NCBI RefSeq assembly: GCF_023238445.1
Contig: NZ_CP096658.1
Location: forward strand, 2,914,001-2,978,000
Source of the DNA: Halorussus gelatinilyticus
GTDB lineage: Archaea; Halobacteriota; Halobacteria; Halobacteriales; Haladaptataceae
Direction of reading: 5' to 3'
Length of the DNA stretch: 64,000 bases
Each line of letters starts with the position of its first letter. Position 1 is the first letter of the stretch. This document shows, one piece after another, positions 1 to 64,000 of the stretch. Under the pieces are notes generated by a model that was given only the letters and a program-made list of their open reading frames with translations, searched no databases and was not told where the DNA came from. The position numbers and the translations under genes were made by a program.

Positions 1-2
1 GG

Positions 3-404
3 AAACGACACGCCGACGAACTCGACATGAGCCAGAGCGAGTTCGTCCGGACGATGGTGCAGGCGGGGCGGCGCGACTTCGAGATCGAGTCGGTCGAGGC
101 GTCGTCCGTAGACACCGACCCCGAGAGCGCCGACGCCGACGACGCTCCCGACTCGACGGGTGAGAACGCTGCCGATTCACCCGACACCGCCGATTCGACC
201 GGCGGCGACGACTTGGACGAACACGTCCTCTCGGTCCTCTCAACCTCGGACCACCTCTCGTGGGACGAGCTACTGGACGAACTCACCAACAGCATCGAGG
301 ACAGACTGGAGGAGACGCTCCAGCGACTCCAGCGAGACAACTGCGTCCAGTACAGCGGTCGTCGCGGTGGCTACACGCTCGTCGCGGGGAACGATGGCGA
401 CTGA
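3..404 (+). CDS. DUF5805-like protein, 5' end outside window
   Basis: The frame is open to the window edge: residues KRHADELD precede the first ATG at 27 and read straight into MSQSEFV, so the true start lies upstream and ATG 27 is probably internal. The visible part has an N-terminal segment resembling a small DNA-binding or ribbon-helix-helix-like motif (SQSEFVRTMVQAGRRDF), an acidic Asp/Glu/Ser-rich linker, and a C-terminal segment of about 55 residues that looks like a winged helix (LSWDELLDELT to RRGGYTLVAG). In haloarchaea such DUF5805 proteins commonly sit directly before a tyrosine recombinase, and here the gene overlaps the integrase start by 11 bases, so the two are probably translationally coupled. 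A role as recombination accessory or regulator is inference from context. Confidence 0.75.
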   Translation, partial: KRHADELDMSQSEFVRTMVQAGRRDFEIESVEASSVDTDPESADADDAPDSTGENAADSPDTADSTGGDDLDEHVLSVLSTSDHLSWDELLDELTNSIEDRLEETLQRLQRDNCVQYSGRRGGYTLVAGNDGD

Positions 405-1437
405 GCAGAGCGCCCAAGACGGGCAAATCGCCGACCCGATAGCCTACTTCCTGCAGGACATGGTGTATCACGGGAAGACCGAGCGAACGCGCGACGCCTA
501 CGAGCGCGTCCTCCGGGAGTTCGAGACGTTTCTGCAGACTCCCGACGAGAACCCGATGGGCGTCGAGAAGTCCGTCGCCGAGGCGACCCGCCGGGACTGC
601 ATGGCGTGGATTCACGCGCTCCGCGGCCGGGCGGCCGAGAGTACGGTCGCCACGTACGCCTCCTATCTCCACCGGTTCTACGCCTACATGAATCAGGTCG
701 GCGAGTTCGACGCGAACCCGATGGCGCTCGTGGTCGAGGAGATGGACGAGCGCATCGACACGAACCCGACGCGACGCGACATCTCGGTCGAAGCGATGCG
801 GACCTTCGTCGCCGACGTGACCCACCCGCTCGACCGAGCCATCGTCGTCACGCTCCTGAAGACGGGGATGCGGGCGGGCGAACTCTGCAACCTCGACCTC
901 CGGGACCTCTCGCTGTCGGGGCTCGACCACGCGACGCGCCCCCAACTCGACGGGAAACCGGACTCGATGTACGTCCCGCCGGAACCGACCGTCGGCGAGT
1001 CGTACAACGGCGAGGAGCGGTCGGCCTCGAACAAGCGCAAGCGCGAGACGGTCGTTCCCATCGACGACGAACTGGAGCGCACGCTGAAACGTTGGCTCGC
1101 CGTGCGGCCCGACCCGATATCGTCTGCCGGCCCGCTGTTCACGACGACGAGGGAGAACTGGGGTCGGCGGGTCACCCCGGCCATCGTCCACCACGTCGTC
1201 ACGAACCACGCCAGCGACCACGGCTGGCACCGACAGGGCGGGGACGCCGCGGAGAACGTGACGCCCCACTACTTCCGGCACTTCTTCACGACGCACTTGC
1301 GCGACAGAACCGGCGACCGGGGCATCGTGAAGTACCTTCGCGGAGACGTGGCCGAGGACATCATCGACACCTACACACACAACTGGGGAGACAGGGTTCG
1401 AGAGGTGTACGAAGCGAACATCTATAGATTCTTCTAA
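394..1437 (+). CDS. Tyrosine recombinase / phage-type integrase
   Basis: A site-specific recombinase that cuts and rejoins DNA through a phosphotyrosine intermediate. I chose ATG 394 (347 residues) because it overlaps the upstream gene by 11 bases and begins the recognisable SAM-like core-binding domain; the frame runs further upstream without family-like sequence. The N-terminal domain covers about residues 15-120 and the catalytic domain 130-347. The catalytic set is visible: Arg160 in TGMRAGEL, a Lys near 214-216, His292-x-x-Arg295 in HYFRHFF, His329 in YTHN, and the probable nucleophile Tyr339 in REVYEANI. It is followed by an AT-rich stretch and Tat-secreted orphan genes, which fits an element end, but no attachment site could be identified. 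It could instead be a resident XerC/D-like enzyme. Confidence 0.92.
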   Translation: MATEQSAQDGQIADPIAYFLQDMVYHGKTERTRDAYERVLREFETFLQTPDENPMGVEKSVAEATRRDCMAWIHALRGRAAESTVATYASYLHRFYAYMNQVGEFDANPMALVVEEMDERIDTNPTRRDISVEAMRTFVADVTHPLDRAIVVTLLKTGMRAGELCNLDLRDLSLSGLDHATRPQLDGKPDSMYVPPEPTVGESYNGEERSASNKRKRETVVPIDDELERTLKRWLAVRPDPISSAGPLFTTTRENWGRRVTPAIVHHVVTNHASDHGWHRQGGDAAENVTPHYFRHFFTTHLRDRTGDRGIVKYLRGDVAEDIIDTYTHNWGDRVREVYEANIYRFF

Positions 1438-1730
1438 ACATGTATAATTTTTAATAAATTCTATACAGATATACTATTCGGGTCCTCGGAACTAGTTCTA
1501 CAGTTCAAACGATATCGAAGGTCTGAACGTTTCTATACCCAGTCAAGTTAGCACGGCCCGACTTGAACCAGAGAGAGTGAGCGTTGATTCTCTCACGAGG
1601 GATGATCTGCAAAGGACCGGCGCGATGCAGCACTGGAGTAGCTGGCTTCTGATTCGATTGAGATGTTGTTCGGACAATCACCGCCGAAAAAAGGAGGAAG
1701 ACGAGAGCGAACCTACACCGTGGCTCGTGT
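1438..1730. other. AT-rich non-coding spacer after the integrase
   Basis: Base composition drops sharply just after the integrase stop (runs of A/T around 1438-1480) and no convincing gene is present. A weak inverted pair GTTCA/TGAAC at about 1503-1530 is visible. The place is right for a recombination site, but no tRNA end or direct-repeat partner was found in the window. Confidence 0.5.
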
Positions 1731-2366
1731 CTATCCGCGAGTGTTGAACGAGATCTCGAACGCCTCGCACGTACAGTTCGTCGGTGCTGTCGTTTTTCCG
1801 TCCGGATTCACGGAGTGTCCGCAGCCACCATTCGAGGCGTACCCCTTGTCGTAGTAGGTCGTCACCATCGGCGTCGTGTCCGCGTTGTAGTCGATTTCGC
1901 CCAGAGAGTGCTCGTTGTTGTCCGGCCCGAGCATACTCTTCACACTACTTATACTTGAATCGATAAACGGGTGGAACGTCTCCTGAATGGCAACGTTGCG
2001 GTAGTGAGCGCCATCACCGGTCGACGATCCCACGACTGCCTCCGTTTCAGTGGCAAATGCGTTCTCGTCCCACTCGCCTGAATCGGCCAGCCCGCCGTTG
2101 AAATTTGTACTAATCCCGAGGTGACATCCAGTTCCGCTTGTTTCGAGCCACGCCCAGTCCTCGAAGTTGGATTTGAACGTCGAACGGTCCGGATCGCTGA
2201 GATTCGGATGATCGTACTTCGTCGTGATGGAGTACGTGCCCAAACTGTCGCCCGGGGTGTACGTGATTACGTCGTCAAGTGCGTCCGAGAGCGCCGTGTA
2301 TGCCGCGTCCGCGAGATAGTCGGCTGATGACGTATTCGGGTAGAGATAGACGTTGATATCCGCCAT
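1731..2366 (-). CDS. Cys-containing protein of unknown function, possibly metalloprotease-like
   Basis: A 211-residue protein with no signal peptide of its own. Visible elements are a possible metal-site arrangement, Gln-Glu-Thr-Phe-His at 128-132 and Glu-His-Ser-Leu-Gly at 152-156, and four cysteines (81, 182, 198, 200), with the last three in a C-terminal Gly/Cys/Thr-rich tail. The His/Glu pattern loosely recalls zincin-like secreted proteins but lacks a true HExxH, so protease activity is only a guess. The start codon shares one base with the stop of the Tat-signal gene before it (TAATG), so the two are an operon with coupled translation. It could be co-exported with that protein by a hitch-hiking mechanism. 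Confidence 0.7.
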   Translation of the reverse strand: MADINVYLYPNTSSADYLADAAYTALSDALDDVITYTPGDSLGTYSITTKYDHPNLSDPDRSTFKSNFEDWAWLETSGTGCHLGISTNFNGGLADSGEWDENAFATETEAVVGSSTGDGAHYRNVAIQETFHPFIDSSISSVKSMLGPDNNEHSLGEIDYNADTTPMVTTYYDKGYASNGGCGHSVNPDGKTTAPTNCTCEAFEISFNTRG

Positions 2367-2791
2367 TACGCCGTCACCTCCGGAACGTCAACGTGTCGTT
2401 TGTACACTGCGAACAACTCCGGTTTGACTGCTGCGTCGAGACCGTAGATCCGCGGCAATGCCGTCACCGCGGACGCGTCTCGTGTAACCGTCTCCTCACC
2501 GTCGAGTGTCACGCTGACCTCGCTCGTTGCGGGCGTCGAAAAGACGCGGGGGGACGTCTTCGTCTTTCCGGGGTCCAGTTCAACCGTCTCGGAGAATACG
2601 GTCTGTGGAACGCCGTCCGTCAACTGCGCCTTGATTTGGAACGTGTGGGCCTCTTCCGTCGTGTTCCGTACCTTGATGTCCGGTAGAAGCCGATTCGGTT
2701 CTCCCTTTCCAGCGAGTGAAGTCTGGGACGTCAGAGCGAACCCTGACATACCTGCGGCCGTCTTCAGCACTTTCCGCCGATTCGTCGACAT
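2366..2791 (-). CDS. Tat-exported small beta-rich protein
   Basis: A 141-residue protein with a twin-arginine signal: NRRKVLK with Arg5-Arg6, then a hydrophobic stretch ending near residue 27 (TSLAGKG). The mature part is rich in alternating Thr/Val residues (VRNTTEEAHTFQIK, FSETVELDPGKTKT) and looks like one immunoglobulin-like beta-sandwich, similar in style to archaeal surface domains that cap oxygen- or sugar-binding proteins. It is first in a two-gene unit with the 211-residue protein. Its upstream region is strikingly AT-rich and contains TATA-like sequence for this strand. I do not recognise a family. The unit lies next to an integrase, so horizontal transfer is plausible. Confidence 0.75.
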   Translation of the reverse strand: MSTNRRKVLKTAAGMSGFALTSQTSLAGKGEPNRLLPDIKVRNTTEEAHTFQIKAQLTDGVPQTVFSETVELDPGKTKTSPRVFSTPATSEVSVTLDGEETVTRDASAVTALPRIYGLDAAVKPELFAVYKRHVDVPEVTA

Positions 2792-3064
2792 CCGATTTTT
2801 ATCTTACATCAATTATATATTATAGGGTATAAATATAAATATTATGGAAAATATTATTAACTTAATTTAAAAGCAATAATGAGATTTTATCTTGGAGAAC
2901 ACTCTAACTACTAAATAATCGCGGTAGAACCATCTCTACCTATCGAAGTGACCGTATGATCGTCCCTCCCTGAAACGACGTGGCCCGTCAAAAGAACTTT
3001 ATCCGGACGTAACAGACTAAATAATGTGGGTTCAGCCAAAGAAGAAAAGGGGCGAGTTAGTTTA
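2792..3064. other. AT-rich spacer with promoters for both flanking genes
   Basis: Positions 2795-2880 are almost pure A/T (several TATAAAT and ATATTAT-like stretches), in strong contrast to the GC-rich surroundings. On the minus strand these can serve as TATA box for the Tat-exported unit. No gene is seen. Such AT islands are common at integrated elements in haloarchaea. Confidence 0.5.
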
Positions 3065-3250
3065 ATGACGGACAGGGTCTGGCTCGTCGGAGCACTGGTG
3101 TTTCTTACCGGTATCGGACGGATACTGAATCTCCTCGTCGCTCAATCACACCCCGTCGGTCTCGCCGACGCGATTACGCCAACTACTCTGCTGTGGCTCG
3201 TTGGTGGGCTTTTGATTGTCTTACTCGGTATAAAATTACATGGCAAGTAG
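3065..3250 (+). CDS. Small two-helix membrane protein
   Basis: A 61-residue protein with two predicted membrane helices: about residues 5-20 (WLVGALVFLTGIGRIL) and 38-56 (LLWLVGGLLIVLLGI). A longer frame starts at 3026, but its extra 13 residues are polar and ATG 3065 (MTDRVW) puts the first helix immediately at the N-terminus as usual. It stands alone between the AT-rich spacer and the convergent HisG-like gene. No function is recognised. Confidence 0.6.
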   Translation: MTDRVWLVGALVFLTGIGRILNLLVAQSHPVGLADAITPTTLLWLVGGLLIVLLGIKLHGK

Positions 3251-3296
3251 TTAGGACCGCGTCGTTTCGAGGTTTTGATAGCCAAGGATTACAGAG

Positions 3297-4196
3297 TTAG
3301 TAAATCGCCATCGCCGTTTCGGTCTCGGCGCGCGCGAACAACTCTTTGACCCGGTCTGCGACCTCCCCGCTCTCCTCGTAGTTCTCCATCAGGACCGTCT
3401 CGCTCGGGAACAGTTCCTCGCCCACGACGAGACCGTGTTCGCGCGCGGTCGAACCGGTCACGGTGAGGTAGACGCCCGCGCCGGTGTCGGCGATGGCGGC
3501 CTCCTCTTCCTCGTCCTCGTCGGGGTACGCGAAGTCGAAGGTCTCGCTGTTGCGCGTGCCGACGACCGCCTCCACGAGGCGCTCGTAGCGCGGCGAGATG
3601 CAGAGTTCGCCCTCGTAGTCGCGCAGGAACTCGCGGGTCGGTCGGTCGCCCTGCGGGAGGATCTCGGGTGTCGCCATCAGCGTGTGGTACACCGTGTCGC
3701 CCATGCCCGCGACGACGCGGACGTCGGTGTCGTGGGGGTCGATGCGGGCGTTCACGTCGGCGATGCGCGTGAGGGGGTCCGGACGCAGTTCCACGACCTC
3801 CTCCAGCACGAGGTCGGCGCTGTCGAATCCGAGCGCGAAGTCGTGCTTGCGCAGCGACCGGAACGGCTCCTCGCGGCCGACCAGTCGGAGCGTCACGTCG
3901 CCCGCGGGCACGTCCACGCTGTCGAAGACGATGCGCCGGGGCTTGCCCGCCCGGTCGTCGCGCAGGAGCGTGAAGTCGGGCTTCGTGGGGTCAGCGAGGT
4001 GGCTGTACTCGGCGAGTCGGTCGTAAGCGTCCCGCTCGGGCGTCTGGTTGCCCTTCGTGACGGCCTTCTCGTAACGGAGCGTCGAGATTATCTCGTCGGC
4101 GACTCCTTCGGCGTCGGCCTCCGCGGCGACTCGTTGGAGGACGGCTTCCAACGGCCGCCCCTTGCGCGGCACTGCGACCGCAATCGTGTCGGTCAT
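3297..4196 (-). CDS. HisG-like (ATP phosphoribosyltransferase fold) protein
   Basis: A 299-residue protein. The N-terminus (IAVAVPRKGRPLEAVLQRV) and the C-terminal third (VTGSTAREHGLVVGEELFPS, then ETVLMEN) parallel the 'KGR' opening and the 'STGTTLRxNGL...E(S)S..LIAN' phosphate-binding segment of HisG, the first enzyme of histidine synthesis. The middle differs from ordinary haloarchaeal HisG: there is a long insertion and a Glu-rich stretch (DEDEEEEAA). It may be a paralogue with another role or a substrate-binding relative. It is not next to other his genes; hisF lies 17 kb away. A start at 4205 adds only MRT. It is convergent with the small membrane protein and downstream of a histidine kinase on the same strand. 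Confidence 0.6.
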   Translation of the reverse strand: MTDTIAVAVPRKGRPLEAVLQRVAAEADAEGVADEIISTLRYEKAVTKGNQTPERDAYDRLAEYSHLADPTKPDFTLLRDDRAGKPRRIVFDSVDVPAGDVTLRLVGREEPFRSLRKHDFALGFDSADLVLEEVVELRPDPLTRIADVNARIDPHDTDVRVVAGMGDTVYHTLMATPEILPQGDRPTREFLRDYEGELCISPRYERLVEAVVGTRNSETFDFAYPDEDEEEEAAIADTGAGVYLTVTGSTAREHGLVVGEELFPSETVLMENYEESGEVADRVKELFARAETETAMAIY

Positions 4197-4258
4197 TGTT
4201 CGCATAATGGAGAACCGGGAGTAAACCCGTTGCGCTTCGCGTTACGGGATATCAGGTC

Positions 4259-5308
4259 TCACTCGCTGGCGACGCCGCGGAAGTCGAATCGCGCGCCGCC
4301 CTCGTCGCCCTCGCCGACGTGGATGCGCCAGTCGTGGGCCTCCGCGATGCGCCGGACGATGGCCAGTCCGAATCCGGTCCCCTCCGGACACGTCGAGTAA
4401 CCGCCCTCGAAGACGAGTTCGCGGTCCTCGGCCGGGATGCCCGGCCCGTCGTCGGCGACGAAGAACCCGTCCTCGCTCGCACCCACGACCACCGTCTCGC
4501 CGCCGTGTTCCGCGGCGTTCCGGAACAGGTTCTCGAAGAGCGCGCGGAGTCGGCGGGCGTCCGAGACGATTCGGCGGTCGGTCTCGACCCGGAGGTCCAT
4601 CTCGGGCGTCTCGACGGTGCCCCACGCCTCCTCGGCGACGACGCGCAGGCTGACCGGCGAGGGGTCGGCCACCGTCTCGCCACGCCGCGAGAGCGCCAGC
4701 ACCTCCTCGATGAGTCGCTCCATCCGGTCGTGGGCGCGCTCGACCGCCTCGAAGTGGCGCCGTTCGCCGGTCTCGCGGGCGAGTTCGAGGTGGCCCTGCG
4801 CGACGTTCATCGGGTTCCGGAGGTCGTGGGAGACGATACTGGCGAACTCGTCGAGTCTGTTGCGCTGTTCGGCGAGTTGCTCGGTGCGCCGCCGGAGTCG
4901 GCCGTGGTAGACCCCGAGCAGACCGCCGCCGAGCGTCCCCACGGCGACCTTCGTCAGCACGACCGACGCGGGTTGGAGCATCCGGCGACCCTCCACCGAC
5001 TGGAGGAGCGAGACCCAGCCGGCGAGCAGTCCCATGACGACGCCGCCGGCCAGACTCCACAGGAAGACGACGCCGACGAACTCCGCGGAGAATTCGCCCG
5101 TCCGAAGCCAGACGCCGAGCGCGACGACGAACAGCGAGAGCGCCACGGGGATAGCGAACCGGACGAACTCCGCAGACAGTAGCTCCCCGCCGACGACGAA
5201 GTAGCTCGCAGAGACGGCCAGCAGACTCCCGCCGAGCCCGGCGACGGACCACCGCTTCAGCGGAACGGCGTACCGGGACACCGCCGACGCGTCAATGCGA
5301 GATACCAT
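4259..5308 (-). CDS. Membrane sensor histidine kinase
   Basis: A 349-residue transmitter. The N-terminal 135 residues form about four membrane helices (SLLAVSASYFVVGGELL, FAIPVALSLFVVALGVWL, VFLWSLAGGVVMGLLAGW, VLTKVAVGTLGGGLLGVY). A short coil follows, then the HisKA domain with phospho-acceptor His161 in SHDLRNP and the ATPase domain with N-box ENLFRNAAEHG (about 259-269), G1 DDGPGIP (286-292) and G2 GTGFGLAI (310-317). It autophosphorylates on His and passes phosphate to a response regulator, but none is adjacent, as is common in haloarchaea. The signal is unknown. The next gene downstream on the same strand is the HisG-like protein, about 60 bases away. Confidence 0.9.
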   Translation of the reverse strand: MVSRIDASAVSRYAVPLKRWSVAGLGGSLLAVSASYFVVGGELLSAEFVRFAIPVALSLFVVALGVWLRTGEFSAEFVGVVFLWSLAGGVVMGLLAGWVSLLQSVEGRRMLQPASVVLTKVAVGTLGGGLLGVYHGRLRRRTEQLAEQRNRLDEFASIVSHDLRNPMNVAQGHLELARETGERRHFEAVERAHDRMERLIEEVLALSRRGETVADPSPVSLRVVAEEAWGTVETPEMDLRVETDRRIVSDARRLRALFENLFRNAAEHGGETVVVGASEDGFFVADDGPGIPAEDRELVFEGGYSTCPEGTGFGLAIVRRIAEAHDWRIHVGEGDEGGARFDFRGVASE

Positions 5309-5323
5309 AAACGGAGTCCTGAA

Positions 5324-7498
5324 TTAGTTACCGAACACGTCGCTAATGCGGTCGCGCCACTCCTGGATGCCTGCGATTTCGTCGCGGATGTCCTCGATGT
5401 CCGCCTCGACGCTCTCGACGCGCGACGTGAGGTTCTCCTCCAGCGCGTCGAGGTCGTCGGACAGCGAGGCGACCTCTTCGGAGACGGTCTCCACGCCGTC
5501 GGCCACGTCGTCTACCTCGTCGAGTCGCTCGTTGACGCCCCGTAGCTCCTCGGTGACGGTTTCGAGTTCGTCGCTCACCGAGGTCACGTCCTCGGTGTTC
5601 GCCCCGACGAGGTCTTCGAGGTCGTTGAGTTGCGTTTCGAGCGCCTCGACTTCCTCGCCGAAGTCGCCCGCGTCTTCGAGTTCCGCTTCGAGGGCCTCGA
5701 CCTCCTCTCGGAGACCGTCGAGGGCTTCGATGTCCGATTCGAGCGCTTCCAACTCCGCGACGTCCTCCCGGAGCGTCTCCAGTTCGTCCACCTCGCCCCG
5801 GAGCGACTCCAACTCGTCTACGTCCTCGCGGAGGCGCTCGATTTCGGCGACCTCCTCGCGCAGGTCGTCGAGCGCGTCCATCTCGCTCCCCATCGCTTCC
5901 ACGTCGCCGCCGAGGTCGGTCACGTCGGCTTCGAGGTCCGAGACGTCCTCGCGGAAGTCGGCCTTGAACTCGCGGAGGTCGCTCCGCAGGTCGTTCTCCA
6001 CGTCGCGGAGGTCGCTCTCCACGCGGTCGAGGTCCGCCTCGAAGCCGTCGAGGTCAGACGCGACCTCGCCGAGGTCTTCGTCCACGCTCTCGACGCGCTC
6101 GTCGGTCGCCTCGGTGTCGGCCCGGATGGCCTGCACTTCGTCCTCGAAGGCGCGCACGTCGGCCCGAACCTGGGCGATGTCGTCCTCGAAGTCGCCGAAG
6201 ATGTCCTCGGCGACGCCGTTCTCGTCGATGAACTCCTCCAGCGCCTCGGTGTACGCCGAGAGGTCCTCGACGCGCGACTGGAGGTGACGGATGCGGACGT
6301 TGGTGCTCTCGGGGGTGGCCACGTCCAACTCGCTCTGGATGGCTTTCAGGTCCTGGTCGGAGACCTCTCCGGCGCGAATCTCGTCGGCGAGCGCAGCGGC
6401 GACGCTCCCCGGACTCGGCGGCGAGGGTTCGGCCTCCGCGGTCGCCGTCTCGTCGGCGACTTCGGAGGGTCGCGCCGACTCCGACCCGTCGCTTTCGTCG
6501 GTCACCTCGTCGGACTCGTCGGGTTCCTCGCCCGACTCGTCGCTCGCAGACTCGTCCACCGATTCGCTCTCGTCCGCCGCTGGTCCGTCGTCTACTGGCG
6601 TCGCTCCCTCGTCCGCAGCGTCCGAGTCGTCCACGGTCTGGTCGTCACCTTCGCCGGTCGCGCCCTCGTCGCCGAGGTCCAGTGCGTCGTCGGCGTCTCC
6701 GTCGGCCGGAATTTCGTCGCCCGCTTCCGCTGTCGCAGTCTCCTCGTCGGCCGTCTCGTCGGCGACCTCGGAGTCCGGTTCGAGGAAGCTCTCGTCGTCC
6801 GCGTCCGCCGATTCGTCCGGAGAGTCGTCCTCGCCGACCGCGAGCGGGTCGTCTTCCGCTCCGCCAGCCAGCGGGTCGTCTTCGGCGCCCGCCTCGGCGA
6901 GCGGGTCCTCGTCGCCGACCGCGAGCGGGTCGTCCTCGTCGTCCAGTCCGAGGTCCTCCTCGCCGGCTACCACGTCGCGGACGAGTTGGCTGTCCTCCTC
7001 GGAAACGATGTCCGTGATGGTGTTGCCGTCGGGTCCGCCGACCTCGCCGTCGAGGTCCGACTCGCCCGCGTCGTCGGCGTCGGTCTCGCCCACCGGGTCG
7101 GCGTTCGAGTCGTCGGACGTGCCCGAGTCGATGCCGACCGGCGCGACCTCCTCGATGGCCGGCGTGCCGAGGAACGTCGAGGGGTCGTCGTCGTCCGCGA
7201 GTCGGACGCCGTAGACCGTCACCAGTTCCTCGCCGGGGTCTAACTCGCGCTCGAACTGGACGCGGTGGTCCTTGTACGCGGTCCAGTTGTCGTTCTCGTA
7301 GTCCGGGTGAAACCCGACGTTGTCCATCGGGAACTCCTCGGGGATGTCGTCGGCGAGTCGCAACGTCACGCGCTCCTCCCGTTCCGAGCGAACGACGAAC
7401 TTGATAGCGGGGACCGCGAACTCGTCGCCCTCGAACGACTTCTCCACGACGACGCCGCTCTCGCTCGCCGTCACCACCTCGGTCATGCTGTCACTCAT
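5324..7498 (-). CDS. Large acidic coiled-coil protein
   Basis: A 724-residue protein with three parts. Residues 1 to about 115 are a compact conserved-looking domain (KFVVRSEREERVTLRLADDI, HRVQFERELDPGEELVTVYG). About 120-370 is very acidic and low-complexity, with short repeats of the type DDPLAxGxED. About 380-715 is a long heptad coiled coil dominated by Asp/Glu/Leu/Val (ADVRAFEDEVQAIRADTEA, LREDVDELESLRGEVDELE). No ATPase motif or membrane helix is visible, so it is not SMC itself; it resembles scaffold or chemotaxis/archaellum-associated haloarchaeal coiled-coil proteins. The start at 7498 (MSDSM) lies about 23-32 bases from a good TATA box, which argues against the longer start at 7516. 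Confidence 0.8.
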   Translation of the reverse strand: MSDSMTEVVTASESGVVVEKSFEGDEFAVPAIKFVVRSEREERVTLRLADDIPEEFPMDNVGFHPDYENDNWTAYKDHRVQFERELDPGEELVTVYGVRLADDDDPSTFLGTPAIEEVAPVGIDSGTSDDSNADPVGETDADDAGESDLDGEVGGPDGNTITDIVSEEDSQLVRDVVAGEEDLGLDDEDDPLAVGDEDPLAEAGAEDDPLAGGAEDDPLAVGEDDSPDESADADDESFLEPDSEVADETADEETATAEAGDEIPADGDADDALDLGDEGATGEGDDQTVDDSDAADEGATPVDDGPAADESESVDESASDESGEEPDESDEVTDESDGSESARPSEVADETATAEAEPSPPSPGSVAAALADEIRAGEVSDQDLKAIQSELDVATPESTNVRIRHLQSRVEDLSAYTEALEEFIDENGVAEDIFGDFEDDIAQVRADVRAFEDEVQAIRADTEATDERVESVDEDLGEVASDLDGFEADLDRVESDLRDVENDLRSDLREFKADFREDVSDLEADVTDLGGDVEAMGSEMDALDDLREEVAEIERLREDVDELESLRGEVDELETLREDVAELEALESDIEALDGLREEVEALEAELEDAGDFGEEVEALETQLNDLEDLVGANTEDVTSVSDELETVTEELRGVNERLDEVDDVADGVETVSEEVASLSDDLDALEENLTSRVESVEADIEDIRDEIAGIQEWRDRISDVFGN

Positions 7499-7520
7499 AC
7501 GGTTCACATCCCACAATGGG

Positions 7521-7530
7521 CATATAAATC
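7521..7530 (-). promoter_or_regulatory. TATA box for the coiled-coil protein gene
   Basis: On the minus strand this reads GATTTATATG, 23-32 bases before the ATG at 7498, which fits a leaderless haloarchaeal transcript. The region between here and 7610 is a divergent promoter shared with the beta-propeller gene, whose own weaker T/A-rich box is near 7576-7586. Confidence 0.6.
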
Positions 7531-7609
7531 ACACGCCGTTACCGGTGAAATCCCGCCCTTAGCGTGGGCGGGGTGTACCTATTTGACTACTCGGGTGCTA
7601 CCGACGACC

Positions 7610-8590
7610 ATGTTACTCGCGGGAACCTACGATGGCGTCTACCGGACCGACGGGCCGCGCTTCGAGTCGGCCGAACGAGTACTCGACTCGGGACGAGTTA
7701 TGCGCGTCCGGCGCTTCGACGGCCGGGACGGCGTGTTCGCCACCACGAAGTCCGGGCTGTACCGCTCGACGGACGGCGGCGACTCGTGGACGAATCTGGA
7801 CGTGCCGCGCGAAGAGGTGTACTCGGTGCTGGGCGACCCCGCGGGCGAGCGCCTATACGCGGGGACTCACCCCGCGCACCTCTACGTCTCCGAAGACGAC
7901 GGAGGTGAGCGAACCGACGGTTCGCGAACGTCGTCGGACGTGTCCGACGGAAAGTCGTGGCGGGAGCTAGAGGGGTTGCAGGACCTGCCGTCGCGCGACC
8001 AGTGGCACACGCCGCGCCACCGCGACGAGGCCCACGTCCGGAGTCTCGGCGCACACCCCGACGCCCCCGACCGCGTAATCGCGGGCGTCGAAGTCGGCGG
8101 CGTCCACGTCAGCGACGACCGCGGTGAGACGTGGACCGAGCGGCGGTCCGGCGTCCACGACGACGTCCACCACGTCCTCGTGCGCGGGCCGGACCACTAC
8201 GTCGCCTCCTGCGGCGGCGGTCTCTATCGAACCCGCGACGCGGGCGAGAGTTGGGTCCGACTGGACGACGGCGCGGACCACACCTACTTCCGGGAGGCGT
8301 TCGCCCACGACGGCACCCTGTACGCGGCGGCCGCGCGCTCCTCGCCGGGGACGTGGAGCGGCGAGCGCGGCGCGGACGCCGCGCTCTTCGAGTCCGAGAA
8401 CGACGGCGACACCCTCGACGCGGTGACGTATCCGGGCGACCCCGAGGAGGTCGTCCTCTCGTGGACCGCCGACGACGACGGACGCGTCGTCGCGGGCACG
8501 AACGACGGCGGCGTCGTCTTCCGGTCGTCGGGCGAGTGGGTCGAGGGCGGCCGGATGCCCGCGGGCGTGGCGTCGCTCTGCTGGCTGTAG
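7610..8590 (+). CDS. BNR/YVTN-type beta-propeller protein
   Basis: A 326-residue protein made of repeated blades with Asp-box-like motifs: STDGGDSWTNL near residue 55, VSDDRGETWTERRSG near 170, TRDAGESWVRLDDG near 207 and ESENDGDTL near 265. This matches the sialidase/Ycf48-like BNR family often labelled glycosyl-hydrolase-like. It has no signal peptide, so it is probably cytoplasmic; no catalytic residues can be assigned and enzymatic function is doubtful. ATG 7610 (MLLAGTYDGVYR) begins the first blade directly and is preceded by a T/A-rich box about 30 bases upstream. An upstream frame extension has no family-like sequence. Confidence 0.85.
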   Translation: MLLAGTYDGVYRTDGPRFESAERVLDSGRVMRVRRFDGRDGVFATTKSGLYRSTDGGDSWTNLDVPREEVYSVLGDPAGERLYAGTHPAHLYVSEDDGGERTDGSRTSSDVSDGKSWRELEGLQDLPSRDQWHTPRHRDEAHVRSLGAHPDAPDRVIAGVEVGGVHVSDDRGETWTERRSGVHDDVHHVLVRGPDHYVASCGGGLYRTRDAGESWVRLDDGADHTYFREAFAHDGTLYAAAARSSPGTWSGERGADAALFESENDGDTLDAVTYPGDPEEVVLSWTADDDGRVVAGTNDGGVVFRSSGEWVEGGRMPAGVASLCWL

Positions 8591-8807
8591 CGGCGGCTCC
8601 TCGGCAATTGGGTCGGCTCTGCTTGAGTTGGCACAGCCCTCTCTCAGGTTAGTCGGACTGTCGGTCCGGGTACGTCGCCCGCGACCGCGCGAGGCGTCCG
8701 GGCGGGGTTCGCCCCGGCTTCGGATGTAAATCCTCGCGCCCCGGCGAGGGATTCGATAACGTTCGACGGTCAGTCGCCGCGTTCCGCCCGAAAATCGAGG
8801 GGCGACC
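8591..8807. other. Spacer between convergent genes
   Basis: GC-rich spacer between the convergent beta-propeller and metallo-hydrolase genes. A short inverted pair GGGGTTCGCCCC near 8702-8713 is the only local structure noticed. No gene is supported. Confidence 0.4.
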
Positions 8808-9641
8808 TCAAACGTCCACGCGGTCGCCGATTTCTACGATTTCCAACTTCCGGGGGTACTCGAAGCTCCGAACGTGGTCGTGGAGCGCGGTCGGGTCCGC
8901 GGTCAGGCCCTTCCACATGTCCCAGTGGCTCGGCAGGAAACGGTCGAACCGGAGGTCGCTCGCGGCCTCGACCGCCTGATTCTCGTCGTTGTACCAGCGC
9001 GTGCGCATCGGTTCGCGGGTCTCCTTGTCGGGAATCCGGCCGACGCTCCCGAACGCCAGCACGCCGAGGTCCACGTCGTACTCCTCGCCGATTCGGGCGA
9101 ACTCGTCGCTGGGCTTGGTGTCGCCGCCGTGGAAGAAGGTTCGGCCGTCGTACTCCACGACGTAACTGACCGGGTGGGTCGCGTCGGGGTCGTGGGCCGG
9201 TTCGACCGAGACGGTGAACGCGCCGACCTCGAAGGTGTCGCCCTCCGCGACTTCTTCGAGTTGGTCCTCGTCCACGTCCCACTCGTCGGTCCAGTTCTCC
9301 TCGGCGCGGGCGACCGCGAGGCTGTCGTCGGGCGCGTAGAAGGTCGCGCCGGTCGATTCGAGGATGGGCGCTTGGCTCGGGCCGTGGACGTGGTCGGTGT
9401 GTTCGTGGGTGGCCAGCACGGCGTCGGCCTCCGTTACGTCCGCGGGGTCGAACGGCACCGGCACCATCCGAATCGTGCGCGGCGGGTCGCCCAAACCGAG
9501 ATAGGGGTCGATGTAGAGCGTCGTGTCCCCGGCCTTGAGAACGAAGCCGTTACAGCCGAGGTACCAGACCGCGATGCCCTCCGGGTCGGCGTCTTCGACC
9601 GCGCGGGGGAGCCAGTCTCCCCAGTCGCTGTGGATTGCCAT
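8808..9641 (-). CDS. MBL-fold metal-dependent hydrolase (UlaG-like)
   Basis: A 277-residue metallo-beta-lactamase-fold enzyme. The zinc motif HxHxDH is present as THEHTDH (78-84), with further ligand candidates in EPAHDPDATHP (about 152-162) and the HGGD segment (FFHGGDTKPS). The opening (WYLGCNGFVLKAGDTTLYID) is typical of the UlaG / NAPE-PLD-like branch that hydrolyses lactones or phosphodiesters. The substrate cannot be told from sequence. It is transcribed alone on the minus strand and the next gene upstream (PRC-barrel protein) is about 57 bases away, so the two could be co-transcribed. Confidence 0.85.
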   Translation of the reverse strand: MAIHSDWGDWLPRAVEDADPEGIAVWYLGCNGFVLKAGDTTLYIDPYLGLGDPPRTIRMVPVPFDPADVTEADAVLATHEHTDHVHGPSQAPILESTGATFYAPDDSLAVARAEENWTDEWDVDEDQLEEVAEGDTFEVGAFTVSVEPAHDPDATHPVSYVVEYDGRTFFHGGDTKPSDEFARIGEEYDVDLGVLAFGSVGRIPDKETREPMRTRWYNDENQAVEAASDLRFDRFLPSHWDMWKGLTADPTALHDHVRSFEYPRKLEIVEIGDRVDV

Positions 9642-9698
9642 GTCGCTCAGTGGGCCGCAAAAAGAGGTAAGTGTTGTTCTTCGCGGCGAGGGTCGCGC

Positions 9699-11276
9699 TC
9701 AGAGGCTCCGCAGTCGGACGTAGTCGTCGTCGATTTCGGCGATGCGGTCGGGTTCGACCGAGTACGCGTCGTCGTCGTGGCCCTCCCACCCGAGTCGGGT
9801 CTTGACGCGCTGTGCGAGTCCGGGGTTCGGGTCCACGTACAGCATGTTCGCGTCCTCGTCTACCTCGGTGACGACGCCGACCTTCTCGTCGTTGGCGTCC
9901 CGCACGTCCTTGCCCACGTCGTGGTCGTCCAGCGTGACCGCCTCGTTTTCGACCATCGTCTCGTCGTCCAGCGTCTCCTCGCTCGCGCCGGCGACGCTCT
10001 CGTCGTGGGTCGGTTCGTCGCCCATCGCGGTGTCGGTCTCGGCTGCGGTGGTCTCGTCGGTCGTCGCGGTCGTCTCGTCCGTGGCGGCCGCTTCCTCCTC
10101 CGTGACCGTCTCGTCCTGCGCGATGCTCTCCTCGACGGTCCCGGTCCGCTCGGTCTCCGCGCCGGTCGTGACGCCCGCGACGGCGGTCTCGTCGCGGTCT
10201 ATCGCCACGCCTTCGACGCTCGTGCGCTCGCCCTCGCCGGCCTCGTCCACGGCGTCCGAACCGACGAGCATGCTCTCGACGAGAACGGACTCGATAGTCT
10301 CGCTGCTCACAAGTTCCTCGTCGGCGAACTCGAAGGTGAGTCGCTTGCGGTCCACGATTTCGTCCGTGACGAGACGGCGCTCGTAGAGGTGCGTCTCGAT
10401 GACGCCCTCGTCGGTGAACTCGCTCTCGACGTGGCCGCCCTCGATGACGTCCTCGGTCGCTATCTGGCCACCGAGGAGGTCGCTCTGGAGGATGTTGCGC
10501 TGGACGCCTTCGATGTCCACGCGGCTCTCCATCGTGTCCGACTCTACCGTCTCGGTCTCCTCGACGTCGTGGTCCACGACCCGGCTCTCGACGGTCATGC
10601 GCTCGATAATCTCGCGCGTGACCTCGCGGGTCTCGTCCACGTCCACGATGACGACCTCGCGCTCGGTCACGTCGATTTCCTCCACGTCGTCCTCCCACGC
10701 GGTACCCTCGCTGTCCTCGACGATGGCGACGCTCTCGTTCGCTTCCGTCTCGTCCCCGATGTGCATCCCGGTGATTTCGCGCCGGATCAGCTCGGTTTCG
10801 ATAACTTCGTCGCGGACGATTTCGCTCCCGACGACCTCGCTCTCGATGGTCTCGGTCTCACGGACCGTCTTCTCGATGACCTTCGTCTCGGTGATTTCGG
10901 TCTCGACGGTCTCGCCTTCGAGCAGGGCCTGCTCGACCTCCTCGTCTTCGAGCGTGGCGCGCTCGATGGCCTCGGTCCGGTCCACGAACTCGAACTGCTC
11001 GCGGCCCTCGCTCGGCCGGTCACCGTGCCGGACCAGCGCGAGTTCGTTCTCCTCGAGGTGGTCGTGGAACTCGTCCCAGTCGGTCTCCTCGACGTTCTCG
11101 TCCGAGTCGCCCTCGGGATAGTGGACGTACGGTTCTCGTTCGCCCGACTCGCTCGTCCGATAGGCGGGCTTCGACCCGCTCTCCTCTATCCACGACCGAA
11201 TCGTGTCTCTGTCTGTCGTTACGTTCGTTTCGCCGCCGCGGTCTCGGTCCGTATCGGTAGTTCTGTCGTCTGTCAT
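9699..11276 (-). CDS. Repeat-rich acidic protein with C-terminal PRC-barrel-like domain
   Basis: A 525-residue protein from ATG 11276 (MTDDRT). Residues 20-105 form an N-terminal domain (DTIRSWIEESGSKPAYRTSE, LEENELALVRHGDRPSEGRE). Roughly 110-345 is a long series of five-residue units with hydrophobic first and last positions (for example VETEI, IESEV, VRDEV, IETEL), which is expected to form an extended beta-helix-like solenoid. An Asp/Glu/Thr-rich disordered linker follows (about 350-450). The last 75 residues resemble a PRC barrel (DVGKDVRDANDEKVGVVTEV then LYVDPNPGL), a fold used for RNA or protein binding. There is no signal peptide. No function is known to me. Confidence 0.75.
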   Translation of the reverse strand: MTDDRTTDTDRDRGGETNVTTDRDTIRSWIEESGSKPAYRTSESGEREPYVHYPEGDSDENVEETDWDEFHDHLEENELALVRHGDRPSEGREQFEFVDRTEAIERATLEDEEVEQALLEGETVETEITETKVIEKTVRETETIESEVVGSEIVRDEVIETELIRREITGMHIGDETEANESVAIVEDSEGTAWEDDVEEIDVTEREVVIVDVDETREVTREIIERMTVESRVVDHDVEETETVESDTMESRVDIEGVQRNILQSDLLGGQIATEDVIEGGHVESEFTDEGVIETHLYERRLVTDEIVDRKRLTFEFADEELVSSETIESVLVESMLVGSDAVDEAGEGERTSVEGVAIDRDETAVAGVTTGAETERTGTVEESIAQDETVTEEEAAATDETTATTDETTAAETDTAMGDEPTHDESVAGASEETLDDETMVENEAVTLDDHDVGKDVRDANDEKVGVVTEVDEDANMLYVDPNPGLAQRVKTRLGWEGHDDDAYSVEPDRIAEIDDDYVRLRSL

Positions 11277-11415
11277 AATCCCCACCGTAAGAGAAGTCGG
11301 GACCAGCGAACTTAGGTCTCGTTGCCAAATTTCGTAGACGAACGCAGAGACGACTCTTCGGAGGTGAAAAGTATCGTCTCGACCGCCGCGGTCGAACCGG
11401 AAAAACGAGGTGCCC

Positions 11416-11817
11416 TCAGTCCTCGCAGCAACCGCTCGCTTGGTCGCCGAAATCGACCGCCAGCGGCTCCGAGATGGCCGTGTTGAGCGATTCGAGCCGC
11501 TGTTCGAGCGCCTCCTGAGCTTGGAGGTACTCGTCCATCACCGGCAGGGAGTGCAGTTCCTGCTGGGTCTCGCGGATCTTCTGGACGTCCTCTTGGGTGG
11601 CCTCGCCGGTCTGGCGCGCGAGCATGAACTCCTGGCGCATCTGCTCGAACTCCTGGACCTTCTCCTGGGCCTCGTCGTCCTGCTCGACGGCTTCCTTGGT
11701 CTCCTCGAAGCGCTGGTACTCGGGAGTCTGCGTGATAGCCTCGCCGAGTTCGCCCGCGAGTTCTTCGACGCGGGAGAGTTCCGTCGCCTCGCCGTCGGCC
11801 TCGGTTTCGATGCTCAT
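11416..11817 (-). CDS. YlbF/YmcA family protein
   Basis: A 133-residue mostly helical protein from MSIETEADG. The central block (LGEAITQTPEYQRFEETKEA and EKVQEFEQMRQEFMLARQTG) matches the YlbF/YmcA (DUF964) helical family, whose bacterial members assist RNA processing and biofilm control as complexes with an iron-sulfur cofactor. The C-terminal GCCED carries two adjacent cysteines, which could matter given that the bacterial complex binds metal clusters. A 22-residue upstream extension exists but has no family character. The archaeal role is unknown. Confidence 0.85.
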   Translation of the reverse strand: MSIETEADGEATELSRVEELAGELGEAITQTPEYQRFEETKEAVEQDDEAQEKVQEFEQMRQEFMLARQTGEATQEDVQKIRETQQELHSLPVMDEYLQAQEALEQRLESLNTAISEPLAVDFGDQASGCCED

Positions 11818-12036
11818 GTACGGGTTCGTTGGGACTGTGGAGTTTTCAACTTGCCGGATGCGTTGCCAATCGTCGTAGACCACGACCGCGGTCCCCGCCG
11901 GCCGCCGTCACTCGACGGTCGCGCGGAGGAGCGACCCTTCGGTCTGGTGAATCGTGTTGGCGTTTGGTGGGAACCGACGACGTTCTGTGGGGCGAAACGA
12001 AGCACGATCGAAACGCGGCCTGTCGCAGAACACCGT

Positions 12037-12045
12037 CCTTAAACG
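12037..12045 (+). promoter_or_regulatory. TATA box for dph2
   Basis: CCTTAAACG, 24-32 bases before the ATG at 12069, the spacing of a leaderless haloarchaeal promoter. It supports the chosen dph2 start over the longer upstream open frame. Confidence 0.55.
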
Positions 12046-12068
12046 TCCTCACCGACAAACCCACTTCC

Positions 12069-13127
12069 ATGAGCCAAGACAGCGAGTACAGCGAGGGAGA
12101 CCTCCGAAACACCGGCATGTCCCTCAAGCACGACCGGGAGTGGGACTACGAACTCGACCGCATCGTGGAAGCGGTCGAGGAGCGCGACGCCACCAAGGTC
12201 GGGCTACAGTTCCCCGAGGGGTTGAAGCGCCGCGGGCCGCAGGTCGCCGACGACATCCGCGCGCTGGTCCCCGACGACGTGACCGTGATGATTTCGGGCC
12301 AGCCCTGTTACGGGGCCTGCGACCTCGACACCTTCCTGATGAAGCGGACCGACGTGTTCGTCCACTTCGGCCACTCGCCGATGAAGAACACGGACAAGGT
12401 CATCTACGTCCCGCTGTTCTCGAACGTGGACGTGTTCCCAATCATGGAGGAGTCGCTAGAGGAACTCCCCGACCCGGAGGCGTCCGACGAGCGACCGAGC
12501 GTCGGTCTCGTCACGACCGCCCAGCACATGAACCGCTTCGAGGAGATGAAATCGTGGCTCGACGAGCGCGGTTTCGACGTTCGCACTCGGAAGGGCGACG
12601 ACCGCCTCACTCACGAGGGGCAGGTGCTGGGCTGTAACTACGCCAGCGCCGACATCGACGCCGACCACGTGCTGTACGTCGGCGGCGGGAAGTTCCACCC
12701 GCTCGGTCTCGCGATGGAGCATCCCGACAAGAAGGTCGTCATCGGCGACCCCGTGAACAACGTCGTCACGGTCGCGGACACGGAGAAGTTCCTGAAACAG
12801 CGCTACGCCTCGGTCCACAAGGCGATGGACGCCGAGAAGTGGGGCGTCATCTTCTGCACGAAGATCGGACAGGGCCGCTGGGAGCAGGCCGAGGAGATTC
12901 TGGAGGACAACGACGACGCCTACCTCATCACGATGGACGAGGTGACGCCCGACCGCCTCCGGAACTTCGACATGGACGCGTTCGTGAACACCGGTTGTCC
13001 GCGCATCACGACCGACGACGGCCCGCAGTTCCACAAGCCGATGCTCACGCCCGGCGAGTACGAAATCGCCGTGGGCAACAAACCGCTGGACGAGCTGAGT
13101 TTCGACACGTTCCACGGGACGTGGTGA
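12069..13127 (+). CDS. dph2: 2-(3-amino-3-carboxypropyl)histidine synthase (Dph2)
   Basis: This radical SAM-like iron-sulfur enzyme performs the first step of diphthamide synthesis: it transfers the aminocarboxypropyl group of S-adenosylmethionine to a histidine of elongation factor aEF2. It has 352 residues, the normal archaeal length. Three cysteines that can hold the 4Fe-4S cluster, one per subdomain, are visible: Cys84 in CYGACD (Cys80 also nearby), Cys189 in VLGCNYAS and Cys310 in NTGCPR. Their spacing resembles that of the structurally known archaeal enzyme. The start is supported by the TATA box at 12037. A T-rich stretch (CAGTTTTTATTC, near 13141) just past the stop may end transcription. 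Confidence 0.96.
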   Translation: MSQDSEYSEGDLRNTGMSLKHDREWDYELDRIVEAVEERDATKVGLQFPEGLKRRGPQVADDIRALVPDDVTVMISGQPCYGACDLDTFLMKRTDVFVHFGHSPMKNTDKVIYVPLFSNVDVFPIMEESLEELPDPEASDERPSVGLVTTAQHMNRFEEMKSWLDERGFDVRTRKGDDRLTHEGQVLGCNYASADIDADHVLYVGGGKFHPLGLAMEHPDKKVVIGDPVNNVVTVADTEKFLKQRYASVHKAMDAEKWGVIFCTKIGQGRWEQAEEILEDNDDAYLITMDEVTPDRLRNFDMDAFVNTGCPRITTDDGPQFHKPMLTPGEYEIAVGNKPLDELSFDTFHGTW

Positions 13128-13174
13128 GGGCGGTCTCCCCCAGTTTTTATTCTCCTCCGCGCGGCACACCCGAC

Positions 13175-13693
13175 GTGGTCGGTTTGGAACGCGGGACGGT
13201 CGAACTCTACCCCTCCGACCCGGAGTGGCGACGCCACTACGAGGCGGAGGTTCGACGGCTCGACGCCGTCGCTGGGGACCGCCTACTCGAGTACGAACAC
13301 GTCGGTAGCACCGCCGTCGAGGGGTTGGCCGCGAAACCCATCATCGACCTGCTGGCCGTCGTTCCCGACCTCGACACCGCCCGCGACCTCGTCCCGGTCC
13401 TCGAAGCCCACGGCTACGAGCACCGGCCGAACGACGACGTGCCGGGACGCCTCTTCTTCGCCAAGGGACCGCGGACCGACCGCACGCACTACCTCTCGCT
13501 CACCGAGCGCGACAGCGACTGCTACCGGGAGGCAGTCGCGTTCCGCGAGTATCTGCGCTCTCACCCCGAAACTGCGGCGGCCTACGAAGACCTGAAACGT
13601 GACCTAGCCGAGGCCCACCCCGACGACCGGGAGAGATACACTGCGGAGAAAAGCGAGTTCGTCCAGCGAGTCCTCCGGCGCGCGATGGCGTGA
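13175..13693 (+). CDS. GrpB family nucleotidyltransferase-like protein
   Basis: About 172 residues from a GTG start (GTG-GTC-GGT-TTG); a TTG three codons on is an alternative. The sequence ELYPSDPEWRRHYEAEV, EHVGSTAVEGLAAKPIIDLL and HYLSLTERDS is characteristic of the GrpB/UPF0157 family, which has the nucleotidyltransferase fold with a GS...KPIID-type motif. Family members occur alone or fused to dephospho-CoA kinase, and their substrate is unsettled. It lies 47 bases after dph2 on the same strand and may be co-transcribed. Confidence 0.88.
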   Translation: MVGLERGTVELYPSDPEWRRHYEAEVRRLDAVAGDRLLEYEHVGSTAVEGLAAKPIIDLLAVVPDLDTARDLVPVLEAHGYEHRPNDDVPGRLFFAKGPRTDRTHYLSLTERDSDCYREAVAFREYLRSHPETAAAYEDLKRDLAEAHPDDRERYTAEKSEFVQRVLRRAMA

Positions 13694-13780
13694 CTGTCGT
13701 GAGTGAAGCGACGACCGAGAAGCGCAGTCGGTCGGGGGTTGGTGGCTTCTCGTAGGTGTCGGGAGTCACCGATGAGAAAT

Positions 13781-14685
13781 TCAGAAGTTCGAGACGACTT
13801 CGGCCATACAGCCATCGCCGGGTTCGTGGTACGAGAAGTGGTCGGGCACGTAGTCCACGTTGTGGTCGTCGTAGTTCGCGGGCGGGGTGCCCTCGCAGTC
13901 CTCCTCGCCGACCGCGGAGTCGAACTCGGCCGTCGGGTGGGCCAGTTCAGCACGTCGTCGCCGTCCTTCCAGTAGTTGTCCACCGACTCGGCGGCGGCCG
14001 CGATGTCGTCGCCGAACTCGCCGTCCACTGCCACCGAGTCGTTGTCCGCCGCGGCACCGAGGAGCGTCGCCGACTTCACGAAATCCGATTTCCCGAACCC
14101 GTTGAGTGCCCGGAGGGTCGCGGGCACGACCCGACCGCCCACCGAGTGACCGACGAGGCGGATGCGCGCGCCGGTCCGCTCGCGGTAGTCGGTCAGGAAG
14201 TTGGCCAGTTTCTTGCCGTTGCGCTCGGCGATGTCCGTCGTCGGCCACCAGTTGTCCGTGCTGGTGTCCGAGTCGTAGCTGAACCCGACGACCGGGTGGT
14301 CGTAGCCGTTGTTCCGGAGCGAGCGCTTCACGGTGGCGAAGTGGTCCGGGGCGTCCTCGGGCGCGACGCGCCAGCCGTGGACCGAGACGAGAACCTCGTC
14401 GGGGTTCGCGGACCCGTAGCCGAGGATGTCGCCGACGGTGCTGTAGTCCCACTCGGTGTGGCCGTCGGTCAACTGGTCGCCGTGCAATCAGTGGATGTCG
14501 AAGTGACCGCGGGTCGTCGCGCGCGGGAAGTCCGCGGGACCGGTGATGTTGCCGTCGTCGCCCTCGAAGGCCGACGCCGACCCGACGAACCCGCCGAGGG
14601 CGACGGTGCCGGCGGCCGCGCGGAGGACGGCCCGCCGACCGACGCGGCCGGACGTGTCTTCGCGTCGTGTTTCGGACGAGTCCAT
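13781..14685 (-). pseudogene. Tat-exported alpha/beta hydrolase, broken by stop and frameshift
   Basis: The reading begins at 14685 with a Tat signal (RVGRRAVLRAAAGTVALG) and continues to HFDIH, where an in-frame TGA at 14490-14488 interrupts it. The same frame then resumes (HGDQLTDGHTEW) through a lipase/esterase-like alpha/beta hydrolase with a HGW segment and the nucleophile elbow GHSVGG. At about 13940 the frame breaks: DDVLNW continues in another frame as HPTAEFDSAVGEED and ends at 13781 with CMAEVVSNF. Restoring one G in TGGCCC mends the second break (WAHPTAE); TGG instead of TGA would mend the first. Two independent lesions point to a pseudogene, though the frameshift alone could be a sequencing slip. 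Confidence 0.8.
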
Positions 14686-14843
14686 ATTTCCAGATTCAAT
14701 CTGAATACATTAAATTTAAACGTTAGGTTTCTGACGTTATCCGGGTCGCGGGAGACGGCGAGCGCGGCGTCCGACCGCCCGGATATTACTGACGTGCATC
14801 TACCGAACCTTTTTGTATGAGTAATAGGTATGTGTTGGTAACG

Positions 14844-15239
14844 ATGAGCGCCACTCGCTCCGCGAACGTCCGCACCGCAATCGAACGCTGTCGAGTCGAA
14901 GACGCGACGCCCGTCAGCCTCGACGCAGACGCTCTGCCGACCGCACGAGACGACCTCCGGGACCTCAAGCGCGAACTCGACGCCGACGACCTCGTGGCCG
15001 CCCGCGTGGTCGTGGAGTCGTGCTTCGGCGAGGACTGCTCGTTCGCCACGCAGGACGAGGCCGACCGCGTGCGCGAGTACGTGAGAGTCGCCGCATTCCT
15101 CGGTGCCAGCACCGTCACCGTCGAGTTCGACGGCGTGGCCGACGAGTCCAAGGTCCGCCCCGCGCTGGCCGCGGTCGCCGAACGCGCCCGCCGCGAGGGC
15201 GTCACCCTCGACGTGGCCGGTCCCATCACGCTCGACTGA
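14844..15239 (+). CDS. Conserved haloarchaeal protein of unknown function
   Basis: A 131-residue soluble protein from MSATRS. A longer start at 14817 is possible, but a TATA-like CTTTTTGTA at about 14808-14816 is too close to it and well placed for the 14844 start. The visible sequence alternates helices and strands (RDLKRELDADDLVAARVVVE; AAFLGASTVTVEF). There are two cysteines in ESCFGEDCSF near residue 60. I do not recognise a named domain. It is divergent from the hydrolase pseudogene. Confidence 0.7.
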   Translation: MSATRSANVRTAIERCRVEDATPVSLDADALPTARDDLRDLKRELDADDLVAARVVVESCFGEDCSFATQDEADRVREYVRVAAFLGASTVTVEFDGVADESKVRPALAAVAERARREGVTLDVAGPITLD

Positions 15240-15399
15240 GAACGCTCTTTCGGACATATTCTCCTTTCCTCAAACCCCCATTTTGCTTTCTAGAGCAATA
15301 CATAGTTGTCTACCGGCGCGCACTCGGTGACCTACCGATTCTCTGGCGCGCGAGCGCGACGCGAACGCGCCGCACCCATCCGCTCGAGCGAGTGAGGAG

Positions 15400-15523
15400 G
15401 TTGGGGAGGCGTGAGGCGCACGCTCGATTCGACAGACCACCGGCAAACGCTCGGTGAACTCACCGGCCGGGTGGATGAAAGGGGCCGCGCCCTCGCGGGG
15501 TCTTTCGAAGCCGTCTCCCCAAC
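15400..15523. repeat. Structured dispersed element bounded by an inverted repeat
   Basis: This lies in the 377-base spacer 15240-15616, which has no gene. GTTGGGGA (15400-15407) and TCCCCAAC (15516-15523) pair perfectly and bound a GC-rich core. Inside, GAAAGGGGCCGCG...CGCGGGGTCTTTC (about 15478-15506) can fold as CCGCG/CGCGG with flanking GAAAG/CTTTC. Its edge TTGGGGAGGCGTGAGG resembles the edges of the repeats at 22309 and 44938. It is probably a non-autonomous dispersed repeat or a structured RNA; the function is unknown. Confidence 0.5.
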
Positions 15524-15616
15524 GTTCCCGGCGGTTCCGGTGACTGTTCTTCAGAAGAAAATCCCGAAGAAAATCGAACCCGAACGCTCACTTACGCCGA
15601 GCGTCTCCCCACGAGT

Positions 15617-16273
15617 ATGGACAAGGCCGCCTTGGAGCGCCGACTCTCGCGGGTCGAGGGGTTCGCGGACCCCCGCCTCGACTTGGAGCAGTACCCGACG
15701 CCCGCGGACCTCGCGGCCCACCTCGTCCACCTCGCCGGCGTGCAGGGCGACCTCGCCGGGAAGACCGTCGTCGATTTGGGCACCGGGACGGGGATGCTCG
15801 CGCTCGGGGCGGCGTTCCACGCTCCCGAACGGGTCCTCGCGCTCGACCGCGACCCCGCGGCGCTCTCGCAGGCCCGCGAGAACGAGCGCCGGGTCGCGGA
15901 GACGGCGGGAGACGAACCCGCGACCGACATCGAGTGGCTCCTCGCCGACGCGACCCGCGCGCCGGTCTGCCCCGCCAGCGCGCCCGGCGACCGCTCGAAC
16001 GCCACGGTCCTGATGAACCCGCCGTTCGGCGCGCAGTCGGGCAACGAACACGCCGACCGCGCGTTTCTGGCGACCGCGGGCGACCTCGCGGGCGTCTCCT
16101 ACTCGATTCACAACGCCGGGAGCCAGTCGTTCGTGGAGGCGTTCGCGGCCGACGAGGGCGGCGAGGTGACCCACGCGTTCCGCGCCGAACTGGAACTCTC
16201 GCGGCGGTTCGGCCACCAGACCAGCGAGCGGGAGGTACTGGACGCCGAGGTGTTCCGAATCGAGTGGAAGTGA
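15617..16273 (+). CDS. METTL5-family RNA N6-adenine methyltransferase
   Basis: A 218-residue Rossmann-fold methylase. It shows the family opening LEQYPTP (23-29), the SAM-binding motif I VVDLGTGTGMLALGA (51-65), an acidic motif II (LALDRDP, 74-80) and the catalytic NPPFG (134-138), which marks N6-adenine methylation. METTL5 relatives modify one adenosine of the small-subunit rRNA in eukaryotes, and the archaeal orthologues are thought to act on structured RNA. The start ATG 15617 gives the normal length. It stands alone on the plus strand, followed closely by a small membrane protein. Confidence 0.92.
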   Translation: MDKAALERRLSRVEGFADPRLDLEQYPTPADLAAHLVHLAGVQGDLAGKTVVDLGTGTGMLALGAAFHAPERVLALDRDPAALSQARENERRVAETAGDEPATDIEWLLADATRAPVCPASAPGDRSNATVLMNPPFGAQSGNEHADRAFLATAGDLAGVSYSIHNAGSQSFVEAFAADEGGEVTHAFRAELELSRRFGHQTSEREVLDAEVFRIEWK

Positions 16274-16309
16274 CGAAACGTTTTCAATCGCGCGTTCGTG
16301 GCGGCGAGC

Positions 16310-16456
16310 ATGGACGACCACCTCGAAACCAGAGTCCGGTTCGTCGGCGCTGGCGTGCAGACGTCGGTGTTCGGACTCGCCATCGTGGAGTACAGTTCCG
16401 CCGGCTTCGCGCTCGTCCTCCTCGGCACGCTCGTCACGCTCTGGGGTATCGTCTGA
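16310..16456 (+). CDS. Small membrane protein, 48 residues
   Basis: A short frame starting MDDHLETRVRFVGAGVQTS and continuing as a hydrophobic stretch to the stop (FGLAIVEY, then FALVLLGTLVTLWGIV). Two short membrane helices are likely. It begins 36 bases after the methylase stop and ends just before the convergent rhomboid gene. Codon use is GC-rich like the neighbours and the sequence has membrane-protein character, so I take it as real. Confidence 0.6.
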   Translation: MDDHLETRVRFVGAGVQTSVFGLAIVEYSSAGFALVLLGTLVTLWGIV

Positions 16457-16484
16457 GAGAAAATCGTTCACCGACGACCGGCCG

Positions 16485-18131
16485 CTACCGATACTTCTCG
16501 CGGGTCGCTATCTGGACGCGAGTGCCGTTCACCGCCGCGAACAGCTTCCGATGCTCCCGCTCGATTCGGACGGGTCCGAGCCGCACCGTCTCGTTGTGCG
16601 CGGGTATTTGAGCGAGTCTGGACGTCGCGTTGTCGTTCAGCAGTCGGAGGTAGAACGTCCCGTTCGCCGGAGCGATTCGAATCGACCGGTTCGCCAGCGT
16701 CGCCCCCGCGGTGGCGGGTCCGGAGGCGAAGGTGTGGGTCCACTCGCCGTCGTCCGGCCCGCGGAGCCAGACCTGATACGCGGTCCCGCCGCCGTCCATC
16801 GACCAGCCCCGGCGTTTGACCTGCACGTCTTCGGACCACCCGACGCCGCCGACGCGGACGCTCGCCCGGCCGGTGAACGCGAGTCTGCCCTTCGAAACCG
16901 ATTGGGCCCATATCTCGCGGTCGTCGTTGACCACGATGACGCCGCTGGTCGTCACGTTGGTCGTCTCGCCGAACATCGACACGTCGATGGCCGAGACCTT
17001 CTGGTTCTGGACGCCCTCGGCGTAGGTCACGTCGTAACCCCGGACCTCTATCGCGGGACCGCCGCCCGGCACGCTGGCGTCGCCGACCGTGGTGAGGTTG
17101 ACCGGGACCGCGACGCCGACCATGATAGCCAGCGGGAGCAGGAGCGCGAGCAACCCGACCTGCTGGCGCGACACGTCGCCGAACAGGGGTCTCCGGTCGG
17201 CCGTCGCCGCGACGGTCGTCACGACCGCGAGCGCGACGACGAAGACGACGCCCCACCCGCGGTAGAGGACGTAGGTGCTCTCGCCGCGGTACCACCAGAG
17301 CGCCCAGAGGGTCATCGACATGCCGAGCAGCACCGCGCCGGTCCAGAGGCGGAGCGCGCCGACGCGCTCGCGCCGCCGGTAGAGGACCACGACGCCCAGC
17401 AGAATCCCGAGCAGGAGACCGAGCGCGTGGCCCTGCACCGCGATGCCGAACCACCACGGGTCGCCGAACCGCCGCGACGCCGACCCGACGACGATGGGGT
17501 CGCGCACCGCCCGATACGCGGTCCGAATCGCTCCTTGGGCCGTCACCGCGACGACGGTCATCAGCGGATAGCGGACCAGCGCGAACCCGACGAACGCGAA
17601 CGCGACGCCCGAGAAGCCGATGATGGGACCCCACGCGAACACGCTGGTCGCCACCCCGACCAGCGCGACGCCCGCCGGAAAGACGACGAACGCCCGAATC
17701 CACGGGTTCGAGGTCCGCGAGAAGAAGGGGTTCTCGCCGCGCTTCGACGGGAAGTGCCCGAAGAAGTACTCCGCCAGCGGCGCGACCGCCAGCGTCGTGG
17801 TGAGGTTGCCGACGAGGTGGCCCGGCCCGGTGTGGGAGAACGGCGCGAGGAGCCATCCCGTCGGATAGAGGTACGACCACGACGAGAACGGGAGCGTCAC
17901 GGGGTTGCGCCAGTTACCCGCGCCTCCCTGAACGAAGAGGTACACCGCCAGCACGCCAAGCACGGAGACGAGCGTGCCCCACGGCACCCCGAGCAGGAAC
18001 CGCGAGCGGAGTCTGCGCCCCCACTGGCCCGCCGGGGCGTCGAGGCGCCGGACCAGCGCGAGCGACAGCAGCACGGCGACCGGAATCGCGACCTGCGCCG
18101 GCGAAGGAATCCACGGAGGCAACTGAACCAT
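16485..18131 (-). CDS. Rhomboid family intramembrane serine protease
   Basis: A 548-residue membrane protein. The rhomboid core occupies about residues 45-300: HLVGN with His105 and Asn109 in helix 2 (the oxyanion side), the serine motif GFSGVAFAF with Ser174, and the catalytic-partner His235 in QGHALGLLLG. It cleaves transmembrane segments of substrate proteins inside the membrane. After the core come further membrane helices and a C-terminal part of about 200 residues, predicted outside the cell, with beta-rich sequence and several N-x-S/T sequons. That tail is larger than in standard rhomboids and may recruit substrate. The neighbours give no functional clue. Confidence 0.92.
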   Translation of the reverse strand: MVQLPPWIPSPAQVAIPVAVLLSLALVRRLDAPAGQWGRRLRSRFLLGVPWGTLVSVLGVLAVYLFVQGGAGNWRNPVTLPFSSWSYLYPTGWLLAPFSHTGPGHLVGNLTTTLAVAPLAEYFFGHFPSKRGENPFFSRTSNPWIRAFVVFPAGVALVGVATSVFAWGPIIGFSGVAFAFVGFALVRYPLMTVVAVTAQGAIRTAYRAVRDPIVVGSASRRFGDPWWFGIAVQGHALGLLLGILLGVVVLYRRRERVGALRLWTGAVLLGMSMTLWALWWYRGESTYVLYRGWGVVFVVALAVVTTVAATADRRPLFGDVSRQQVGLLALLLPLAIMVGVAVPVNLTTVGDASVPGGGPAIEVRGYDVTYAEGVQNQKVSAIDVSMFGETTNVTTSGVIVVNDDREIWAQSVSKGRLAFTGRASVRVGGVGWSEDVQVKRRGWSMDGGGTAYQVWLRGPDDGEWTHTFASGPATAGATLANRSIRIAPANGTFYLRLLNDNATSRLAQIPAHNETVRLGPVRIEREHRKLFAAVNGTRVQIATREKYR

Positions 18132-18288
18132 ACTGCGTGCTTTTGTCCATCACGGTATAAATGGGTGGCTGGATTCCGTCGCTCGACCGATGGTGCGCGT
18201 ACTGATTTGTCCCGCGGTGGCGAGTATTCTTTTTCCGCTGTCGCTCGTCCGGACGTGTCGCCGGGCCACCAATTCCGGCGATTATACG

Positions 18289-19314
18289 ATGCACACGAGA
18301 CAGGCTCTGGCCGTCGGACTGAGCGTCCTGCTGACTGCCGGTTTCGTCGCGGCAGGGGCAGGGTCGGCAGTCGCTGTGGGTTCGACTGCGGACTCGACCA
18401 GTCCGACGGCGGTCGAAGGGGCGTACCACCAGCAAACCACCGCGCAGAACGAGACCGGGGCGTCGCTCGACCTGAGCACGCTCTCGGTGACGGCGCTCGA
18501 CGCCGCCGAACTCGCTCAGAACCGGACGGGCGGGAAGGTTCTCGGCGTCCGACTCAAGACGGTCAACGGGACGCCGGGCTACGAGGTCGTCGTGGCCGAC
18601 GATGCGGGTAACGTCACCGGCGTCGTGGTGAACGCCGAGGAGTCGGAGGTCCTCGAAGTCCGCGAAGACATGGCACGGCTCAACGGGACCGTGCTGGACG
18701 AGCAGGGGAGTAACGTCAGCGACCTCCGAGGCGCGGTCGAGACGATTCGGGCCGCCCAGCGGGCGGTCGGTTCCGAGTTCGTGCCGGTCGAGGTGGCCGT
18801 CGAGGCCGAGCGCGGACTCCTCGCCCAGCAGGTGTCGTTCGTGTCGCCGAACGCGACCCGGCACGTCGTCGTGGATCTGACGAACAACCCCGTCATCGGC
18901 GTCAGCGAGGCTATCCCGCGGACGGGCGGCGAGAACGGGTCGGGGAGCGGTGAGAACGCCACGACCACCGCCGCGCTGGCGATGGGCGTCGGGTCGATGC
19001 CCCTCGCGCAGGAAGAGGGCGAAGAGGGCGGCGTGTTCGGCGAGGGCTTCGGTGAAGCCAGCGAGTACGGATACGGCGAGACCGAGGCGTTCGGCGAGGG
19101 CGCCTTCGCGCGGAACGACGAGTTCGACACCCGCGACGGGTACGGCATCTTCAGCCCGCTTTCCGGTGAAGGCGGTATCGGCGGCGAGGAAGAGGGTGCA
19201 GGCGGACTCTTCGGCGGCGAAGGTGAGGGCGAAGGCGGTATCGTCGGCGAAGGTGAGGGCGAAGGTGAAGGCGGCGGATTCCTCGGTGGAGAGGACGAGA
19301 ACGGCTGGTTCTGA
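18289..19314 (+). CDS. Secreted PepSY-like protein with Gly/Glu-rich tail
   Basis: A 341-residue protein. Residues 1-30 form a Sec-type signal peptide (LAVGLSVLLTAGFVAAGAGS, ending near AVA). Two PepSY-like segments follow (GKVLGVRLKTVNGTPGYEVV and VEVAVEAERGLLAQQVSFVS), a fold that often inhibits proteases or senses the envelope. Several N-x-T/S sequons are present. From about residue 220 it becomes Gly/Glu-rich with repeated GEGEGEGG and FGEGFGE units, probably unstructured and acidic outside the cell. I chose ATG 18289 because it places the signal peptide at the N-terminus; the frame is open from 18190. It is divergent from the rhomboid gene. Confidence 0.75.
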   Translation: MHTRQALAVGLSVLLTAGFVAAGAGSAVAVGSTADSTSPTAVEGAYHQQTTAQNETGASLDLSTLSVTALDAAELAQNRTGGKVLGVRLKTVNGTPGYEVVVADDAGNVTGVVVNAEESEVLEVREDMARLNGTVLDEQGSNVSDLRGAVETIRAAQRAVGSEFVPVEVAVEAERGLLAQQVSFVSPNATRHVVVDLTNNPVIGVSEAIPRTGGENGSGSGENATTTAALAMGVGSMPLAQEEGEEGGVFGEGFGEASEYGYGETEAFGEGAFARNDEFDTRDGYGIFSPLSGEGGIGGEEEGAGGLFGGEGEGEGGIVGEGEGEGEGGGFLGGEDENGWF

Positions 19315-19469
19315 GTCCTCCGCCCGCCGTCCCGTTTCTCTTCCGACCGGCGACCGATGTTCCCGGCGAGTCGGTTCGGGCGGACTGGGGCGAACTGCGG
19401 TGAGACGTACCCCGGTCGAAGAATCCGCTTTCCGTAATGTTGAAACGCACAAAGCCAGAACTGAGGGGT

Positions 19470-19754
19470 ATGGAACTACGGGTTGCCGAGAAGGCCGAGG
19501 ACGAGATATCCATCGAAATCGCCGGTGAAGACCACACGTTCATGAACGTGCTGAAAGGCACCCTCCTCGAACACGAGGGCGTCGCGGCCGCGACCTACGA
19601 CATGAACCCCGAGCAGTCCGGCGGACAGACCGAACCCATCCTGACCATCAAGACGGAGGACGGCACCGACCCGCTCGACGCGCTGGAGGACGCCACCCGC
19701 GACATCAAGGACAAGACCGCGGCCTTCCGAGACGCCTACGAGAGCGCCGTCTGA
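19470..19754 (+). CDS. rpo11: DNA-directed RNA polymerase subunit Rpo11 (RpoL)
   Basis: A 94-residue subunit that dimerises with Rpo3 to start assembly of the archaeal RNA polymerase, like eukaryotic RPB11. The motif [19 protein letters not shown] and the central YDMNPEQ are diagnostic of the Rpo11 family, and the length is normal. The start is MELRVAEK at 19470; an ATG at 19437 would add 11 residues not found in the family. It stands alone, which is common for this gene. Confidence 0.96.
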
Positions 19755-20010
19755 GGACTCTTCTCGCCGAGTGGGGTCGTCTCGAACCGCTCGTCAGTGA
19801 CGACGCCCGGCGGAAGGTCGGGCGTTCGCGGTGGCCTCCGGCCCTCGTTCCAGTCGTTCACTCCGTTCCGTCCCGCTGACACCGGAGTTGTCGTATCTAC
19901 TCGTGACGCCCTCGGACGCCGAATAAGCCGGGGTTAACCGTCGTAATCCCGCACGGAACTCCGAAACGGTCGGGGCCGTTTATTGACGCAGTCGGAAAAC
20001 GCTTGGTCGC

Positions 20011-20769
20011 ATGAGAACACGCGCAGTAGTCGTAGCCACGCTCGTACTGCTCGCCGGGGCCTCCTCCGCGCTCGCGGCGACGCCGAACGCACACGACCCG
20101 ACCGCCGACACCGCCGCCGCGGCGGACGGCGTCGCGGCCCAAGACGACGCGGGCAACCAGACCTACCAGTACCAGAATCTCACGATACAGAATCTCACGA
20201 TGACGAACGTCTCGGTCCAGCAGGCCGTGCTGAACGAGACGCAACTCGACCGCGGGGTCAACGGGACCCAGTCGCTGGGCACCGCCATGGCCACGAACCT
20301 GACCGTCGTGAACGCCTCGTTCGAGAACGTGACGCTGACGAACGTCACCATCCGAAACGCGACGGTCGCCCAGCAGTTGTTCGGCGGCGAGACGCCGCCC
20401 GAGGGCGAGAACGCGACGATTCAGAACGCGACCCTTTCGGAGACCAGCATCCAGACGCTGTTCGTCGAGACCGGTAGCCTCGGCAGCGCGGAAGTCAACG
20501 ACGTCCGGACGGCGTTCGCGCCCGGCGGCGTCGGCGAGGGCGACCCCATCGAGGGCCAGCCGACCGTCGAAGTCGGGAACATGACCGTCGGGAGCGCGGT
20601 CCTCGACAGTATCGAGGCCGACCAAGTGAGCATCGAAAACGCGTCCGCCGGAATCGGTCTCATCGGCGGCGGTCTCGGTGGCATGGGCGGCGAGACCACG
20701 GCGGCAGACGGCGCGTCGGGCAACCAGACCGGCAACGGGACCGCCGCGCTCGCGGCCCCCGACCTGTAG
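20011..20769 (+). CDS. Secreted pentapeptide-repeat protein rich in N-glycosylation sites
   Basis: A 252-residue exported protein. The signal peptide spans residues 1-22 (VVATLVLLAGASSALA). From about residue 50 to 120 it is built of five-residue units such as NLTIQ, NLTMT, NVSVQ, NVTLT and NVTIR, as in pentapeptide-repeat beta-helices. Remarkably, many units are also N-x-S/T sequons; by my count the whole protein has 17. The second half is looser (VEVGNMTVGSAVLDSIEADQ) and ends in a Gly-rich tail without a clear membrane anchor. Probably a cell-surface or released glycoprotein. Function unknown; the neighbours hisF and rpo11 are unrelated. Confidence 0.8.
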   Translation: MRTRAVVVATLVLLAGASSALAATPNAHDPTADTAAAADGVAAQDDAGNQTYQYQNLTIQNLTMTNVSVQQAVLNETQLDRGVNGTQSLGTAMATNLTVVNASFENVTLTNVTIRNATVAQQLFGGETPPEGENATIQNATLSETSIQTLFVETGSLGSAEVNDVRTAFAPGGVGEGDPIEGQPTVEVGNMTVGSAVLDSIEADQVSIENASAGIGLIGGGLGGMGGETTAADGASGNQTGNGTAALAAPDL

Positions 20770-20813
20770 AAAGCGAACCGTTTCCGTCTGATTCGATTTT
20801 TCCGCGCCGGGAC

Positions 20814-21629
20814 TCAGAGCCGAATCGGCACGTCGCGGTCGTCCAGATACTCCTTGACCTCCCGAATCGAGTACTCGCCGAAGTGGAAGATGGAGGCCGC
20901 GAGTCCGGCGTCCGCGCCGGCCTCGGTGAACACCTCGTACATGTCCTCGGGACCGCCACAGCCGGAGGAGGCGATGACGGGCGTGTCCACCGCGTCGCAG
21001 ACCGCCTTCGTCAGCGGGATGTCGTAGCCGTCCTTCGTCCCGTCGGCGTCGATGGAGTTGACGAACAGTTCGCCTGCGCCCCGCGACTCGGCCTCCGCGG
21101 CCCACTCGACCACGTCGAGGTCGGTGCCCTCGCGGCCGCCCTTGACGGTACACTCGAACCAGCAGGACTCGCCGTCCACCTCGACGTAGTGTTCGCCCTG
21201 TTCGTCGTACCGGCGCTTGGCGTCCACCGAGATGACGATGCACTGGCTCCCGAAGGCGTCGGCACCCTCGGTCACGAGGTCGGGGTTCGCTATCGCCCCG
21301 GAGTTGATGGACACCTTGTCGGCCCCGGCGCGCAGAGTCTCCTTGATGTCCGCTTTCGTCCGGATGCCGCCGCCGACCGTGAGGGGAATGAAAATCTCGT
21401 CTGCCACGTCCTCGACGACCGAGAGCATCGTCTCGCGTCCGTCGGCGCTCGCGGTGATGTCGAGGAAGACGAACTCGTCGGCCCCGGCCTCGTTGTACCG
21501 GCGGGCCATCTCCACCGGGTCGCCGGTGTATTCGAGGTTCTCGAAGTTGACGCCGGTGTAGACCGCCGCGTTCCCGTCCTCGTCTAAGTCCACGTCGATG
21601 CACGGGATGATGCGCTTGGTGAGGGTCAT
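20814..21629 (-). CDS. hisF: Imidazole glycerol phosphate synthase subunit HisF
   Basis: A 271-residue (beta/alpha)8-barrel that joins with HisH to form imidazole glycerol phosphate and AICAR from PRFAR and glutamine-derived ammonia in histidine synthesis. The opening [18 protein letters not shown] carries the catalytic Asp (Asp11), and the phosphate-binding segments [11 protein letters not shown] and [11 protein letters not shown] are clear. The start MTLTKRI at 21629 matches family length; an upstream open frame of 73 codons is not family-like. No other his gene is adjacent. AICAR links this enzyme to purine synthesis, and purL and purA are also in this window. Confidence 0.97.
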
Positions 21630-21853
21630 TTCGTTGGTCGTAACTTCGCACGAGGGCGGTTTCACGGTTTCGACTGCGGCAGGCGCTCGAACTCCGAAAT
21701 CGGTCGATTCGCGCTCGTTCGACGCTCGGAACCGTCGCGCTCGAACGGCCGTCCACTCCTGCCCCTCACTCGTGCAGTCCGAAACCGTTCCCGCCCGAAT
21801 CCTACCCAATCGAATCCAAACTTTCACCACTCCACCGCCCGAATACACGCGAC

Positions 21854-22180
21854 ATGACCTGCAAGATGGTGATTCTCGCGGTCCGTGACGACGAACACAC
21901 TCACGACGAGTGCATCGACTACATGCACGAGGAACACGCGCCCCTCGTCAACGACCTGCCGAATCTCCAGCGATACACCTCCTCGCTCCCGGCCAACCCC
22001 GAGCGCGTGGACTACGACTACATCGCACAGCTCCGGTTCGGAGGTCCCGAGGAGATGGACGAGGCGTTCGCTTCCGAGCAGGGCCAGACGGTGCAGGAAG
22101 ACGCCGCGAGCTTCCTCGACATGGAGGCCTCCGAGATGATTTCGACCGTCGGCGAGACCGTCCACTTCGAGGCGGAATAG
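21854..22180 (+). CDS. EthD family small protein
   Basis: A 108-residue ferredoxin-like-fold protein. The segment DYMHEEHAPLVNDLPNLQRY and the following YDYIAQLRFGGPEEMDEAF are typical of EthD-like dimeric alpha/beta barrel proteins, which act as accessory factors or small mono-oxygenase/decarboxylase-like enzymes. The substrate is unknown. It is divergent from hisF with about 225 bases between; ATG 21854 (MTCKMVIL) fits the family. Confidence 0.85.
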   Translation: MTCKMVILAVRDDEHTHDECIDYMHEEHAPLVNDLPNLQRYTSSLPANPERVDYDYIAQLRFGGPEEMDEAFASEQGQTVQEDAASFLDMEASEMISTVGETVHFEAE

Positions 22181-22308
22181 GTCACCAGATTACGTTCTCG
22201 GACCTACTTGTCGAGAGAACGTTTCTGTGAGCTGTTTCTGTTAGGCTCTTCTGTGAGAGGACCACCGAGCCGTGAATAGCTTCGGGCTCGAACACAGCAG
22301 TCTCCCGC

Positions 22309-22500
22309 AACCGCACGGCACTGCACCGCGACAGCCTCACACCTCCCCAGTCTTCTGCGTTGCTCGGTCGCTTCGCTCCACTGCGCTACTCGGCCACCGT
22401 CAGAGGCAAGCTCTGACGAGCCGTGCTTCGCTCCGCTCAGCACGACCTCGCGCGGATGGGCGCGACGCACGGCGTCGTCGCGCCCGCACGCGCCGGATGG
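22309..22500 (+). repeat. Dispersed structured repeat, copy 1
   Basis: The gene-free interval 22181-22537 contains a stretch that matches the reverse complement of 44938-45100. Shared segments include CGAGCCGTGCTTCGCTCCGC and CTCAGCACGACCTCGCGCGG. Two perfect hairpins stand out: CGTCAGAG/CTCTGACG with loop GCAAG (22398-22418), and GGGCGCGAC/GTCGCGCCC (22458-22485). The first stem differs in sequence from the other copy yet remains paired. Frames through it are repeat-derived and unlikely to be proteins. Confidence 0.75.
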
Positions 22501-22537
22501 AAGGTGAAGTATCACGCTCGAAATCGGCTTCACAGTG

Positions 22538-24310
22538 TCACTCCAGTTCGTACACCCGCGCCTCGTAGGGCCGCAACTCGAACGAGCGCGGGCCTTCCGC
22601 GTCCACCGCGTAGTTGTGCAGGACGCACTCCGAATCCTCGTACTCGACGCTCTGTGGGAGCGAGAACGTCGGCGTAGCCTCCCCGAAGTTCAAGACCGTG
22701 AGGAGTCGGTCGTCCCCGAGCGTCCGCAGGTAGGCGTAGACGTCCGGGTCGTCGGGCAGGAGGAGTTCGTAGTCGCCGTACACCGCCACGGGCGTCGATT
22801 TCCGGAACCGAATCAGCTCCCGGTAGTAGTTCCAGATGGAGCCTTCGCGGGCGGCCGCGTCCTCGACGTTGACCGCGTCGTGGTTCGGGTTCACCGGAAT
22901 CCACGGCTCGCCCTCGGTGAACCCCGCGTTCTCGTCGTCGGACCACTGCATCGGCGTCCGGGCGTTGTCCCGACTCCGGTAGCTCACGACCTCCAGAATC
23001 TCGTCCATCGGCCAGCCCTCGCGCTTCTTTCGCTCTACGAAGTTCCGAGCGCTCACGTCCTGCACCTGCGATTCACGCTCGAAGGGGAAGTTCGTCATGC
23101 CGATTTCGTCGCCCTGATAGACGTACGGCGTCCCCCGGAGAGTGAACAGCATCGTCGCCAGCAGTTTCGCCGACTCGATGCGGTAGAGACCGTCGTCGCC
23201 GAACCGTGAGACGATTCTGGGCCAGTCGTGGTTGCCGAGATAGACGCTGTTCCAGCCCTCGCCCTGCAGGCCATTCTGCCACTTCGTCAGCACCTGCTTG
23301 AACTCGGGGAGCGGGAACTCGCCGACGGTCCACCGGTCGCCGCTCTCGCCGTAGTCGAGGCTGACGTGTTCGAAGTGAAACACCATGTTCAGGCCGTCGC
23401 CGTCCGGCCCGAGGTACTGCTGAGCCTCCTCGACGGTCGCGCCGGGCATCTCGCCGACCGTCATCACGTCCCGGCCAGCGAGTACCTCGTCGTACATCTC
23501 GGCGATGTACTCGTGGGCGCGCGGCCCGGTCATGAAGTGTTCCGCGCCGGTCCACCCCGAGTCGGGGTCGCCGTCGGGCAGGCCGTCGGCCTTCGATATG
23601 AGGTCGATGACGTCCATCCGGAAGCCGTCGATGCCCTCGTCGAGCCACCACTCCATCATGTCGTAGATACGCTCGCGGACCGCCGGGTTCTCCCAGTTCA
23701 GGTCGGGTTGCTTCTCGTCGAAGAGGTGGAGATAGTACTGCTCGGTCCGCTCGTCGTAGGTCCACGCCGACCCGCCGAACGCCGACTCCCAGTTGTTCGG
23801 CGGTTCGCCTCTCCCGCCGGGACCGTCGCCCCGCCCGTCGCGCCAGATGTAGAAGTCCCGGAACTCGCTTTCTCTCGACTCGCGCGACTGCTGGAACCAC
23901 TCGTGTTCGTCGGAGGTGTGGTTGACCACGAGGTCCATGATGAGCCGAATGTCGCGGTCGTGCAGGCCCTCCAGCAGGCGGTCGAAGTCGTCCATCGTCC
24001 CGAACTCCTCCATGATGGCGCGGTAGTCGCGGATGTCGTAGCCGTTGTCGGCGTTCGGCGAGTCGTAGACCGGATTCAGCCAGACCACGTCCACGCCCAG
24101 CGCCGCGAGGTAGTCCAACTTGGCTTCGACGCCCCGAAGGTCGCCCACGCCGTCGCCGTCGGAGTCGAAGAAGCTCCGAGGATAGATCTGGTAGACGACC
24201 GACTCCTTCCACCATTCGCGGCTCTCGGTCAGGTGGTCGAGCGCGGGATGGTCGTCGGCGAACGCGACGTCTCCGCGGCTCTCGTCGGTGGTGACGTCCG
24301 GGAAATCCAT
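22538..24310 (-). CDS. GH13 alpha-glucosidase (oligo-1,6-glucosidase-like)
   Basis: A 590-residue glycoside hydrolase that cleaves alpha-glucosidic bonds at the non-reducing end of short oligosaccharides. The GH13 conserved regions are all visible: DLVVNH (126-131), GFRMDVID with nucleophile Asp233, VGEMPG with acid/base Glu287, and GNHDWPRI with Asp362. The N-terminal VYQIYPRSFFDSDGDGVGDL, together with the Ca-binding-like DSDGDG loop, places it near oligo-1,6-glucosidase/trehalose-6-phosphate hydrolase enzymes. No signal peptide is seen, so it is intracellular. ATG 24310 (MDFPDV) was preferred to a 25-residue longer start at 24385. Confidence 0.94.
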   Translation of the reverse strand: MDFPDVTTDESRGDVAFADDHPALDHLTESREWWKESVVYQIYPRSFFDSDGDGVGDLRGVEAKLDYLAALGVDVVWLNPVYDSPNADNGYDIRDYRAIMEEFGTMDDFDRLLEGLHDRDIRLIMDLVVNHTSDEHEWFQQSRESRESEFRDFYIWRDGRGDGPGGRGEPPNNWESAFGGSAWTYDERTEQYYLHLFDEKQPDLNWENPAVRERIYDMMEWWLDEGIDGFRMDVIDLISKADGLPDGDPDSGWTGAEHFMTGPRAHEYIAEMYDEVLAGRDVMTVGEMPGATVEEAQQYLGPDGDGLNMVFHFEHVSLDYGESGDRWTVGEFPLPEFKQVLTKWQNGLQGEGWNSVYLGNHDWPRIVSRFGDDGLYRIESAKLLATMLFTLRGTPYVYQGDEIGMTNFPFERESQVQDVSARNFVERKKREGWPMDEILEVVSYRSRDNARTPMQWSDDENAGFTEGEPWIPVNPNHDAVNVEDAAAREGSIWNYYRELIRFRKSTPVAVYGDYELLLPDDPDVYAYLRTLGDDRLLTVLNFGEATPTFSLPQSVEYEDSECVLHNYAVDAEGPRSFELRPYEARVYELE

Positions 24311-24383
24311 GCACTCCCCATCAACGGCCTCCGGCGGCTTAGGTTTGGTTGCGCTTAAGTAGCAGGACCCGAAAGTTTCGCGC

Positions 24384-24623
24384 ATGGACGACCACGACGA
24401 CCAGCACGTCGATGCCGACGACAGCGAGAATCTGGACGTGGACCACGAGGACTACTCGGAGATGGACGACCACACCGACGACATTCACGGCCACGAGGCC
24501 GTCGAAATGGACCGCGTGACCTCGCCGATGCAGGAGTTCTCGATGTCGCAGGTCGGCATCGGCTTCGCCGTCCTCGCGGTCGGTCTCGCCGTCGCGTTCG
24601 CCGTCCCGTTGCTCGCGGCGTGA
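24384..24623 (+). CDS. Small acidic His-rich protein with C-terminal membrane anchor
   Basis: A 79-residue protein. The first 50 residues are extremely Asp/His-rich (DDHDDQHVDADDSENLDVDH), and the last 25 form one membrane helix (VGIGFAVLAVGLAVAFAVPLL). Similar tail-anchored, acidic mini-proteins are conserved in haloarchaea without known role. The His/Asp cluster could bind divalent metal, but that is only inference. It is divergent from the glucosidase gene. Confidence 0.7.
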   Translation: MDDHDDQHVDADDSENLDVDHEDYSEMDDHTDDIHGHEAVEMDRVTSPMQEFSMSQVGIGFAVLAVGLAVAFAVPLLAA

Positions 24624-24657
24624 ACGACTACTGCCGCGTTACCGTCGCTTCTCCGCG

Positions 24658-24912
24658 TCAGCGTTCGCCGGTCAGCACGAGGTAGAATCCGGCGACGAAG
24701 CAGACGATGCTGAGGGTCACGAGCGCCGACCGTGACGCGATATCGCTACTCGTCGCCGCGTTCGCATACACCTGTAGCGCCAACCCGGCGAGCAGGCCGA
24801 GATACCCCGCTTTCGCCACGGTCGGCGTATCGCTCCACCGCCACGCGAGCGCCGCGACGGCCGCCGCTAAGAGCATTACTGCGAGTATCGTTTGCCACAT
24901 CACGAGGACCAT
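24658..24912 (-). CDS. Small membrane protein with three helices
   Basis: An 84-residue hydrophobic protein with helices at about 6-24 (WQTILAVMLLAAAVAALAW), 34-49 and 62-80 (LVTLSIVCFVAGFYLVLTG). On the minus strand GTATTTTAAGCG near 24946-24957 may be the TATA box and fits the ATG at 24912 better than the internal ATG at 24900. Function unknown. Confidence 0.6.
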   Translation of the reverse strand: MVLVMWQTILAVMLLAAAVAALAWRWSDTPTVAKAGYLGLLAGLALQVYANAATSSDIASRSALVTLSIVCFVAGFYLVLTGER

Positions 24913-24978
24913 ATCGAGGAGTCTCCAGTATCGAGAGTAACGCGCTTAAAATACAAAAGGTTGGCTAGGGGAACCGAA

Positions 24979-25620
24979 TCAGCACAGGGGCGCTGGACCA
25001 GTACACGGGTCACAGAGGAACCCGAGTCTCGGGGCAGAGATGATTGTCCCGATACAGGTCGCACACGTCTGGAAGTTTCGGAACGCTGCACACAGACTAC
25101 AAGCGGTGACGATGCCCGCGTACGCCCGAGACAGCCGGTACCAGCAGTTGAGATTCGGGAGACACGGACCGCACGGCAGGAGCTGTTCCGTTCCGACGTC
25201 GCCCGGCGACCGAAGCTCTTCCTCGGCCTCGCGGAGGATGCGCCGGTACTCCGCAGTCGTAAGCGTCTCCTCGGTCGTGACGACTTCGCCGTCTTCGACG
25301 CGTGACACCCGGATAATCGCCTTTGCGGTTCCGTCACCCGTGTCTACGTACGTGATTTCCCGGTATACGGGCGGTAGGTCGTCGCGGCCCGACCAGAGGA
25401 GGAACGCGTCGGTTCTCTCGCCCTCGTCGTCGCGCTCGTACTCGAACGGAACGTCCACGGTCCTGTAGGACGCCCCCGACGCAATCGTCCGAAGCGCCTT
25501 CGCGTCCCCGACTCGCGGTACTACGTCGGATCCCGTCGCCTCTCGGAGTAGCGACTGTACGCTGTCGTCCGAGAGGGCCGCGCCGATTGCGCGACCGCGG
25601 TCGCCTCGCGTGAGTTTCTT
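24979..25620 (-). CDS. Halocin C8-like peptide precursor, start codon unclear
   Basis: About 213 residues. The last 68 hold ten cysteines in a compact pattern (PCGPC, NC, CSLC, CATC, CDPC and a final LC), a hallmark of the halocin C8 family: an antimicrobial peptide cut from the C-terminus of a larger precursor whose N-terminal part gives immunity. The N-terminal part here (SDDSVQSLLREATGSDVVPR, then VDVPFEYERDDEGE) resembles the larger halves of haloarchaeal relatives. No ATG, GTG or TTG lies in frame before the GTG at 25458, although family-like sequence reaches back to about 25620, so either the start is non-canonical or the 5' end is damaged. No signal peptide is seen. It follows the lipoprotein protease gene directly. 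Confidence 0.6.
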   Translation of the reverse strand, partial: KKLTRGDRGRAIGAALSDDSVQSLLREATGSDVVPRVGDAKALRTIASGASYRTVDVPFEYERDDEGERTDAFLLWSGRDDLPPVYREITYVDTGDGTAKAIIRVSRVEDGEVVTTEETLTTAEYRRILREAEEELRSPGDVGTEQLLPCGPCLPNLNCWYRLSRAYAGIVTACSLCAAFRNFQTCATCIGTIISAPRLGFLCDPCTGPAPLC

Positions 25621-25640
25621 GTCCGGGTATGAGTAGAATC

Positions 25641-27053
25641 CTAGTCGTGCGCACCTTCGCCCGCGGCGACCGACACGCTCTCGTTCGTGCCCGAAACGCT
25701 CGCGCTCCGGACGAACGACTCGGTTCCGGCCAGCAGGACGACGCTCTCCTCGCTCGTCCGGACCGTCCGGAAGGTCAACTCGCCGTCGCGCCACGTCGTC
25801 GGCGAATCGGCCGCAGACCGATTCGCCGACTCGTTCGCTCGTGCGTCGAGATACGTCGTCAGCGCCATCTCGAACTCGTCGGCCTCGCTCGGCGAGTCCC
25901 ACCGCGTCGCCCAGACGTAGCTCCGAGTGCCGTCCTCGTCGGTGACCCGGACGAGACGGTCCGTGCCCCACCCGGCCGCGGCGTCGGCCGCGCGCGTCCG
26001 GTTCAACTCCGTCCCGACAGCGATGCGGGTGAACAGTTCTCCGTAGGTGTCGCTCCGGCCGCGGGTCCGGTTCTCGCCCGGTTCGACCGACAGCGCGAGC
26101 GACCGCGGCGTCTCCGAGCGGTCGGTGTCGTTGTGGAGAATCTGCTCGGTGGTCCGTGGCGGGGCGTCGTACACCGCCGAGAGGTTGCGCGGCGAGTCGA
26201 ACCGATGGCTCAGGTAGCGACTGCCGAAGTAGTAGCGCGCGATGCTGTACTTGACTCGCGGGGGTGCCGACCGGTAGCGCTCGGTCGTCGTAATGGACGC
26301 CCAATCGCCCGCCAGATACCGGCGGTCGTAGGCGTCGCCGACGAACGCCGCCGCGCCCTCCACGACGCTGGCGTAGGTCAGGTACGTGTCCCGCGTCGGC
26401 GTCCCGTCCACGTCGAGCGCCCGCTGGAGTCGGGCGAACGCGCGCTGGCGGAACTGGACGGTGTGGACGAACTCGTGGGCCAGCGTGCGTTCGAGCGCTC
26501 GCTCGTCGGCGGCCGTCGCCACCCGCTCGTTGACGATGACCGAGCGGGCCGACGGCGCGTAGGCCGCGACAGAGACGCCGCGGTCGCTCCCGCCGTCCGA
26601 CTCGTCGCCGGAGCCGTCGTCGGTGGTCTCGTCGTCGGAGTCGTCGTCCGACCCGCCGCTCCCGCCGTCCCCGCCGATGCCCATCACGCCCGCGAAACTC
26701 CGGGCGCTGGACCCGCTCCCCGCGTTCGGCGGACCGCCGGTGTCGTTCCGAATCTCCGCGGCGGACTTGACGATGAGAACGGTCGGCGGCGCGACGTCCG
26801 TCCCGAGGAGGTCGGTCGTCCGGGCGAAGATTTCCTCGTGGGCGACCGGGAGCGACCCGCCGCTGACCGGGATGTCGCGGTCCGAGACCGCCGATTCGTT
26901 CTCGGAGCCGGTCGAATCGGTCGCGGCCGAATCGGCGTCGGTCGTGCCCGTCGCGCCGGACGTCTCGGACGCGACGGTCGTCTGCTGTGCGGTCGGCGCG
27001 GCACAGCCTGCCAGCAGGAGACAGAGGGCGCACGCGATGGCAATCCGTGACAC
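25641..27053 (-). CDS. Hvo_1808-like surface lipoprotein with HExxH zinc-protease motif
   Basis: A 470-residue protein from GTG 27053. A lipobox LLLAGC puts the lipid-modified Cys at residue 17, followed by a Ser/Thr/Asp-rich tether, so it is anchored outside the cell. LAHEFVHTVQF (191-201) contains HExxH (His193, Glu194, His197), the zinc site of gluzincin- or DUF4157-like proteases; a likely third ligand is in the helix SVVEGAAAFVGDAYD. This matches the haloarchaeal Hvo_1808 surface-protein family. Only about 20 bases separate its stop from the halocin-like frame, so it might process or co-express with that peptide (inference). A TATA-like TTATAAAT lies on this strand near 27148-27156. Confidence 0.83.
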   Translation of the reverse strand: MSRIAIACALCLLLAGCAAPTAQQTTVASETSGATGTTDADSAATDSTGSENESAVSDRDIPVSGGSLPVAHEEIFARTTDLLGTDVAPPTVLIVKSAAEIRNDTGGPPNAGSGSSARSFAGVMGIGGDGGSGGSDDDSDDETTDDGSGDESDGGSDRGVSVAAYAPSARSVIVNERVATAADERALERTLAHEFVHTVQFRQRAFARLQRALDVDGTPTRDTYLTYASVVEGAAAFVGDAYDRRYLAGDWASITTTERYRSAPPRVKYSIARYYFGSRYLSHRFDSPRNLSAVYDAPPRTTEQILHNDTDRSETPRSLALSVEPGENRTRGRSDTYGELFTRIAVGTELNRTRAADAAAGWGTDRLVRVTDEDGTRSYVWATRWDSPSEADEFEMALTTYLDARANESANRSAADSPTTWRDGELTFRTVRTSEESVVLLAGTESFVRSASVSGTNESVSVAAGEGAHD

Positions 27054-27236
27054 GTTCCACTCGCGGGACCGGCGAAGCAAAGCGTTTGGGGTGCGGGAGA
27101 AGCGGCTTTTGCGGAACGGAGCGTTGCCTCTGTGTATCGCGGCATACAATTTATAAGGGCCGGAGGCGGTTCCGCCTCGAAAGCTGTGTGGCAATCGCGG
27201 GCCGACGGTGAATCGGACGAGAGCGACGCCGAATCG

Positions 27237-29357
27237 TCAGTCCAGTTCGCGCGCCAGCACGACACGAAGCTCCGCGATGTCGGCGGCGTCGTGGGTCAGC
27301 GACTCCCCGTCCACGGTCAGGTCCAGCGTGCCCGAGTCGTCGGCCTCGCCGACGTCTGCGACCGGAGCGACGCCCTCGAAGGATTCGCGGACCGCCTCGG
27401 GGTCGGTCGTCGCCACGACCGCGCGGCCGGGCGTCTCGGCGAACAGGGCTTCGAGCGAGTCGAGTTCGGCCGAGAGGCCCGCTTCGTCGGTGACCATCTC
27501 GGCGAGCGCGACCGCCAGTCCGCCGTGGCTCACGTCGTGGACCGCGGCGGTCGCCTCGCAGTCGGCGACTTCGGCCAGCGCCTCCACGACCTCGCGGGGG
27601 TTCTCCGGGAGGTGGGGGAACCGGTCGCTGCCGCCCAGTTCGGCCAGCAGTTGCGAACCGCCGAGTCGGTCGCCGCCCGAGTCCCCGACGACCAGCAACG
27701 TCGCGTCGCTCGCGTCGCCCGAGAGCGCGGCGGGCGGCGCGTCGTAGCTCTCCTTCGTCCCGGTCATCGCCAGCGTGGGCGTCGGGGGAATCGGGCCGGA
27801 GGGCGAGTCGTTGTAGAGCGAGACGTTCCCGCCGACGACCGGCGCGTCGAGCGCCGCGCACATGTCGGCGAGCCCGTCCACGATGCCCTTGAAGCCGCCG
27901 TACACGTCGGGCTTCTCTGGGTTGCCGCCGTTCAGACAGTCCACCGCGGCCAGCGGCGTCGCGCCCTTCGCGGCGAGGTTCGTCGCGTTCTCCAGCGCGA
28001 CGGCGCGCGCTCCCTCGTAGGGCGCGGCGGTCGTCCAGTTGGGGTCCGCGCCCGAGGAGATGGCCAGTCCCTTCTCGGCCTCTCGCAGCGCCAGCACCGC
28101 GGCGTCGTCGCCCGGTCCCGTCGCGGTCCGGACCTGCACCTCGTGGTCGTACTGGCGGTAGACCCACCGCTTGCTCGCGGTGTTGGGGTGGCCGACGACC
28201 GCCTCGAACGCTTCTCGGAGGTCGGCGTCGGGCAGGTCGCGCTCGGGCTGAGTCCGCTCCTCGGCGTCGAGGTCGTTCATCGGCGCGCCGTCGCCGAGGA
28301 ACTCGGCATCGACATCGACCACGACGTCACCCTCGAAGGTACAGACGTAATTCCCCTCGGTCACTTTGCCGATGACCGAACAGCCCAAGTCGTACTTCTC
28401 GGCGACCTGCTCGACCGCATCGACGTTCTCGGGTCGGACCTCGTAGCACATCCGCTCCTGGGATTCGGCGAGCAGGATTTCGAGCGCGTTCATGTTCGGT
28501 TCGCGCTGGTGGACGTCTTCGAGCCGAATCTCCGCGCCGAGACCGCCCTTGGCGACCATCTCGCTCGACGCGCCGCCGAGTCCGGCCGCGCCGAGGTCGC
28601 GGGCCGCTTCGACCAAATCGCGGTCCAGCAGGGCCTCGCTGGCTTCGATTAGCAACTTCTCGGTGTAGGGGTCGCCGACCTGCACTGCAGGCCGGTCCTC
28701 TGTCTCGGCGTCCTCAGAGAGGTCCTCGCTGGCGAAACTCGCGCCGCCCAGTCCGTCGCGGCCGGTCGCGTTCCCGACCAGCATCAGTTTGTTACCGGGT
28801 TCCTTCGCGTCCGCGGTGACGAGGCGCTCGTCGTCCAGCAGGCCGACGCAGGCGACGTTGACCAAGGGATTGCCCTCGTAGTCGTCGTGGAACGCCGTGC
28901 TCCCCGCGACGGTCGGGACGCCGATGGAGTTGCCGTAGTCCGAGATACCCTCCACGACGCCCTCCAGCAGGTAGCGGGAGTGTTCGCGGTCGAAGTCACC
29001 GAAGTACAGCGAGTCGGCCAGCGCGATGGGGTAGGCACCCATCGAGAGCGTGTCGCGGACGATGCCGCCGACGCCCGTGGCCGCGCCGTCGTAGGGGTCC
29101 ACGAACGACGGGTGGTTGTGGCTCTCGACGCCCATCGTGACGTACACGCCGTCTGCGACTTCCACGACTGCGGCGTCGTCGCCCGGCCCGACGACGACCT
29201 GCTCGCCCGTCGACTCGAAGGCCGACAGGAGCGGTCGAGACGACCGATACGCGCAGTGTTCGCTCCAGAGGTTCTCGAACAGCGCCGCCTCCGCGGGCGT
29301 GGGGTCGCGGTCGAGTTCGGCGACGACGAGTTCGCGGTCTTGCTCGGAGAGACTCAT
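27237..29357 (-). CDS. purL: Phosphoribosylformylglycinamidine synthase subunit PurL
   Basis: A 706-residue large subunit of FGAM synthase, which works with PurS and the amidotransferase PurQ to turn FGAR into FGAM with ATP and glutamine-derived ammonia (step 4 of purine synthesis). The N-terminal [33 protein letters not shown] and [20 protein letters not shown] are diagnostic, and the second half repeats the AIRS-like architecture ([27 protein letters not shown]). PurS and PurQ are not adjacent. Two striking palindromic sites lie immediately upstream (29363-29376 and 29398-29415). Confidence 0.98.
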
Positions 29358-29362
29358 TCACC

Positions 29363-29376
29363 TGTCTGTACAGACA
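29363..29376. promoter_or_regulatory. Perfect 14-base palindrome before purL
   Basis: TGTCTGTACAGACA is its own reverse complement and ends only 6 bases before the purL start codon on the minus strand. It overlaps the place where a leaderless transcript would start, since a TATA-like AATTAATGC lies at about 29381-29389. It looks like a repressor operator. Confidence 0.5.
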
Positions 29377-29397
29377 CGCCGAATTAATGCCTTTCCA

Positions 29398-29415
29398 TGT
29401 GCAGGTGCGTGCATA
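29398..29415. promoter_or_regulatory. TGCA-N6-TGCA motif upstream of purL, shared with purA
   Basis: TGTGCAGGTGCGTGCATA, 41 bases before purL. The same frame of 18 bases (TGTGCAGG, 4 variable bases, TGCATA) appears before purA at 62516. Two self-complementary TGCA cores lie 10 bases apart, one helical turn, as expected for a dimeric DNA-binding regulator. The position just upstream of the TATA-like element suits an activator or repressor. Confidence 0.55.
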
Positions 29416-29421
29416 CATCGC

Positions 29422-30077
29422 TCAGGCCTCGACCGCCGTCGCCCGCTCCACCAGTTCCTGACTCACCCGCCGAATCATCGCCGCGGACGTCGGGTCGAAC
29501 GCCTCGACGCGGCGGGCCTCGAACGCCTCGCGCTCGACGGTCCGGACGACGCCGGTTTCGACGCCGTCTTCGTCGTCCGGTCGGTCGCCGTTCCGTTCGC
29601 CGTCGTCGTCTCGTGCGCCGTCGTCCCACCCGATATCGGCGTCGCCGAGGACGGTCGTGAGGGCCCAGCCGACTTCGATGTCGAGTCGTCGGCCCAGTCC
29701 AGCCAGTCGTGGATTCTGTCGGTCTTCTCGGCGTTGACGAGCAGAATCATCGCGTCGGCGGGTTCGGCGACGATGTCGAGTTCGGGGGAGAGTTTGCCCG
29801 GCGTGTCCGCGAGGACCAACTGCTCGTCACGTCCCTCGAACGTCGCGCGTTTGGTCCGCGCCGTCTGTTCGTTCCACTCGACGCCCCGGTTGTGGAGCGC
29901 CGGCGGGTCGCGGTCGTTGAGCAGGTGAGCCAGCGAATTGTCGGTCACGTCGAGCGTCTCCCACCGGAACGAGAACTCCGCGTCGCTTTCGCGTTTCCGC
30001 TCGCGAACGCAATCGACCAGAGCCGCGGCGAACGTGCTCTTGCCCGAATGGGATGGTCCGGCAACGACGACTTTCAT
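29422..30077 (-). pseudogene. P-loop NTPase of haloarchaea, frameshifted in the second half
   Basis: The gene starts MKVVVAGPSHSGKSTF with a Walker A (GPSHSGKS, 7-14); LVLADTPGKLS is Walker B-like and ILLVNAEKTDRIHDWLDW follows. At 29693-29695 the frame breaks: restoring one G on the minus strand (TGGGCC to TGGGGCC) continues as GRRLDIEVGWALTTVLGDAD, an acidic stretch, and VSQELVERATAVEA, ending at 29422. Without it the protein runs into Arg/Pro/Thr-rich noise. The protein is probably a small GTP/ATP-binding regulator. The homopolymer context means this may be a sequencing error rather than a true pseudogene. Confidence 0.7.
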
Positions 30078-30569
30078 GCTAATTCGGTTGCGGGCGAGAG
30101 GGCATAAAGCGTCTCGCCCCGGTCGAGAACGCCGCGGGTCGAGAAGCGGCGAAATCCGGGGGCTGCGGCCGAGTGGTCGTCTCGAAATCCTATTCACGGA
30201 GACATTCCGCCGTCGGATTCCGGACTTGTAAACCATATTCAGCTATATCGAATAGGCGCTGTCGGAGTAGCAGAGAGTCGGAGTTTAGCTTTCTACAAAC
30301 CACCAGATTCTATATATGAATGGACTGTATCATTTGCGGCCTCGGTTTTCTCAACGCCGTCCGCGACGACCATCCTGAACCGCTGTTTCTTCTCTTTCCA
30401 CATCTATATCCCCGGAATAGATTGTTAGTGGAGTGTTTTGAACATGTAGAGACCATGTTGGGGAATGAGTACGCCTACCGTGGGTACGTGAAAACGCATG
30501 ACCGTACAGTCGCTAGGCGTGCCCCGTTTCAGACGATGTAGTTATGCCCCGCGGGTGCCTGTTGTATCT
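30078..30569. other. Left edge of low-GC island, no convincing gene
   Basis: From about 30230 the sequence becomes visibly richer in A/T than its surroundings. A 73-codon frame at 30320-30541 beginning MDCIICG has no family features and overlaps the promoter region of the Bat gene, so I do not call it. A/T-rich TCTATATATG (30310-30319) may be a promoter remnant. Confidence 0.4.
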
Positions 30570-31214
30570 ATGTCTACGATAGCTGCGTTCACTGTTCCTG
30601 CTGACGACTTCCCACTCGGACACATCTTCGATTCTTTCCCCGAAATCACTATCGAAATCGAACAAGTGGTCCCCGTAACTGATGCTATTCTCCCCTATTT
30701 TTGGGTGCGAGAGGAACCCGTTGAACACGTCCAAACGGCCCTCGAAGCACAAGGCGCGCTCAAGTCGTACACGCTCGTCGACGACCTTGGCGACCAAGGC
30801 CTATTCCGTGCCGAGTGGGACCCAGCTGTTGAAGGTATCCTCACCGGGATTATCGACGCAGACCTGACGGTAATCTCCGCGACCGGCACCGAGGATAAAT
30901 GGAAGTTCGAGTTTCGAGCCGAAGACACCACCCAAATCGCGGCGTTCCAAGAATACTGCGCCGACCACGACATCGCTATTACGTTAGAATACCTTCACTC
31001 AGTCGGCGCGCGAACCGATGAAGGTGCGTACGGTCTCACGCCTGAACAACGCGAGGCCGTCTTGCTCGCCTACAAGAATGGCTATTACGAGACACCGCCA
31101 GAGACGAACCTTGCTGAACTGGCGGAGGAACTCGGGATTGCCAACCAGTCGTTCTCAGACCGACTCCGCCGAGGGACACGTAATCTCATCGAAGGAACAC
31201 TCGACGTGACGTGA
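30570..31214 (+). CDS. Bat-type transcription regulator (bacterioopsin-activator HTH)
   Basis: A 214-residue regulator from MSTIAAFTVPADDFPLG. The first 150 residues match the bacterioopsin activator-type sensory/output domain of haloarchaea (LPYFWVREEP, DDLGDQGLFRAEWDP, TVISATGTEDKWKFEF). The C-terminal HTH-10 domain is typical: LTPEQREAVLLAYKNGYYET and LAEELGIANQSFSDRLRRGT with the DNA-recognition helix. It is the first gene of a run with a HalOD1 protein and Cys-rich mini-proteins. Another Bat-HalOD1 pair is at 50258-51123. The target genes are unknown. Confidence 0.9.
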   Translation: MSTIAAFTVPADDFPLGHIFDSFPEITIEIEQVVPVTDAILPYFWVREEPVEHVQTALEAQGALKSYTLVDDLGDQGLFRAEWDPAVEGILTGIIDADLTVISATGTEDKWKFEFRAEDTTQIAAFQEYCADHDIAITLEYLHSVGARTDEGAYGLTPEQREAVLLAYKNGYYETPPETNLAELAEELGIANQSFSDRLRRGTRNLIEGTLDVT

Positions 31215-31303
31215 CCGTAGCTGCCTCCTTTTAAACCCGCTGAATATACTGTCGCGAACCTCAATCGAATCGAGTGCCTACGGAGTGGTAGAACATCTCA
31301 AAA

Positions 31304-31624
31304 ATGACTGACCCTACTGAAACTGCTTCGGCTACGTCGCACACTACCACGAACAACGACAGAACGACGTACCGTATCCGGGAAGGTGAATCGGTCACCG
31401 AGGCTGTCGTCCGCGCCGTCAGTGCTGAGAAAGACTCCCGCCCGACAGAAATCGAATCGCTCTACTCGGTCATCGAAACTGACGCGCTCAACGCGCTGTT
31501 CGCACCACAGCTGGGCGGCAGCCGACGGATGGCGAACGGAGCGGTCGCATTCGAGTATAGCGGGTGTGATATCCGGGTCACGCATGACGGAGAGGTCCTC
31601 CTTAGAGAGAGTGGGAAGGAGTAA
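31304..31624 (+). CDS. Single-domain HalOD1 protein
   Basis: A 106-residue protein. After a Thr-rich start it contains one HalOD1 output domain: YRIREGESVTEAVVRAVSAE, IESLYSVIETDALNALFAPQ and VAFEYSGCDIRVTHDGEVLL. HalOD1 is a small domain found alone or at the C-terminus of haloarchaeal signalling proteins; its partner is unknown. It lies 90 bases after the Bat regulator and its stop (TAA) is directly followed by the next start, so it is probably one operon with the Cys-rich proteins. Confidence 0.85.
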   Translation: MTDPTETASATSHTTTNNDRTTYRIREGESVTEAVVRAVSAEKDSRPTEIESLYSVIETDALNALFAPQLGGSRRMANGAVAFEYSGCDIRVTHDGEVLLRESGKE

Positions 31625-31912
31625 ATGTATCAGCTCGATTGCAGCTATTGCGACGTGCTGGTTGAAGGGGAAGCCGTAGACCCGGTGAAAAGAGACGCGA
31701 AGACGCACCTCAAAGAGAATCACGCCGAAGATGTGATAACAAATTTAAAGGAACAGTATACAAACGTTCCATGCCAGAACGGGTGTGGATACACAGTTCC
31801 TATCCGCGTTGAAAACGGCGCAGGAGTAGAGTGCCCGGAATGCGGCCACGATAACCTTTCACCGCTCTTAGACCAATATGTCCTCTTCAGAATAACAGCA
31901 AATAAACCATGA
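31625..31912 (+). CDS. Cys/His-rich putative zinc-binding protein
   Basis: A 95-residue protein with a C2H2-like front part (CSYCDVLVEGEAVD, later THLKENHAEDV) and a zinc-ribbon-like back part (CQNGCGYTVP and CPECGHDN). The start codon directly abuts the HalOD1 stop, and its stop overlaps the next start by 4 bases (ATGA), so it is coupled to both neighbours. Nucleic-acid or protein binding is plausible but not shown. Confidence 0.72.
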   Translation: MYQLDCSYCDVLVEGEAVDPVKRDAKTHLKENHAEDVITNLKEQYTNVPCQNGCGYTVPIRVENGAGVECPECGHDNLSPLLDQYVLFRITANKP

Positions 31913-32115
31913 CCCGTTCTGTAGAACATGAGCATCCGTGTCTATGCACTCACTCAACTAACGAATGTACTAACTGTCAAGAAGAGGAGGGGGAAGTGAC
32001 TAAAGTGACATTTGAGAGCGGGAATATCGAATGGGCATCCATTTGCGAGGGTTGCATCATAGAGTACGTTCGGGATTCGAACGTCGCTGAAATCGACCGT
32101 GTACGGCTATCATGA
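31909..32115 (+). CDS. Cys-rich mini-protein, putative zinc finger
   Basis: A 68-residue protein with CLCTHSTNECTNCQ at residues 11-24 and a second pair in ICEGCIIEYV, together giving enough cysteines for one treble-clef-like zinc site. It overlaps the previous gene by 4 bases. The composition is closer to average bacterial DNA than to the GC-rich host genes, in line with transfer. Confidence 0.6.
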   Translation: MTRSVEHEHPCLCTHSTNECTNCQEEEGEVTKVTFESGNIEWASICEGCIIEYVRDSNVAEIDRVRLS

Positions 32116-32187
32116 AATAGGGTCTGAAGGCACCACAAATTGCACGATTCAGAGCGTAATTGACCAACCAGCGAGTACATATCTACT

Positions 32188-32335
32188 TCACTCCACCGCG
32201 TCAGATGGCTGGATTTCGATGCGGCCTGAACTGAACACTCGCACTGTATGGTCACAATACGTGAACACCACCCTCCCAAACCCACGAGCCGTCCCTGATG
32301 GCGTCGGCGCAAACAGCGCATGTGTCGTTAGCCAT
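32188..32335 (-). pseudogene. 5'-truncated HalOD1 domain fragment
   Basis: Only the C-terminal half of a HalOD1 domain is present: HALFAPTPSGTARGFGRVVF followed by CDHTVRVFSSGRIEIQPSD. The usual front part (a Leu-Tyr-Ser-Val-Val-type strand and helix) is missing, and the frame upstream runs across the 3' end of the DUF7344-like gene with unrelated sequence. It is probably a deletion remnant. Confidence 0.6.
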
Positions 32336-32377
32336 CGTCGGATTCGAGGTCGCCCGCACGTCCCGTCGTCGGTTCGC

Positions 32378-32710
32378 TCACAACCAGTCGTCGGGCAGTT
32401 CGTCCTGATGGTTGTGAATGAGTTCGAGGAGTGGTCGCAAGTCATCGAAGTCAGGTCCTTTCGTCACCACGTTCTCGTCTCGATTCCAGTCGATAACGCC
32501 CATATCCTCCAGTTTCGGGAGGTGCGTGTGGGTCATCTCGATGATGAGTTGGTCGAACTCGTCGTCGGTGGTGGCCAAATCGCCGGGGATGTCGGCTTCG
32601 TCTTCTGGATTATGATCGAGTAACGTCATCAGCAGCCGCCGTCGGTACGGATTTTGAAACAGTTCGAGTGCTTCGTCGAACTCCAGCCGAGTGGTGGCGG
32701 GTGGCGTCAT
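32378..32710 (-). CDS. DUF7344-like winged-helix regulator
   Basis: A 110-residue protein from MTPPATTRLEF (an upstream start at 32746 adds 12 residues). The pattern FDEALELFQNPYRRRLLMTL then LDHNPED, followed by MTHTHLPKLEDMGVIDWNRD is the haloarchaeal ArsR-like winged-helix family named DUF7344, which often stands next to HalOD1 genes. Here a truncated HalOD1 fragment lies just downstream on the same strand. Likely a DNA-binding regulator without a known signal. Confidence 0.85.
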   Translation of the reverse strand: MTPPATTRLEFDEALELFQNPYRRRLLMTLLDHNPEDEADIPGDLATTDDEFDQLIIEMTHTHLPKLEDMGVIDWNRDENVVTKGPDFDDLRPLLELIHNHQDELPDDWL

Positions 32711-32746
32711 TTGACTACCACCCATTTCATTCGAAGAGTGAAACAC

Positions 32747-33444
32747 CTATCGTTGACTCATATCCTCACGCCCATGTTCTGAGCTGGACCCCGAACAAGG
32801 GGCATGATTCACCCAAATATTCAATACCCAGTTCAGCGTGAAAATGTAGTGGTTTGTTACGGTTCGCACCCGAGACTGTTCACGTTGCCGAACCATGTAA
32901 CCTAGAGGCTGAATAAACCCGTCTCACGAGTCACACGACCGTGACAGACTCACCAAATCGAAGCGTCACCCGTCCGACGGCCTTGTGCCAGCTGAGGCAG
33001 ATGGTGCCGACCTCGACCGATTGAAAGCGGTGTGACAGCACATACATCAACTCAAGCTGGCCGAGCTGGCTATATCGACTGGGACGGAGAGACACAGACG
33101 GTACGACGTGCCCGAGCTTCGACGAACTCGTACCGCTGCTCGCCGCAGTGAACGACCCCGATGATGTACAGGGCGTGTTCCCTGACCGATAACGACACAA
33201 TACGATACGTAACGAGAACCCACTACGTGCCTCGAACCATGTCCAGCACACCATCACCGCGAACCGTCCGTGTCCACAACCCGTGTTCTAGAGTACGCCT
33301 ACAGCCACCACGAACCCGGTATACGGTCGGAGAGTTGCAGAGCCAGTGCGCCCAGTGCCCAGATGACTGGATGGTAAAAGAAAATGAGTATCTCGTCTGG
33401 CGCGGCTGTGGATACGTCAGGTATCTCTAACACGTTCACTCACC
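32747..33444. other. Gene debris of the low-GC island
   Basis: No intact gene is visible. Plus-strand fragments look formerly coding: GADLDRLKAV near 33007-33036, then in another frame FDELVPLLAAVNDPDD ending at a stop near 33190. A later frame (33239-33430) contains CAQCPDDW but has no family features. Stops break all of them, so I read this as decayed coding DNA. Confidence 0.45.
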
Positions 33445-33654
33445 ATGCAAGTAATTGCTGCAATGGAGACCGTCGCTGGAACGGGGAACACCTACCATCT
33501 GTTGAATGAGACGAAGTCGGGGAGTCGATGTGGCTCAATCCAAATTGAATCTCGATTTGGTCGGCACGCCCACGAAATGCTGAAACGTGAAGAAGCCGAA
33601 CAACAGGGCTTGGAGCCCTGCTTACGGTGTCAGTCATATGCCGGTGAGAAATGA
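33445..33654 (+). CDS. Small Cys-containing hypothetical protein
   Basis: A 69-residue frame with GNTYHLLNETKSGSRCGSIQ and a C-terminal CLRCQSYAGEK. The CxxC and polar His-rich character resemble other mini-zinc proteins of mobile DNA. There is no family match that I recognise. The interval after it (33655-33954) has no gene I can support. Confidence 0.45.
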   Translation: MQVIAAMETVAGTGNTYHLLNETKSGSRCGSIQIESRFGRHAHEMLKREEAEQQGLEPCLRCQSYAGEK

Positions 33655-33954
33655 ACTCAACCGCTCCGTGGGAGGCGAGAACGGTTGCTATCGGAAGGTA
33701 TGATGGAAAACGAGTATTCCCGCCGGTACAAGGCGTAATCCGCTCTTTTTGCTGCAACGGCACAGCGTGGTGAGAGACTAGGCTAGTATCCTGACGTTGG
33801 CTTTCTCCTTCGAAGGGTATTGATGTCTAGGCAAATCGAAAGTAGTCGCACGCCGCTGTAAGTTCGCCATAGGTCAGGTGAACGGTTATGGGATTCGTGT
33901 GAACGGATAGCACAGCACTGGTGGTTAATGGAACCTCACGTGGCAGGAAGAGGT

Positions 33955-34287
33955 ATGCAATTCGACGCCCCGAAGGTGCTAGTTGACGCTGACCCACGGC
34001 AAGGCACGTACAATGCGACGTACCACTATCCGTCCGACCCACCGAGTACGACGGTCGCGCTCGCGCTCATGGAGATACTGGATAGCAATGTGACTGACCT
34101 CACGCCCATGCATGAGGGAGCGAGCGTGAATGCGGACGCGCTCGACGACCTGTTCGACCCGGCTGTGGCCGAAGGTGAGCCGGAGGGGATTGTGACGTTC
34201 ACCTATCACGACCACACGGTCATGGTCAAAAGTCATGGTCGCATCGTCATCCAGTCTCCGGACGCATCGTCCAGTCGGCCGCTGTGA
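33955..34287 (+). CDS. Single-domain HalOD1 protein
   Basis: A 110-residue protein from MQFDAPKVLVD. The HalOD1 pattern is complete: YNATYHYPSDPPSTTVALAL, VTDLTPMHEGASVNADALDD, LFDPAVAEG and VTFTYHDHTVMVKSHGRIVI. A longer start at 33928 is possible. It lies 169 bases before another HalOD1 gene in the same direction; the two are divergent in sequence, so they are not a recent duplication. Confidence 0.8.
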   Translation: MQFDAPKVLVDADPRQGTYNATYHYPSDPPSTTVALALMEILDSNVTDLTPMHEGASVNADALDDLFDPAVAEGEPEGIVTFTYHDHTVMVKSHGRIVIQSPDASSSRPL

Positions 34288-34456
34288 CGGCGACTGGATG
34301 ACGACGGGGGATGGTGTTACCTACGCTTGGTCGGTAAGCACGTGTGGTGGCCCAGCCTTGTGCTATACTGCTCCCCCATGGTGGGAGGGGTCCGATTGGA
34401 TATCCTTTTGCACCGATGAGCCTCGGGTTTTTCTCCATACGGAGTGTACCTGCCCC

Positions 34457-34771
34457 ATGGGAGAAAAGGAGACGGCGGACGTCAGTGAGAGCGAGTCGAA
34501 CGTCCATCATCGGAGCATCTTCGAAGACGTCGATGAAAGCCCCTCGGCGGAGTTAATCGGAATACTCGCGGAACTCAAAGGCGTTGGGACAGACGAGCTT
34601 TCGCCCTTGTACTCATGGGTGGATAGTTTGATTAGTGACCTGTACTCGTCGCCGCCACCAGCCGAGACCCAAGCGGTGATTGAGTTCACGTATGAGGACT
34701 ATCGCATTACGTTGTATCAGGACGGCCACGCTGTGCTGATGGAGCGTACCTCAGAGTCGGGCACCCACTAG
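34457..34771 (+). CDS. Single-domain HalOD1 protein
   Basis: A 104-residue protein from MGEKETADVSE. The core (SAELIGILAELKGVGTDELS, LYSWVDSLISDLY and IEFTYEDYRITLYQDGHAVL) is a HalOD1 domain. The frame is open far upstream (34235), but that part is noise. It is the last of the HalOD1 genes before the truncated Orc1/Cdc6, which it faces convergently. Confidence 0.78.
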   Translation: MGEKETADVSESESNVHHRSIFEDVDESPSAELIGILAELKGVGTDELSPLYSWVDSLISDLYSSPPPAETQAVIEFTYEDYRITLYQDGHAVLMERTSESGTH

Positions 34772-34865
34772 CGTTTAGAATCATACGGAGGCAATTCAGT
34801 CCAAGCGGGGGTACCCGGCTGATTGCTTCCTGAGTAGACTAAGGACGAGTGCAGAGCATGCGCGT

Positions 34866-35408
34866 CTAGTAGAGGGATTGATATGTACGGCCACGATTCT
34901 GTCCGTCAGCGCGGATGAGATTGTACTGCTCCCGTTTCTGGAGGTGGTTTCTCACCGTGCGGTTGGTTTTCGGGTTGTCGGCTCGGGCTCGATACGCCTC
35001 GTATAGTTCACTTGGTTCGATTTCATCGCGCTCGGTGATAATCTCGTAAAGGATGCGTTGGTCAGTCGTGAGCTTCTCAACATTGCGCTGGCGGATTTCC
35101 ACTTTGGCTTCCGAAACCGCCTCCTGAGTTACTTCATCAGTTACAGTATCGAGTGCTTGCTGAGTAGCACGGCGGGCGGCCACTCGCAATACTTCGATGC
35201 CGACGCGTGCGTCACCTGCGGCCGCGTTCGCTATCATCGCCAACTGGTCGGTCGACACGGCGTCTTCGCGGAGTCCCTGCCGAACACGGGGACGGAGAAT
35301 TTCGACTAGTTCGTCGACGGTGTAGGCGTCGAAGCTGATGCGCGTAACGGTGCGGAGTCGGCTCTGGAGACGCTCGTTGAGTGGCTGCGGAAGTGGGTTG
35401 ATGTCCAT
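34866..35408 (-). pseudogene. C-terminal half of an Orc1/Cdc6 replication initiator
   Basis: 180 residues align with the back half of archaeal Orc1/Cdc6: the end of the AAA+ module (PLNERLQSRLRTVTRISFDA, YTVDELVEILRPRV), the lid with sensor-2-like GDARVGIEVLRVAARRA, and the winged-helix DNA-binding domain (LTTDQRILYEIITE to NHLQKREQYNLI). The Walker A and B half (about 200 residues) is missing; upstream DNA to 35460 has no recognisable N-terminus. A truncated plasmid-type initiator is strong evidence for an integrated replicon remnant. Confidence 0.85.
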
Positions 35409-35727
35409 CTCGGTGAGAAGCCACCTGTGCCTGCAGGCGAGATTACCGAAATTATCGGCCTCTGCATCGGCACGGGCTATGGGTAGCTGGTAACGGTTCT
35501 TTTGGGTTCAGCAGCGCTGAAGTGGCAACGCTGGTCTTCTGCATTGGATTCCCGCCAATGTGAAGGGAAATTTTCATAGTATAGGGGGCGGGAATCGCTT
35601 CAACGAGTCGCATGGTTCTTTCGGCGCTGTGAAACATCGAATAATCTCGGAGTTCGTTTGTGACTCCGCCAAAAGTCGACCTATTGGAGTAGGAGCTGGC
35701 CGGCAGCGGACGGACCGCAGACCGGCC
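35409..35727. other. Right edge of the low-GC island
   Basis: The spacer between the Orc1/Cdc6 remnant and the PHP gene has mixed composition, with TTTTCATAGTATAGGGGGCG near 35572 as a possible promoter. No direct repeat matching the left edge of the island (about 30100-30300) could be found by eye. Confidence 0.35.
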
Positions 35728-36582
35728 ATGTCGGACGAACTGGGCGAAGCTCCGTCCGGACTCGGAAAATCGGAGCCGTTCGACGCGAGTCGGCTATCCG
35801 CGACCGACTCGGCAGTGAGGTCGTTCCGAGATTTCGCTCTCGGGGGCGAACGACTCCGTACCGAGGCGCTTTTGCCGCCCGCCTGCGAATCCTCGCCCGT
35901 GCTATCGGTCGAGCTTCACGCCCACTCGTCGCTATCGTACGACGGCCGGGACCCGGTCGATCTCCTGTTGGAGCAGGCCGCCGCGGTCGGTCTGGACGCG
36001 CTGGCGGTCACGGACCACGACGAACTCGCGGCCAGCCTCGAAGCGGTCGAGAAGGCAGGGGAGTACGGACTGGTCGGGATTCCGGGGATGGAGGTCAGTT
36101 CCGCGGCGGGCCACGTCCTCGCGCTCGGCATCTCCGAGCGGGTGCCCGCGGGCCTGTCGTTCTCCGAGACGCTCGACCGAATCCACGAGCAGGGCGGCGT
36201 CGCCGTCGTTCCCCACCCGTTCCAGAAGTCCCGGAGCGGCGTGATGGCCAACATCACCGAGACCGAACTCGCCGAAGCCGACGCCGTCGAGGTGTACAAC
36301 TCCCGGCTCCTGACCGGTCGAGGCAATCGGAAGGCCCGGCGGTTCGCCGAACGCCACGACCTCCCACAGACCGCCGGAAGCGACGCTCACATCAGCGAGA
36401 TGGTCGGGCAGGCGGTCACGCGAATCGACGCCGACGAGCACAGCGCCGCGGCCATCTTGGACGCCATCGCCGACGGCCGGACCACCGTCGAGGGCAAGCG
36501 GACTCCGTGGCACGTCAGCTTCCGGCAGGCCGCGGGCGGCGCGAAGCGCCGAGTGAAGAACCGACTCGGCGAGCTACTCTGA
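35728..36582 (+). CDS. PHP-domain metal-dependent phosphoesterase
   Basis: A 284-residue protein from MSDELGE. The PHP motifs are visible: VELHAHSSLSYDG (HxH), VTDHDELAA, IPGMEVSSAAGHVLAL, VVPHPFQ and the final AGSDAHIS, all metal ligands of the trinuclear site. PHP enzymes cleave phosphoester bonds; the substrate here is unknown. The first 70 residues are variable, so a later start (at VLSVELH) is possible. The stop overlaps the start of the asparagine synthase-like gene by one base (TGATG), so they are coupled. Confidence 0.9.
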   Translation: MSDELGEAPSGLGKSEPFDASRLSATDSAVRSFRDFALGGERLRTEALLPPACESSPVLSVELHAHSSLSYDGRDPVDLLLEQAAAVGLDALAVTDHDELAASLEAVEKAGEYGLVGIPGMEVSSAAGHVLALGISERVPAGLSFSETLDRIHEQGGVAVVPHPFQKSRSGVMANITETELAEADAVEVYNSRLLTGRGNRKARRFAERHDLPQTAGSDAHISEMVGQAVTRIDADEHSAAAILDAIADGRTTVEGKRTPWHVSFRQAAGGAKRRVKNRLGELL

Positions 36583-37775
36583 TGGTCGAACCGACTGACG
36601 GGGGAGCAGAGTCGGAGACCGAGATGCGGGGCGCGTCGGCCGAGCGCGTGGCGCGGGCCGTCGCGGACGGGAACGCCCTCTTCGACTCGCCGGGGTTCGC
36701 CGGCCGACTCCCGGACGGTCGTCTCGTCCGCGACGTCTTGGGTCGCCAACCGATTTTCGTCGAGAGCGGGAGCGAGGAGGACGTGAGGTGGTCGTTCTCC
36801 CCCGGCGACCTCGCCGACCCCGAGCCAGTTCCCGCGGGTCACGTCTTCGACCCCGAGGGAGTCGGAACCGCCGCCGGCGAGGGCGGCCTCCGTGAGGCCG
36901 CCCTCGAACGCGTCTTCTCGCTTCCCGACCCCGAGCCTATCCCCGACGACCGCGAGACGGTGCGGAACGTCGGGGGTGCGCTCCGGGAGAGTCTCGCGTC
37001 GGTGGAGTCGGGCGCGGCGGCATCCGGCGATCTCGCGGTCGCGTTCTCTGGCGGCGTCGATTCCGCGGTCGTGGCCAGCGCCTTCGACGCGCCGCTGTAC
37101 GTCGTCGGCTTCCCGGAGAGCCACGACGTGGCGGCGGCCCGGCGCGCGGCGCGTCTGATGGGCCGCGAGGCGGACTTGCGGGTTTTCGAGCTATCTCCCG
37201 CGGACGTGGAGCGTGCGGTGCCCGAGGTGGCCCGCGCGACCGGGCGGACGAACGCGATGGACGTGCAAATCGCGCTCCCGCTCTATCTCGCGGCCGAACG
37301 CGCTTCTCGCGACGGCTTCGACCGACTTGCGGTCGGACAGGGCGCGGACGAACTGTTCGGCGGGTACGCGAAGGTCGCTCGCGCGCCCGAAGACCCTCGC
37401 GTCGAGGCCGAGACGGTGCGCGGCGCGGCCCGCGAGGTGGTGGGGACGCTCCCCGACCAGTTGGAACGCGACGTGCTGGCGCTCCGGGCGGCGGGCGTCG
37501 AACCGGTCGCGCCGCTGTTGGACGACCGAGTGGTCCGGGCCGCGCTCGCGCTTCCGGGCGAGTCGCTGGTCGATTCGCGGGGCGAACGCAAGAAGGCGTT
37601 CCGACTGGCCGCCCGCGAGTTCGTCCCCGACGGGGTGGCGTTCCGCGAGAAGAAGGCGGTCCAGTACGGCAGTCTGGTCGCCCGCGAGGTGGACCGACTC
37701 GCCAGACAGGCCGGGTTCAAGCGCCGGATGGACGACCACGTCTCCCGGTACGTCGCGTCGCTGGTCGAGGAGTGA
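36582..37775 (+). CDS. Asparagine synthase C-terminal domain protein
   Basis: A 397-residue protein. The PP-loop LAVAFSGGVDSAVVASAFDA (near 145-165) binds ATP for amide-forming adenylation, and GQGADELFGGYAKVARAPED is the second asparagine synthetase motif. The N-terminal glutaminase Cys2 of true AsnB is absent: the first 120 residues form a reduced domain (LPDGRLVRDVLGRQPIFVES) without it. So ammonia may come from elsewhere, or the product may not be asparagine. Translationally coupled to the PHP gene by a one-base overlap. Confidence 0.87.
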   Translation: MVEPTDGGAESETEMRGASAERVARAVADGNALFDSPGFAGRLPDGRLVRDVLGRQPIFVESGSEEDVRWSFSPGDLADPEPVPAGHVFDPEGVGTAAGEGGLREAALERVFSLPDPEPIPDDRETVRNVGGALRESLASVESGAAASGDLAVAFSGGVDSAVVASAFDAPLYVVGFPESHDVAAARRAARLMGREADLRVFELSPADVERAVPEVARATGRTNAMDVQIALPLYLAAERASRDGFDRLAVGQGADELFGGYAKVARAPEDPRVEAETVRGAAREVVGTLPDQLERDVLALRAAGVEPVAPLLDDRVVRAALALPGESLVDSRGERKKAFRLAAREFVPDGVAFREKKAVQYGSLVAREVDRLARQAGFKRRMDDHVSRYVASLVEE

Positions 37776-37846
37776 GTCGGCCGACCGTCGAGTCGGCGGT
37801 ATCGGAACCAAAATCGTCATTACCGGGAAGTGCCGTATGCAGGGCA

Positions 37847-38493
37847 ATGAGCTACGTCTCTCGGGGAATCGGGGAAATCGGCGGCCGACGGGTCCTGTTG
37901 GCGCTCGGCGGACTGTACGTCGCCTTCGCCGTCGGGTTTCCGGTGGCACCCGTCGCCGACCGGACGGTCGGGGGGACCCTCGTCACCTCCCTGTTGGTCG
38001 GCGCGAGCGGTCTCACCCTCGCGTACGGCGGCTACCGACTCCCGACGACGAGCGTCCGCCCGGAACTCTTCTCCGTCGTCGCCGGGTGGTCGCTCCGCGC
38101 TATCGGCGTCATGCTCGCCATCGTCTTCCTCGGGGCGGCCGTCGGGGGTCTCGAGGATCCGGTGTCGGGGTTCCTCGTCCTCCCGGCCCTCGTCCAGCGG
38201 ACGGGAGCGGCATCGAACGCGGCGGAACCGACGTCACCATCACGGTCGGCGAACTCCCGACCGGATTCTACGTGGCCGACGACGGTCCCGGAATCCCGGC
38301 CGACGACCGAGAGGCGGTGTTCGAATCGGGGTACACGACCGCGAGCGACAACGGTGGGATGGGGTTGGTGCTGCCGTTCGTCTACGAGATGGCCGAGGTG
38401 TACGACTGGTCGTGCGCCATCACGGAGAGCGAGACCGGCGGCGCTCGCTTCGAGTTCACGAACGTCACCGTGGCACAGCGTCCGACCGAGTAG
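37847..38493 (+). pseudogene. Histidine kinase with internal deletion
   Basis: The gene starts MSYVSRGIGEIGGRRVLLAL with a membrane region of three to four helices (to about 38190). It then shifts frame and continues directly at GGTDVTITVGEL, the end of the N-box region of a kinase ATPase domain, followed by FYVADDGPGIPADDREAVF and the Gly-rich GGMGLVLPF. The HisKA domain with its phospho-His and the front of the ATPase domain are absent. The join near 38195-38207 is therefore a deletion plus frameshift, and the product cannot signal. Confidence 0.8.
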
Positions 38494-38572
38494 CAGGGCC
38501 GGAGCCGACGACTCGGGGGTTGACGGGCGGACATGCAGACCCGTCGATGGGCCGACGAGCGGACGCGCCGAC

Positions 38573-39094
38573 TCAGCCCTCGGTCGCCAACTCGGCGAGG
38601 GCCTCCCCCACCGACTCGTCCGCCGAAAACGAGAGGCGCTGGCGCTCGTTGTCGATGACGATGGTGACGGTCGCGCGGTCGGGACCGGTCCCGACCGCGC
38701 CGCCCGCGGCGAGGAGCAGCACCGACAGCGCGACGAGTCCGGCACCGTTGGTCAGGTCCCGCGTGGCGGCGACGACGCCGACAACCAGACAGAGGCCGCC
38801 GCAGGCGCGGAACGCCACCGAGAGGTCCATCCCGTCGTCCGCGGGGTCGGTCTCGACCGCGCGGACGTGGTTGTAGCCGATAGACGTCGTCTCGTCGCCG
38901 GTCGCGAAGACGACCCGGCGGTCGGTGGCGGCGAAGTGCGTCGGCGAGTCGGGGAGCACCTGCCACTGGTTGGCCCAGTGGACGTTCCCGGCGGTCCACG
39001 AACGGCGGACCTCCTCGCCCGCTTGCAGTTCCGCCTCGATGGCCGCGGGAAGGTCGCGCTCGCCGTCCTCGACGCCGACTTCGCCGACGCTCAT
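38573..39094 (-). CDS. Membrane protein with PH-like domain
   Basis: A 173-residue protein. Residues 15-85 read like a bacterial PH-like domain (ELQAGEEVRRSWTAGNVHWA, THFAATDRRVVFATGDETTS), followed by two short membrane helices (CGGLCLVVGVVAAT and LVALSVLLLAAGGAVG) and a short beta tail (ATVTIVIDNERQRLSFSADE). This resembles haloarchaeal bPH/DUF304-type proteins. Role unknown. It is convergent with the kinase pseudogene. Confidence 0.65.
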   Translation of the reverse strand: MSVGEVGVEDGERDLPAAIEAELQAGEEVRRSWTAGNVHWANQWQVLPDSPTHFAATDRRVVFATGDETTSIGYNHVRAVETDPADDGMDLSVAFRACGGLCLVVGVVAATRDLTNGAGLVALSVLLLAAGGAVGTGPDRATVTIVIDNERQRLSFSADESVGEALAELATEG

Positions 39095-39184
39095 GTAAGC
39101 GGTCGTTCAGAACGGGGGTTAATTAACTTTCTTACTTGGTAAAACGACACTTCTCTTTGAAGCCACGCCGACGACGGCGAGCGA

Positions 39185-39664
39185 CTACGCGGACCGACGT
39201 TCGACCGCCGCTATCGCTTCGACGCCCAACGTCTCGACTTCGGTCGTCAGTTCGTCGAACGACCGAAGGCCGTCCGGGGCGAACCACTCCCACTCGTCGG
39301 CGTCGGCCTCGTCGCCAGCGGGGTCGATGTCCCGGTCCTCGGCTTCGCCGAAGTAGACGAAGTCGACGTGCTGGTGGCCGACCTCGCCGTTCGGGTAGAC
39401 GTCGATGTCGAACAACATGACGTGTTCGGCGGGCGGGAGTTCTCGGCCAGCGACGGCCTCGACGCTCGTCTCGGGTTTCAGCAGGGTTACGTCGAGACCG
39501 GTCTCCTCGCGGACCTCCCTCCGGGCCGCCTCGCGGGGGAGTTCGTCGCGGTCCAAGTGGCCGCCGGGCGCGAGCCACATGTCGAGTCGGTCGTGGCGGT
39601 GCAACGCAACCGCGCCGTCGTGGACGACGTAGACGGTCGCGGTGAAGTGACGGGTGGTCTCCAT
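39185..39664 (-). CDS. Nudix hydrolase
   Basis: A 159-residue pyrophosphohydrolase. The Nudix box is complete at about residues 35-57: GGHLDRDELPREAARREV followed by REETGLDV (consensus G-x5-E-x7-REUxEExGU). Such enzymes remove NMP or phosphate from nucleoside diphosphate-linked compounds, and the substrate cannot be told here. The start METTRHFTATVYVV begins the first strand of the fold. A single gene on the minus strand. Confidence 0.92.
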   Translation of the reverse strand: METTRHFTATVYVVHDGAVALHRHDRLDMWLAPGGHLDRDELPREAARREVREETGLDVTLLKPETSVEAVAGRELPPAEHVMLFDIDVYPNGEVGHQHVDFVYFGEAEDRDIDPAGDEADADEWEWFAPDGLRSFDELTTEVETLGVEAIAAVERRSA

Positions 39665-39778
39665 GCGTGGGCCGACGAAACGGCGGCGGTTGGGCGTTGC
39701 GATTCGGCGTCGAATCGGGTCACAGAACGGGTCGGAACCGACGGATGCGACCGCGACGCGGGCGGCAAAAACAGGGTT

Positions 39779-40747
39779 TCAGGGCGCGATAGCGTCTTCC
39801 TTCGCTTCGAGCAGTTCGTGGTAGCGGTTGCGGATGGTGACCTCGCTGATGTCCGAGACGTCGCTGACTTCGCTCTGGGTCACCTTCTCGTTGCTGAGGA
39901 GGGCGGCGGCGTAGACGGCGGCCGCGGCGAGACCGACCGGCGACTTGCCGCTGTGGATGCCCTTCTCGGTCGCGGTGTCCAGCAGGTCGCGGGCGCGGCG
40001 CTCTACCTCGTCGCTCACGTCGAGGTCCGAGACGAACCGCGGGACGTAGCTCTTCGGGTCGGCGGGCTGGATTTCGAGGTTCAACTCCCGGACGACGTAG
40101 CGGTAGGTCCGCGCGATTTCGTCCTTGTCCACGCGCGAGACCCCGCTGATTTCGTCCAGACTGCGCGGCGTTCCGGCCTGCCGCGCGGCGGCGTAGAGCG
40201 CAGAGGTGGCGACGCCCTCGATGGAGCGGCCCGGCAGGAGGTCCTCGTCGAGCGCGCGGCGGTAGATGACCGAGGCGGTCTCTCGGACGTTGTCCGGCAG
40301 GCCGAGCGCGGAGGCCATGCGGTCGATTTCGCCGAGCGCCTGCTTGAGGTTGCGCTCCTTGGAGTCGCGGGTGCGGAATCGCTCGTTCCACTTGCGCAGG
40401 CGCTGCATCTTCTCGCGCTGGCGACTCCCGAGCGAGTTGCCGTAGGCGTCCTTGTCCTGCCAGCCGATGTTGGTCGAGAGGCCCTTGTCGTGCATCGTGT
40501 TGGTCGTCGGCGCGCCGACGCGGGACTTCTGGTCCTTCTCCTTGGCGTCGAACGCGCGCCACTCCGGACCGGGGTCTATCTGGTCCTCGTCTACGACGAG
40601 TCCGCACTCGGCACAGACCGTCTCGCCGCGCTCGTCGTCGGTGACGAGATTCCCCCCGCACTCGGGACACTTGGTCTCTTCGCGCTCGGTCTCGGTTTCG
40701 TCGGTGGTTCGCTCGTCGGTGTGGGTTCGGGTTCGTGTTTCGGTCAT
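39779..40747 (-). CDS. tfb: Transcription initiation factor IIB (TFB)
   Basis: A 322-residue archaeal TFB that bridges TBP-DNA and RNA polymerase. The N-terminal zinc ribbon uses Cys27-x2-Cys30 and Cys45-x2-Cys48 (CPECGGN and CAECGL), followed by the B-reader-like WRAFDAKEKDQKSRVGAP. Two cyclin-fold repeats follow (about 130-215 and 225-310), with GRSIEGVATSALYAAARQAG and GKSPVGLAAAAVYAAALLSN as the repeat cores. Haloarchaea usually carry several TFBs, so this is one paralogue of unknown gene set. A TATA-like GTCTTTAAG about 100 bases upstream suggests a leadered transcript. Confidence 0.97.
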   Translation of the reverse strand: MTETRTRTHTDERTTDETETEREETKCPECGGNLVTDDERGETVCAECGLVVDEDQIDPGPEWRAFDAKEKDQKSRVGAPTTNTMHDKGLSTNIGWQDKDAYGNSLGSRQREKMQRLRKWNERFRTRDSKERNLKQALGEIDRMASALGLPDNVRETASVIYRRALDEDLLPGRSIEGVATSALYAAARQAGTPRSLDEISGVSRVDKDEIARTYRYVVRELNLEIQPADPKSYVPRFVSDLDVSDEVERRARDLLDTATEKGIHSGKSPVGLAAAAVYAAALLSNEKVTQSEVSDVSDISEVTIRNRYHELLEAKEDAIAP

Positions 40748-40850
40748 GGTGGAATTTGATGGAGAGAGCTAGCAGTATGTGGGTCGGTCGGCCGCAGACG
40801 GGACGGTGGATACCGGGGTCAGAAGACGTTACCTAGTTGTAGCCGTTTCT

Positions 40851-40859
40851 ACTTAAAGA
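40851..40859 (-). promoter_or_regulatory. Putative TATA box for tfb
   Basis: Reads TCTTTAAGT on the minus strand, about 104-112 bases before the tfb ATG, which would leave a leader of roughly 80 bases. Confidence 0.35.
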
Positions 40860-40969
40860 CTGTGGCAACGCGCGTTTTCACCGATACTCGTCTCCGACGC
40901 GTCTCCGGCGTTCTCGACGGGCCAGAGGCGCGTCTCGGGGTCTCAGGGCGACCCCCCGAATTCGGCAAC

Positions 40970-40978
40970 CTTTAATAC
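40970..40978 (+). promoter_or_regulatory. TATA box for gatC
   Basis: CTTTAATAC, with transcription expected to begin near 41000 and the gatC ATG at 41036. The spacer between holds an inverted repeat. Confidence 0.5.
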
Positions 40979-40990
40979 TACCTTCGAGGG

Positions 40991-41014
40991 GTCGGTATCG
41001 AAACCCTTACCGAC
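40991..41014 (+). promoter_or_regulatory. Inverted repeat in the gatC promoter/leader
   Basis: GTCGGTA and TACCGAC pair perfectly around a 10-base centre, and outer GGGG/CCCC can extend the stem with a one-base bulge. It lies between the TATA box and the gatC start, where a transcription regulator or a leader hairpin would act. Confidence 0.45.
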
Positions 41015-41035
41015 GCCCCGCGGGACTCTACGTGT

Positions 41036-41335
41036 ATGAGCGACACGTCTACTGGGTCCGAGGACTCCGCGCCCGGTCCGGAGGAGGTCCGACACGTCGC
41101 CGACCTCGCCCGCGTCGGTCTCGACGACGACGAGGTCGAGCGGTTCACCGAGCAGTTCGCGGACATCCTCGACTACTTCGAGACGCTGGACGAGGTGCCG
41201 GAGGTCGAACGCGACGCCGACCTCGTGAACGTCATGCGCGAGGACGAGGTGCGCGACTCCCTCACGCAGGAGGAGGCGCTGGCGAACGCACCCGAGACCG
41301 AGGACGGCTACTTCAAGGGACCGAACGTCTCGTAA
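41036..41335 (+). CDS. gatC: Asp-tRNA(Asn)/Glu-tRNA(Gln) amidotransferase subunit C
   Basis: A 99-residue small subunit that stabilises GatA on GatB in the amidotransferase making Asn-tRNA or Gln-tRNA from the misacylated forms. The pattern VRHVADLARVGLDDDEVERF, TEQFADILDYFETLDEV and the C-terminal YFKGPNVS (family: Y-F-x-V-P-x-V) is characteristic. gatA follows after 32 bases in the same direction; gatB is not in the window. Confidence 0.96.
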   Translation: MSDTSTGSEDSAPGPEEVRHVADLARVGLDDDEVERFTEQFADILDYFETLDEVPEVERDADLVNVMREDEVRDSLTQEEALANAPETEDGYFKGPNVS

Positions 41336-41367
41336 TCTCTCCCGAACGACGACTACCACTACCAACC

Positions 41368-42642
41368 ATGAGCGCAGATTACAACGTATTCATCACCGAG
41401 GAGACCATCGAGGGCGCGGACGACGGCCCCCTCGCCGACAGCACCGTCGCGGTCAAGGACAACATCAGCACCGAGGGCGTCCGGACGACCTGCGGGTCGG
41501 AGATGCTGGACGACTACGTGCCGCCGTACGACGCCACCGTGGTCGAGCGCCTGAAGGACGCGGGCGCGACCATCGTCGGCAAGGCCAACATGGACGAGTT
41601 CGGCATGGGTTCGACCACCGAGACCTCGGCGTTCGGCGCGGCCGAGAACCCCGCCGCACCGGGCCGGGTCCCCGGCGGTTCGTCTGGCGGGAGCGCGGCC
41701 GCCGTCGCCGCCGGCGAAGCGGACCTCGCGTTGGGAAGCGACACGGGCGGCTCAATCCGGAACCCCGCCGCCTTCTGCGGCGTCGTCGGCATCAAGCCGA
41801 CCTACGGGCTGGTCTCGCGCTACGGACTGGTCGCCTACGCCAACAGCCTCGAACAGATCGGTCCGCTCGCGCCCACCGTCGAGGAGGCCGCCGCGCTCCT
41901 CGACGCCATCAGCGGGCCGGACGAGCGCGACGCGACGACCCGCGAGGAAGGGGCCGGAACCGACTACGCCGGCGCCGCCACGGGCGACGTGGAGGACACG
42001 ACTATCGGCGTCCCCGCGGAACTGGTCGAGGGTGCCGACGAGGGCGTCCGCGAGCGCTTCGAGGCGAGCCTCGACGACCTCCGCGAGCGGGGCGCGACCG
42101 TCGAAGAGGTCTCGCTCCCCTCGGTCGAACACGCCGTGGAAGCCTACTACGTCATCGCCATGTCCGAGGCGTCCTCGAATCTCGCGCGCTTCGACGGCGT
42201 GCGCTACGGCCACTCGGGCGGCTTCGACGGCAACTGGAACGAGGCGTTCTCGAAGGCCCGCGAGGAGGCCTTCGGCGAGGAGGTCAAGCGCCGCATCCTG
42301 CTGGGCACCTACGCGCTCTCGGCGGGCTACCACGACAAGTACTACAAGCAGGCTCAGGACGCTCGCGCGTGGGTCAAGCAGGACTTCGACGAGGCCTTCG
42401 AGTCGGTGGACGTGCTGGCGAGTCCGACCATGCCGACCCCGCCGTTCGAGGTCGGCGAGAGTCTGGACGACCCGCTCCAGATGTACCTCGCGGACGCCAA
42501 CACGGTGCCCGTGAACCTCGCGGACCTGCCCGCCATCTCGATCCCGGCCGGTGAGACCGACGGCCTCCCGGTCGGGATTCAGTTCATCGGGCCGGCGTTC
42601 GGCGAGGAGGAGATTATCCGCGTCGGGAGTGCGCTGGAGTAG
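41368..42642 (+). CDS. gatA: Asp-tRNA(Asn)/Glu-tRNA(Gln) amidotransferase subunit A
   Basis: A 424-residue amidase-signature enzyme that releases ammonia from glutamine or asparagine for transamidation by GatB. The catalytic Lys-Ser-Ser triad is visible: Lys30 in VAVKDNI, Ser105 in GGSSGGSAAAVAAG and Ser129 in GSDTGGSIRNPA. It is somewhat shorter than bacterial GatA, mostly at the N-terminus and in loops, as usual in haloarchaea. ATG 41368 (MSADYNVFITEE) fits the family. It forms an operon with gatC. Confidence 0.97.
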   Translation: MSADYNVFITEETIEGADDGPLADSTVAVKDNISTEGVRTTCGSEMLDDYVPPYDATVVERLKDAGATIVGKANMDEFGMGSTTETSAFGAAENPAAPGRVPGGSSGGSAAAVAAGEADLALGSDTGGSIRNPAAFCGVVGIKPTYGLVSRYGLVAYANSLEQIGPLAPTVEEAAALLDAISGPDERDATTREEGAGTDYAGAATGDVEDTTIGVPAELVEGADEGVRERFEASLDDLRERGATVEEVSLPSVEHAVEAYYVIAMSEASSNLARFDGVRYGHSGGFDGNWNEAFSKAREEAFGEEVKRRILLGTYALSAGYHDKYYKQAQDARAWVKQDFDEAFESVDVLASPTMPTPPFEVGESLDDPLQMYLADANTVPVNLADLPAISIPAGETDGLPVGIQFIGPAFGEEEIIRVGSALE

Positions 42643-42698
42643 TCGGCGCCTCGTCGCTCTTTTCTGCCGGATTTACCGCCGCTGTCCGGCTTGAGCAG

Positions 42699-43616
42699 TC
42701 AGACGGCCTCCGTCCCAAGTCGCTCCACCGGGTCGCCGACGGCGACGGTCTCGCCCGCCGATTCCTCCGGGACGCGGGTGTTGACCATCAGCCGGAAGGC
42801 GTGGTCGAATCGGTCGCCGGCGGTCCAACTCGGGATCGTCTCCTCGCGCCGCCGAACGAACGCCTCCCGGAAGTCGGGCGTCTCTTCGCCCGTATCGGGG
42901 TCGCGGCCGGGGACGACGCACCGCTGGCAGGGATGGATGCCGACGAGTTCGACTTCCCCGACTCGGAACCGGACCGCTTCATCCGCGTCGGCGAACAGGC
43001 AGTCCTCCCAGAACGGCGGCACGCCGCCGACTTCGACGTTGGCGCGGAACCGACGCCGGGCGGATTCGAGGTCGAAGTCGAACCACGCGGCGACCTCCCG
43101 GAGGGTGGCGGTCGAGACGACCGTCGGCCCGTGTCGCTCACGGTCGTCGTGCTGGCCGGACGCGTCCCGCCGCACGCTGACCGCGCGCCCGAAGAACTCG
43201 GAGAGTCGGGCGTTCAGGTCGGCGTGGACCGCGGCCTCGTCGTCGCCGGCGTCCGCGAGCGCGAACCGTCGGGAGTCGGACTCGTCGGTGCCCTGCTCGC
43301 GTAGCGTGACGCCCGGCCCGCCCGCGTCTCGAGGGTGGAACGTCGAGCGGAGTCGGTGGACGGCGTCGGTCTTCTTCCCGTTGACGTAGTCGCCCGACCC
43401 GCCGACGTCGGCCGCGGCCGGGTCGTAGGGGTCGTCTGCGGGCCGGTCCAGAATCGCCCACTCGCGGTCGCCGGCGAGCGCGCCCTCGGCGGCGAGCGTC
43501 GCCCGGTCGCGCGGCTCTGGGTCGAGCGACTTGACCGGGAAGTACTGGAGATGCGCGAGGTGCGGGTCGGCGTCGTCGAGTCCGGTGACGGGGTGGTCGC
43601 CGTACCAGTCGGACAT
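42699..43616 (-). CDS. MOSC domain-containing protein
   Basis: A 305-residue protein with the N-terminal beta-barrel (LAHLQYFPVKSLDPEPRDRA) and a MOSC domain, as in mitochondrial amidoxime-reducing component relatives. The conserved segment VELVGIHPCQRCVVPGRDPD contains the cysteine that binds or carries the molybdenum cofactor/sulfur. Family members reduce N-hydroxylated compounds or deliver sulfur to molybdoenzymes; there is no partner gene here. A sulfite oxidase-like molybdoprotein is at 57433. Confidence 0.92.
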   Translation of the reverse strand: MSDWYGDHPVTGLDDADPHLAHLQYFPVKSLDPEPRDRATLAAEGALAGDREWAILDRPADDPYDPAAADVGGSGDYVNGKKTDAVHRLRSTFHPRDAGGPGVTLREQGTDESDSRRFALADAGDDEAAVHADLNARLSEFFGRAVSVRRDASGQHDDRERHGPTVVSTATLREVAAWFDFDLESARRRFRANVEVGGVPPFWEDCLFADADEAVRFRVGEVELVGIHPCQRCVVPGRDPDTGEETPDFREAFVRRREETIPSWTAGDRFDHAFRLMVNTRVPEESAGETVAVGDPVERLGTEAV

Positions 43617-43680
43617 GGCCGGTAGGTTGGCCGCTGTCCGACAAAAAGCCAGTGAACGGGGTGAAAAGCGTCGAGGGGCC

Positions 43681-44025
43681 TTACTCGCTGTACGCCAGAT
43701 TCATGATCCACTGCGAGAAGGCGTCGCTCTCCGCGTCGACCTCCTCCTCGCCGATGAACGGCGAGAGCATGTCGCCCGCCATCAGCAGCGAGAAATCGAG
43801 GTCGCGGGCCGCCGGCGTGATGAGGTAGGTGTTGTGGCCCTCGTAGACGGTCTCCTCGCGCTGGACGAGACCCTTCTCGTACAGCGATTCGACGATTCGA
43901 CTGCCCTTCCGGGAGTCCACGTCGAGTTGCTTCCAGAAGTCGCTCTGGTGGATGCCGCCGGACTCCCGGACGAGTTCGAGTCCCGCGCGCTCCGCGTCGG
44001 TGAGGTCCTCCTCGGATACTGCCAT
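43681..44025 (-). CDS. Winged-helix regulator
   Basis: A 114-residue protein. Residues 5-75 form a helix-turn-helix/wing unit (LTDAERAGLELVRESGGIHQ, SDFWKQLDVDSRKGSRIVES, LVQREETVYEGHNTYLITPA), similar to the haloarchaeal MarR/Lrp-like group in which a wing ends in TYLITP. The C-terminal helix (ESDAFSQWIMNLA) may dimerise. The gene lies between the NRDE and MOSC genes on the same strand. Confidence 0.8.
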   Translation of the reverse strand: MAVSEEDLTDAERAGLELVRESGGIHQSDFWKQLDVDSRKGSRIVESLYEKGLVQREETVYEGHNTYLITPAARDLDFSLLMAGDMLSPFIGEEEVDAESDAFSQWIMNLAYSE

Positions 44026-44082
44026 ACGGGGAACACGGTCCGCGAGCGGTTTAAAACTGACCGTCCGACTCGCTCGTCCGAT

Positions 44083-44832
44083 TTATCCGTCTCCGCCTTC
44101 GACCGCGACCTCCTCGTAGTCGGTCTCGCAGGGCGTGCCGTCGGCGAACCAGTACCGCCCCGCGCCCTCGGCGTCGATGGCGACCAGCGACGACGAGCGA
44201 GTGCCGTAGCCGTCGGCGTGGACGCAGGCCCCGAGGTCGTGGTCCCGCAGGACCTCCTTCGCGCGCTCGAACCACTCCGCGGAGTCCGTCTCCGAGGTCG
44301 CGTCCGGTGCGATCGCACCGGTCGCGTCGTCGGTCGGCAGGTCGGGGTGGACCGCCTCGCGGATGGCCTCGGCCTTCGACGCGGCCCCGTTGTACCCCTC
44401 GTTGACGACGACGTGGACGCCGGGGTCGAAGTGGGTCGTCCGGAGGACGCCGTCCCACTCCAGCAGGGCGGCCTCCTCGCGGTCGGCGACGACGAGGTTG
44501 AACCCGGCGTACTGGCGGTCTGCGAGTTCGTCTCGGACGAAGGAACTCGCGGCGCTCGCCGACTCGCGGGCCAACGCGTCACGGACGAGCAATCCCCGCG
44601 AACGCTCGCCATCGATGTCGGTTCGGCGGTTCGTGACGGCGACGAACAGGCCCGCGTCGTTGTAACCGATCCACGTCCCGCCGGCCTCCTCGTCCCGCGG
44701 CGCGACGACGCGGGGGTCCTCGTCGGAGACGCCGGGCGGCCGGGACGGACGGCCGAGCGCCTCGTCGCGGTTCGCCGCCGCGGCTATCGGTGCGTCGTCG
44801 AACACCCGCCACGCGAGGATGAGAGTACACAC
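44083..44832 (-). CDS. NRDE (TANGO2) family protein
   Basis: A 249-residue protein from a GTG start, giving MCTLILAWRVF with the family's conserved Cys2, which suggests N-terminal nucleophile chemistry like Ntn hydrolases. The name-giving AANRDEALGRPSRPP follows, then GGTWIGYNDAGLFVAVTNRR and YAGFNLVVADREEAALLEWD. TANGO2 relatives are linked to heme or lipid trafficking in eukaryotes; the archaeal role is unknown. A 15-base palindrome spans the start codon. Confidence 0.92.
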   Translation of the reverse strand: MCTLILAWRVFDDAPIAAAANRDEALGRPSRPPGVSDEDPRVVAPRDEEAGGTWIGYNDAGLFVAVTNRRTDIDGERSRGLLVRDALARESASAASSFVRDELADRQYAGFNLVVADREEAALLEWDGVLRTTHFDPGVHVVVNEGYNGAASKAEAIREAVHPDLPTDDATGAIAPDATSETDSAEWFERAKEVLRDHDLGACVHADGYGTRSSSLVAIDAEGAGRYWFADGTPCETDYEEVAVEGGDG

Positions 44833-44839
44833 AGTGTAC
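44825..44839. promoter_or_regulatory. Palindrome over the NRDE start codon
   Basis: GTACACACAGTGTAC: arms GTACAC/GTGTAC around ACA. It covers the GTG start at 44832-44830 and could be an operator, though chance cannot be ruled out for six-base arms. Confidence 0.35.
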
Positions 44840-44937
44840 AGTACGGGTCTCTCGGGCTAAAGTTCCGCGGCCTCGCAGGCTCTGTGGGGACGGGTTCGGC
44901 GATGGATTTCAGTCGTCGAGAGTGGCTTTCGGTCTGG

Positions 44938-45100
44938 CGCGTGCTGGCGCGACCTCGTGTCGCGCCAACCGCGCGAGGTCGTGCTGAGCGGAGCGAAGCA
45001 CGGCTCGTCGGACGCCGTTTGTCCGACGGTGGCTGAGTAGCGCAGCGAAGCGAGCAACGCAAGCGGTTGGGGAGGGCGAGGTGCGGTGCCGTGCGGTCCC
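44938..45100 (-). repeat. Dispersed structured repeat, copy 2
   Basis: Inverted relative to copy 1 at 22309. Shared with its reverse complement are CCGCGCGAGGTCGTGCTGAG and GCGGAGCGAAGCACGGCTCG. Hairpins: CGTCGGAC/GTCCGACG (45006-45028) and GGCGCGAC/GTCGCGCC (44946-44966). Compared with copy 1, the first stem has changed on both sides and still pairs. It sits in the gene-free interval 44833-45358; small frames through it are not believable proteins. Confidence 0.75.
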
Positions 45101-45280
45101 GGTGTGATTGGAGTCGGAACCAGTAGCTTCTACTCGATTACCAGTTCGGCTCTGAGGCCGACAGCAACCGCGACCGCTACTATCGCCGACAAAACGGAGT
45201 CGCCGCACAGCATCGCAACCGCGCCCCCGTACCTCCCCGCTTGCTGGGGCACGAGGCCCTCGCGGCGCGTCCTGCCGAGA

Positions 45281-45332
45281 GTGTCACCCGGCGCGTCCCG
45301 TCGCTGGTGTCACGCGGCGCGTCCCGTGGTCG
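45281..45332. repeat. Tandem duplication of 26 bases
   Basis: Two near-identical units start at 45281 and 45307, each beginning GTGTCAC(C/G)CGGCGCGTCCCG. A partial third (GGCGCGTCC) lies just upstream at about 45264. They sit just after the menE stop, in non-coding DNA. Confidence 0.6.
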
Positions 45333-45358
45333 GTGAAAACCCGAGAAACGACCCGGAA

Positions 45359-46978
45359 CTACGAATCTCGCGCTTCCCGAAGTCGCTCCCGGACCGCCTC
45401 GCGCTCGACGGTCCCCGAGGTGGTCCGTGGCAGTTCGTCTGCGAACGCGACCGTCCGCGGGCACTTGTAGCCCGCCAGTCGCTCCCGACAGTGGGCGTCG
45501 AGAGCTTCGACCGAGAGCGTCGCGTCGTCCTCCGTGACCACCAGCGCGCTCACGCGCTCGCCCCACTCGTCGTCGGCCAACCCGACGACCGCGGCGTCCC
45601 GAACCGCGGGATGCTCGCGCAGGGCCTCGACCACCTCGCCGGGGTGGACGTTCTCCCCCCCGGTGACGATGCGGTCCTCGCGGCGGTTCAGCACCCAGAC
45701 GCGCCCCGCCTCGTCGCGGTAGCCCACGTCGCCGGTGTGAAGTCCGTACTCGCCGAAGGTCTCGTTCGTCGCCGCCGGGTCGCCGTAGTAGCCCCGCATC
45801 ACGGTCGGCCCGGAGACGACGAGTTCGCCGGTCTCGCCCGCCGGGAGCGGGATTTCGTTTCCGCCTTCACCGTCCGCCTCGTCATCCCTGCTCTCCTCGT
45901 CCCTCTCGTCTCCCTCGTCCCCCTCGCCGACGACGGTCACGTCGGTCCACAGCAGGGGTCGCCCGACGGTCCCGCGATGGGCGAACGCCTCGCGGGGCCG
46001 GGCGGTGGCGATTTGGGAGGCCGTCTCGGTCATGCCGTAGGTCGGGTGGACCGGCACGCCGCGGGCCTCGCACCGCGAAATCAGTTCCTCGGAGGCCGGC
46101 GCACCCCCGAGCAGGACGAACCGCAGCGAGTTGCTCAGCGAGTCGCGCGCGTCGAGCATCCGCCGGAGCATCGTCGGCACGAGCGAGACGCCCGTGACGC
46201 CGAACTCCGCCGTCGCGTCCGCGGCGTTCCCGGCGTCGAAGCCCTCCTGCAAGACGACCGTGGTCCCGTAGAGCGCCGACCGGAGGACGACCGACAGCCC
46301 GCCCATGTGGTACATCGACAGGCAGAGGAGCCAGTTGTCGTCGGGGGTCACGCCGAGCCGGAACGCCGAGGCGACCGCGCTCGACAGGAAGTTGCTCATC
46401 GACAGCTCGACGGCCTTCGGGTCGCCCGTCGTGCCGGAGGTGAACAGCATCGCCTGCGGGTCCGCGCGGGACCACGCCGCCGGGTCGAAGTCGGTCGGTT
46501 CGCGCTCCCGGAGCGCCGCCACGCCGTCCGCGTCCAGCGAATCGACCGACGCGACCGGGAGCCCCGCCGTGGACGCCGCGGAGTCCGCGACGGCCACCGC
46601 GTCGGCCTCCGTCTCGCGCTCGCAGACCAGCAGGTTCAGGTCGGCGGTCTCGGCCTGCCGGACCAACTCGGGTCCGGTCAGTCTGGCGTTCAGCGGGACC
46701 AGCACCGCGCCGAGGCGCATCGCGGCGTGGACCAGTCGGACGAACGCGACCCGCGTCTCCATCAGGACGCCGAGGTGGTCGCCCGCCCGAACGCCGAGGT
46801 CGGCGAGTCGGCCCGCGGTCTCTTCGACCGCCGCGTCCAGTTCTGCGTAGCTCCACCGAGTTCCGTCGGCCGCTTCCACGAGCGCCGTCGCCTCGGACGA
46901 GGTCCGGGCGCGCTCGGCCAACCAGTCGCGGGTCGTCTCCGCCGTTTCGGGGGGTCGTCGTTCTCGTTCGTCAGTCAT
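45359..46978 (-). CDS. menE: o-Succinylbenzoate-CoA ligase (MenE)
   Basis: A 539-residue ANL-superfamily ligase that adenylates o-succinylbenzoate and makes its CoA thioester in menaquinone synthesis. The AMP-binding signature FTSGTTGDPKAVELSMSN (about 180-197), the YGMTETASQ motif and the C-terminal GGENVHPGEVVEALREHPAV with YKCPRTVAF near the end are clear. An Asp/Glu-rich loop (EGDEGDERDEESRDDEADGE) between the two lobes is typical of halophilic insertion. Assignment to MenE rests on position: its start overlaps menC by 8 bases, and menA precedes them. Confidence 0.93.
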   Translation of the reverse strand: MTDERERRPPETAETTRDWLAERARTSSEATALVEAADGTRWSYAELDAAVEETAGRLADLGVRAGDHLGVLMETRVAFVRLVHAAMRLGAVLVPLNARLTGPELVRQAETADLNLLVCERETEADAVAVADSAASTAGLPVASVDSLDADGVAALREREPTDFDPAAWSRADPQAMLFTSGTTGDPKAVELSMSNFLSSAVASAFRLGVTPDDNWLLCLSMYHMGGLSVVLRSALYGTTVVLQEGFDAGNAADATAEFGVTGVSLVPTMLRRMLDARDSLSNSLRFVLLGGAPASEELISRCEARGVPVHPTYGMTETASQIATARPREAFAHRGTVGRPLLWTDVTVVGEGDEGDERDEESRDDEADGEGGNEIPLPAGETGELVVSGPTVMRGYYGDPAATNETFGEYGLHTGDVGYRDEAGRVWVLNRREDRIVTGGENVHPGEVVEALREHPAVRDAAVVGLADDEWGERVSALVVTEDDATLSVEALDAHCRERLAGYKCPRTVAFADELPRTTSGTVEREAVRERLREARDS

Positions 46979-48044
46979 GGTGTCCCCACGTGTCCGCGGT
47001 GCCGTTGCCCTCGCCCTGCGGGACGACCGCCCGGCCGTCCGCGACCGGCGCGATGTCCGGGCCGAGGTCCGATTCGAGCAGCTTCCGAGTGGCGAGTCCG
47101 CAGGCCGTCACGTCCGGTATCGCGGCCGCGACGTGGACCGCGGCGGTCCGGGCCACTGCCCCGTCGATGGTCGTCGTCACGACCGGTTCGATTCCTTCCT
47201 CGCGGGCGCGCGAGGCGAGCGCGCTCGCCTCGCGCGGACCGCCGAGCGCCATCGGTTTCAGGATTACCGCGTCGGGATTCGCGTCGAGCGCGTCCTCGAA
47301 ACCGACCTCGGCGAGCGTCTCGTCCAGCGCGACCGGTCCGGCGAGCGACGCGAGGCCCGCGAGGTCGGTCGCGGGCAGGGGTTGCTCGACGTAGGCGAGG
47401 CGGTCGCCGACCGCATCGAGGAACTGCTGGGCCTGCTCGCGGGTCCACGCCGCGTTCGCGTCGGCCCGGAGTTCGACCTCCGGGAGCGCGTCGGCCACCG
47501 CCTCGATTCGCTCCACGTCGGCGGACAACTGGCGCGCGCCGACCTTGACTTTGAGGCAGTCGAAGCCGGCGGCGGCGGCGCGCTCGGCTTCGGCGACGGT
47601 CGCCTCCGCGGGCGCGTCGCCGACCGTCGCGTTGACCGGGACGCTCTTGGCGGGGTTCTCCGCGCCGAAGTAGCGGTAGAGGGGCACGCGCTGGCGCGAG
47701 GCGCGCAGGTCCGCGAGCGCGAGGTCGAGCGCGTGGCGCGCGGCGGGGGTCGAGTCGAGATCCGCGAGGAGGTCGTCGGGGTCGGCCCCGGCGTCGATTT
47801 CCTCGCTCGCGGTTTCACCGCTCGTATTCGAGGCGCGAAGCACCTCGCTAACCTCCGCGAGGGCCGACTCGCACTCGTCGTAGTGTTCGGTCCAGCCCGG
47901 AAGCGGCGTGGCCTCGCCGACGCCGACCGACCCGTCGTCGGCCTCCAGTCTGAGGAGGAGTCCGTCCCGGCGCTCGACGGTGCCCCGCGCGGTTTCGAGG
48001 GGGTCGGCCAGCGGGAGCGAGAAGGGGCGGATGTCGGCTCTCAT
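46971..48044 (-). CDS. menC: o-Succinylbenzoate synthase (MenC)
   Basis: A 357-residue enolase-superfamily dehydratase that makes o-succinylbenzoate from SHCHC. The N-terminal capping domain (RPFSLPLADPLETARGTVER) and the barrel motifs are visible: the catalytic K-x-K in AGFDCLKVKVGA, metal ligands in LRADANAAW, VEQPLP and ALDETLAEV, and the second Lys in AVILKPMALGG. The ends overlap menA (by 4 bases) and menE (by 8), so the three genes are an operon menA-menC-menE. Confidence 0.95.
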   Translation of the reverse strand: MRADIRPFSLPLADPLETARGTVERRDGLLLRLEADDGSVGVGEATPLPGWTEHYDECESALAEVSEVLRASNTSGETASEEIDAGADPDDLLADLDSTPAARHALDLALADLRASRQRVPLYRYFGAENPAKSVPVNATVGDAPAEATVAEAERAAAAGFDCLKVKVGARQLSADVERIEAVADALPEVELRADANAAWTREQAQQFLDAVGDRLAYVEQPLPATDLAGLASLAGPVALDETLAEVGFEDALDANPDAVILKPMALGGPREASALASRAREEGIEPVVTTTIDGAVARTAAVHVAAAIPDVTACGLATRKLLESDLGPDIAPVADGRAVVPQGEGNGTADTWGHHD

Positions 48045-48982
48045 ATCACGAGACCCAGTGCGAACAGCACCGAGTGGGCCGCGAGCAGTTTCCCGGTCCG
48101 TTCGAGCGCGGGGTTGAGCGCCGCGCCGGAGGTGTCGGTCAGCATCGTCCGCGCGATGGCGGCCGCGTAGGGAATCGTCGCCAGCGGCAAGAGGACCGCC
48201 GGAGAGTAGCCCCGCGCGAGCCAGAACCAGACGGGCACGACGTACGACAGCGCCAGTAGGCCGACGAACTCGGCCCGACTCGCGGTGTAGCCGACGAGGA
48301 CCGCCAGCGTCTTCTTGCCCGCCTCGCGGTCGGTTTCGAGGTCCCGGACGTTGTTCACGACGAGGATGTTCGTTGAGATGGCCGCGACGGGAAGGCTGGC
48401 GACGAACGCCGCGAGCGTGACGGTTCCCTCCGGGATTCCCGTCGGGAAGGCTCCGGCCGCCGCGCTGGCGGCCTGTACGTAGAAGGTGCCCATCACGGCG
48501 ACGACGCCGAAGAAGACGAAGACGAACAGGTCGCCGAGACCGTGCGAGCCGAGCGGGTAGGGACCCCCGGCGTAGGCGACGCCGGAGACGACGCTGGCGA
48601 GCCCGATGACGAGGATTGGGAGACCGCCGACGTACACCAGATAGACGCCGACGAGTATCGCCAGCGCGAACGTGGCGTACATCGCGCGCTTGACCGACTC
48701 GGGGGCGATGAGGCCCGACTGCGTGACGCGGGTGAATCCCTCGCGCTCGTCGGTGTCGACGCCCTTCACGGCGTCGTAGTAGTCGTTGGCGAAGTTGGTG
48801 CCGATCTGGATGAGTGCCGCGCCGACGAAGGCCGCCAGCGCCGGGAGCGCGGCGAAGACGCCCTCGTGGACGGCGAGACCGACGCCGACGATGACGGGGG
48901 CGGCGGCCGCCGGGAGCGTGTGAGGCCGAGCGGCCATCAGCCACGCCTCGCGGCGGGAGTGTTCGGTAGCCGTGTCGCTCAT
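48041..48982 (-). CDS. menA: 1,4-Dihydroxy-2-naphthoate polyprenyltransferase (MenA)
   Basis: A 313-residue UbiA-family membrane enzyme that attaches the isoprenoid tail to 1,4-dihydroxy-2-naphthoate. The two Asp-rich, magnesium-binding motifs are NFANDYYDAVKGVDTDER (about 64-81) and NNVRDLETDREAGKKT (about 215-230). About eight membrane helices are visible (for example LVGVYLVYVGGLPILVIGLA). It is first in the menA-menC-menE operon; the MenA name over other UbiA enzymes rests on this context and on RPHTLPAAAAPVIVG. Confidence 0.95.
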   Translation of the reverse strand: MSDTATEHSRREAWLMAARPHTLPAAAAPVIVGVGLAVHEGVFAALPALAAFVGAALIQIGTNFANDYYDAVKGVDTDEREGFTRVTQSGLIAPESVKRAMYATFALAILVGVYLVYVGGLPILVIGLASVVSGVAYAGGPYPLGSHGLGDLFVFVFFGVVAVMGTFYVQAASAAAGAFPTGIPEGTVTLAAFVASLPVAAISTNILVVNNVRDLETDREAGKKTLAVLVGYTASRAEFVGLLALSYVVPVWFWLARGYSPAVLLPLATIPYAAAIARTMLTDTSGAALNPALERTGKLLAAHSVLFALGLVI

Positions 48983-49157
48983 TGTCGGGAGTTACGGCGA
49001 GCGGACAATAGCGTCTGCGGTTTCGGCAGAGCCGACGCTGGCGGAAGTCGGTGTCTGAGAGAACCGTTCTTCGCTCGTATCTACTCCTTGTCACCAGAAG
49101 CACTTAAACGGAGAGCGGGACGGCGCGAGCGAGACGCCCGGTCGTCCTGCCGGCGCT

Positions 49158-50177
49158 TCAGTCGTCGCCAGTCGCCCTGAACTCGCGAGCCGCCTCGCGC
49201 AGTTCGTCGGAGATGCCCGGCACTTCGTCGGGCGACACGTCGCCCTCGGCGTCGATTTCCTCGACGGACTTGGGGAACTCCCGGAGCGAGTAATGGATGT
49301 CGATGCCCGCGTTCGCGCCCTCGCCCATCGCCACCGGAATCTGGTTGTGGCCCGGCGTCAGGTCGCCGACCGCGTAGACGCCCTCGACGCTGGTCTCGCC
49401 CGCGTCGCCGACCGCGACGGTACCGTCGTCGTTGCGCTCGCACCCCAGTTGGTCCACGAGTTCCGCGTTGTAGTTCGACCCGTACATCGGGAAGCCGCCA
49501 CGGTACTCGCGGAACTGCCCGTCCTCGAACTCGAAGCCTTCGAGCCAGCCGTCGTCGCCCTTCTCCATTCCGGTGACGTCCTCCGAGACGATTTCGACGG
49601 GGTGGGCACGCAACTGGCGGTCGGTCTCGTCGCTCCACTGCGGGTCGTCGCCCCGCAACAACAGGTCAACCTCGTCGGTGAAGTTGAGCATGATCATGGC
49701 GACGTGGGCGGCCGACTCGCCGGTTCCCATCACGAAGACGGGCTCGTCCACGAACATGTAGGCGTCGCAGTGGAGACACCAGTGGAGACCCCGGCCGGTC
49801 GGCGGGAGCGGCGGGTCTGGTCGCACGTCGTTGAATCCGGTCGCCAGCACGACTCTCTCCGCCGTCAGTTCGGCCTCGTCGGTCGAGAGCCGGAACCGAC
49901 CGTCCCCCGACTGTTCGACCGACTCCACGTAGTCCCGAACGTAGTCCGCGCCGTAGCGCTGAATCTGCTCGCGCGCGGTCCGGAGCAGTTCCTTCCCCGA
50001 CACGTCTTCGGTGATGCCGACGACGTTGTGCGTCTCGGTCATCATCGCGGCTCGGCCGCCGCCGCGGTTGACGACCACGGTGTCGTGGCTCAGTCGCGTC
50101 GTGTAGAGCGCGGCCGTGAGTCCCGCGGGTCCGCCGCCGATTACGGCGACCTCGTACTCCCGAGTCTCGTCGGTCAT
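49158..50177 (-). CDS. Thioredoxin reductase-like FAD oxidoreductase
   Basis: A 339-residue flavoprotein from MTDETREYEVAVIGGGPAGL (FAD dinucleotide motif GGGPAG). The redox CxxC is present as WCLHCDAYMF, and the second nucleotide motif is VFVMGTGESAAHVAMI. The C-terminal FAD segment is VEGVYAVGDLTPGHNQIPVA. This matches the low-molecular-weight thioredoxin reductase group of haloarchaea, but the reading CLHC (instead of CATC) leaves partner choice open. It lies between menA and a HalOD1 gene. Confidence 0.92.
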   Translation of the reverse strand: MTDETREYEVAVIGGGPAGLTAALYTTRLSHDTVVVNRGGGRAAMMTETHNVVGITEDVSGKELLRTAREQIQRYGADYVRDYVESVEQSGDGRFRLSTDEAELTAERVVLATGFNDVRPDPPLPPTGRGLHWCLHCDAYMFVDEPVFVMGTGESAAHVAMIMLNFTDEVDLLLRGDDPQWSDETDRQLRAHPVEIVSEDVTGMEKGDDGWLEGFEFEDGQFREYRGGFPMYGSNYNAELVDQLGCERNDDGTVAVGDAGETSVEGVYAVGDLTPGHNQIPVAMGEGANAGIDIHYSLREFPKSVEEIDAEGDVSPDEVPGISDELREAAREFRATGDD

Positions 50178-50257
50178 GGAGTACGAGTTGGACCGTGACG
50201 GCCTTAAGCGGGCGGGCGGCGGCGAGTCCGGGCGGTTCACCGCGACGGTGGATACCC

Positions 50258-50584
50258 TCAGTCGGACGCTTCGTCGGCCGCCGACCGAGGCTCGACTTCG
50301 ATTTGCCCGCCGCCCGAGACGGTGACTTCGTGGTCGTGGTACGCGAACGACACCTCGACACTGCCCCGACCGGAGTCCCGACCGCGGAACAGCCCGTCGA
50401 GGGCGTCCGGATCGACCACGCTGTACAGCGGTTCGAGAACCTCCGCGGAACTGGTCGCTTCCTTCGGCGCTATCGAGTCGGTACCGGACGCGGCGGATAC
50501 GGCGGCGATAACCCCCTCGCTAAACGACTCCGACGGCGATACCTCGTAGGTGAAAATCGGCTGTTGCATTCCCTCGCTGGTCAT
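50258..50584 (-). CDS. Single-domain HalOD1 protein
   Basis: A 108-residue protein (an alternative start MQQPIFTYEV at 50569). The HalOD1 pattern is complete: YEVSPSESFSEGVIAAVSAA, LEPLYSVVDPDALDGLFRGR and VEVSFAYHDHEVTVSGGGQI. It lies 56 bases after the short Bat-type gene on the same strand, the same order as at 30570-31624. Confidence 0.88.
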   Translation of the reverse strand: MTSEGMQQPIFTYEVSPSESFSEGVIAAVSAASGTDSIAPKEATSSAEVLEPLYSVVDPDALDGLFRGRDSGRGSVEVSFAYHDHEVTVSGGGQIEVEPRSAADEASD

Positions 50585-50640
50585 CGCCTCTCGGTACTCC
50601 CGCCGGACGGGTCAACTCCGCCCTTACCCATGTAACCCGT

Positions 50641-51123
50641 TTAAGTATCGCCGTCCTCCTCTCCCGCCAGTCCGTTCTCGACGATGGTTCGGTAGCCCCT
50701 GCGCAACCGCGAGGCGAACGCCTGTCGGCTGATGCCGAGTCGGGACGCGAGCGCGTCGGAGGTCTCGCCCCGGAGTTCGAACGTCCAGCCGTTCCTGGAA
50801 CCCGTGGCGGAGATGACCGTCACGTCGGTCTCGGCGATGGCGGTCATGATGCCCAGAAACTCCGGTTCCCACTCGGCCCGGAACAGTCCCCTGTCGCCCA
50901 AGTCCTCCATCAGCACCGCCGAGCGCAACTCGGGGAGGCCGTCGAGCAGGTCGCGAACGTCCGTCATGTCGGCGCTCGCGTCGGTCACCCAGAAGTACGG
51001 CATGACCGTGTCGTCGCTGGGAACCCCCCGGTCGAGTTCGAACACCGCGTCGGGGAACTCCTCGAACGCCTTCCCGAGGGGGAACCCGTCGGCGGCGAGA
51101 GTGAAGTCGGCTATCGAGGTCAC
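50641..51123 (-). CDS. Shortened Bat-type regulator with internal deletion
   Basis: A 160-residue protein that aligns with the 214-residue Bat protein at 30570: MTSIADFTLAADGFPLGKAF, VMPYFWVTDASADMTDVRDL, MEDLGDRGLFRAEWEPEFLG and TVISATGSRNGWTFELRG. Then about 50 residues are missing, namely the linker and the first HTH-10 helices containing LTPEQREAVLLA in the paralogue. It resumes at ALASRLGISRQAFASRLRRG, the recognition-helix half. The frame is intact. Either a recently eroding gene or a stripped-down regulator; DNA binding would be impaired. Confidence 0.82.
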   Translation of the reverse strand: MTSIADFTLAADGFPLGKAFEEFPDAVFELDRGVPSDDTVMPYFWVTDASADMTDVRDLLDGLPELRSAVLMEDLGDRGLFRAEWEPEFLGIMTAIAETDVTVISATGSRNGWTFELRGETSDALASRLGISRQAFASRLRRGYRTIVENGLAGEEDGDT

Positions 51124-51174
51124 GGTGTGTCCGTCCCCCGATTCGGTCCCGACTCGGTTAAAGCTACGCAGCGG

Positions 51175-52068
<894 letters not shown>

Positions 52069-52177
52069 GTGTCCGCGTCGGGGCGGCGCGCGCAAAAAGA
52101 TTCCCGAACGCGCCCGGTTCCGGCGCGAGGACTCTCCCGACGCGTAGGTTTTTCTCGCCGGAGTCGGACACTCGACC

Positions 52178-52741
52178 ATGGACGAACTCCCGACCGACGC
52201 CGCGCTCGTGCTGATAGACGTCCAGCAGGGGTTCGACCACCCCTCGTGGGGCGAGCGCAACAACCCCGACGCGGAGGCCAACGCCGCGCGACTGCTGGAC
52301 GCGTGGCGGCGGACCGACCGGCCGGTCTTCCACGTCCAGCACCGCTCTACGGAGTCCGACTCGCCGCTCCGACCGGACCGTCCGGGCGTGGCGTTCAAAC
52401 CCGAGGTCGCTCCGCGCGACGACGAACCGGTCGTCCACAAGTCGGTGAACAGCTGTTTCGTCGGGACCGACCTCGCCGACCGACTCCGGGAATCCGGATG
52501 CGAGACGCCGGTGTTCGCCGGACTGACGACAAACCACTGCGTCTCGACCTCGACCCGGATGGCCGACAACTTCGGGTTTTCCCCGGTCGTGGTCGCGGAC
52601 GCGACCGCCGCGTTCGAGGCGGAGGGCCACGACGGTTCTCGTTACGACCCGTCGGCGGTCCACGACGTGGCGCTGGCGAATCTCCGGGGGGAGTTCGCCC
52701 CCGTGCGTCGCACGGACGCGGTCGTCGCCGCGCTCGGATAG
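52178..52741 (+). CDS. Isochorismatase-fold cysteine hydrolase
   Basis: A 187-residue enzyme with the catalytic triad of the family: Asp14 in [10 protein letters not shown], Lys88 in VVHKSVNS and Cys121 in TTNHCVSTS. Family members include isochorismatases, nicotinamidases and carbamoylases; [12 protein letters not shown] and the preceding SCFVGTDL resemble nicotinamidase/unknown hydrolases more than true isochorismatase. It lies inside the menaquinone gene region, between menB and menD, on the opposite strand. This makes an isochorismate link tempting but unproven. Confidence 0.9.
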
Positions 52742-52787
52742 TTCCGCGGAGCGAACTTACTTCACGCCCAACTCCGTGACGTAGCCC

Positions 52788-53987
52788 ATGACGGACGCAA
52801 GCCAACGGGACCCCTCGGGGCGACTCGCCGACCGGACGCGGAGCCTCGAACGCTCGAAGATTCGCGTGATGTTCGGTCTCGCCGAGGAGGCGCGACGCGA
52901 GTCCGACCGAGAACTGGTCCGCCTCGAAGTCGGCGAACCCGACTTCGGCACGCCCGACCACGTCATCGACGCCGCGGCCGAGGCCGCCCGCGAGGGCGCG
53001 ACGAGCTACACCGAGAACGCCGGCATCCCGCCGCTCCGCGAGGCGATTTCCGAGACGATGGCGCGCGAGAGCGGCGTCGAGTACGCTCCCGAGCAGGTCA
53101 CGGTGAAGTCGGGCGCGATGGAGGCCCTCTCGCTCTCGATGATGGCGCTCGCCGGGCCGGGCGACGAGGTGGTCGTGCCCACGCCCGCGTGGCCCAACTA
53201 CGTGAATCAGGTCCAATTGGCCGGGGCGACCCCGGTGACGGTCCCGCTGTCGGCCGAGTCGGGCTTCGACCTCGACCCCGAGCGCGTCGCGGCGGAAATC
53301 GGCGACGAGACCGCCGCCGTGATTCTGACGAGTCCCTCGAACCCGACCGGCCGCGTCTACGACGAGGACGCCGTCGCGGAGGTCGTCGAAGTCGCGGCGG
53401 CCCACGACGCCTACGTCGTCGCCGACGAGGTGTACGGTCGCCTGACCTACGACCGGGACTTCCGTGGCGTCGCGTCCTACGTCGATACTCCCGAGAACGT
53501 CATCACCGTCGATTCCTGCTCGAAGACCTACGCGATGACGGGGTGGCGGTTGGGCTGGTTGGCGGGTCCCCAGTCGGTCGTGGACGCCGTGACCAGCATC
53601 GGCGAGAGCACGACCGCCTGCCCGTCGAGCGTGAGCCAGCAGGCCGCGCTCGCGGCGCTGACCGGCCCGCAGGAACCGGTCGACGAGATGAAAGCCGCCT
53701 TCGAAGAGCGGCGGGACTTCGTGGTCGAGCGCGTCGCCGAGATGCCGACCGTCTCCTGTCCCCGGCCGGAAGGTGCGTTCTACGCGTTCCTCGACGTGAG
53801 CGACCTGCCGGGCGGGAGCTTCGAGGTCGCCAAGCGACTCCTCTCGGAGCGGGGCGTCGTCACCGCGCCCGGCGACGGGTTCGGCGACGCCGGAGAGGGG
53901 TATCTCCGAATCAGCTTCGCCAACGGTCTCGACCGCATCGAGGAGGGACTGGACCGCATCGAGCGGTTCGTCCGCGACGAATCGTAG
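52788..53987 (+). CDS. PLP-dependent class I aminotransferase
   Basis: A 399-residue fold-type I aminotransferase. The PLP Lys is Lys246 in VDSCSKTYAMTGWRLGW. Other signatures are GEPDFGTP (49-56), YTENAGIPPLREAI, the phosphate-cup NPTGRV (185-190) and VADEVYG (211-217) with the PLP-pyridine Asp. It belongs to the aspartate/aromatic-type group common in archaea; the substrate is not certain. It follows the cysteine hydrolase by 46 bases and may be co-transcribed. Confidence 0.93.
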   Translation: MTDASQRDPSGRLADRTRSLERSKIRVMFGLAEEARRESDRELVRLEVGEPDFGTPDHVIDAAAEAAREGATSYTENAGIPPLREAISETMARESGVEYAPEQVTVKSGAMEALSLSMMALAGPGDEVVVPTPAWPNYVNQVQLAGATPVTVPLSAESGFDLDPERVAAEIGDETAAVILTSPSNPTGRVYDEDAVAEVVEVAAAHDAYVVADEVYGRLTYDRDFRGVASYVDTPENVITVDSCSKTYAMTGWRLGWLAGPQSVVDAVTSIGESTTACPSSVSQQAALAALTGPQEPVDEMKAAFEERRDFVVERVAEMPTVSCPRPEGAFYAFLDVSDLPGGSFEVAKRLLSERGVVTAPGDGFGDAGEGYLRISFANGLDRIEEGLDRIERFVRDES

Positions 53988-54097
53988 CGAGTCCTGACAC
54001 TCCATCGCGTCCGAGCGCTGACCGACGAACGTACCCGATATCTTCTCTGTTATAGATGCGGATAAAACGAATTGACCGCGAGCGTCGCCGAACCTAC

Positions 54098-55924
54098 TCA
54101 CTCCAACCGCTCGGCCACGCGATCGCCGACCTCCTCGCGGAACCGGTGGCTCCGTTCGGCGTCGGTCGCGACCTCGATAACCTGCGTCCCCGCGCTCTCG
54201 ACCGACGCTTCGAACGCCGACCTGAACGATTCGAGGTCCGCGACGCGCTCGAAGTCCAGTCCGTAGAGGTCGCCCGTGGGTTCGTAGTCGAGTCCGTGGG
54301 GCGTCCGGAACTGCTCGGTGAACGGCGGGTCGAACTCCTCGATGGGGAGCATGTGGAAGATGCCCCCGCCGTCGTTGTTTATCTCCACGACGGTCGCGTC
54401 CACGCCGCAGCGCGCCACCGCGAGCAGGCCGTTCATGTCGTGGTAGTACGCCAAGTCGCCGGTCACGAGGACCAGCGGGTCGTCGGTCGCGCTCCCCGCA
54501 CCGAGTCCGGTGCTGGTGATGCCGTCGATGCCGCTCGCGCCCCGGTTGCCGAGGACCGTCAGGTCGGCCGCGCGCGGCCTCCCGAACCGGTCCAAGTCCC
54601 GGACCGGCATGCTGTTCGAGACCATCACGGTCGCGGGGTCGGGCGCGTCTTCGGCGACCGCCGAGAGGACGCCGCCCTCGAAGAGTCGTTCCTCGCGCGC
54701 CGACTCGACCACCCGCCAGTAGTCCTCCTCGGCGGCGGCGAAGCGCTCGCGCCACGAAGCGGTCTCAGGCGACTCGCCTCCGGACTCGTCGCTCCCCGAC
54801 CCCTCGCTTCCCGACGAATCGAGTCCCGACGCGATTCGCCGAGCGAATCGCGTCGGGTCGGCCGCCAGCAGGTCGGTCGCGGTGAACGTCGCCTCGCGCC
54901 ACCCGCCTGCGGGGTCCACGAGGAACTGCCGGGCGTCGCTGGCCTCCAAGTACCGCCGGAGGACCTTCGAGGTCGGGGAGGCACCGAACCTGACTACGAG
55001 GTCGGGGTCGGGCCACGACTCGCCGACCGATTCGAGGTAGCCGTCGTATCCGCCCAAAACCGGCGTTTCGCCGGCGTGTCCGAACCGGTGGCCCGAGAGC
55101 GGGTCGGCCAGAATCGGGAACCCGGTCGCCGCCGCGAAGTCGGCCAGCGCCTCGCGCTCGGGACTCGGCGCGTCCGCGGGACCGGCGACCAGCAGGCCGC
55201 GGTCCGCGCTCTCGACGGCTTCCCGAACCGCCTCCATCTCGCTCTCGGCCAACTCGGGGCGACCCTGCGCGGTCCGGACGAAGGGCCGCCGACTTCCGTC
55301 GCTCTCGGTCCGGCCCGCCGCGCCGAGCGGCGCTTCGTCGGCCAAACTCTCGGGCACGTCGCCGGGCACCTCGACCGGTTCGAGCGGCTTGCGGAACGGG
55401 ACGTTGAGGTGGACCGGTCCCGGCGGCGTCCCGGTCGATTCGGACAGCGCGCGGGCCGCGGTGGTCCGGAGCGACCGGAGCTTTCGGCCCTCGGGTTCCG
55501 GCTCCGGCAGGTCGGCGTACCACCGCACCGAGTCGCCGTAGAGCTTCTGTTGGTCGATGGTCTGGTTCGCGCCCGAGTCCCGGAGTTCCGGGGGTCTGTC
55601 GGCCGTGAGGACCAGCATCGGCACGCGGGACTGACTGGCCTCGATGACCGCGGGGTGAAAGTTCGCCGCCGCCGTGCCGGAGGTGCAGACCAGCGGCGTC
55701 GGCTTCCCGGTGCGCTTGGCCCGCCCCAAGGCGAAGAACGCGGCGGAGCGCTCGTCCAAGTGGGAGAACACTCGGATTTCCGGATGCTCGGCGAAGGCGA
55801 CCGTCAGCGGCGTCGAGCGACTGCCGGGCGCGATACAGACCGCTTCGACCCCCGCGGCGTCCAGTTCCTCGACGAGGGTCCGCGCCCAGAGGGTGTTGCG
55901 GTTCGGGGCGGGAGAATCACTCAT
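54098..55924 (-). CDS. menD: SEPHCHC synthase (MenD)
   Basis: A 608-residue ThDP enzyme that adds the succinic-semialdehyde unit from 2-oxoglutarate to isochorismate. The N-terminal RTLVEELDAAGVEAVCIAPG and RSTPLTVAFAEHPEIRVFSH followed by LDERSAAFFALGRAKRTGKP, then LTADRPPELRDSGANQTIDQ, are diagnostic of MenD. The ThDP-binding motif is GDLAYYHDMNGLLAVAR to INNDGGGIFHMLPIEEFD. An insert in the middle is acidic, as usual for halophiles. Its start overlaps the menF stop by 8 bases, so menF-menD is an operon. Confidence 0.97.
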   Translation of the reverse strand: MSDSPAPNRNTLWARTLVEELDAAGVEAVCIAPGSRSTPLTVAFAEHPEIRVFSHLDERSAAFFALGRAKRTGKPTPLVCTSGTAAANFHPAVIEASQSRVPMLVLTADRPPELRDSGANQTIDQQKLYGDSVRWYADLPEPEPEGRKLRSLRTTAARALSESTGTPPGPVHLNVPFRKPLEPVEVPGDVPESLADEAPLGAAGRTESDGSRRPFVRTAQGRPELAESEMEAVREAVESADRGLLVAGPADAPSPEREALADFAAATGFPILADPLSGHRFGHAGETPVLGGYDGYLESVGESWPDPDLVVRFGASPTSKVLRRYLEASDARQFLVDPAGGWREATFTATDLLAADPTRFARRIASGLDSSGSEGSGSDESGGESPETASWRERFAAAEEDYWRVVESAREERLFEGGVLSAVAEDAPDPATVMVSNSMPVRDLDRFGRPRAADLTVLGNRGASGIDGITSTGLGAGSATDDPLVLVTGDLAYYHDMNGLLAVARCGVDATVVEINNDGGGIFHMLPIEEFDPPFTEQFRTPHGLDYEPTGDLYGLDFERVADLESFRSAFEASVESAGTQVIEVATDAERSHRFREEVGDRVAERLE

Positions 55925-57275
55925 CTTCCAGTTCGTCCAGAATCGGCCGGTACTTCAGTTGCACTTCCTCGTACTCCTCGTCGGGGTCGCTGTCGGCGAT
56001 GATGCCGTTGCCGGCGAACAGCGTCGCCGTGGTACCGTCCGTGACCGCCGAGCGGAGGCCGACCGCGAAGGTGCCGTCGCCCTCGGCGTCGAACCAGCCG
56101 ACGGGCGCGGCGTACCACCCGCGGTCGAAGCTCTCGGTCTCGCGGATGGTCCGGAGCGCCGTCTCGGGCGGGAGACCGCCGACCGCGGGAGTCGGATGCA
56201 GGGCCTCCACGATGGAGAGGACGTGGCCGTCGTCGCTCAGGTCGGCCTCGATGGGCGTCCAGAGATGCTGGATGGTCGCCAGCTTCCGGACGCGGCGGTC
56301 GGCTACCCGGACCTCGCCCGAGACCGGCGAGAGCTGGTCGCGGATGGTCTCGACGACCAGCTCGTGTTCGTGGGCCATCTTCTCGCTCTCCTCGATACTG
56401 GCTTCGAGTTCCGCGTCCTCCTCGGGGGTGTCGCCGCGGCCGACCGACCCCGCGAGGGCGTCGGTCTCGACGGTCCGGCCGCGCAGGGTGGCGAGCCGTT
56501 CGGGGGTCGCGCCGAAGAATGCGCCGTGCGTCGTCGGTTCGAAGCAGAACCGGAAGCAGTCGGGGTACGACTCGCCGAGGCGCGCGAGCGCGTCGGGAAT
56601 CGAGATTTCGCCGGCCAACTCGACGGCGAGAGCCTGCGCGAGCGTGACCTTCCGGAGGTCGCCCGCCTCGATGCGGGAGACGGCGGCGCTGACCTGCTCG
56701 GCCCACTCCTCGCGGGTCGTGGTTGACGTGGTCGAGCGGACGCCCGGCGGACCGCCGTTCCGGAGGTCGGTCCCGGTCGCTCGCTCTCGGGCGTCGGTCA
56801 GCGCCTCGCGGACCTCGGCGAGTTCGCGCTCGACCGCCTCGAGCGAGGCGTCGCGCGCGGAGACGGTCAGCCACGTCTCGCCGTTCGCGCGAGTCAACTG
56901 GGTTCGCGGCAGGACGAACTCGCCGCCGCCGAACCCCTGCCACGGCGGGGCCGGGTCGTGGTCCGCGTGGAACGCGAACCCGCCGAAGAGTCGCGGGCGG
57001 GCTGCCTCGGGACCGTCGTAGTTCAAGTCCGAGAGGAGGTCGTCCGCGGCCTCGCGGACCGTCTCGAAGCGGTCGGCACCCTCGGCCGCGATTCGGGCCG
57101 CGGTGCCGCCGCCGGCGAACTCCGGACCGTAAGGGCTGGTCCAGTAGATTCTCGGCGCGTCCCGCCCGGCGAGGAACGGTCGGGGGTCGCAGTCGGGTAG
57201 CTCTACTGCCCGGCTCACGAGGGCGGAGCCGATCGGTTCGGCCGACACCTGTCCGTCGCGGGGCGGAGACTCCAT
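55917..57275 (-). CDS. menF: Isochorismate synthase (MenF)
   Basis: A 452-residue chorismate-utilising enzyme that makes isochorismate, the entry step to menaquinone. The catalytic block is in the C-terminal half: AGDLRKVTLAQALAVEL, FCFEPTTHGAFFGATPERLA, ETDALAGSVGRGDTPEEDAE and LHPTPAVGGLPPETALRTIR with the metal ligand Glu residues, then FAVGLRSAVTDGTTATLFAG. The first 150 residues are the variable domain. Position before menD with an 8-base overlap identifies it as MenF over other chorismate enzymes. Confidence 0.96.
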   Translation of the reverse strand: MESPPRDGQVSAEPIGSALVSRAVELPDCDPRPFLAGRDAPRIYWTSPYGPEFAGGGTAARIAAEGADRFETVREAADDLLSDLNYDGPEAARPRLFGGFAFHADHDPAPPWQGFGGGEFVLPRTQLTRANGETWLTVSARDASLEAVERELAEVREALTDARERATGTDLRNGGPPGVRSTTSTTTREEWAEQVSAAVSRIEAGDLRKVTLAQALAVELAGEISIPDALARLGESYPDCFRFCFEPTTHGAFFGATPERLATLRGRTVETDALAGSVGRGDTPEEDAELEASIEESEKMAHEHELVVETIRDQLSPVSGEVRVADRRVRKLATIQHLWTPIEADLSDDGHVLSIVEALHPTPAVGGLPPETALRTIRETESFDRGWYAAPVGWFDAEGDGTFAVGLRSAVTDGTTATLFAGNGIIADSDPDEEYEEVQLKYRPILDELEDE

Positions 57276-57432
57276 TCAGTCGAACTGAGGATTGGGGAGC
57301 CTTTAGTCTAACTGAATTACTCGTGGCGCTCTGCGGACGCGAGGGCGAACTGTCCGGGGATTCTTCACCGGCGTACGCACTCCGTTAGTTCTGCAAATCG
57401 GACTGGCGTGTCGAAAAACCAAATCGATCCGT

Positions 57433-58029
57433 CTAACTGTACCGCTCTTCGTTCCACGGGTTCGCGGTGTTCGAGTAGCCGCGCTTCTCCCAGTAGCCGC
57501 GCTCGGGTTCGGTCAGGAACTCCACGCCGTCCACCCACTTCGCTCCCTTGTAGGCGTACTTGTGGGGCGTCACCACGCGCAGGGGACCGCCGTGTTCCTC
57601 CGGGAGCGCGTCGCCGTCGAAGTCGTAGGTGAACAGGACTTCCTCGCGCATGCAGTCCGAGAGGGGAAGATTGGTCGTGTAGCCGTCGAGCGCGGAGAAC
57701 ATGACGTGAACCGCGTCGTCCTGCACGCCAGCCATCTCCGCGAGGTCGGGGAACGTGACGCCCGTAAAATCGCAGTCGAACTTGCTCCAGCCGGTCACGC
57801 AGTGGAAGTCCTGATTCTGGGTCTCGCTCGGGAGGTCCCGGAACTCGTCCCACGTGAAGCTCAGTTCCTCCTCGACCGCGCCGGAGACCGTGAACTCCCA
57901 CGTCTCTGGGTTCCAGTCTGGCGTACCGCTCTTCGAGAGGACCGGGAACTTGCTGGTCTTGCGCTGGCCCGGCGGCAGGCGTTCGCCGTCGAACTCCTCG
58001 TGGAGGTCGGTGACGTCGGTGACGCTCAT
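57433..58029 (-). CDS. Sulfite oxidase-like molybdopterin protein
   Basis: A 198-residue oxidoreductase of the SUOX/YedY fold. The molybdenum-ligating Cys77 lies in DFHCVTGWSKFD, and GGPLRVVTPHKYAYKGAKWV is the second pterin-binding signature. At this length only the molybdopterin domain is present; there is no signal peptide, heme or dimerisation domain, so it acts inside the cell with an unknown electron partner. Conserved haloarchaeal proteins of this kind are common. A MOSC protein, possibly connected to cofactor sulfuration, is at 42699. The spacer 58030-58252 shows no gene. Confidence 0.9.
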   Translation of the reverse strand: MSVTDVTDLHEEFDGERLPPGQRKTSKFPVLSKSGTPDWNPETWEFTVSGAVEEELSFTWDEFRDLPSETQNQDFHCVTGWSKFDCDFTGVTFPDLAEMAGVQDDAVHVMFSALDGYTTNLPLSDCMREEVLFTYDFDGDALPEEHGGPLRVVTPHKYAYKGAKWVDGVEFLTEPERGYWEKRGYSNTANPWNEERYS

Positions 58030-58252
58030 GAGTCGTAGTGGGTAGCGGACTCAAGTAGGTCTAACGACTCGGGGGAGCGTCCCCCGCCGGCGGGCGGGCT
58101 CAATCAGTGATTTCCGGCTCCGTCCCGCGCTCGTGGCCCGCGAGTAACGAGTCGATTCCCGGACGAACTGTATGAACTCCCGCAACCTACTGTCGATACT
58201 CCCGGACATCAACTGAATAACAAAGGACGGTCTGTGCTAAAGCGTAGTTGCG

Positions 58253-58540
58253 ATGTCAATGGATAACCAGCAAACGGTCGAACGAAAGGCCAAGATGGAG
58301 GCCGCCGAGGAGTCGACGACGGACCTCGCCATCCTCGCGTCGGCCGCGTCGGTCGCGCTGTCGTGGTACCAGTTCTTCGGGCGGGGGAATCGTATGCAGG
58401 GCCTGTTCATCGGTCTCTGGCCGCCGACGATTCTCGCGTTCGCTAGCTACTACAATCAGAAGCGGATGGAGGAGAAACTGAGCGCGATGGGACCGGGCCG
58501 CATCGTCAGTTCCATCGAGCAGATGCTCAGTAGCCGCTGA
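58253..58540 (+). CDS. Small membrane protein
   Basis: A 95-residue protein with a polar, Glu/Lys-rich N-terminus, two likely membrane helices (LAILASAASVALSWYQFF and GLFIGLWPPTILAFASYY) and an amphipathic C-terminus (RIVSSIEQMLSS). ATG 58259 is an alternative start. After the stop, CCGATTTTTCC near 58551 may terminate transcription. Function unknown. Confidence 0.7.
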   Translation: MSMDNQQTVERKAKMEAAEESTTDLAILASAASVALSWYQFFGRGNRMQGLFIGLWPPTILAFASYYNQKRMEEKLSAMGPGRIVSSIEQMLSSR

Positions 58541-58702
58541 GGCCCGACAGCCGATTTTTCCTATCGTCAGGTAGTAATCGCCGGTTTTATCGACGTAAAC
58601 TGAAGTTCATTTTCGGAAACGGGGCTCGAACTTCCGGATACCGAAAGACAACTTCAGTGATTGCCGAATTGGTTTTCGGTCGTCGGTACTCGTCCCCGTC
58701 AG

Positions 58703-58711
58703 ACTTATCAA
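58703..58711 (+). promoter_or_regulatory. TATA box for the ribbon-helix-helix gene
   Basis: ACTTATCAA, 29-37 bases before the ATG at 58740. Confidence 0.4.
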
Positions 58712-58739
58712 CACCCCTCCCGAAGCCACCAATGTTCCA

Positions 58740-58958
58740 ATGCCGAAGGTAGAGATAACTATTCCGGAACATCTCGAAATGCAGATCGCCCAGATGGTCG
58801 AACAGGGCGAATTCGTGAACCGAGAGGAGGCCATCGAGGACCTGCTCTCGACCGGTCTGAAAGCCTACAAAACGAGCGGTCCGATGGACGACGACGACCG
58901 TGAACCGGGTATCGAAGACGAAGGGATGATGGGCCACGAGGACGAGTACGTCTTCTAA
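58740..58958 (+). CDS. Ribbon-helix-helix DNA-binding protein
   Basis: A 72-residue protein. MPKVEITIPEHLEMQIAQMV is the beta-strand and first helix of a CopG/Arc-type fold; GEFVNREEAIEDLLSTGLKA is the turn and second helix. The tail is acidic and Met-rich (GMMGHEDEYVF). RHH proteins bind DNA as dimers through the strand pair. This family is conserved in haloarchaea as a stand-alone gene, so it is probably a chromosomal regulator rather than an antitoxin; no toxin partner is adjacent. Confidence 0.85.
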   Translation: MPKVEITIPEHLEMQIAQMVEQGEFVNREEAIEDLLSTGLKAYKTSGPMDDDDREPGIEDEGMMGHEDEYVF

Positions 58959-58995
58959 CCCTCTCTTTTCGGAGCAGTGTGACCGACTGTCAGAA

Positions 58996-59005
58996 ACTCT
59001 TAAAC
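58996..59005 (+). promoter_or_regulatory. TATA box for the UPF0058 gene
   Basis: ACTCTTAAAC, 24-33 bases before the ATG at 59029, fitting a leaderless transcript. Confidence 0.5.
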
Positions 59006-59028
59006 CAGACACATCCGTATCCACGGAC

Positions 59029-59307
59029 ATGCACAAGGACGAGCTTCTGGAACTCCACGAGGAGATGGTCCTCATCATGGAGTACTTCCAAGACCAAGAG
59101 CGGGTCACGGACGGACTGTTCGACCCCTACGAGGAACTCGACGTAGACCCCTCGCACGTTCACAAATCGAAGAGCGAACACAAGCACGCCGTCTTCGTGT
59201 TGGGGAACGCGCTGGCCACGGCGATGAGCGACGACGAGTTCAGCGAGGCGGGCCGCATCGGAAAACGGATGCAGGAACTCGCCGACGACGCGGAGTCCAA
59301 GATCTAG
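59029..59307 (+). CDS. UPF0058 family metal-binding protein
   Basis: A 92-residue helical protein of the archaeal UPF0058 family: MHKDELLELHEEMVLIMEYF, then DPSHVHKSKSEHKHAVFVLG, with His/Glu residues that can bind metal. Family members are small four-helix proteins of unknown role. It is a single gene with its own TATA box; the spacer to 59488 has no further gene. Confidence 0.88.
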   Translation: MHKDELLELHEEMVLIMEYFQDQERVTDGLFDPYEELDVDPSHVHKSKSEHKHAVFVLGNALATAMSDDEFSEAGRIGKRMQELADDAESKI

Positions 59308-59455
59308 AACGGCCGGGGTTCTGGAGAGGAGTAAGAACGCACGAAACAGACGCTCTGTAACTGGCGCTCGCTCGTCTTTCGGGAGAGACGTTTCAGTCCA
59401 CCGCGAGCGAAGGCGGGACCCTCGTGTCGCGTCCGCGGTAGAAGTTCGGGCCGCA

Positions 59456-59464
59456 AGATATTTG
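59456..59464 (+). promoter_or_regulatory. TATA box for the 845-residue protein gene
   Basis: AGATATTTG, 25-33 bases before the ATG at 59489. It excludes the open-frame start at 59462, which would overlap the box. Confidence 0.55.
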
Positions 59465-59488
59465 AGAGGCTTGTGGCTTCCACGTAAT

Positions 59489-62026
59489 ATGGAAACGCGC
59501 ACGGTCGAGCAGGTCAAAAGTTGGAACACTCGTTCTTTCGCGGACGGGTACGCTGGCCTGCGCGAACTCTCGGACGGGGAGTTCTCGGGGGCAGTCAGGG
59601 CCGGTGGCGCGTGGCTGTTCATGCTCAACGGGCGGATAATCGGCGTCTACGAGGGGAGTCTCGACGACTTCGAGGACGCCGACGGCACCGCCTACGCCGC
59701 GCCCCACCCGTCGCTCCCGCTCCTGTTCAGCATGCAGGAGCGGGGCGGCGAAACCCAAGCAAAGTACTACACGAACAAAACGCCGCTATCGGAGGTCGAT
59801 TCCACGCTCACGAGCGGCAACTTCACGGGCTACATCGAGCTGAGCGAGAACGTCCTCAGCGGCGACTACTACGTGGCTTACTACGGCGGGCGCTCGATGA
59901 GCGTCGCGTTCGTCGGCGCGAGCGAACAGGTCGTGACCGGCGAGGACGCCTTCGAGCGCGCCAACGACGAGGTGGGTATCTACGAAGTCCGGGACGTGAG
60001 CATCGATGTCACGGACGTTCCGGAACCGGAAGAGCCGGGGCCCGAGGAGCCGGAACCCGAGGAACCGGGAGCCGCCGGCGGCGCGAGTGGCGGGAACGAC
60101 GCGAGCGATGCCGGCGCGTCCGGTGTTGGCGCAGGCGCGAGCAGCAGCGATTCGTCCGCAGGCGCGGGCGGCACTACGTCGAACGATGTGCCGAACGGTG
60201 CGGCGAACGACGCGAGCCCCGACGACGCCGCAGGTGGAGCGGGTGGGACGACGAGCGGACGGGCCGCCGAAACGCAGTCCGCGGCGAGCCACGTCGAAGC
60301 CGCCGAGCCGAGCGCCGAGACCGACCAGTCTCGGACCGCCGGCGCGGACCCCGATAGCGAACCGGCACGGAGCGACGTCGAAACCGAGACGACCGACCGC
60401 GCGACCCGAGCGACCGACGCCAGCGTGCGGGCCACCGAGACGGACGCGGGCACCCAGACGGAGGCCGACGCGAGTGCGCACACGGACGCGAACACGCCGT
60501 CCGACGCGGGCGAGCGCGAGGGGGCGAACGGGCCGGCGACTGCGGACGGCCGCCCGAACGCGAGTAGGTCGCCGAGCGCAAGCACGCCCGGAGAAGACTC
60601 CTCCCGAGTAGCGTCGGACGCGAGCACCGAATCGACGGCCGAGTCCGCCGACGAGAGCGACGAGGATGCGAGCGGTTCGTTCGCCGACGAGGAGGAATGG
60701 CGCGAGACGACGACGATCCCGTCGCTCGACCCCGACCGGAGCGAGGGTCCCGACGGCGCGGCCGGCGAATCGGCCGCGGGCGCGTCCGGCGAGGCGAGTT
60801 CGAGGGCAGACCGACCGAGCGCGAAGTCGGCCCCGGAGTCCCGGAGCGACGACCGGGCGACCACCGACCGAGCGTCGCGCGGTCGGTCTACCGAACGGTC
60901 TCGGTCGGGCGCGGCCGAGTCCGAGCAGTCCCGGTCGGGCGCGGCCGGGCAGTCGGCGAACGCGTCCGAGACCGGCGGTGCGTCGAGCGGGACGACTAGT
61001 GGCAATGGCGCGACCGGGACGGGTGGGACGGCCGGAACCGGTGGAACGAGCGGGCCGAGCGCCACGGGAGGCTCCCAAGCGTCCGGGTCCGGCGACGTCG
61101 GCGAGCGAGCCAAAGAACGCATCCAGAAGCTCCGGTCACAGCTCAAGCAGCGCAAACAGCAGGTCGAGCAGTTGAAGAGCCGACTCTCTGACGTGGAGTC
61201 CGAGCGCAACGAGTACAAGCGCGAGCGCGACGCGCTCCGCCAAGAGGTCGAGCGACTCGAAGCCAAACTCGAGAGCGCCGGGTCGGGCGCGAGCGGGAGC
61301 GCGAAGCGACAACTCGACCGCGCGCAGGCGTTCGACGGGACCAACCTCTTCGTGCGCTACGAGTCGAAGGGGAAGGCGACGCTGGACGAGGCGGCGGAGG
61401 GGAAGGTCGAAGCGAGCGACGTGAACGCGAACCTCCGACTCGAACACCACACCCAGTTCGAGGCCGAGGACGTGGAGGTGGCGGGCGAGTCCTTCGAGTC
61501 GTTCCTCACCGACTCCTTCGAGTACCGGTTCGTCTCGTGGATAATCGAGGAACTGCTCTACGAGGTTCGAGACACCGGCCACCGCACCAGTCTGAAGGAC
61601 CTCTACGAGTCGATTCCGAAGATAGACCGCGTGGACCTCCACGGGTCGGTGAGCGCGGGGAGCGGCGACGACGACACCCGACAGGAGTCGTTCGACATCA
61701 TCATGCGCGACCGGATGGGCAACCCGCTCGTGGTCGCGGACCTCAACGACTCGCGGGACCCCACGACCGGCGAGATGATGGGGTCGCTCGTGGATGCCGC
61801 CTCGGGCGTCGCGGGGACCCACGACGAGCTATCGGGGGCGTTCCAAGTCACCGAGAGCTTCTTCGAACCCGAGGCACTGGAGACTACGGAGTCGGCTACC
61901 TCCGGCGGGTTCCTGAGCCGGGAAAAGAGAGAGAGCTTCGTGAAACTCTCCCGAAAGCGGGGATACCACCTCTGTCTCGTGGAGTCACGGAGCGGTGGCT
62001 TCCACCTGAACGTGCCGGAACTCTAG
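59489..62026 (+). CDS. Large multi-part protein: conserved ends, Ser/Ala/Glu-rich middle, coiled coil
   Basis: An 845-residue protein from METRTVEQVKSW. Residues 1-165 form a conserved-looking domain (ADGYAGLRELSDGEFSGAVR, YYTNKTPLSEVDSTLTSGNF). About 170-540 is Ser/Ala/Gly/Asp/Thr-rich low complexity and certainly disordered. About 545-605 is a strong coiled coil (LRSQLKQRKQQVEQLKSRLS). The last 220 residues form a second domain (LFVRYESKGKATLDEAAEGK, FRFVS-type strands, MRDRMGNPLVVADLNDSRD) that resembles a nuclease-like alpha/beta fold, but no motif can be assigned. It occurs in haloarchaea as a DUF7527-like protein of unknown role. Its end overlaps the convergent regulator by 4 bases. Confidence 0.78.
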   Translation: METRTVEQVKSWNTRSFADGYAGLRELSDGEFSGAVRAGGAWLFMLNGRIIGVYEGSLDDFEDADGTAYAAPHPSLPLLFSMQERGGETQAKYYTNKTPLSEVDSTLTSGNFTGYIELSENVLSGDYYVAYYGGRSMSVAFVGASEQVVTGEDAFERANDEVGIYEVRDVSIDVTDVPEPEEPGPEEPEPEEPGAAGGASGGNDASDAGASGVGAGASSSDSSAGAGGTTSNDVPNGAANDASPDDAAGGAGGTTSGRAAETQSAASHVEAAEPSAETDQSRTAGADPDSEPARSDVETETTDRATRATDASVRATETDAGTQTEADASAHTDANTPSDAGEREGANGPATADGRPNASRSPSASTPGEDSSRVASDASTESTAESADESDEDASGSFADEEEWRETTTIPSLDPDRSEGPDGAAGESAAGASGEASSRADRPSAKSAPESRSDDRATTDRASRGRSTERSRSGAAESEQSRSGAAGQSANASETGGASSGTTSGNGATGTGGTAGTGGTSGPSATGGSQASGSGDVGERAKERIQKLRSQLKQRKQQVEQLKSRLSDVESERNEYKRERDALRQEVERLEAKLESAGSGASGSAKRQLDRAQAFDGTNLFVRYESKGKATLDEAAEGKVEASDVNANLRLEHHTQFEAEDVEVAGESFESFLTDSFEYRFVSWIIEELLYEVRDTGHRTSLKDLYESIPKIDRVDLHGSVSAGSGDDDTRQESFDIIMRDRMGNPLVVADLNDSRDPTTGEMMGSLVDAASGVAGTHDELSGAFQVTESFFEPEALETTESATSGGFLSREKRESFVKLSRKRGYHLCLVESRSGGFHLNVPEL

Positions 62027-62328
62027 TTTTCGGCTTCCGCGGCTTCGCTGATCTTCATGTCGTCGAGCTTGCTACCGATTTCGTCGATCTTGTCGTCGAG
62101 TTCGTCGACGAACTCCTGGGTGCGCTCGGTGGTGATGGCTCCCTGACTCGACGGCTCGATGAGGTTCTCCTCTTCGAGGACGCGGAGGGAGTATCGGACC
62201 TTGTGGTGGGGGTAGCCGGTCTCGTTCGACATCTTCACGATGCCGATAGGCTCGCTCTCGATGACCATCTTCAGGACCTGCAGATGGCGCTCCAACATAT
62301 CGACTTCCTTCTCAAGTCTATCTATCAT
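62023..62328 (-). CDS. Winged-helix regulator with coiled-coil ends
   Basis: A 101-residue protein. A short N-terminal coil (MIDRLEKEVDMLERHLQVLK) leads into a winged helix (VIESEPIGIVKMSNETGYPH, then HKVRYSLRVLEEENLIEPSS) and a C-terminal coil (VDELDDKIDEIGSKLDDMK). It is a common haloarchaeal stand-alone transcription regulator type and probably dimerises through the coils. The TATA box CTTTTAAAAG lies 26-35 bases upstream. Confidence 0.87.
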   Translation of the reverse strand: MIDRLEKEVDMLERHLQVLKMVIESEPIGIVKMSNETGYPHHKVRYSLRVLEEENLIEPSSQGAITTERTQEFVDELDDKIDEIGSKLDDMKISEAAEAEN

Positions 62329-62353
62329 GGCATGTGTTAACTTGTCTTAGAGC

Positions 62354-62363
62354 CTTTTAAAAG
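62354..62363 (-). promoter_or_regulatory. TATA box for the winged-helix gene
   Basis: CTTTTAAAAG, itself palindromic, 26-35 bases before the ATG at 62328, which fits a leaderless transcript. Confidence 0.6.
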
Positions 62364-62447
62364 TTGTTGTCCGAGAAGCCGGGACGGACTCTTCGACTTG
62401 TCGCTTTGTAGTGGGAGAGGTTAACAGTTCTGGCTTCGTACCGGTGC

Positions 62448-62456
62448 GTATAAATC
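62448..62456 (+). promoter_or_regulatory. TATA-like element upstream of purA
   Basis: GTATAAATC, the best A/T box on the plus strand before purA but 134 bases from its ATG. A weaker box, GCATATTCC (62530-62538), partly inside the shared pur motif, would give a shorter leader, so the true promoter is undecided. Confidence 0.35.
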
Positions 62457-62515
62457 TCTTTATATCGGAGTAATATCCTCGATTCTGGTTCTTTTGGCGT
62501 CGGAACCGCCTAATG

Positions 62516-62533
62516 TGTGCAGGAACATGCATA
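62516..62533. promoter_or_regulatory. TGCA-N6-TGCA motif upstream of purA, shared with purL
   Basis: TGTGCAGGAACATGCATA, 57 bases before the purA ATG. It agrees with the purL site at 29398-29415 in 14 of 18 bases, the four differences being consecutive in the middle. Two self-complementary TGCA cores are one helical turn apart. Candidate operator of a purine regulon. Confidence 0.55.
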
Positions 62534-62589
62534 TTCCGGGCGAAAAGACCGTAATCGGTTTACGGAGCGGGAGAGAACCACTCCGCGTA

Positions 62590-63954
62590 ATGACCGTAAC
62601 CATCGTCGGTTCGCAACTCGGCGACGAGGGGAAAGGCGGCGTCGTGGACCTCTGGGGCGACGCCGTCGACGTGGTCGCCCGCTATCAGGGCGGGGACAAC
62701 GCGGGCCACACCGTCGTCGAGGACGGCACCGAATACAAGCTCTCGCTGGTTCCCAGCGGCGCGGTCCGCGGGAAGGTCGGCGTCCTCGGCAACGGATGCG
62801 TGGTCAACCCCGCGACGCTGTTCGAGGAGATAGACGACCTGCGCGAACGGGGTCTCGACCCCGACGTTCGGGTCGCCAAGCGCGCCCACGTCATCCTCCC
62901 GTACCACCGCGTGCTGGACGGCATCGAGGAGGAAGTCAAAAGCGAGTCCGACCAAGAGGTCGGGACGACCGGACGGGGAATCGGCCCGACGTACGAGGAC
63001 AAGATGGGCCGCCGGGGACTTCGCGTCGCCGACCTGCTGGACGCCGAGGGACTGCGCGAGAAGTTGGAGTACGTCGTCCCGCAGAAACAGCGCTTCGCCG
63101 AGGAGGTCTTCGGCGTCGAGACCGGCGACGAGTTCGACATCGGGAGCCTCTACGAGGAGTACAAGACCTACGGCGAGCGACTCGCCGACGAGGACATGCT
63201 CGTGGACGCCGGGAACTATCTCGCCGACCGCATCGACGGCGGCGACGAAGTGATGTTCGAGGGCGCGCAGGGCACCATCATCGACATCGACCACGGCAAC
63301 TACCCCTACGTCACCTCCTCGAACCCGACCGCAGGCGGGGCCGCGACCGGGACCGGTCTGAGTCCGGGCGTCGTCGGCGGCGGCGAGATAGTCGGCATCG
63401 TGAAAGCCTACCTGACACGGGTCGGGAGCGGTCCGATGCCGACCGAACTCGGCGGCGTCGAAGGCGACACGCCCGGCTACGACGAGCAGGGCGAGGGCGA
63501 AAACGAGGAACTGGCGACCTACATCCGCGAGGAGGGCGGCGAGTACGGCACCGTCACGGGTCGCCCGCGCCGGGTCGGGTGGCTCGACGTGCCGATGCTC
63601 CGCCACTCCGCGCGCGCCAACGGCTTCACCGGACTCGCGGTCAACCACGTGGACGTGCTGGCGGGACTGGACGAAGTGAAAGTCGGACACAGCTACCACC
63701 TCGACGGCGAGGAAGTGTTCACGATGCCTGCGACCACCGAGCGGTGGAGCCACTGTGAACCCAACTTCCGGACGTTCGAGGGCTGGGAGGACGTAGACTG
63801 GCAGGCGGTCGCCGACGAGGGCTACGACGCGATTCCCGAGAACGCCCGTGCGTACCTCGACTACCTCGCCGACGAACTCGACGCCGACGTGTACGCGGTC
63901 GGCGTCGGACCGGGCCGCGAGGAGACCGTCGTGGTCGAGAATCCGTTAGAATAA
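62590..63954 (+). CDS. purA: Adenylosuccinate synthetase (PurA)
   Basis: A 454-residue enzyme that makes adenylosuccinate from IMP, aspartate and GTP, the first committed step to AMP. The GTP-binding loop GSQLGDEGKGGVVDLWGD, GGDNAGHTVV, GTTGRGIGPTYEDKMGRRGL and VMFEGAQGTIIDIDHG are diagnostic. It is slightly longer than bacterial PurA because of acidic halophilic insertions (YDEQGEGENEELA). The frame is open further upstream (62494), but MTVTIVGSQLGDEG is the family start. The pur motif lies upstream. The tail 63955-64000 has nothing recognisable. Confidence 0.98.
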   Translation: MTVTIVGSQLGDEGKGGVVDLWGDAVDVVARYQGGDNAGHTVVEDGTEYKLSLVPSGAVRGKVGVLGNGCVVNPATLFEEIDDLRERGLDPDVRVAKRAHVILPYHRVLDGIEEEVKSESDQEVGTTGRGIGPTYEDKMGRRGLRVADLLDAEGLREKLEYVVPQKQRFAEEVFGVETGDEFDIGSLYEEYKTYGERLADEDMLVDAGNYLADRIDGGDEVMFEGAQGTIIDIDHGNYPYVTSSNPTAGGAATGTGLSPGVVGGGEIVGIVKAYLTRVGSGPMPTELGGVEGDTPGYDEQGEGENEELATYIREEGGEYGTVTGRPRRVGWLDVPMLRHSARANGFTGLAVNHVDVLAGLDEVKVGHSYHLDGEEVFTMPATTERWSHCEPNFRTFEGWEDVDWQAVADEGYDAIPENARAYLDYLADELDADVYAVGVGPGREETVVVENPLE

Positions 63955-64000
63955 CGCGACGAGAGCGCTTCGTTTTCTATCTCGCGCCCGCTCTACGGTT

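Follow-up and report, generated by a model that had tools for sequence, protein, structure and literature searches.

Among the closest described systems, halocin C8 is the one in which the N-terminal part of the precursor acts as the immunity protein (cited in PMC11509114); on this precedent, an additional immunity gene is not required. In the recently described haloarchaeal protease-precursor pairs HlyR4/HapP and HlyR4/HalH4 of Haloferax mediterranei, the precursor is activated outside the cell by proteolysis, and the activating proteases are secreted serine halolysins (PMC12893001). The gene considered here recalls the first of these systems in its architecture. Like the halC8 product ProC8, its intact orthologue in a congener (genome G024) carries a Tat signal, an N-domain that opens with a helix-loop-helix and, at the C-terminus, a peptide of comparable length with ten cysteines.

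In the window (the whole 64,000-nucleotide stretch of Halorussus gelatinilyticus DNA that was analysed), a minus-strand frame closing at 24979–24981 stays open for 226 residues back to 25659 and has at its end the ten-cysteine peptide LPCGPCLPNLNCW...CDPCTGPAPLC (Table 1). An earlier note on this DNA had described this peptide, family-like sequence extending to 25620, a first in-frame start codon only at GTG 25458 and, some 20 bases ahead, the stop codon of a lipoprotein with an HExxH site. All of these features were confirmed, with precursor homology recognisable up to 25620 and the lipoprotein stop exactly 20 bases before it. The longer open reading frame of 693 aa at 24979–27060 is mostly lipoprotein sequence read out of frame. 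Because the congener has an intact gene of 91% identity, and Halorubrum and Halolamina carry further homologues, sequence comparison identifies the frame at 24979 as a real gene remnant and not a chance reading frame.

Table 1. Features of the precursor locus in the window.
Feature	Position	Strand	Remarks
TM84, 84 aa, candidate immunity protein, intact	24658..24912	-	predicted helices 2-24, 31-52, 58-83, pLDDT 86
Conserved CCTTTTGTATTTTAA element in spacer before TM84	24946..24960	-	same 15 bases in G024; putative promoter role
Remnant of a beheaded C8-like precursor of the Tat type	24979..25620	-	213 codons, 5' end without own start codon
C-terminal ten-cysteine peptide region, 66 residues	24982..25179	-	identity 63/66 to G024, 49/66 to Halorubrum
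First remaining in-frame start codon, GTG	25456..25458	-	first ATG/GTG/TTG below 25620
Helix-loop-helix opening the N-terminal domain	25537..25605	-	helices 84-96, 98-107 in model of G024 orthologue
Deletion junction region	25620..25662	-	~43 bp in window vs ~317 bp in G024; aligned blocks end at 25619 and 25663
Lipoprotein, remote relative of Hvo_1808, presumed bystander	25641..27053	-	GTG start, lipobox LLLAGC, HEFVH

The likeness to halocin C8 does not amount to family membership. Neither TIGR04449 (halocin_C8_dom, cut-off 24 bits) nor PF22862 (Hac8_like_N, cut-off 27 bits) matched the window precursor or its orthologues, whereas ProC8 matches both models, Halobacterium and Haloferax proteins reach 46–49 bits against the former, and canonical members 152–173 bits against the latter. 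Since the precursor fails both curated models, it appears to be C8-like in architecture only, with no more than a remote resemblance to the halocin C8 family. The description of the gene as halocin C8-like stood in part: a remnant of a secreted-peptide precursor with a C8-like layout was found, and the match to the halocin C8 models was not. When the N-domains of the two groups were compared without the Tat region, at best a remote similarity was seen (hhalign, 71% over 64 columns); a link between them is offered by protein L064 of genome G022, which matched the divergent N-domain model with an E value of 1e-9 and scored 23.5 bits against TIGR04449 (cut-off 24). Homology between the C-terminal peptides was considered and rejected, as profile comparison gave a probability of 0.3%; both peptides have ten cysteines, but the spacing differs. 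The mature halocin C8 sequence used as query has a 100% match in genome G031, which identifies it as a real haloarchaeal sequence. The predicted model of the precursor was poor in its signal and peptide parts (pLDDT <50), and a PDB fold search with the precursor and TM models returned nothing significant. Searches of PHROGs and PADLOC gave nothing, viral contigs held no relatives, and a scan of genome contigs with the window protein alone as query found no relative.

At the same site in G024, the orthologue (L002 1498–2376) begins with ATG, encodes 292 aa and bears the Tat motif RRRFLKTSATAASFL (RRRFLK), the signal that is deleted in the window. On both flanks of the junction the two genomes align collinearly at 87–91%, whereas the junction itself holds ~20 bp without alignment to G024. 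Absent from the window are the start codon and, ahead of it, a spacer of 79% AT that includes TATA-like stretches; the Tat signal and the first strand of the domain are missing as well. Because promoter region, start codon and signal were all in the lost stretch, the alignment indicates that the window gene was beheaded and not unusually started. Of the two options raised in the earlier note this was the second; the first, an unusual start or a frameshift from GTG 25654, found no support, since that codon lies in a third frame, from which the precursor could be read only after a frameshift, and since the intact homologues of other genera start normally and mostly show a Tat motif. The same homologues also give the direction of the change as a loss in the window, not a gain in G024. 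The helix-loop-helix sits upstream of the sole in-frame start codon left, and a product initiated there would have neither this element nor a Tat signal, which makes release of the peptide by the window strain very unlikely. In the comparison with G024, the remnant shows 0 stops, 0 indels and a dN/dS of 0.136 (bootstrap 0.08–0.23) at a dS of 0.33, similar to neighbouring genes, and for this reason the ~274-bp deletion looks recent. On the assumption that half of the divergence belongs to the window branch, a neutral phase could span no more than about a quarter of this branch (~0.46 at the upper bound). When amino-acid changes were polarised with the Halorubrum outgroup, 6 fell on the window branch and 1 on the G024 branch, which is suggestive of relaxation, though not significant.

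The lipoprotein upstream is related to the Hvo_1808 surface family (NF038145; 95.8 bits, E 3.4e-27, 257 residues aligned including the HExxH region), but it belongs to a separate subfamily, as the equivalog cut-off of 200 bits is not reached; four more relatives are encoded elsewhere in the window genome. One reading, raised in the earlier note for the case that the precursor is active, is a maturation unit, in which this surface zinc protease would cut the adjacent precursor. The genes are indeed adjacent and codirectional in both the window and G024 (where the spacer is ~36–66 bp), and haloarchaeal precursors that are activated by proteolysis have been described (PMC12893001). Orthologues of the protease, however, occur without a precursor in the congeners G016, G021 and G015 (in G015 beside purL), none of the other precursor loci checked has an adjacent HExxH gene, and in the window the protease is intact while the precursor is beheaded. 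Moreover, the known activating proteases, including that of the HlyR4 systems, are secreted serine halolysins, whereas the protease here reads as a zinc-protease-like lipoprotein. Among the loci compared, the protease-precursor order was seen in the window and G024 only, at the one insertion site that they have in common. We regard a maturation unit as highly improbable; the lipoprotein is best read as a bystander, its position next to the precursor being an accident of the insertion site. There is likewise only a slim chance that translation of the remnant continues, starting at GTG 25458 or reached through a frameshift out of the lipoprotein, and that the product has taken on a new intracellular or lipoprotein-fused role. 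The open frame, its low dN/dS and the short distance of 20 bp over which the lipoprotein runs into the remnant frame would suit such a role, but a recent deletion accounts equally well for the intact frame, the product of the GTG would be truncated as described above, no slippery sequence was seen on reading the end of the lipoprotein gene, and the excess of changes on the window branch, albeit not significant, hints at relaxation. An even slimmer chance attaches to the idea that the apparent deletion arose in assembly and that the strain itself carries the full gene. It would explain why the remnant has decayed so little, and the estimated completeness of the genome is just 96.66%; against it, the genome is a single contig, both flanks are collinear, the ~20 bp at the junction cannot be aligned to G024, and a clean loss of ~274 bp would be unusual for an assembly error.

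The real partner of the precursor is not the protease but TM84, the intact gene directly downstream for a predicted membrane protein of three helices, which was overlooked in the earlier note. With its spacer and the CCTTTTGTATTTTAA element, a possible promoter element, retained, this gene may still be expressed. Its orthologues adjoin the same type of peptide in G024, Halorubrum and Halolamina, and strong homologues (E<1e-30) were found only beside this peptide type; constraint on the protein is weak (dN/dS 0.51, interval 0.2–1.2). In G016 and G021, the lipoprotein gene adjoins the DUF7550/alpha-amylase genes, and the precursor and the 84-aa gene are both absent, from which it follows that the two come and go together.

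An intact precursor and TM protein (TM100) homologous to the window pair, and in the same order, occur on the Halorubrum trapanicum plasmid pCBA1232-01 and in Halolamina pelagica, annotated as hypothetical proteins; the Halorubrum TM protein is 33% identical to that of the window (E 4e-6). Unlike the window pair, these genes have a divergently oriented regulator and a DDE transposase gene beside them. The 4,370-bp stretch that holds the FilR1-type regulator, the precursor, the TM gene and the transposase is 99.93% identical between the two genera (L071 3884–8253 and L124 3614–7983) and must for that reason have moved recently; examination for a terminal inverted repeat revealed no clear one. 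Directly beside it on the Halorubrum plasmid lies a second set of regulator, cysteine-rich precursor and multi-TM gene with a different peptide (L071 8341–10809).

The association extends beyond this peptide type. In a sample of one genome per species, matches to the family profile were obtained in 63 of 392 class-level genomes, the weaker of which may reflect Tat signals alone. A small multi-TM gene was defined as one encoding 45–160 aa with at least 2 TM segments (called by hydropathy, except for TM84) in codirectional or convergent orientation. With gene calling and TM counts that are crude, such a gene lay immediately downstream of 18 of 22 divergent C8-like loci, against a background of 15 in 255 for the remaining genes of these stretches (odds ratio 72, Fisher p 7e-16; two of the loci are near-identical copies). 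Beyond these 18, two loci have a divergent TM gene within ~115 bp and a third has one 477 bp away. Similarity among the peptides was correlated with that among the TM proteins (Mantel r 0.77; 0.64 without the window and G024; p 5e-5), a co-divergence also expected from mere joint inheritance of the two genes, and the seven best-matching TM pairs were exactly the seven best-matching peptide pairs, some of them across families. Natrinema-type halC8 loci have no small TM gene next door, and among TIGR04449 loci the Haloferax-type and L121 are likewise without this partner. The generalisation that all TIGR04449 loci are so was rejected, as small TM genes lie close to the Halobacterium-type loci L072, L122 and L123. 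Three family matches from other genomes (L047, L055 and L069) carry an internal stop codon, on account of which decay of such precursors may be common. Three other loci (L056, L057 and L065) encode ~200-aa Tat proteins that have the N-terminal domain without a cysteine-rich peptide and are possibly stand-alone N-domain proteins.

We think it probable that 24658–25620 contains the remains of a two-gene antimicrobial module, which would have been inserted between the lipoprotein gene and the DUF7550/alpha-amylase pair. The product of gene 1 would have been a precursor exported by Tat, composed of a helix-loop-helix/beta domain at the N-terminus and the ten-cysteine peptide at the C-terminus; gene 2 encodes a small three-TM protein with a putative immunity role. 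The recent ~274-bp deletion took from gene 1 its promoter region and start codon together with the Tat signal and the first strand, and left gene 2 intact; the lipoprotein would be uninvolved. If it behaves like halocin C8, the intact precursor would be exported through the Tat system and cleaved extracellularly, which would free the cysteine-rich peptide, while the product of gene 2 would protect the producer at its membrane. Because the TM protein varies with the peptide type and the N-domain is common to different types, we take the former as the putative specific immunity factor and the latter as a possible carrier or secondary immunity part. As in a two-gene bacteriocin/immunity module, a small membrane protein is retained beside the peptide gene and matches the peptide type, and TM84 is, on this analogy, probably the immunity protein. 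The window strain may accordingly be a non-producer that is immune still. It is less likely, though worth serious consideration, that the small TM proteins serve the peptide in another way, by exporting it, helping to process it or regulating it; the immunity role is itself putative, and many of the TM genes are convergent, not cotranscribed. Proteins of ~50–155 aa, on the other hand, are too small and too diverse for exporters or enzymes, export is already supplied by the Tat signal, and variation with the peptide type is what specific, antitoxin-like partners would show.

As a dead copy, the window gene is in itself ordinary, but its analysis exposed a recurrent gene pair, a halocin-like precursor with a small membrane protein. 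The searchable open literature, to which the key halocin C8 papers do not belong, yielded no account of such pairs. On this basis, a broader proposal seems to us evenly balanced: haloarchaea might possess a large polymorphic class of Tat-exported cysteine-rich precursors beyond the tested Pfam/NCBIfam halocin C8 models, each with its type-specific small TM immunity protein and moving between genera as cassettes, in which case halocin C8, with immunity from a single gene, would be the exception and the two-gene scheme the common one. Should the partners prove to be immunity proteins, archaeal peptide antibiotics would rely on toxin-immunity pairs of much the same kind as bacterial class II bacteriocins, and many more peptides could be found by searching for the partner. 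The window strain, if it is indeed a natural immune non-producer, would be a convenient system in which to test producer/resistant/sensitive dynamics among archaea.

Elsewhere in the window, positions 29417–35843 comprise ~6.4 kb of lower-GC DNA (54%) that G024 and G016 mostly lack at this site; their collinearity with the window jumps from ~29418 to ~35844. Inside this island, a 180-aa minus-strand frame (34866–35408) has a Cdc6 lid domain (PF22703) without the AAA+ ATPase core, and appears from its domain content to be an N-terminally truncated Orc1/Cdc6-like gene, the second beheaded gene of the window.
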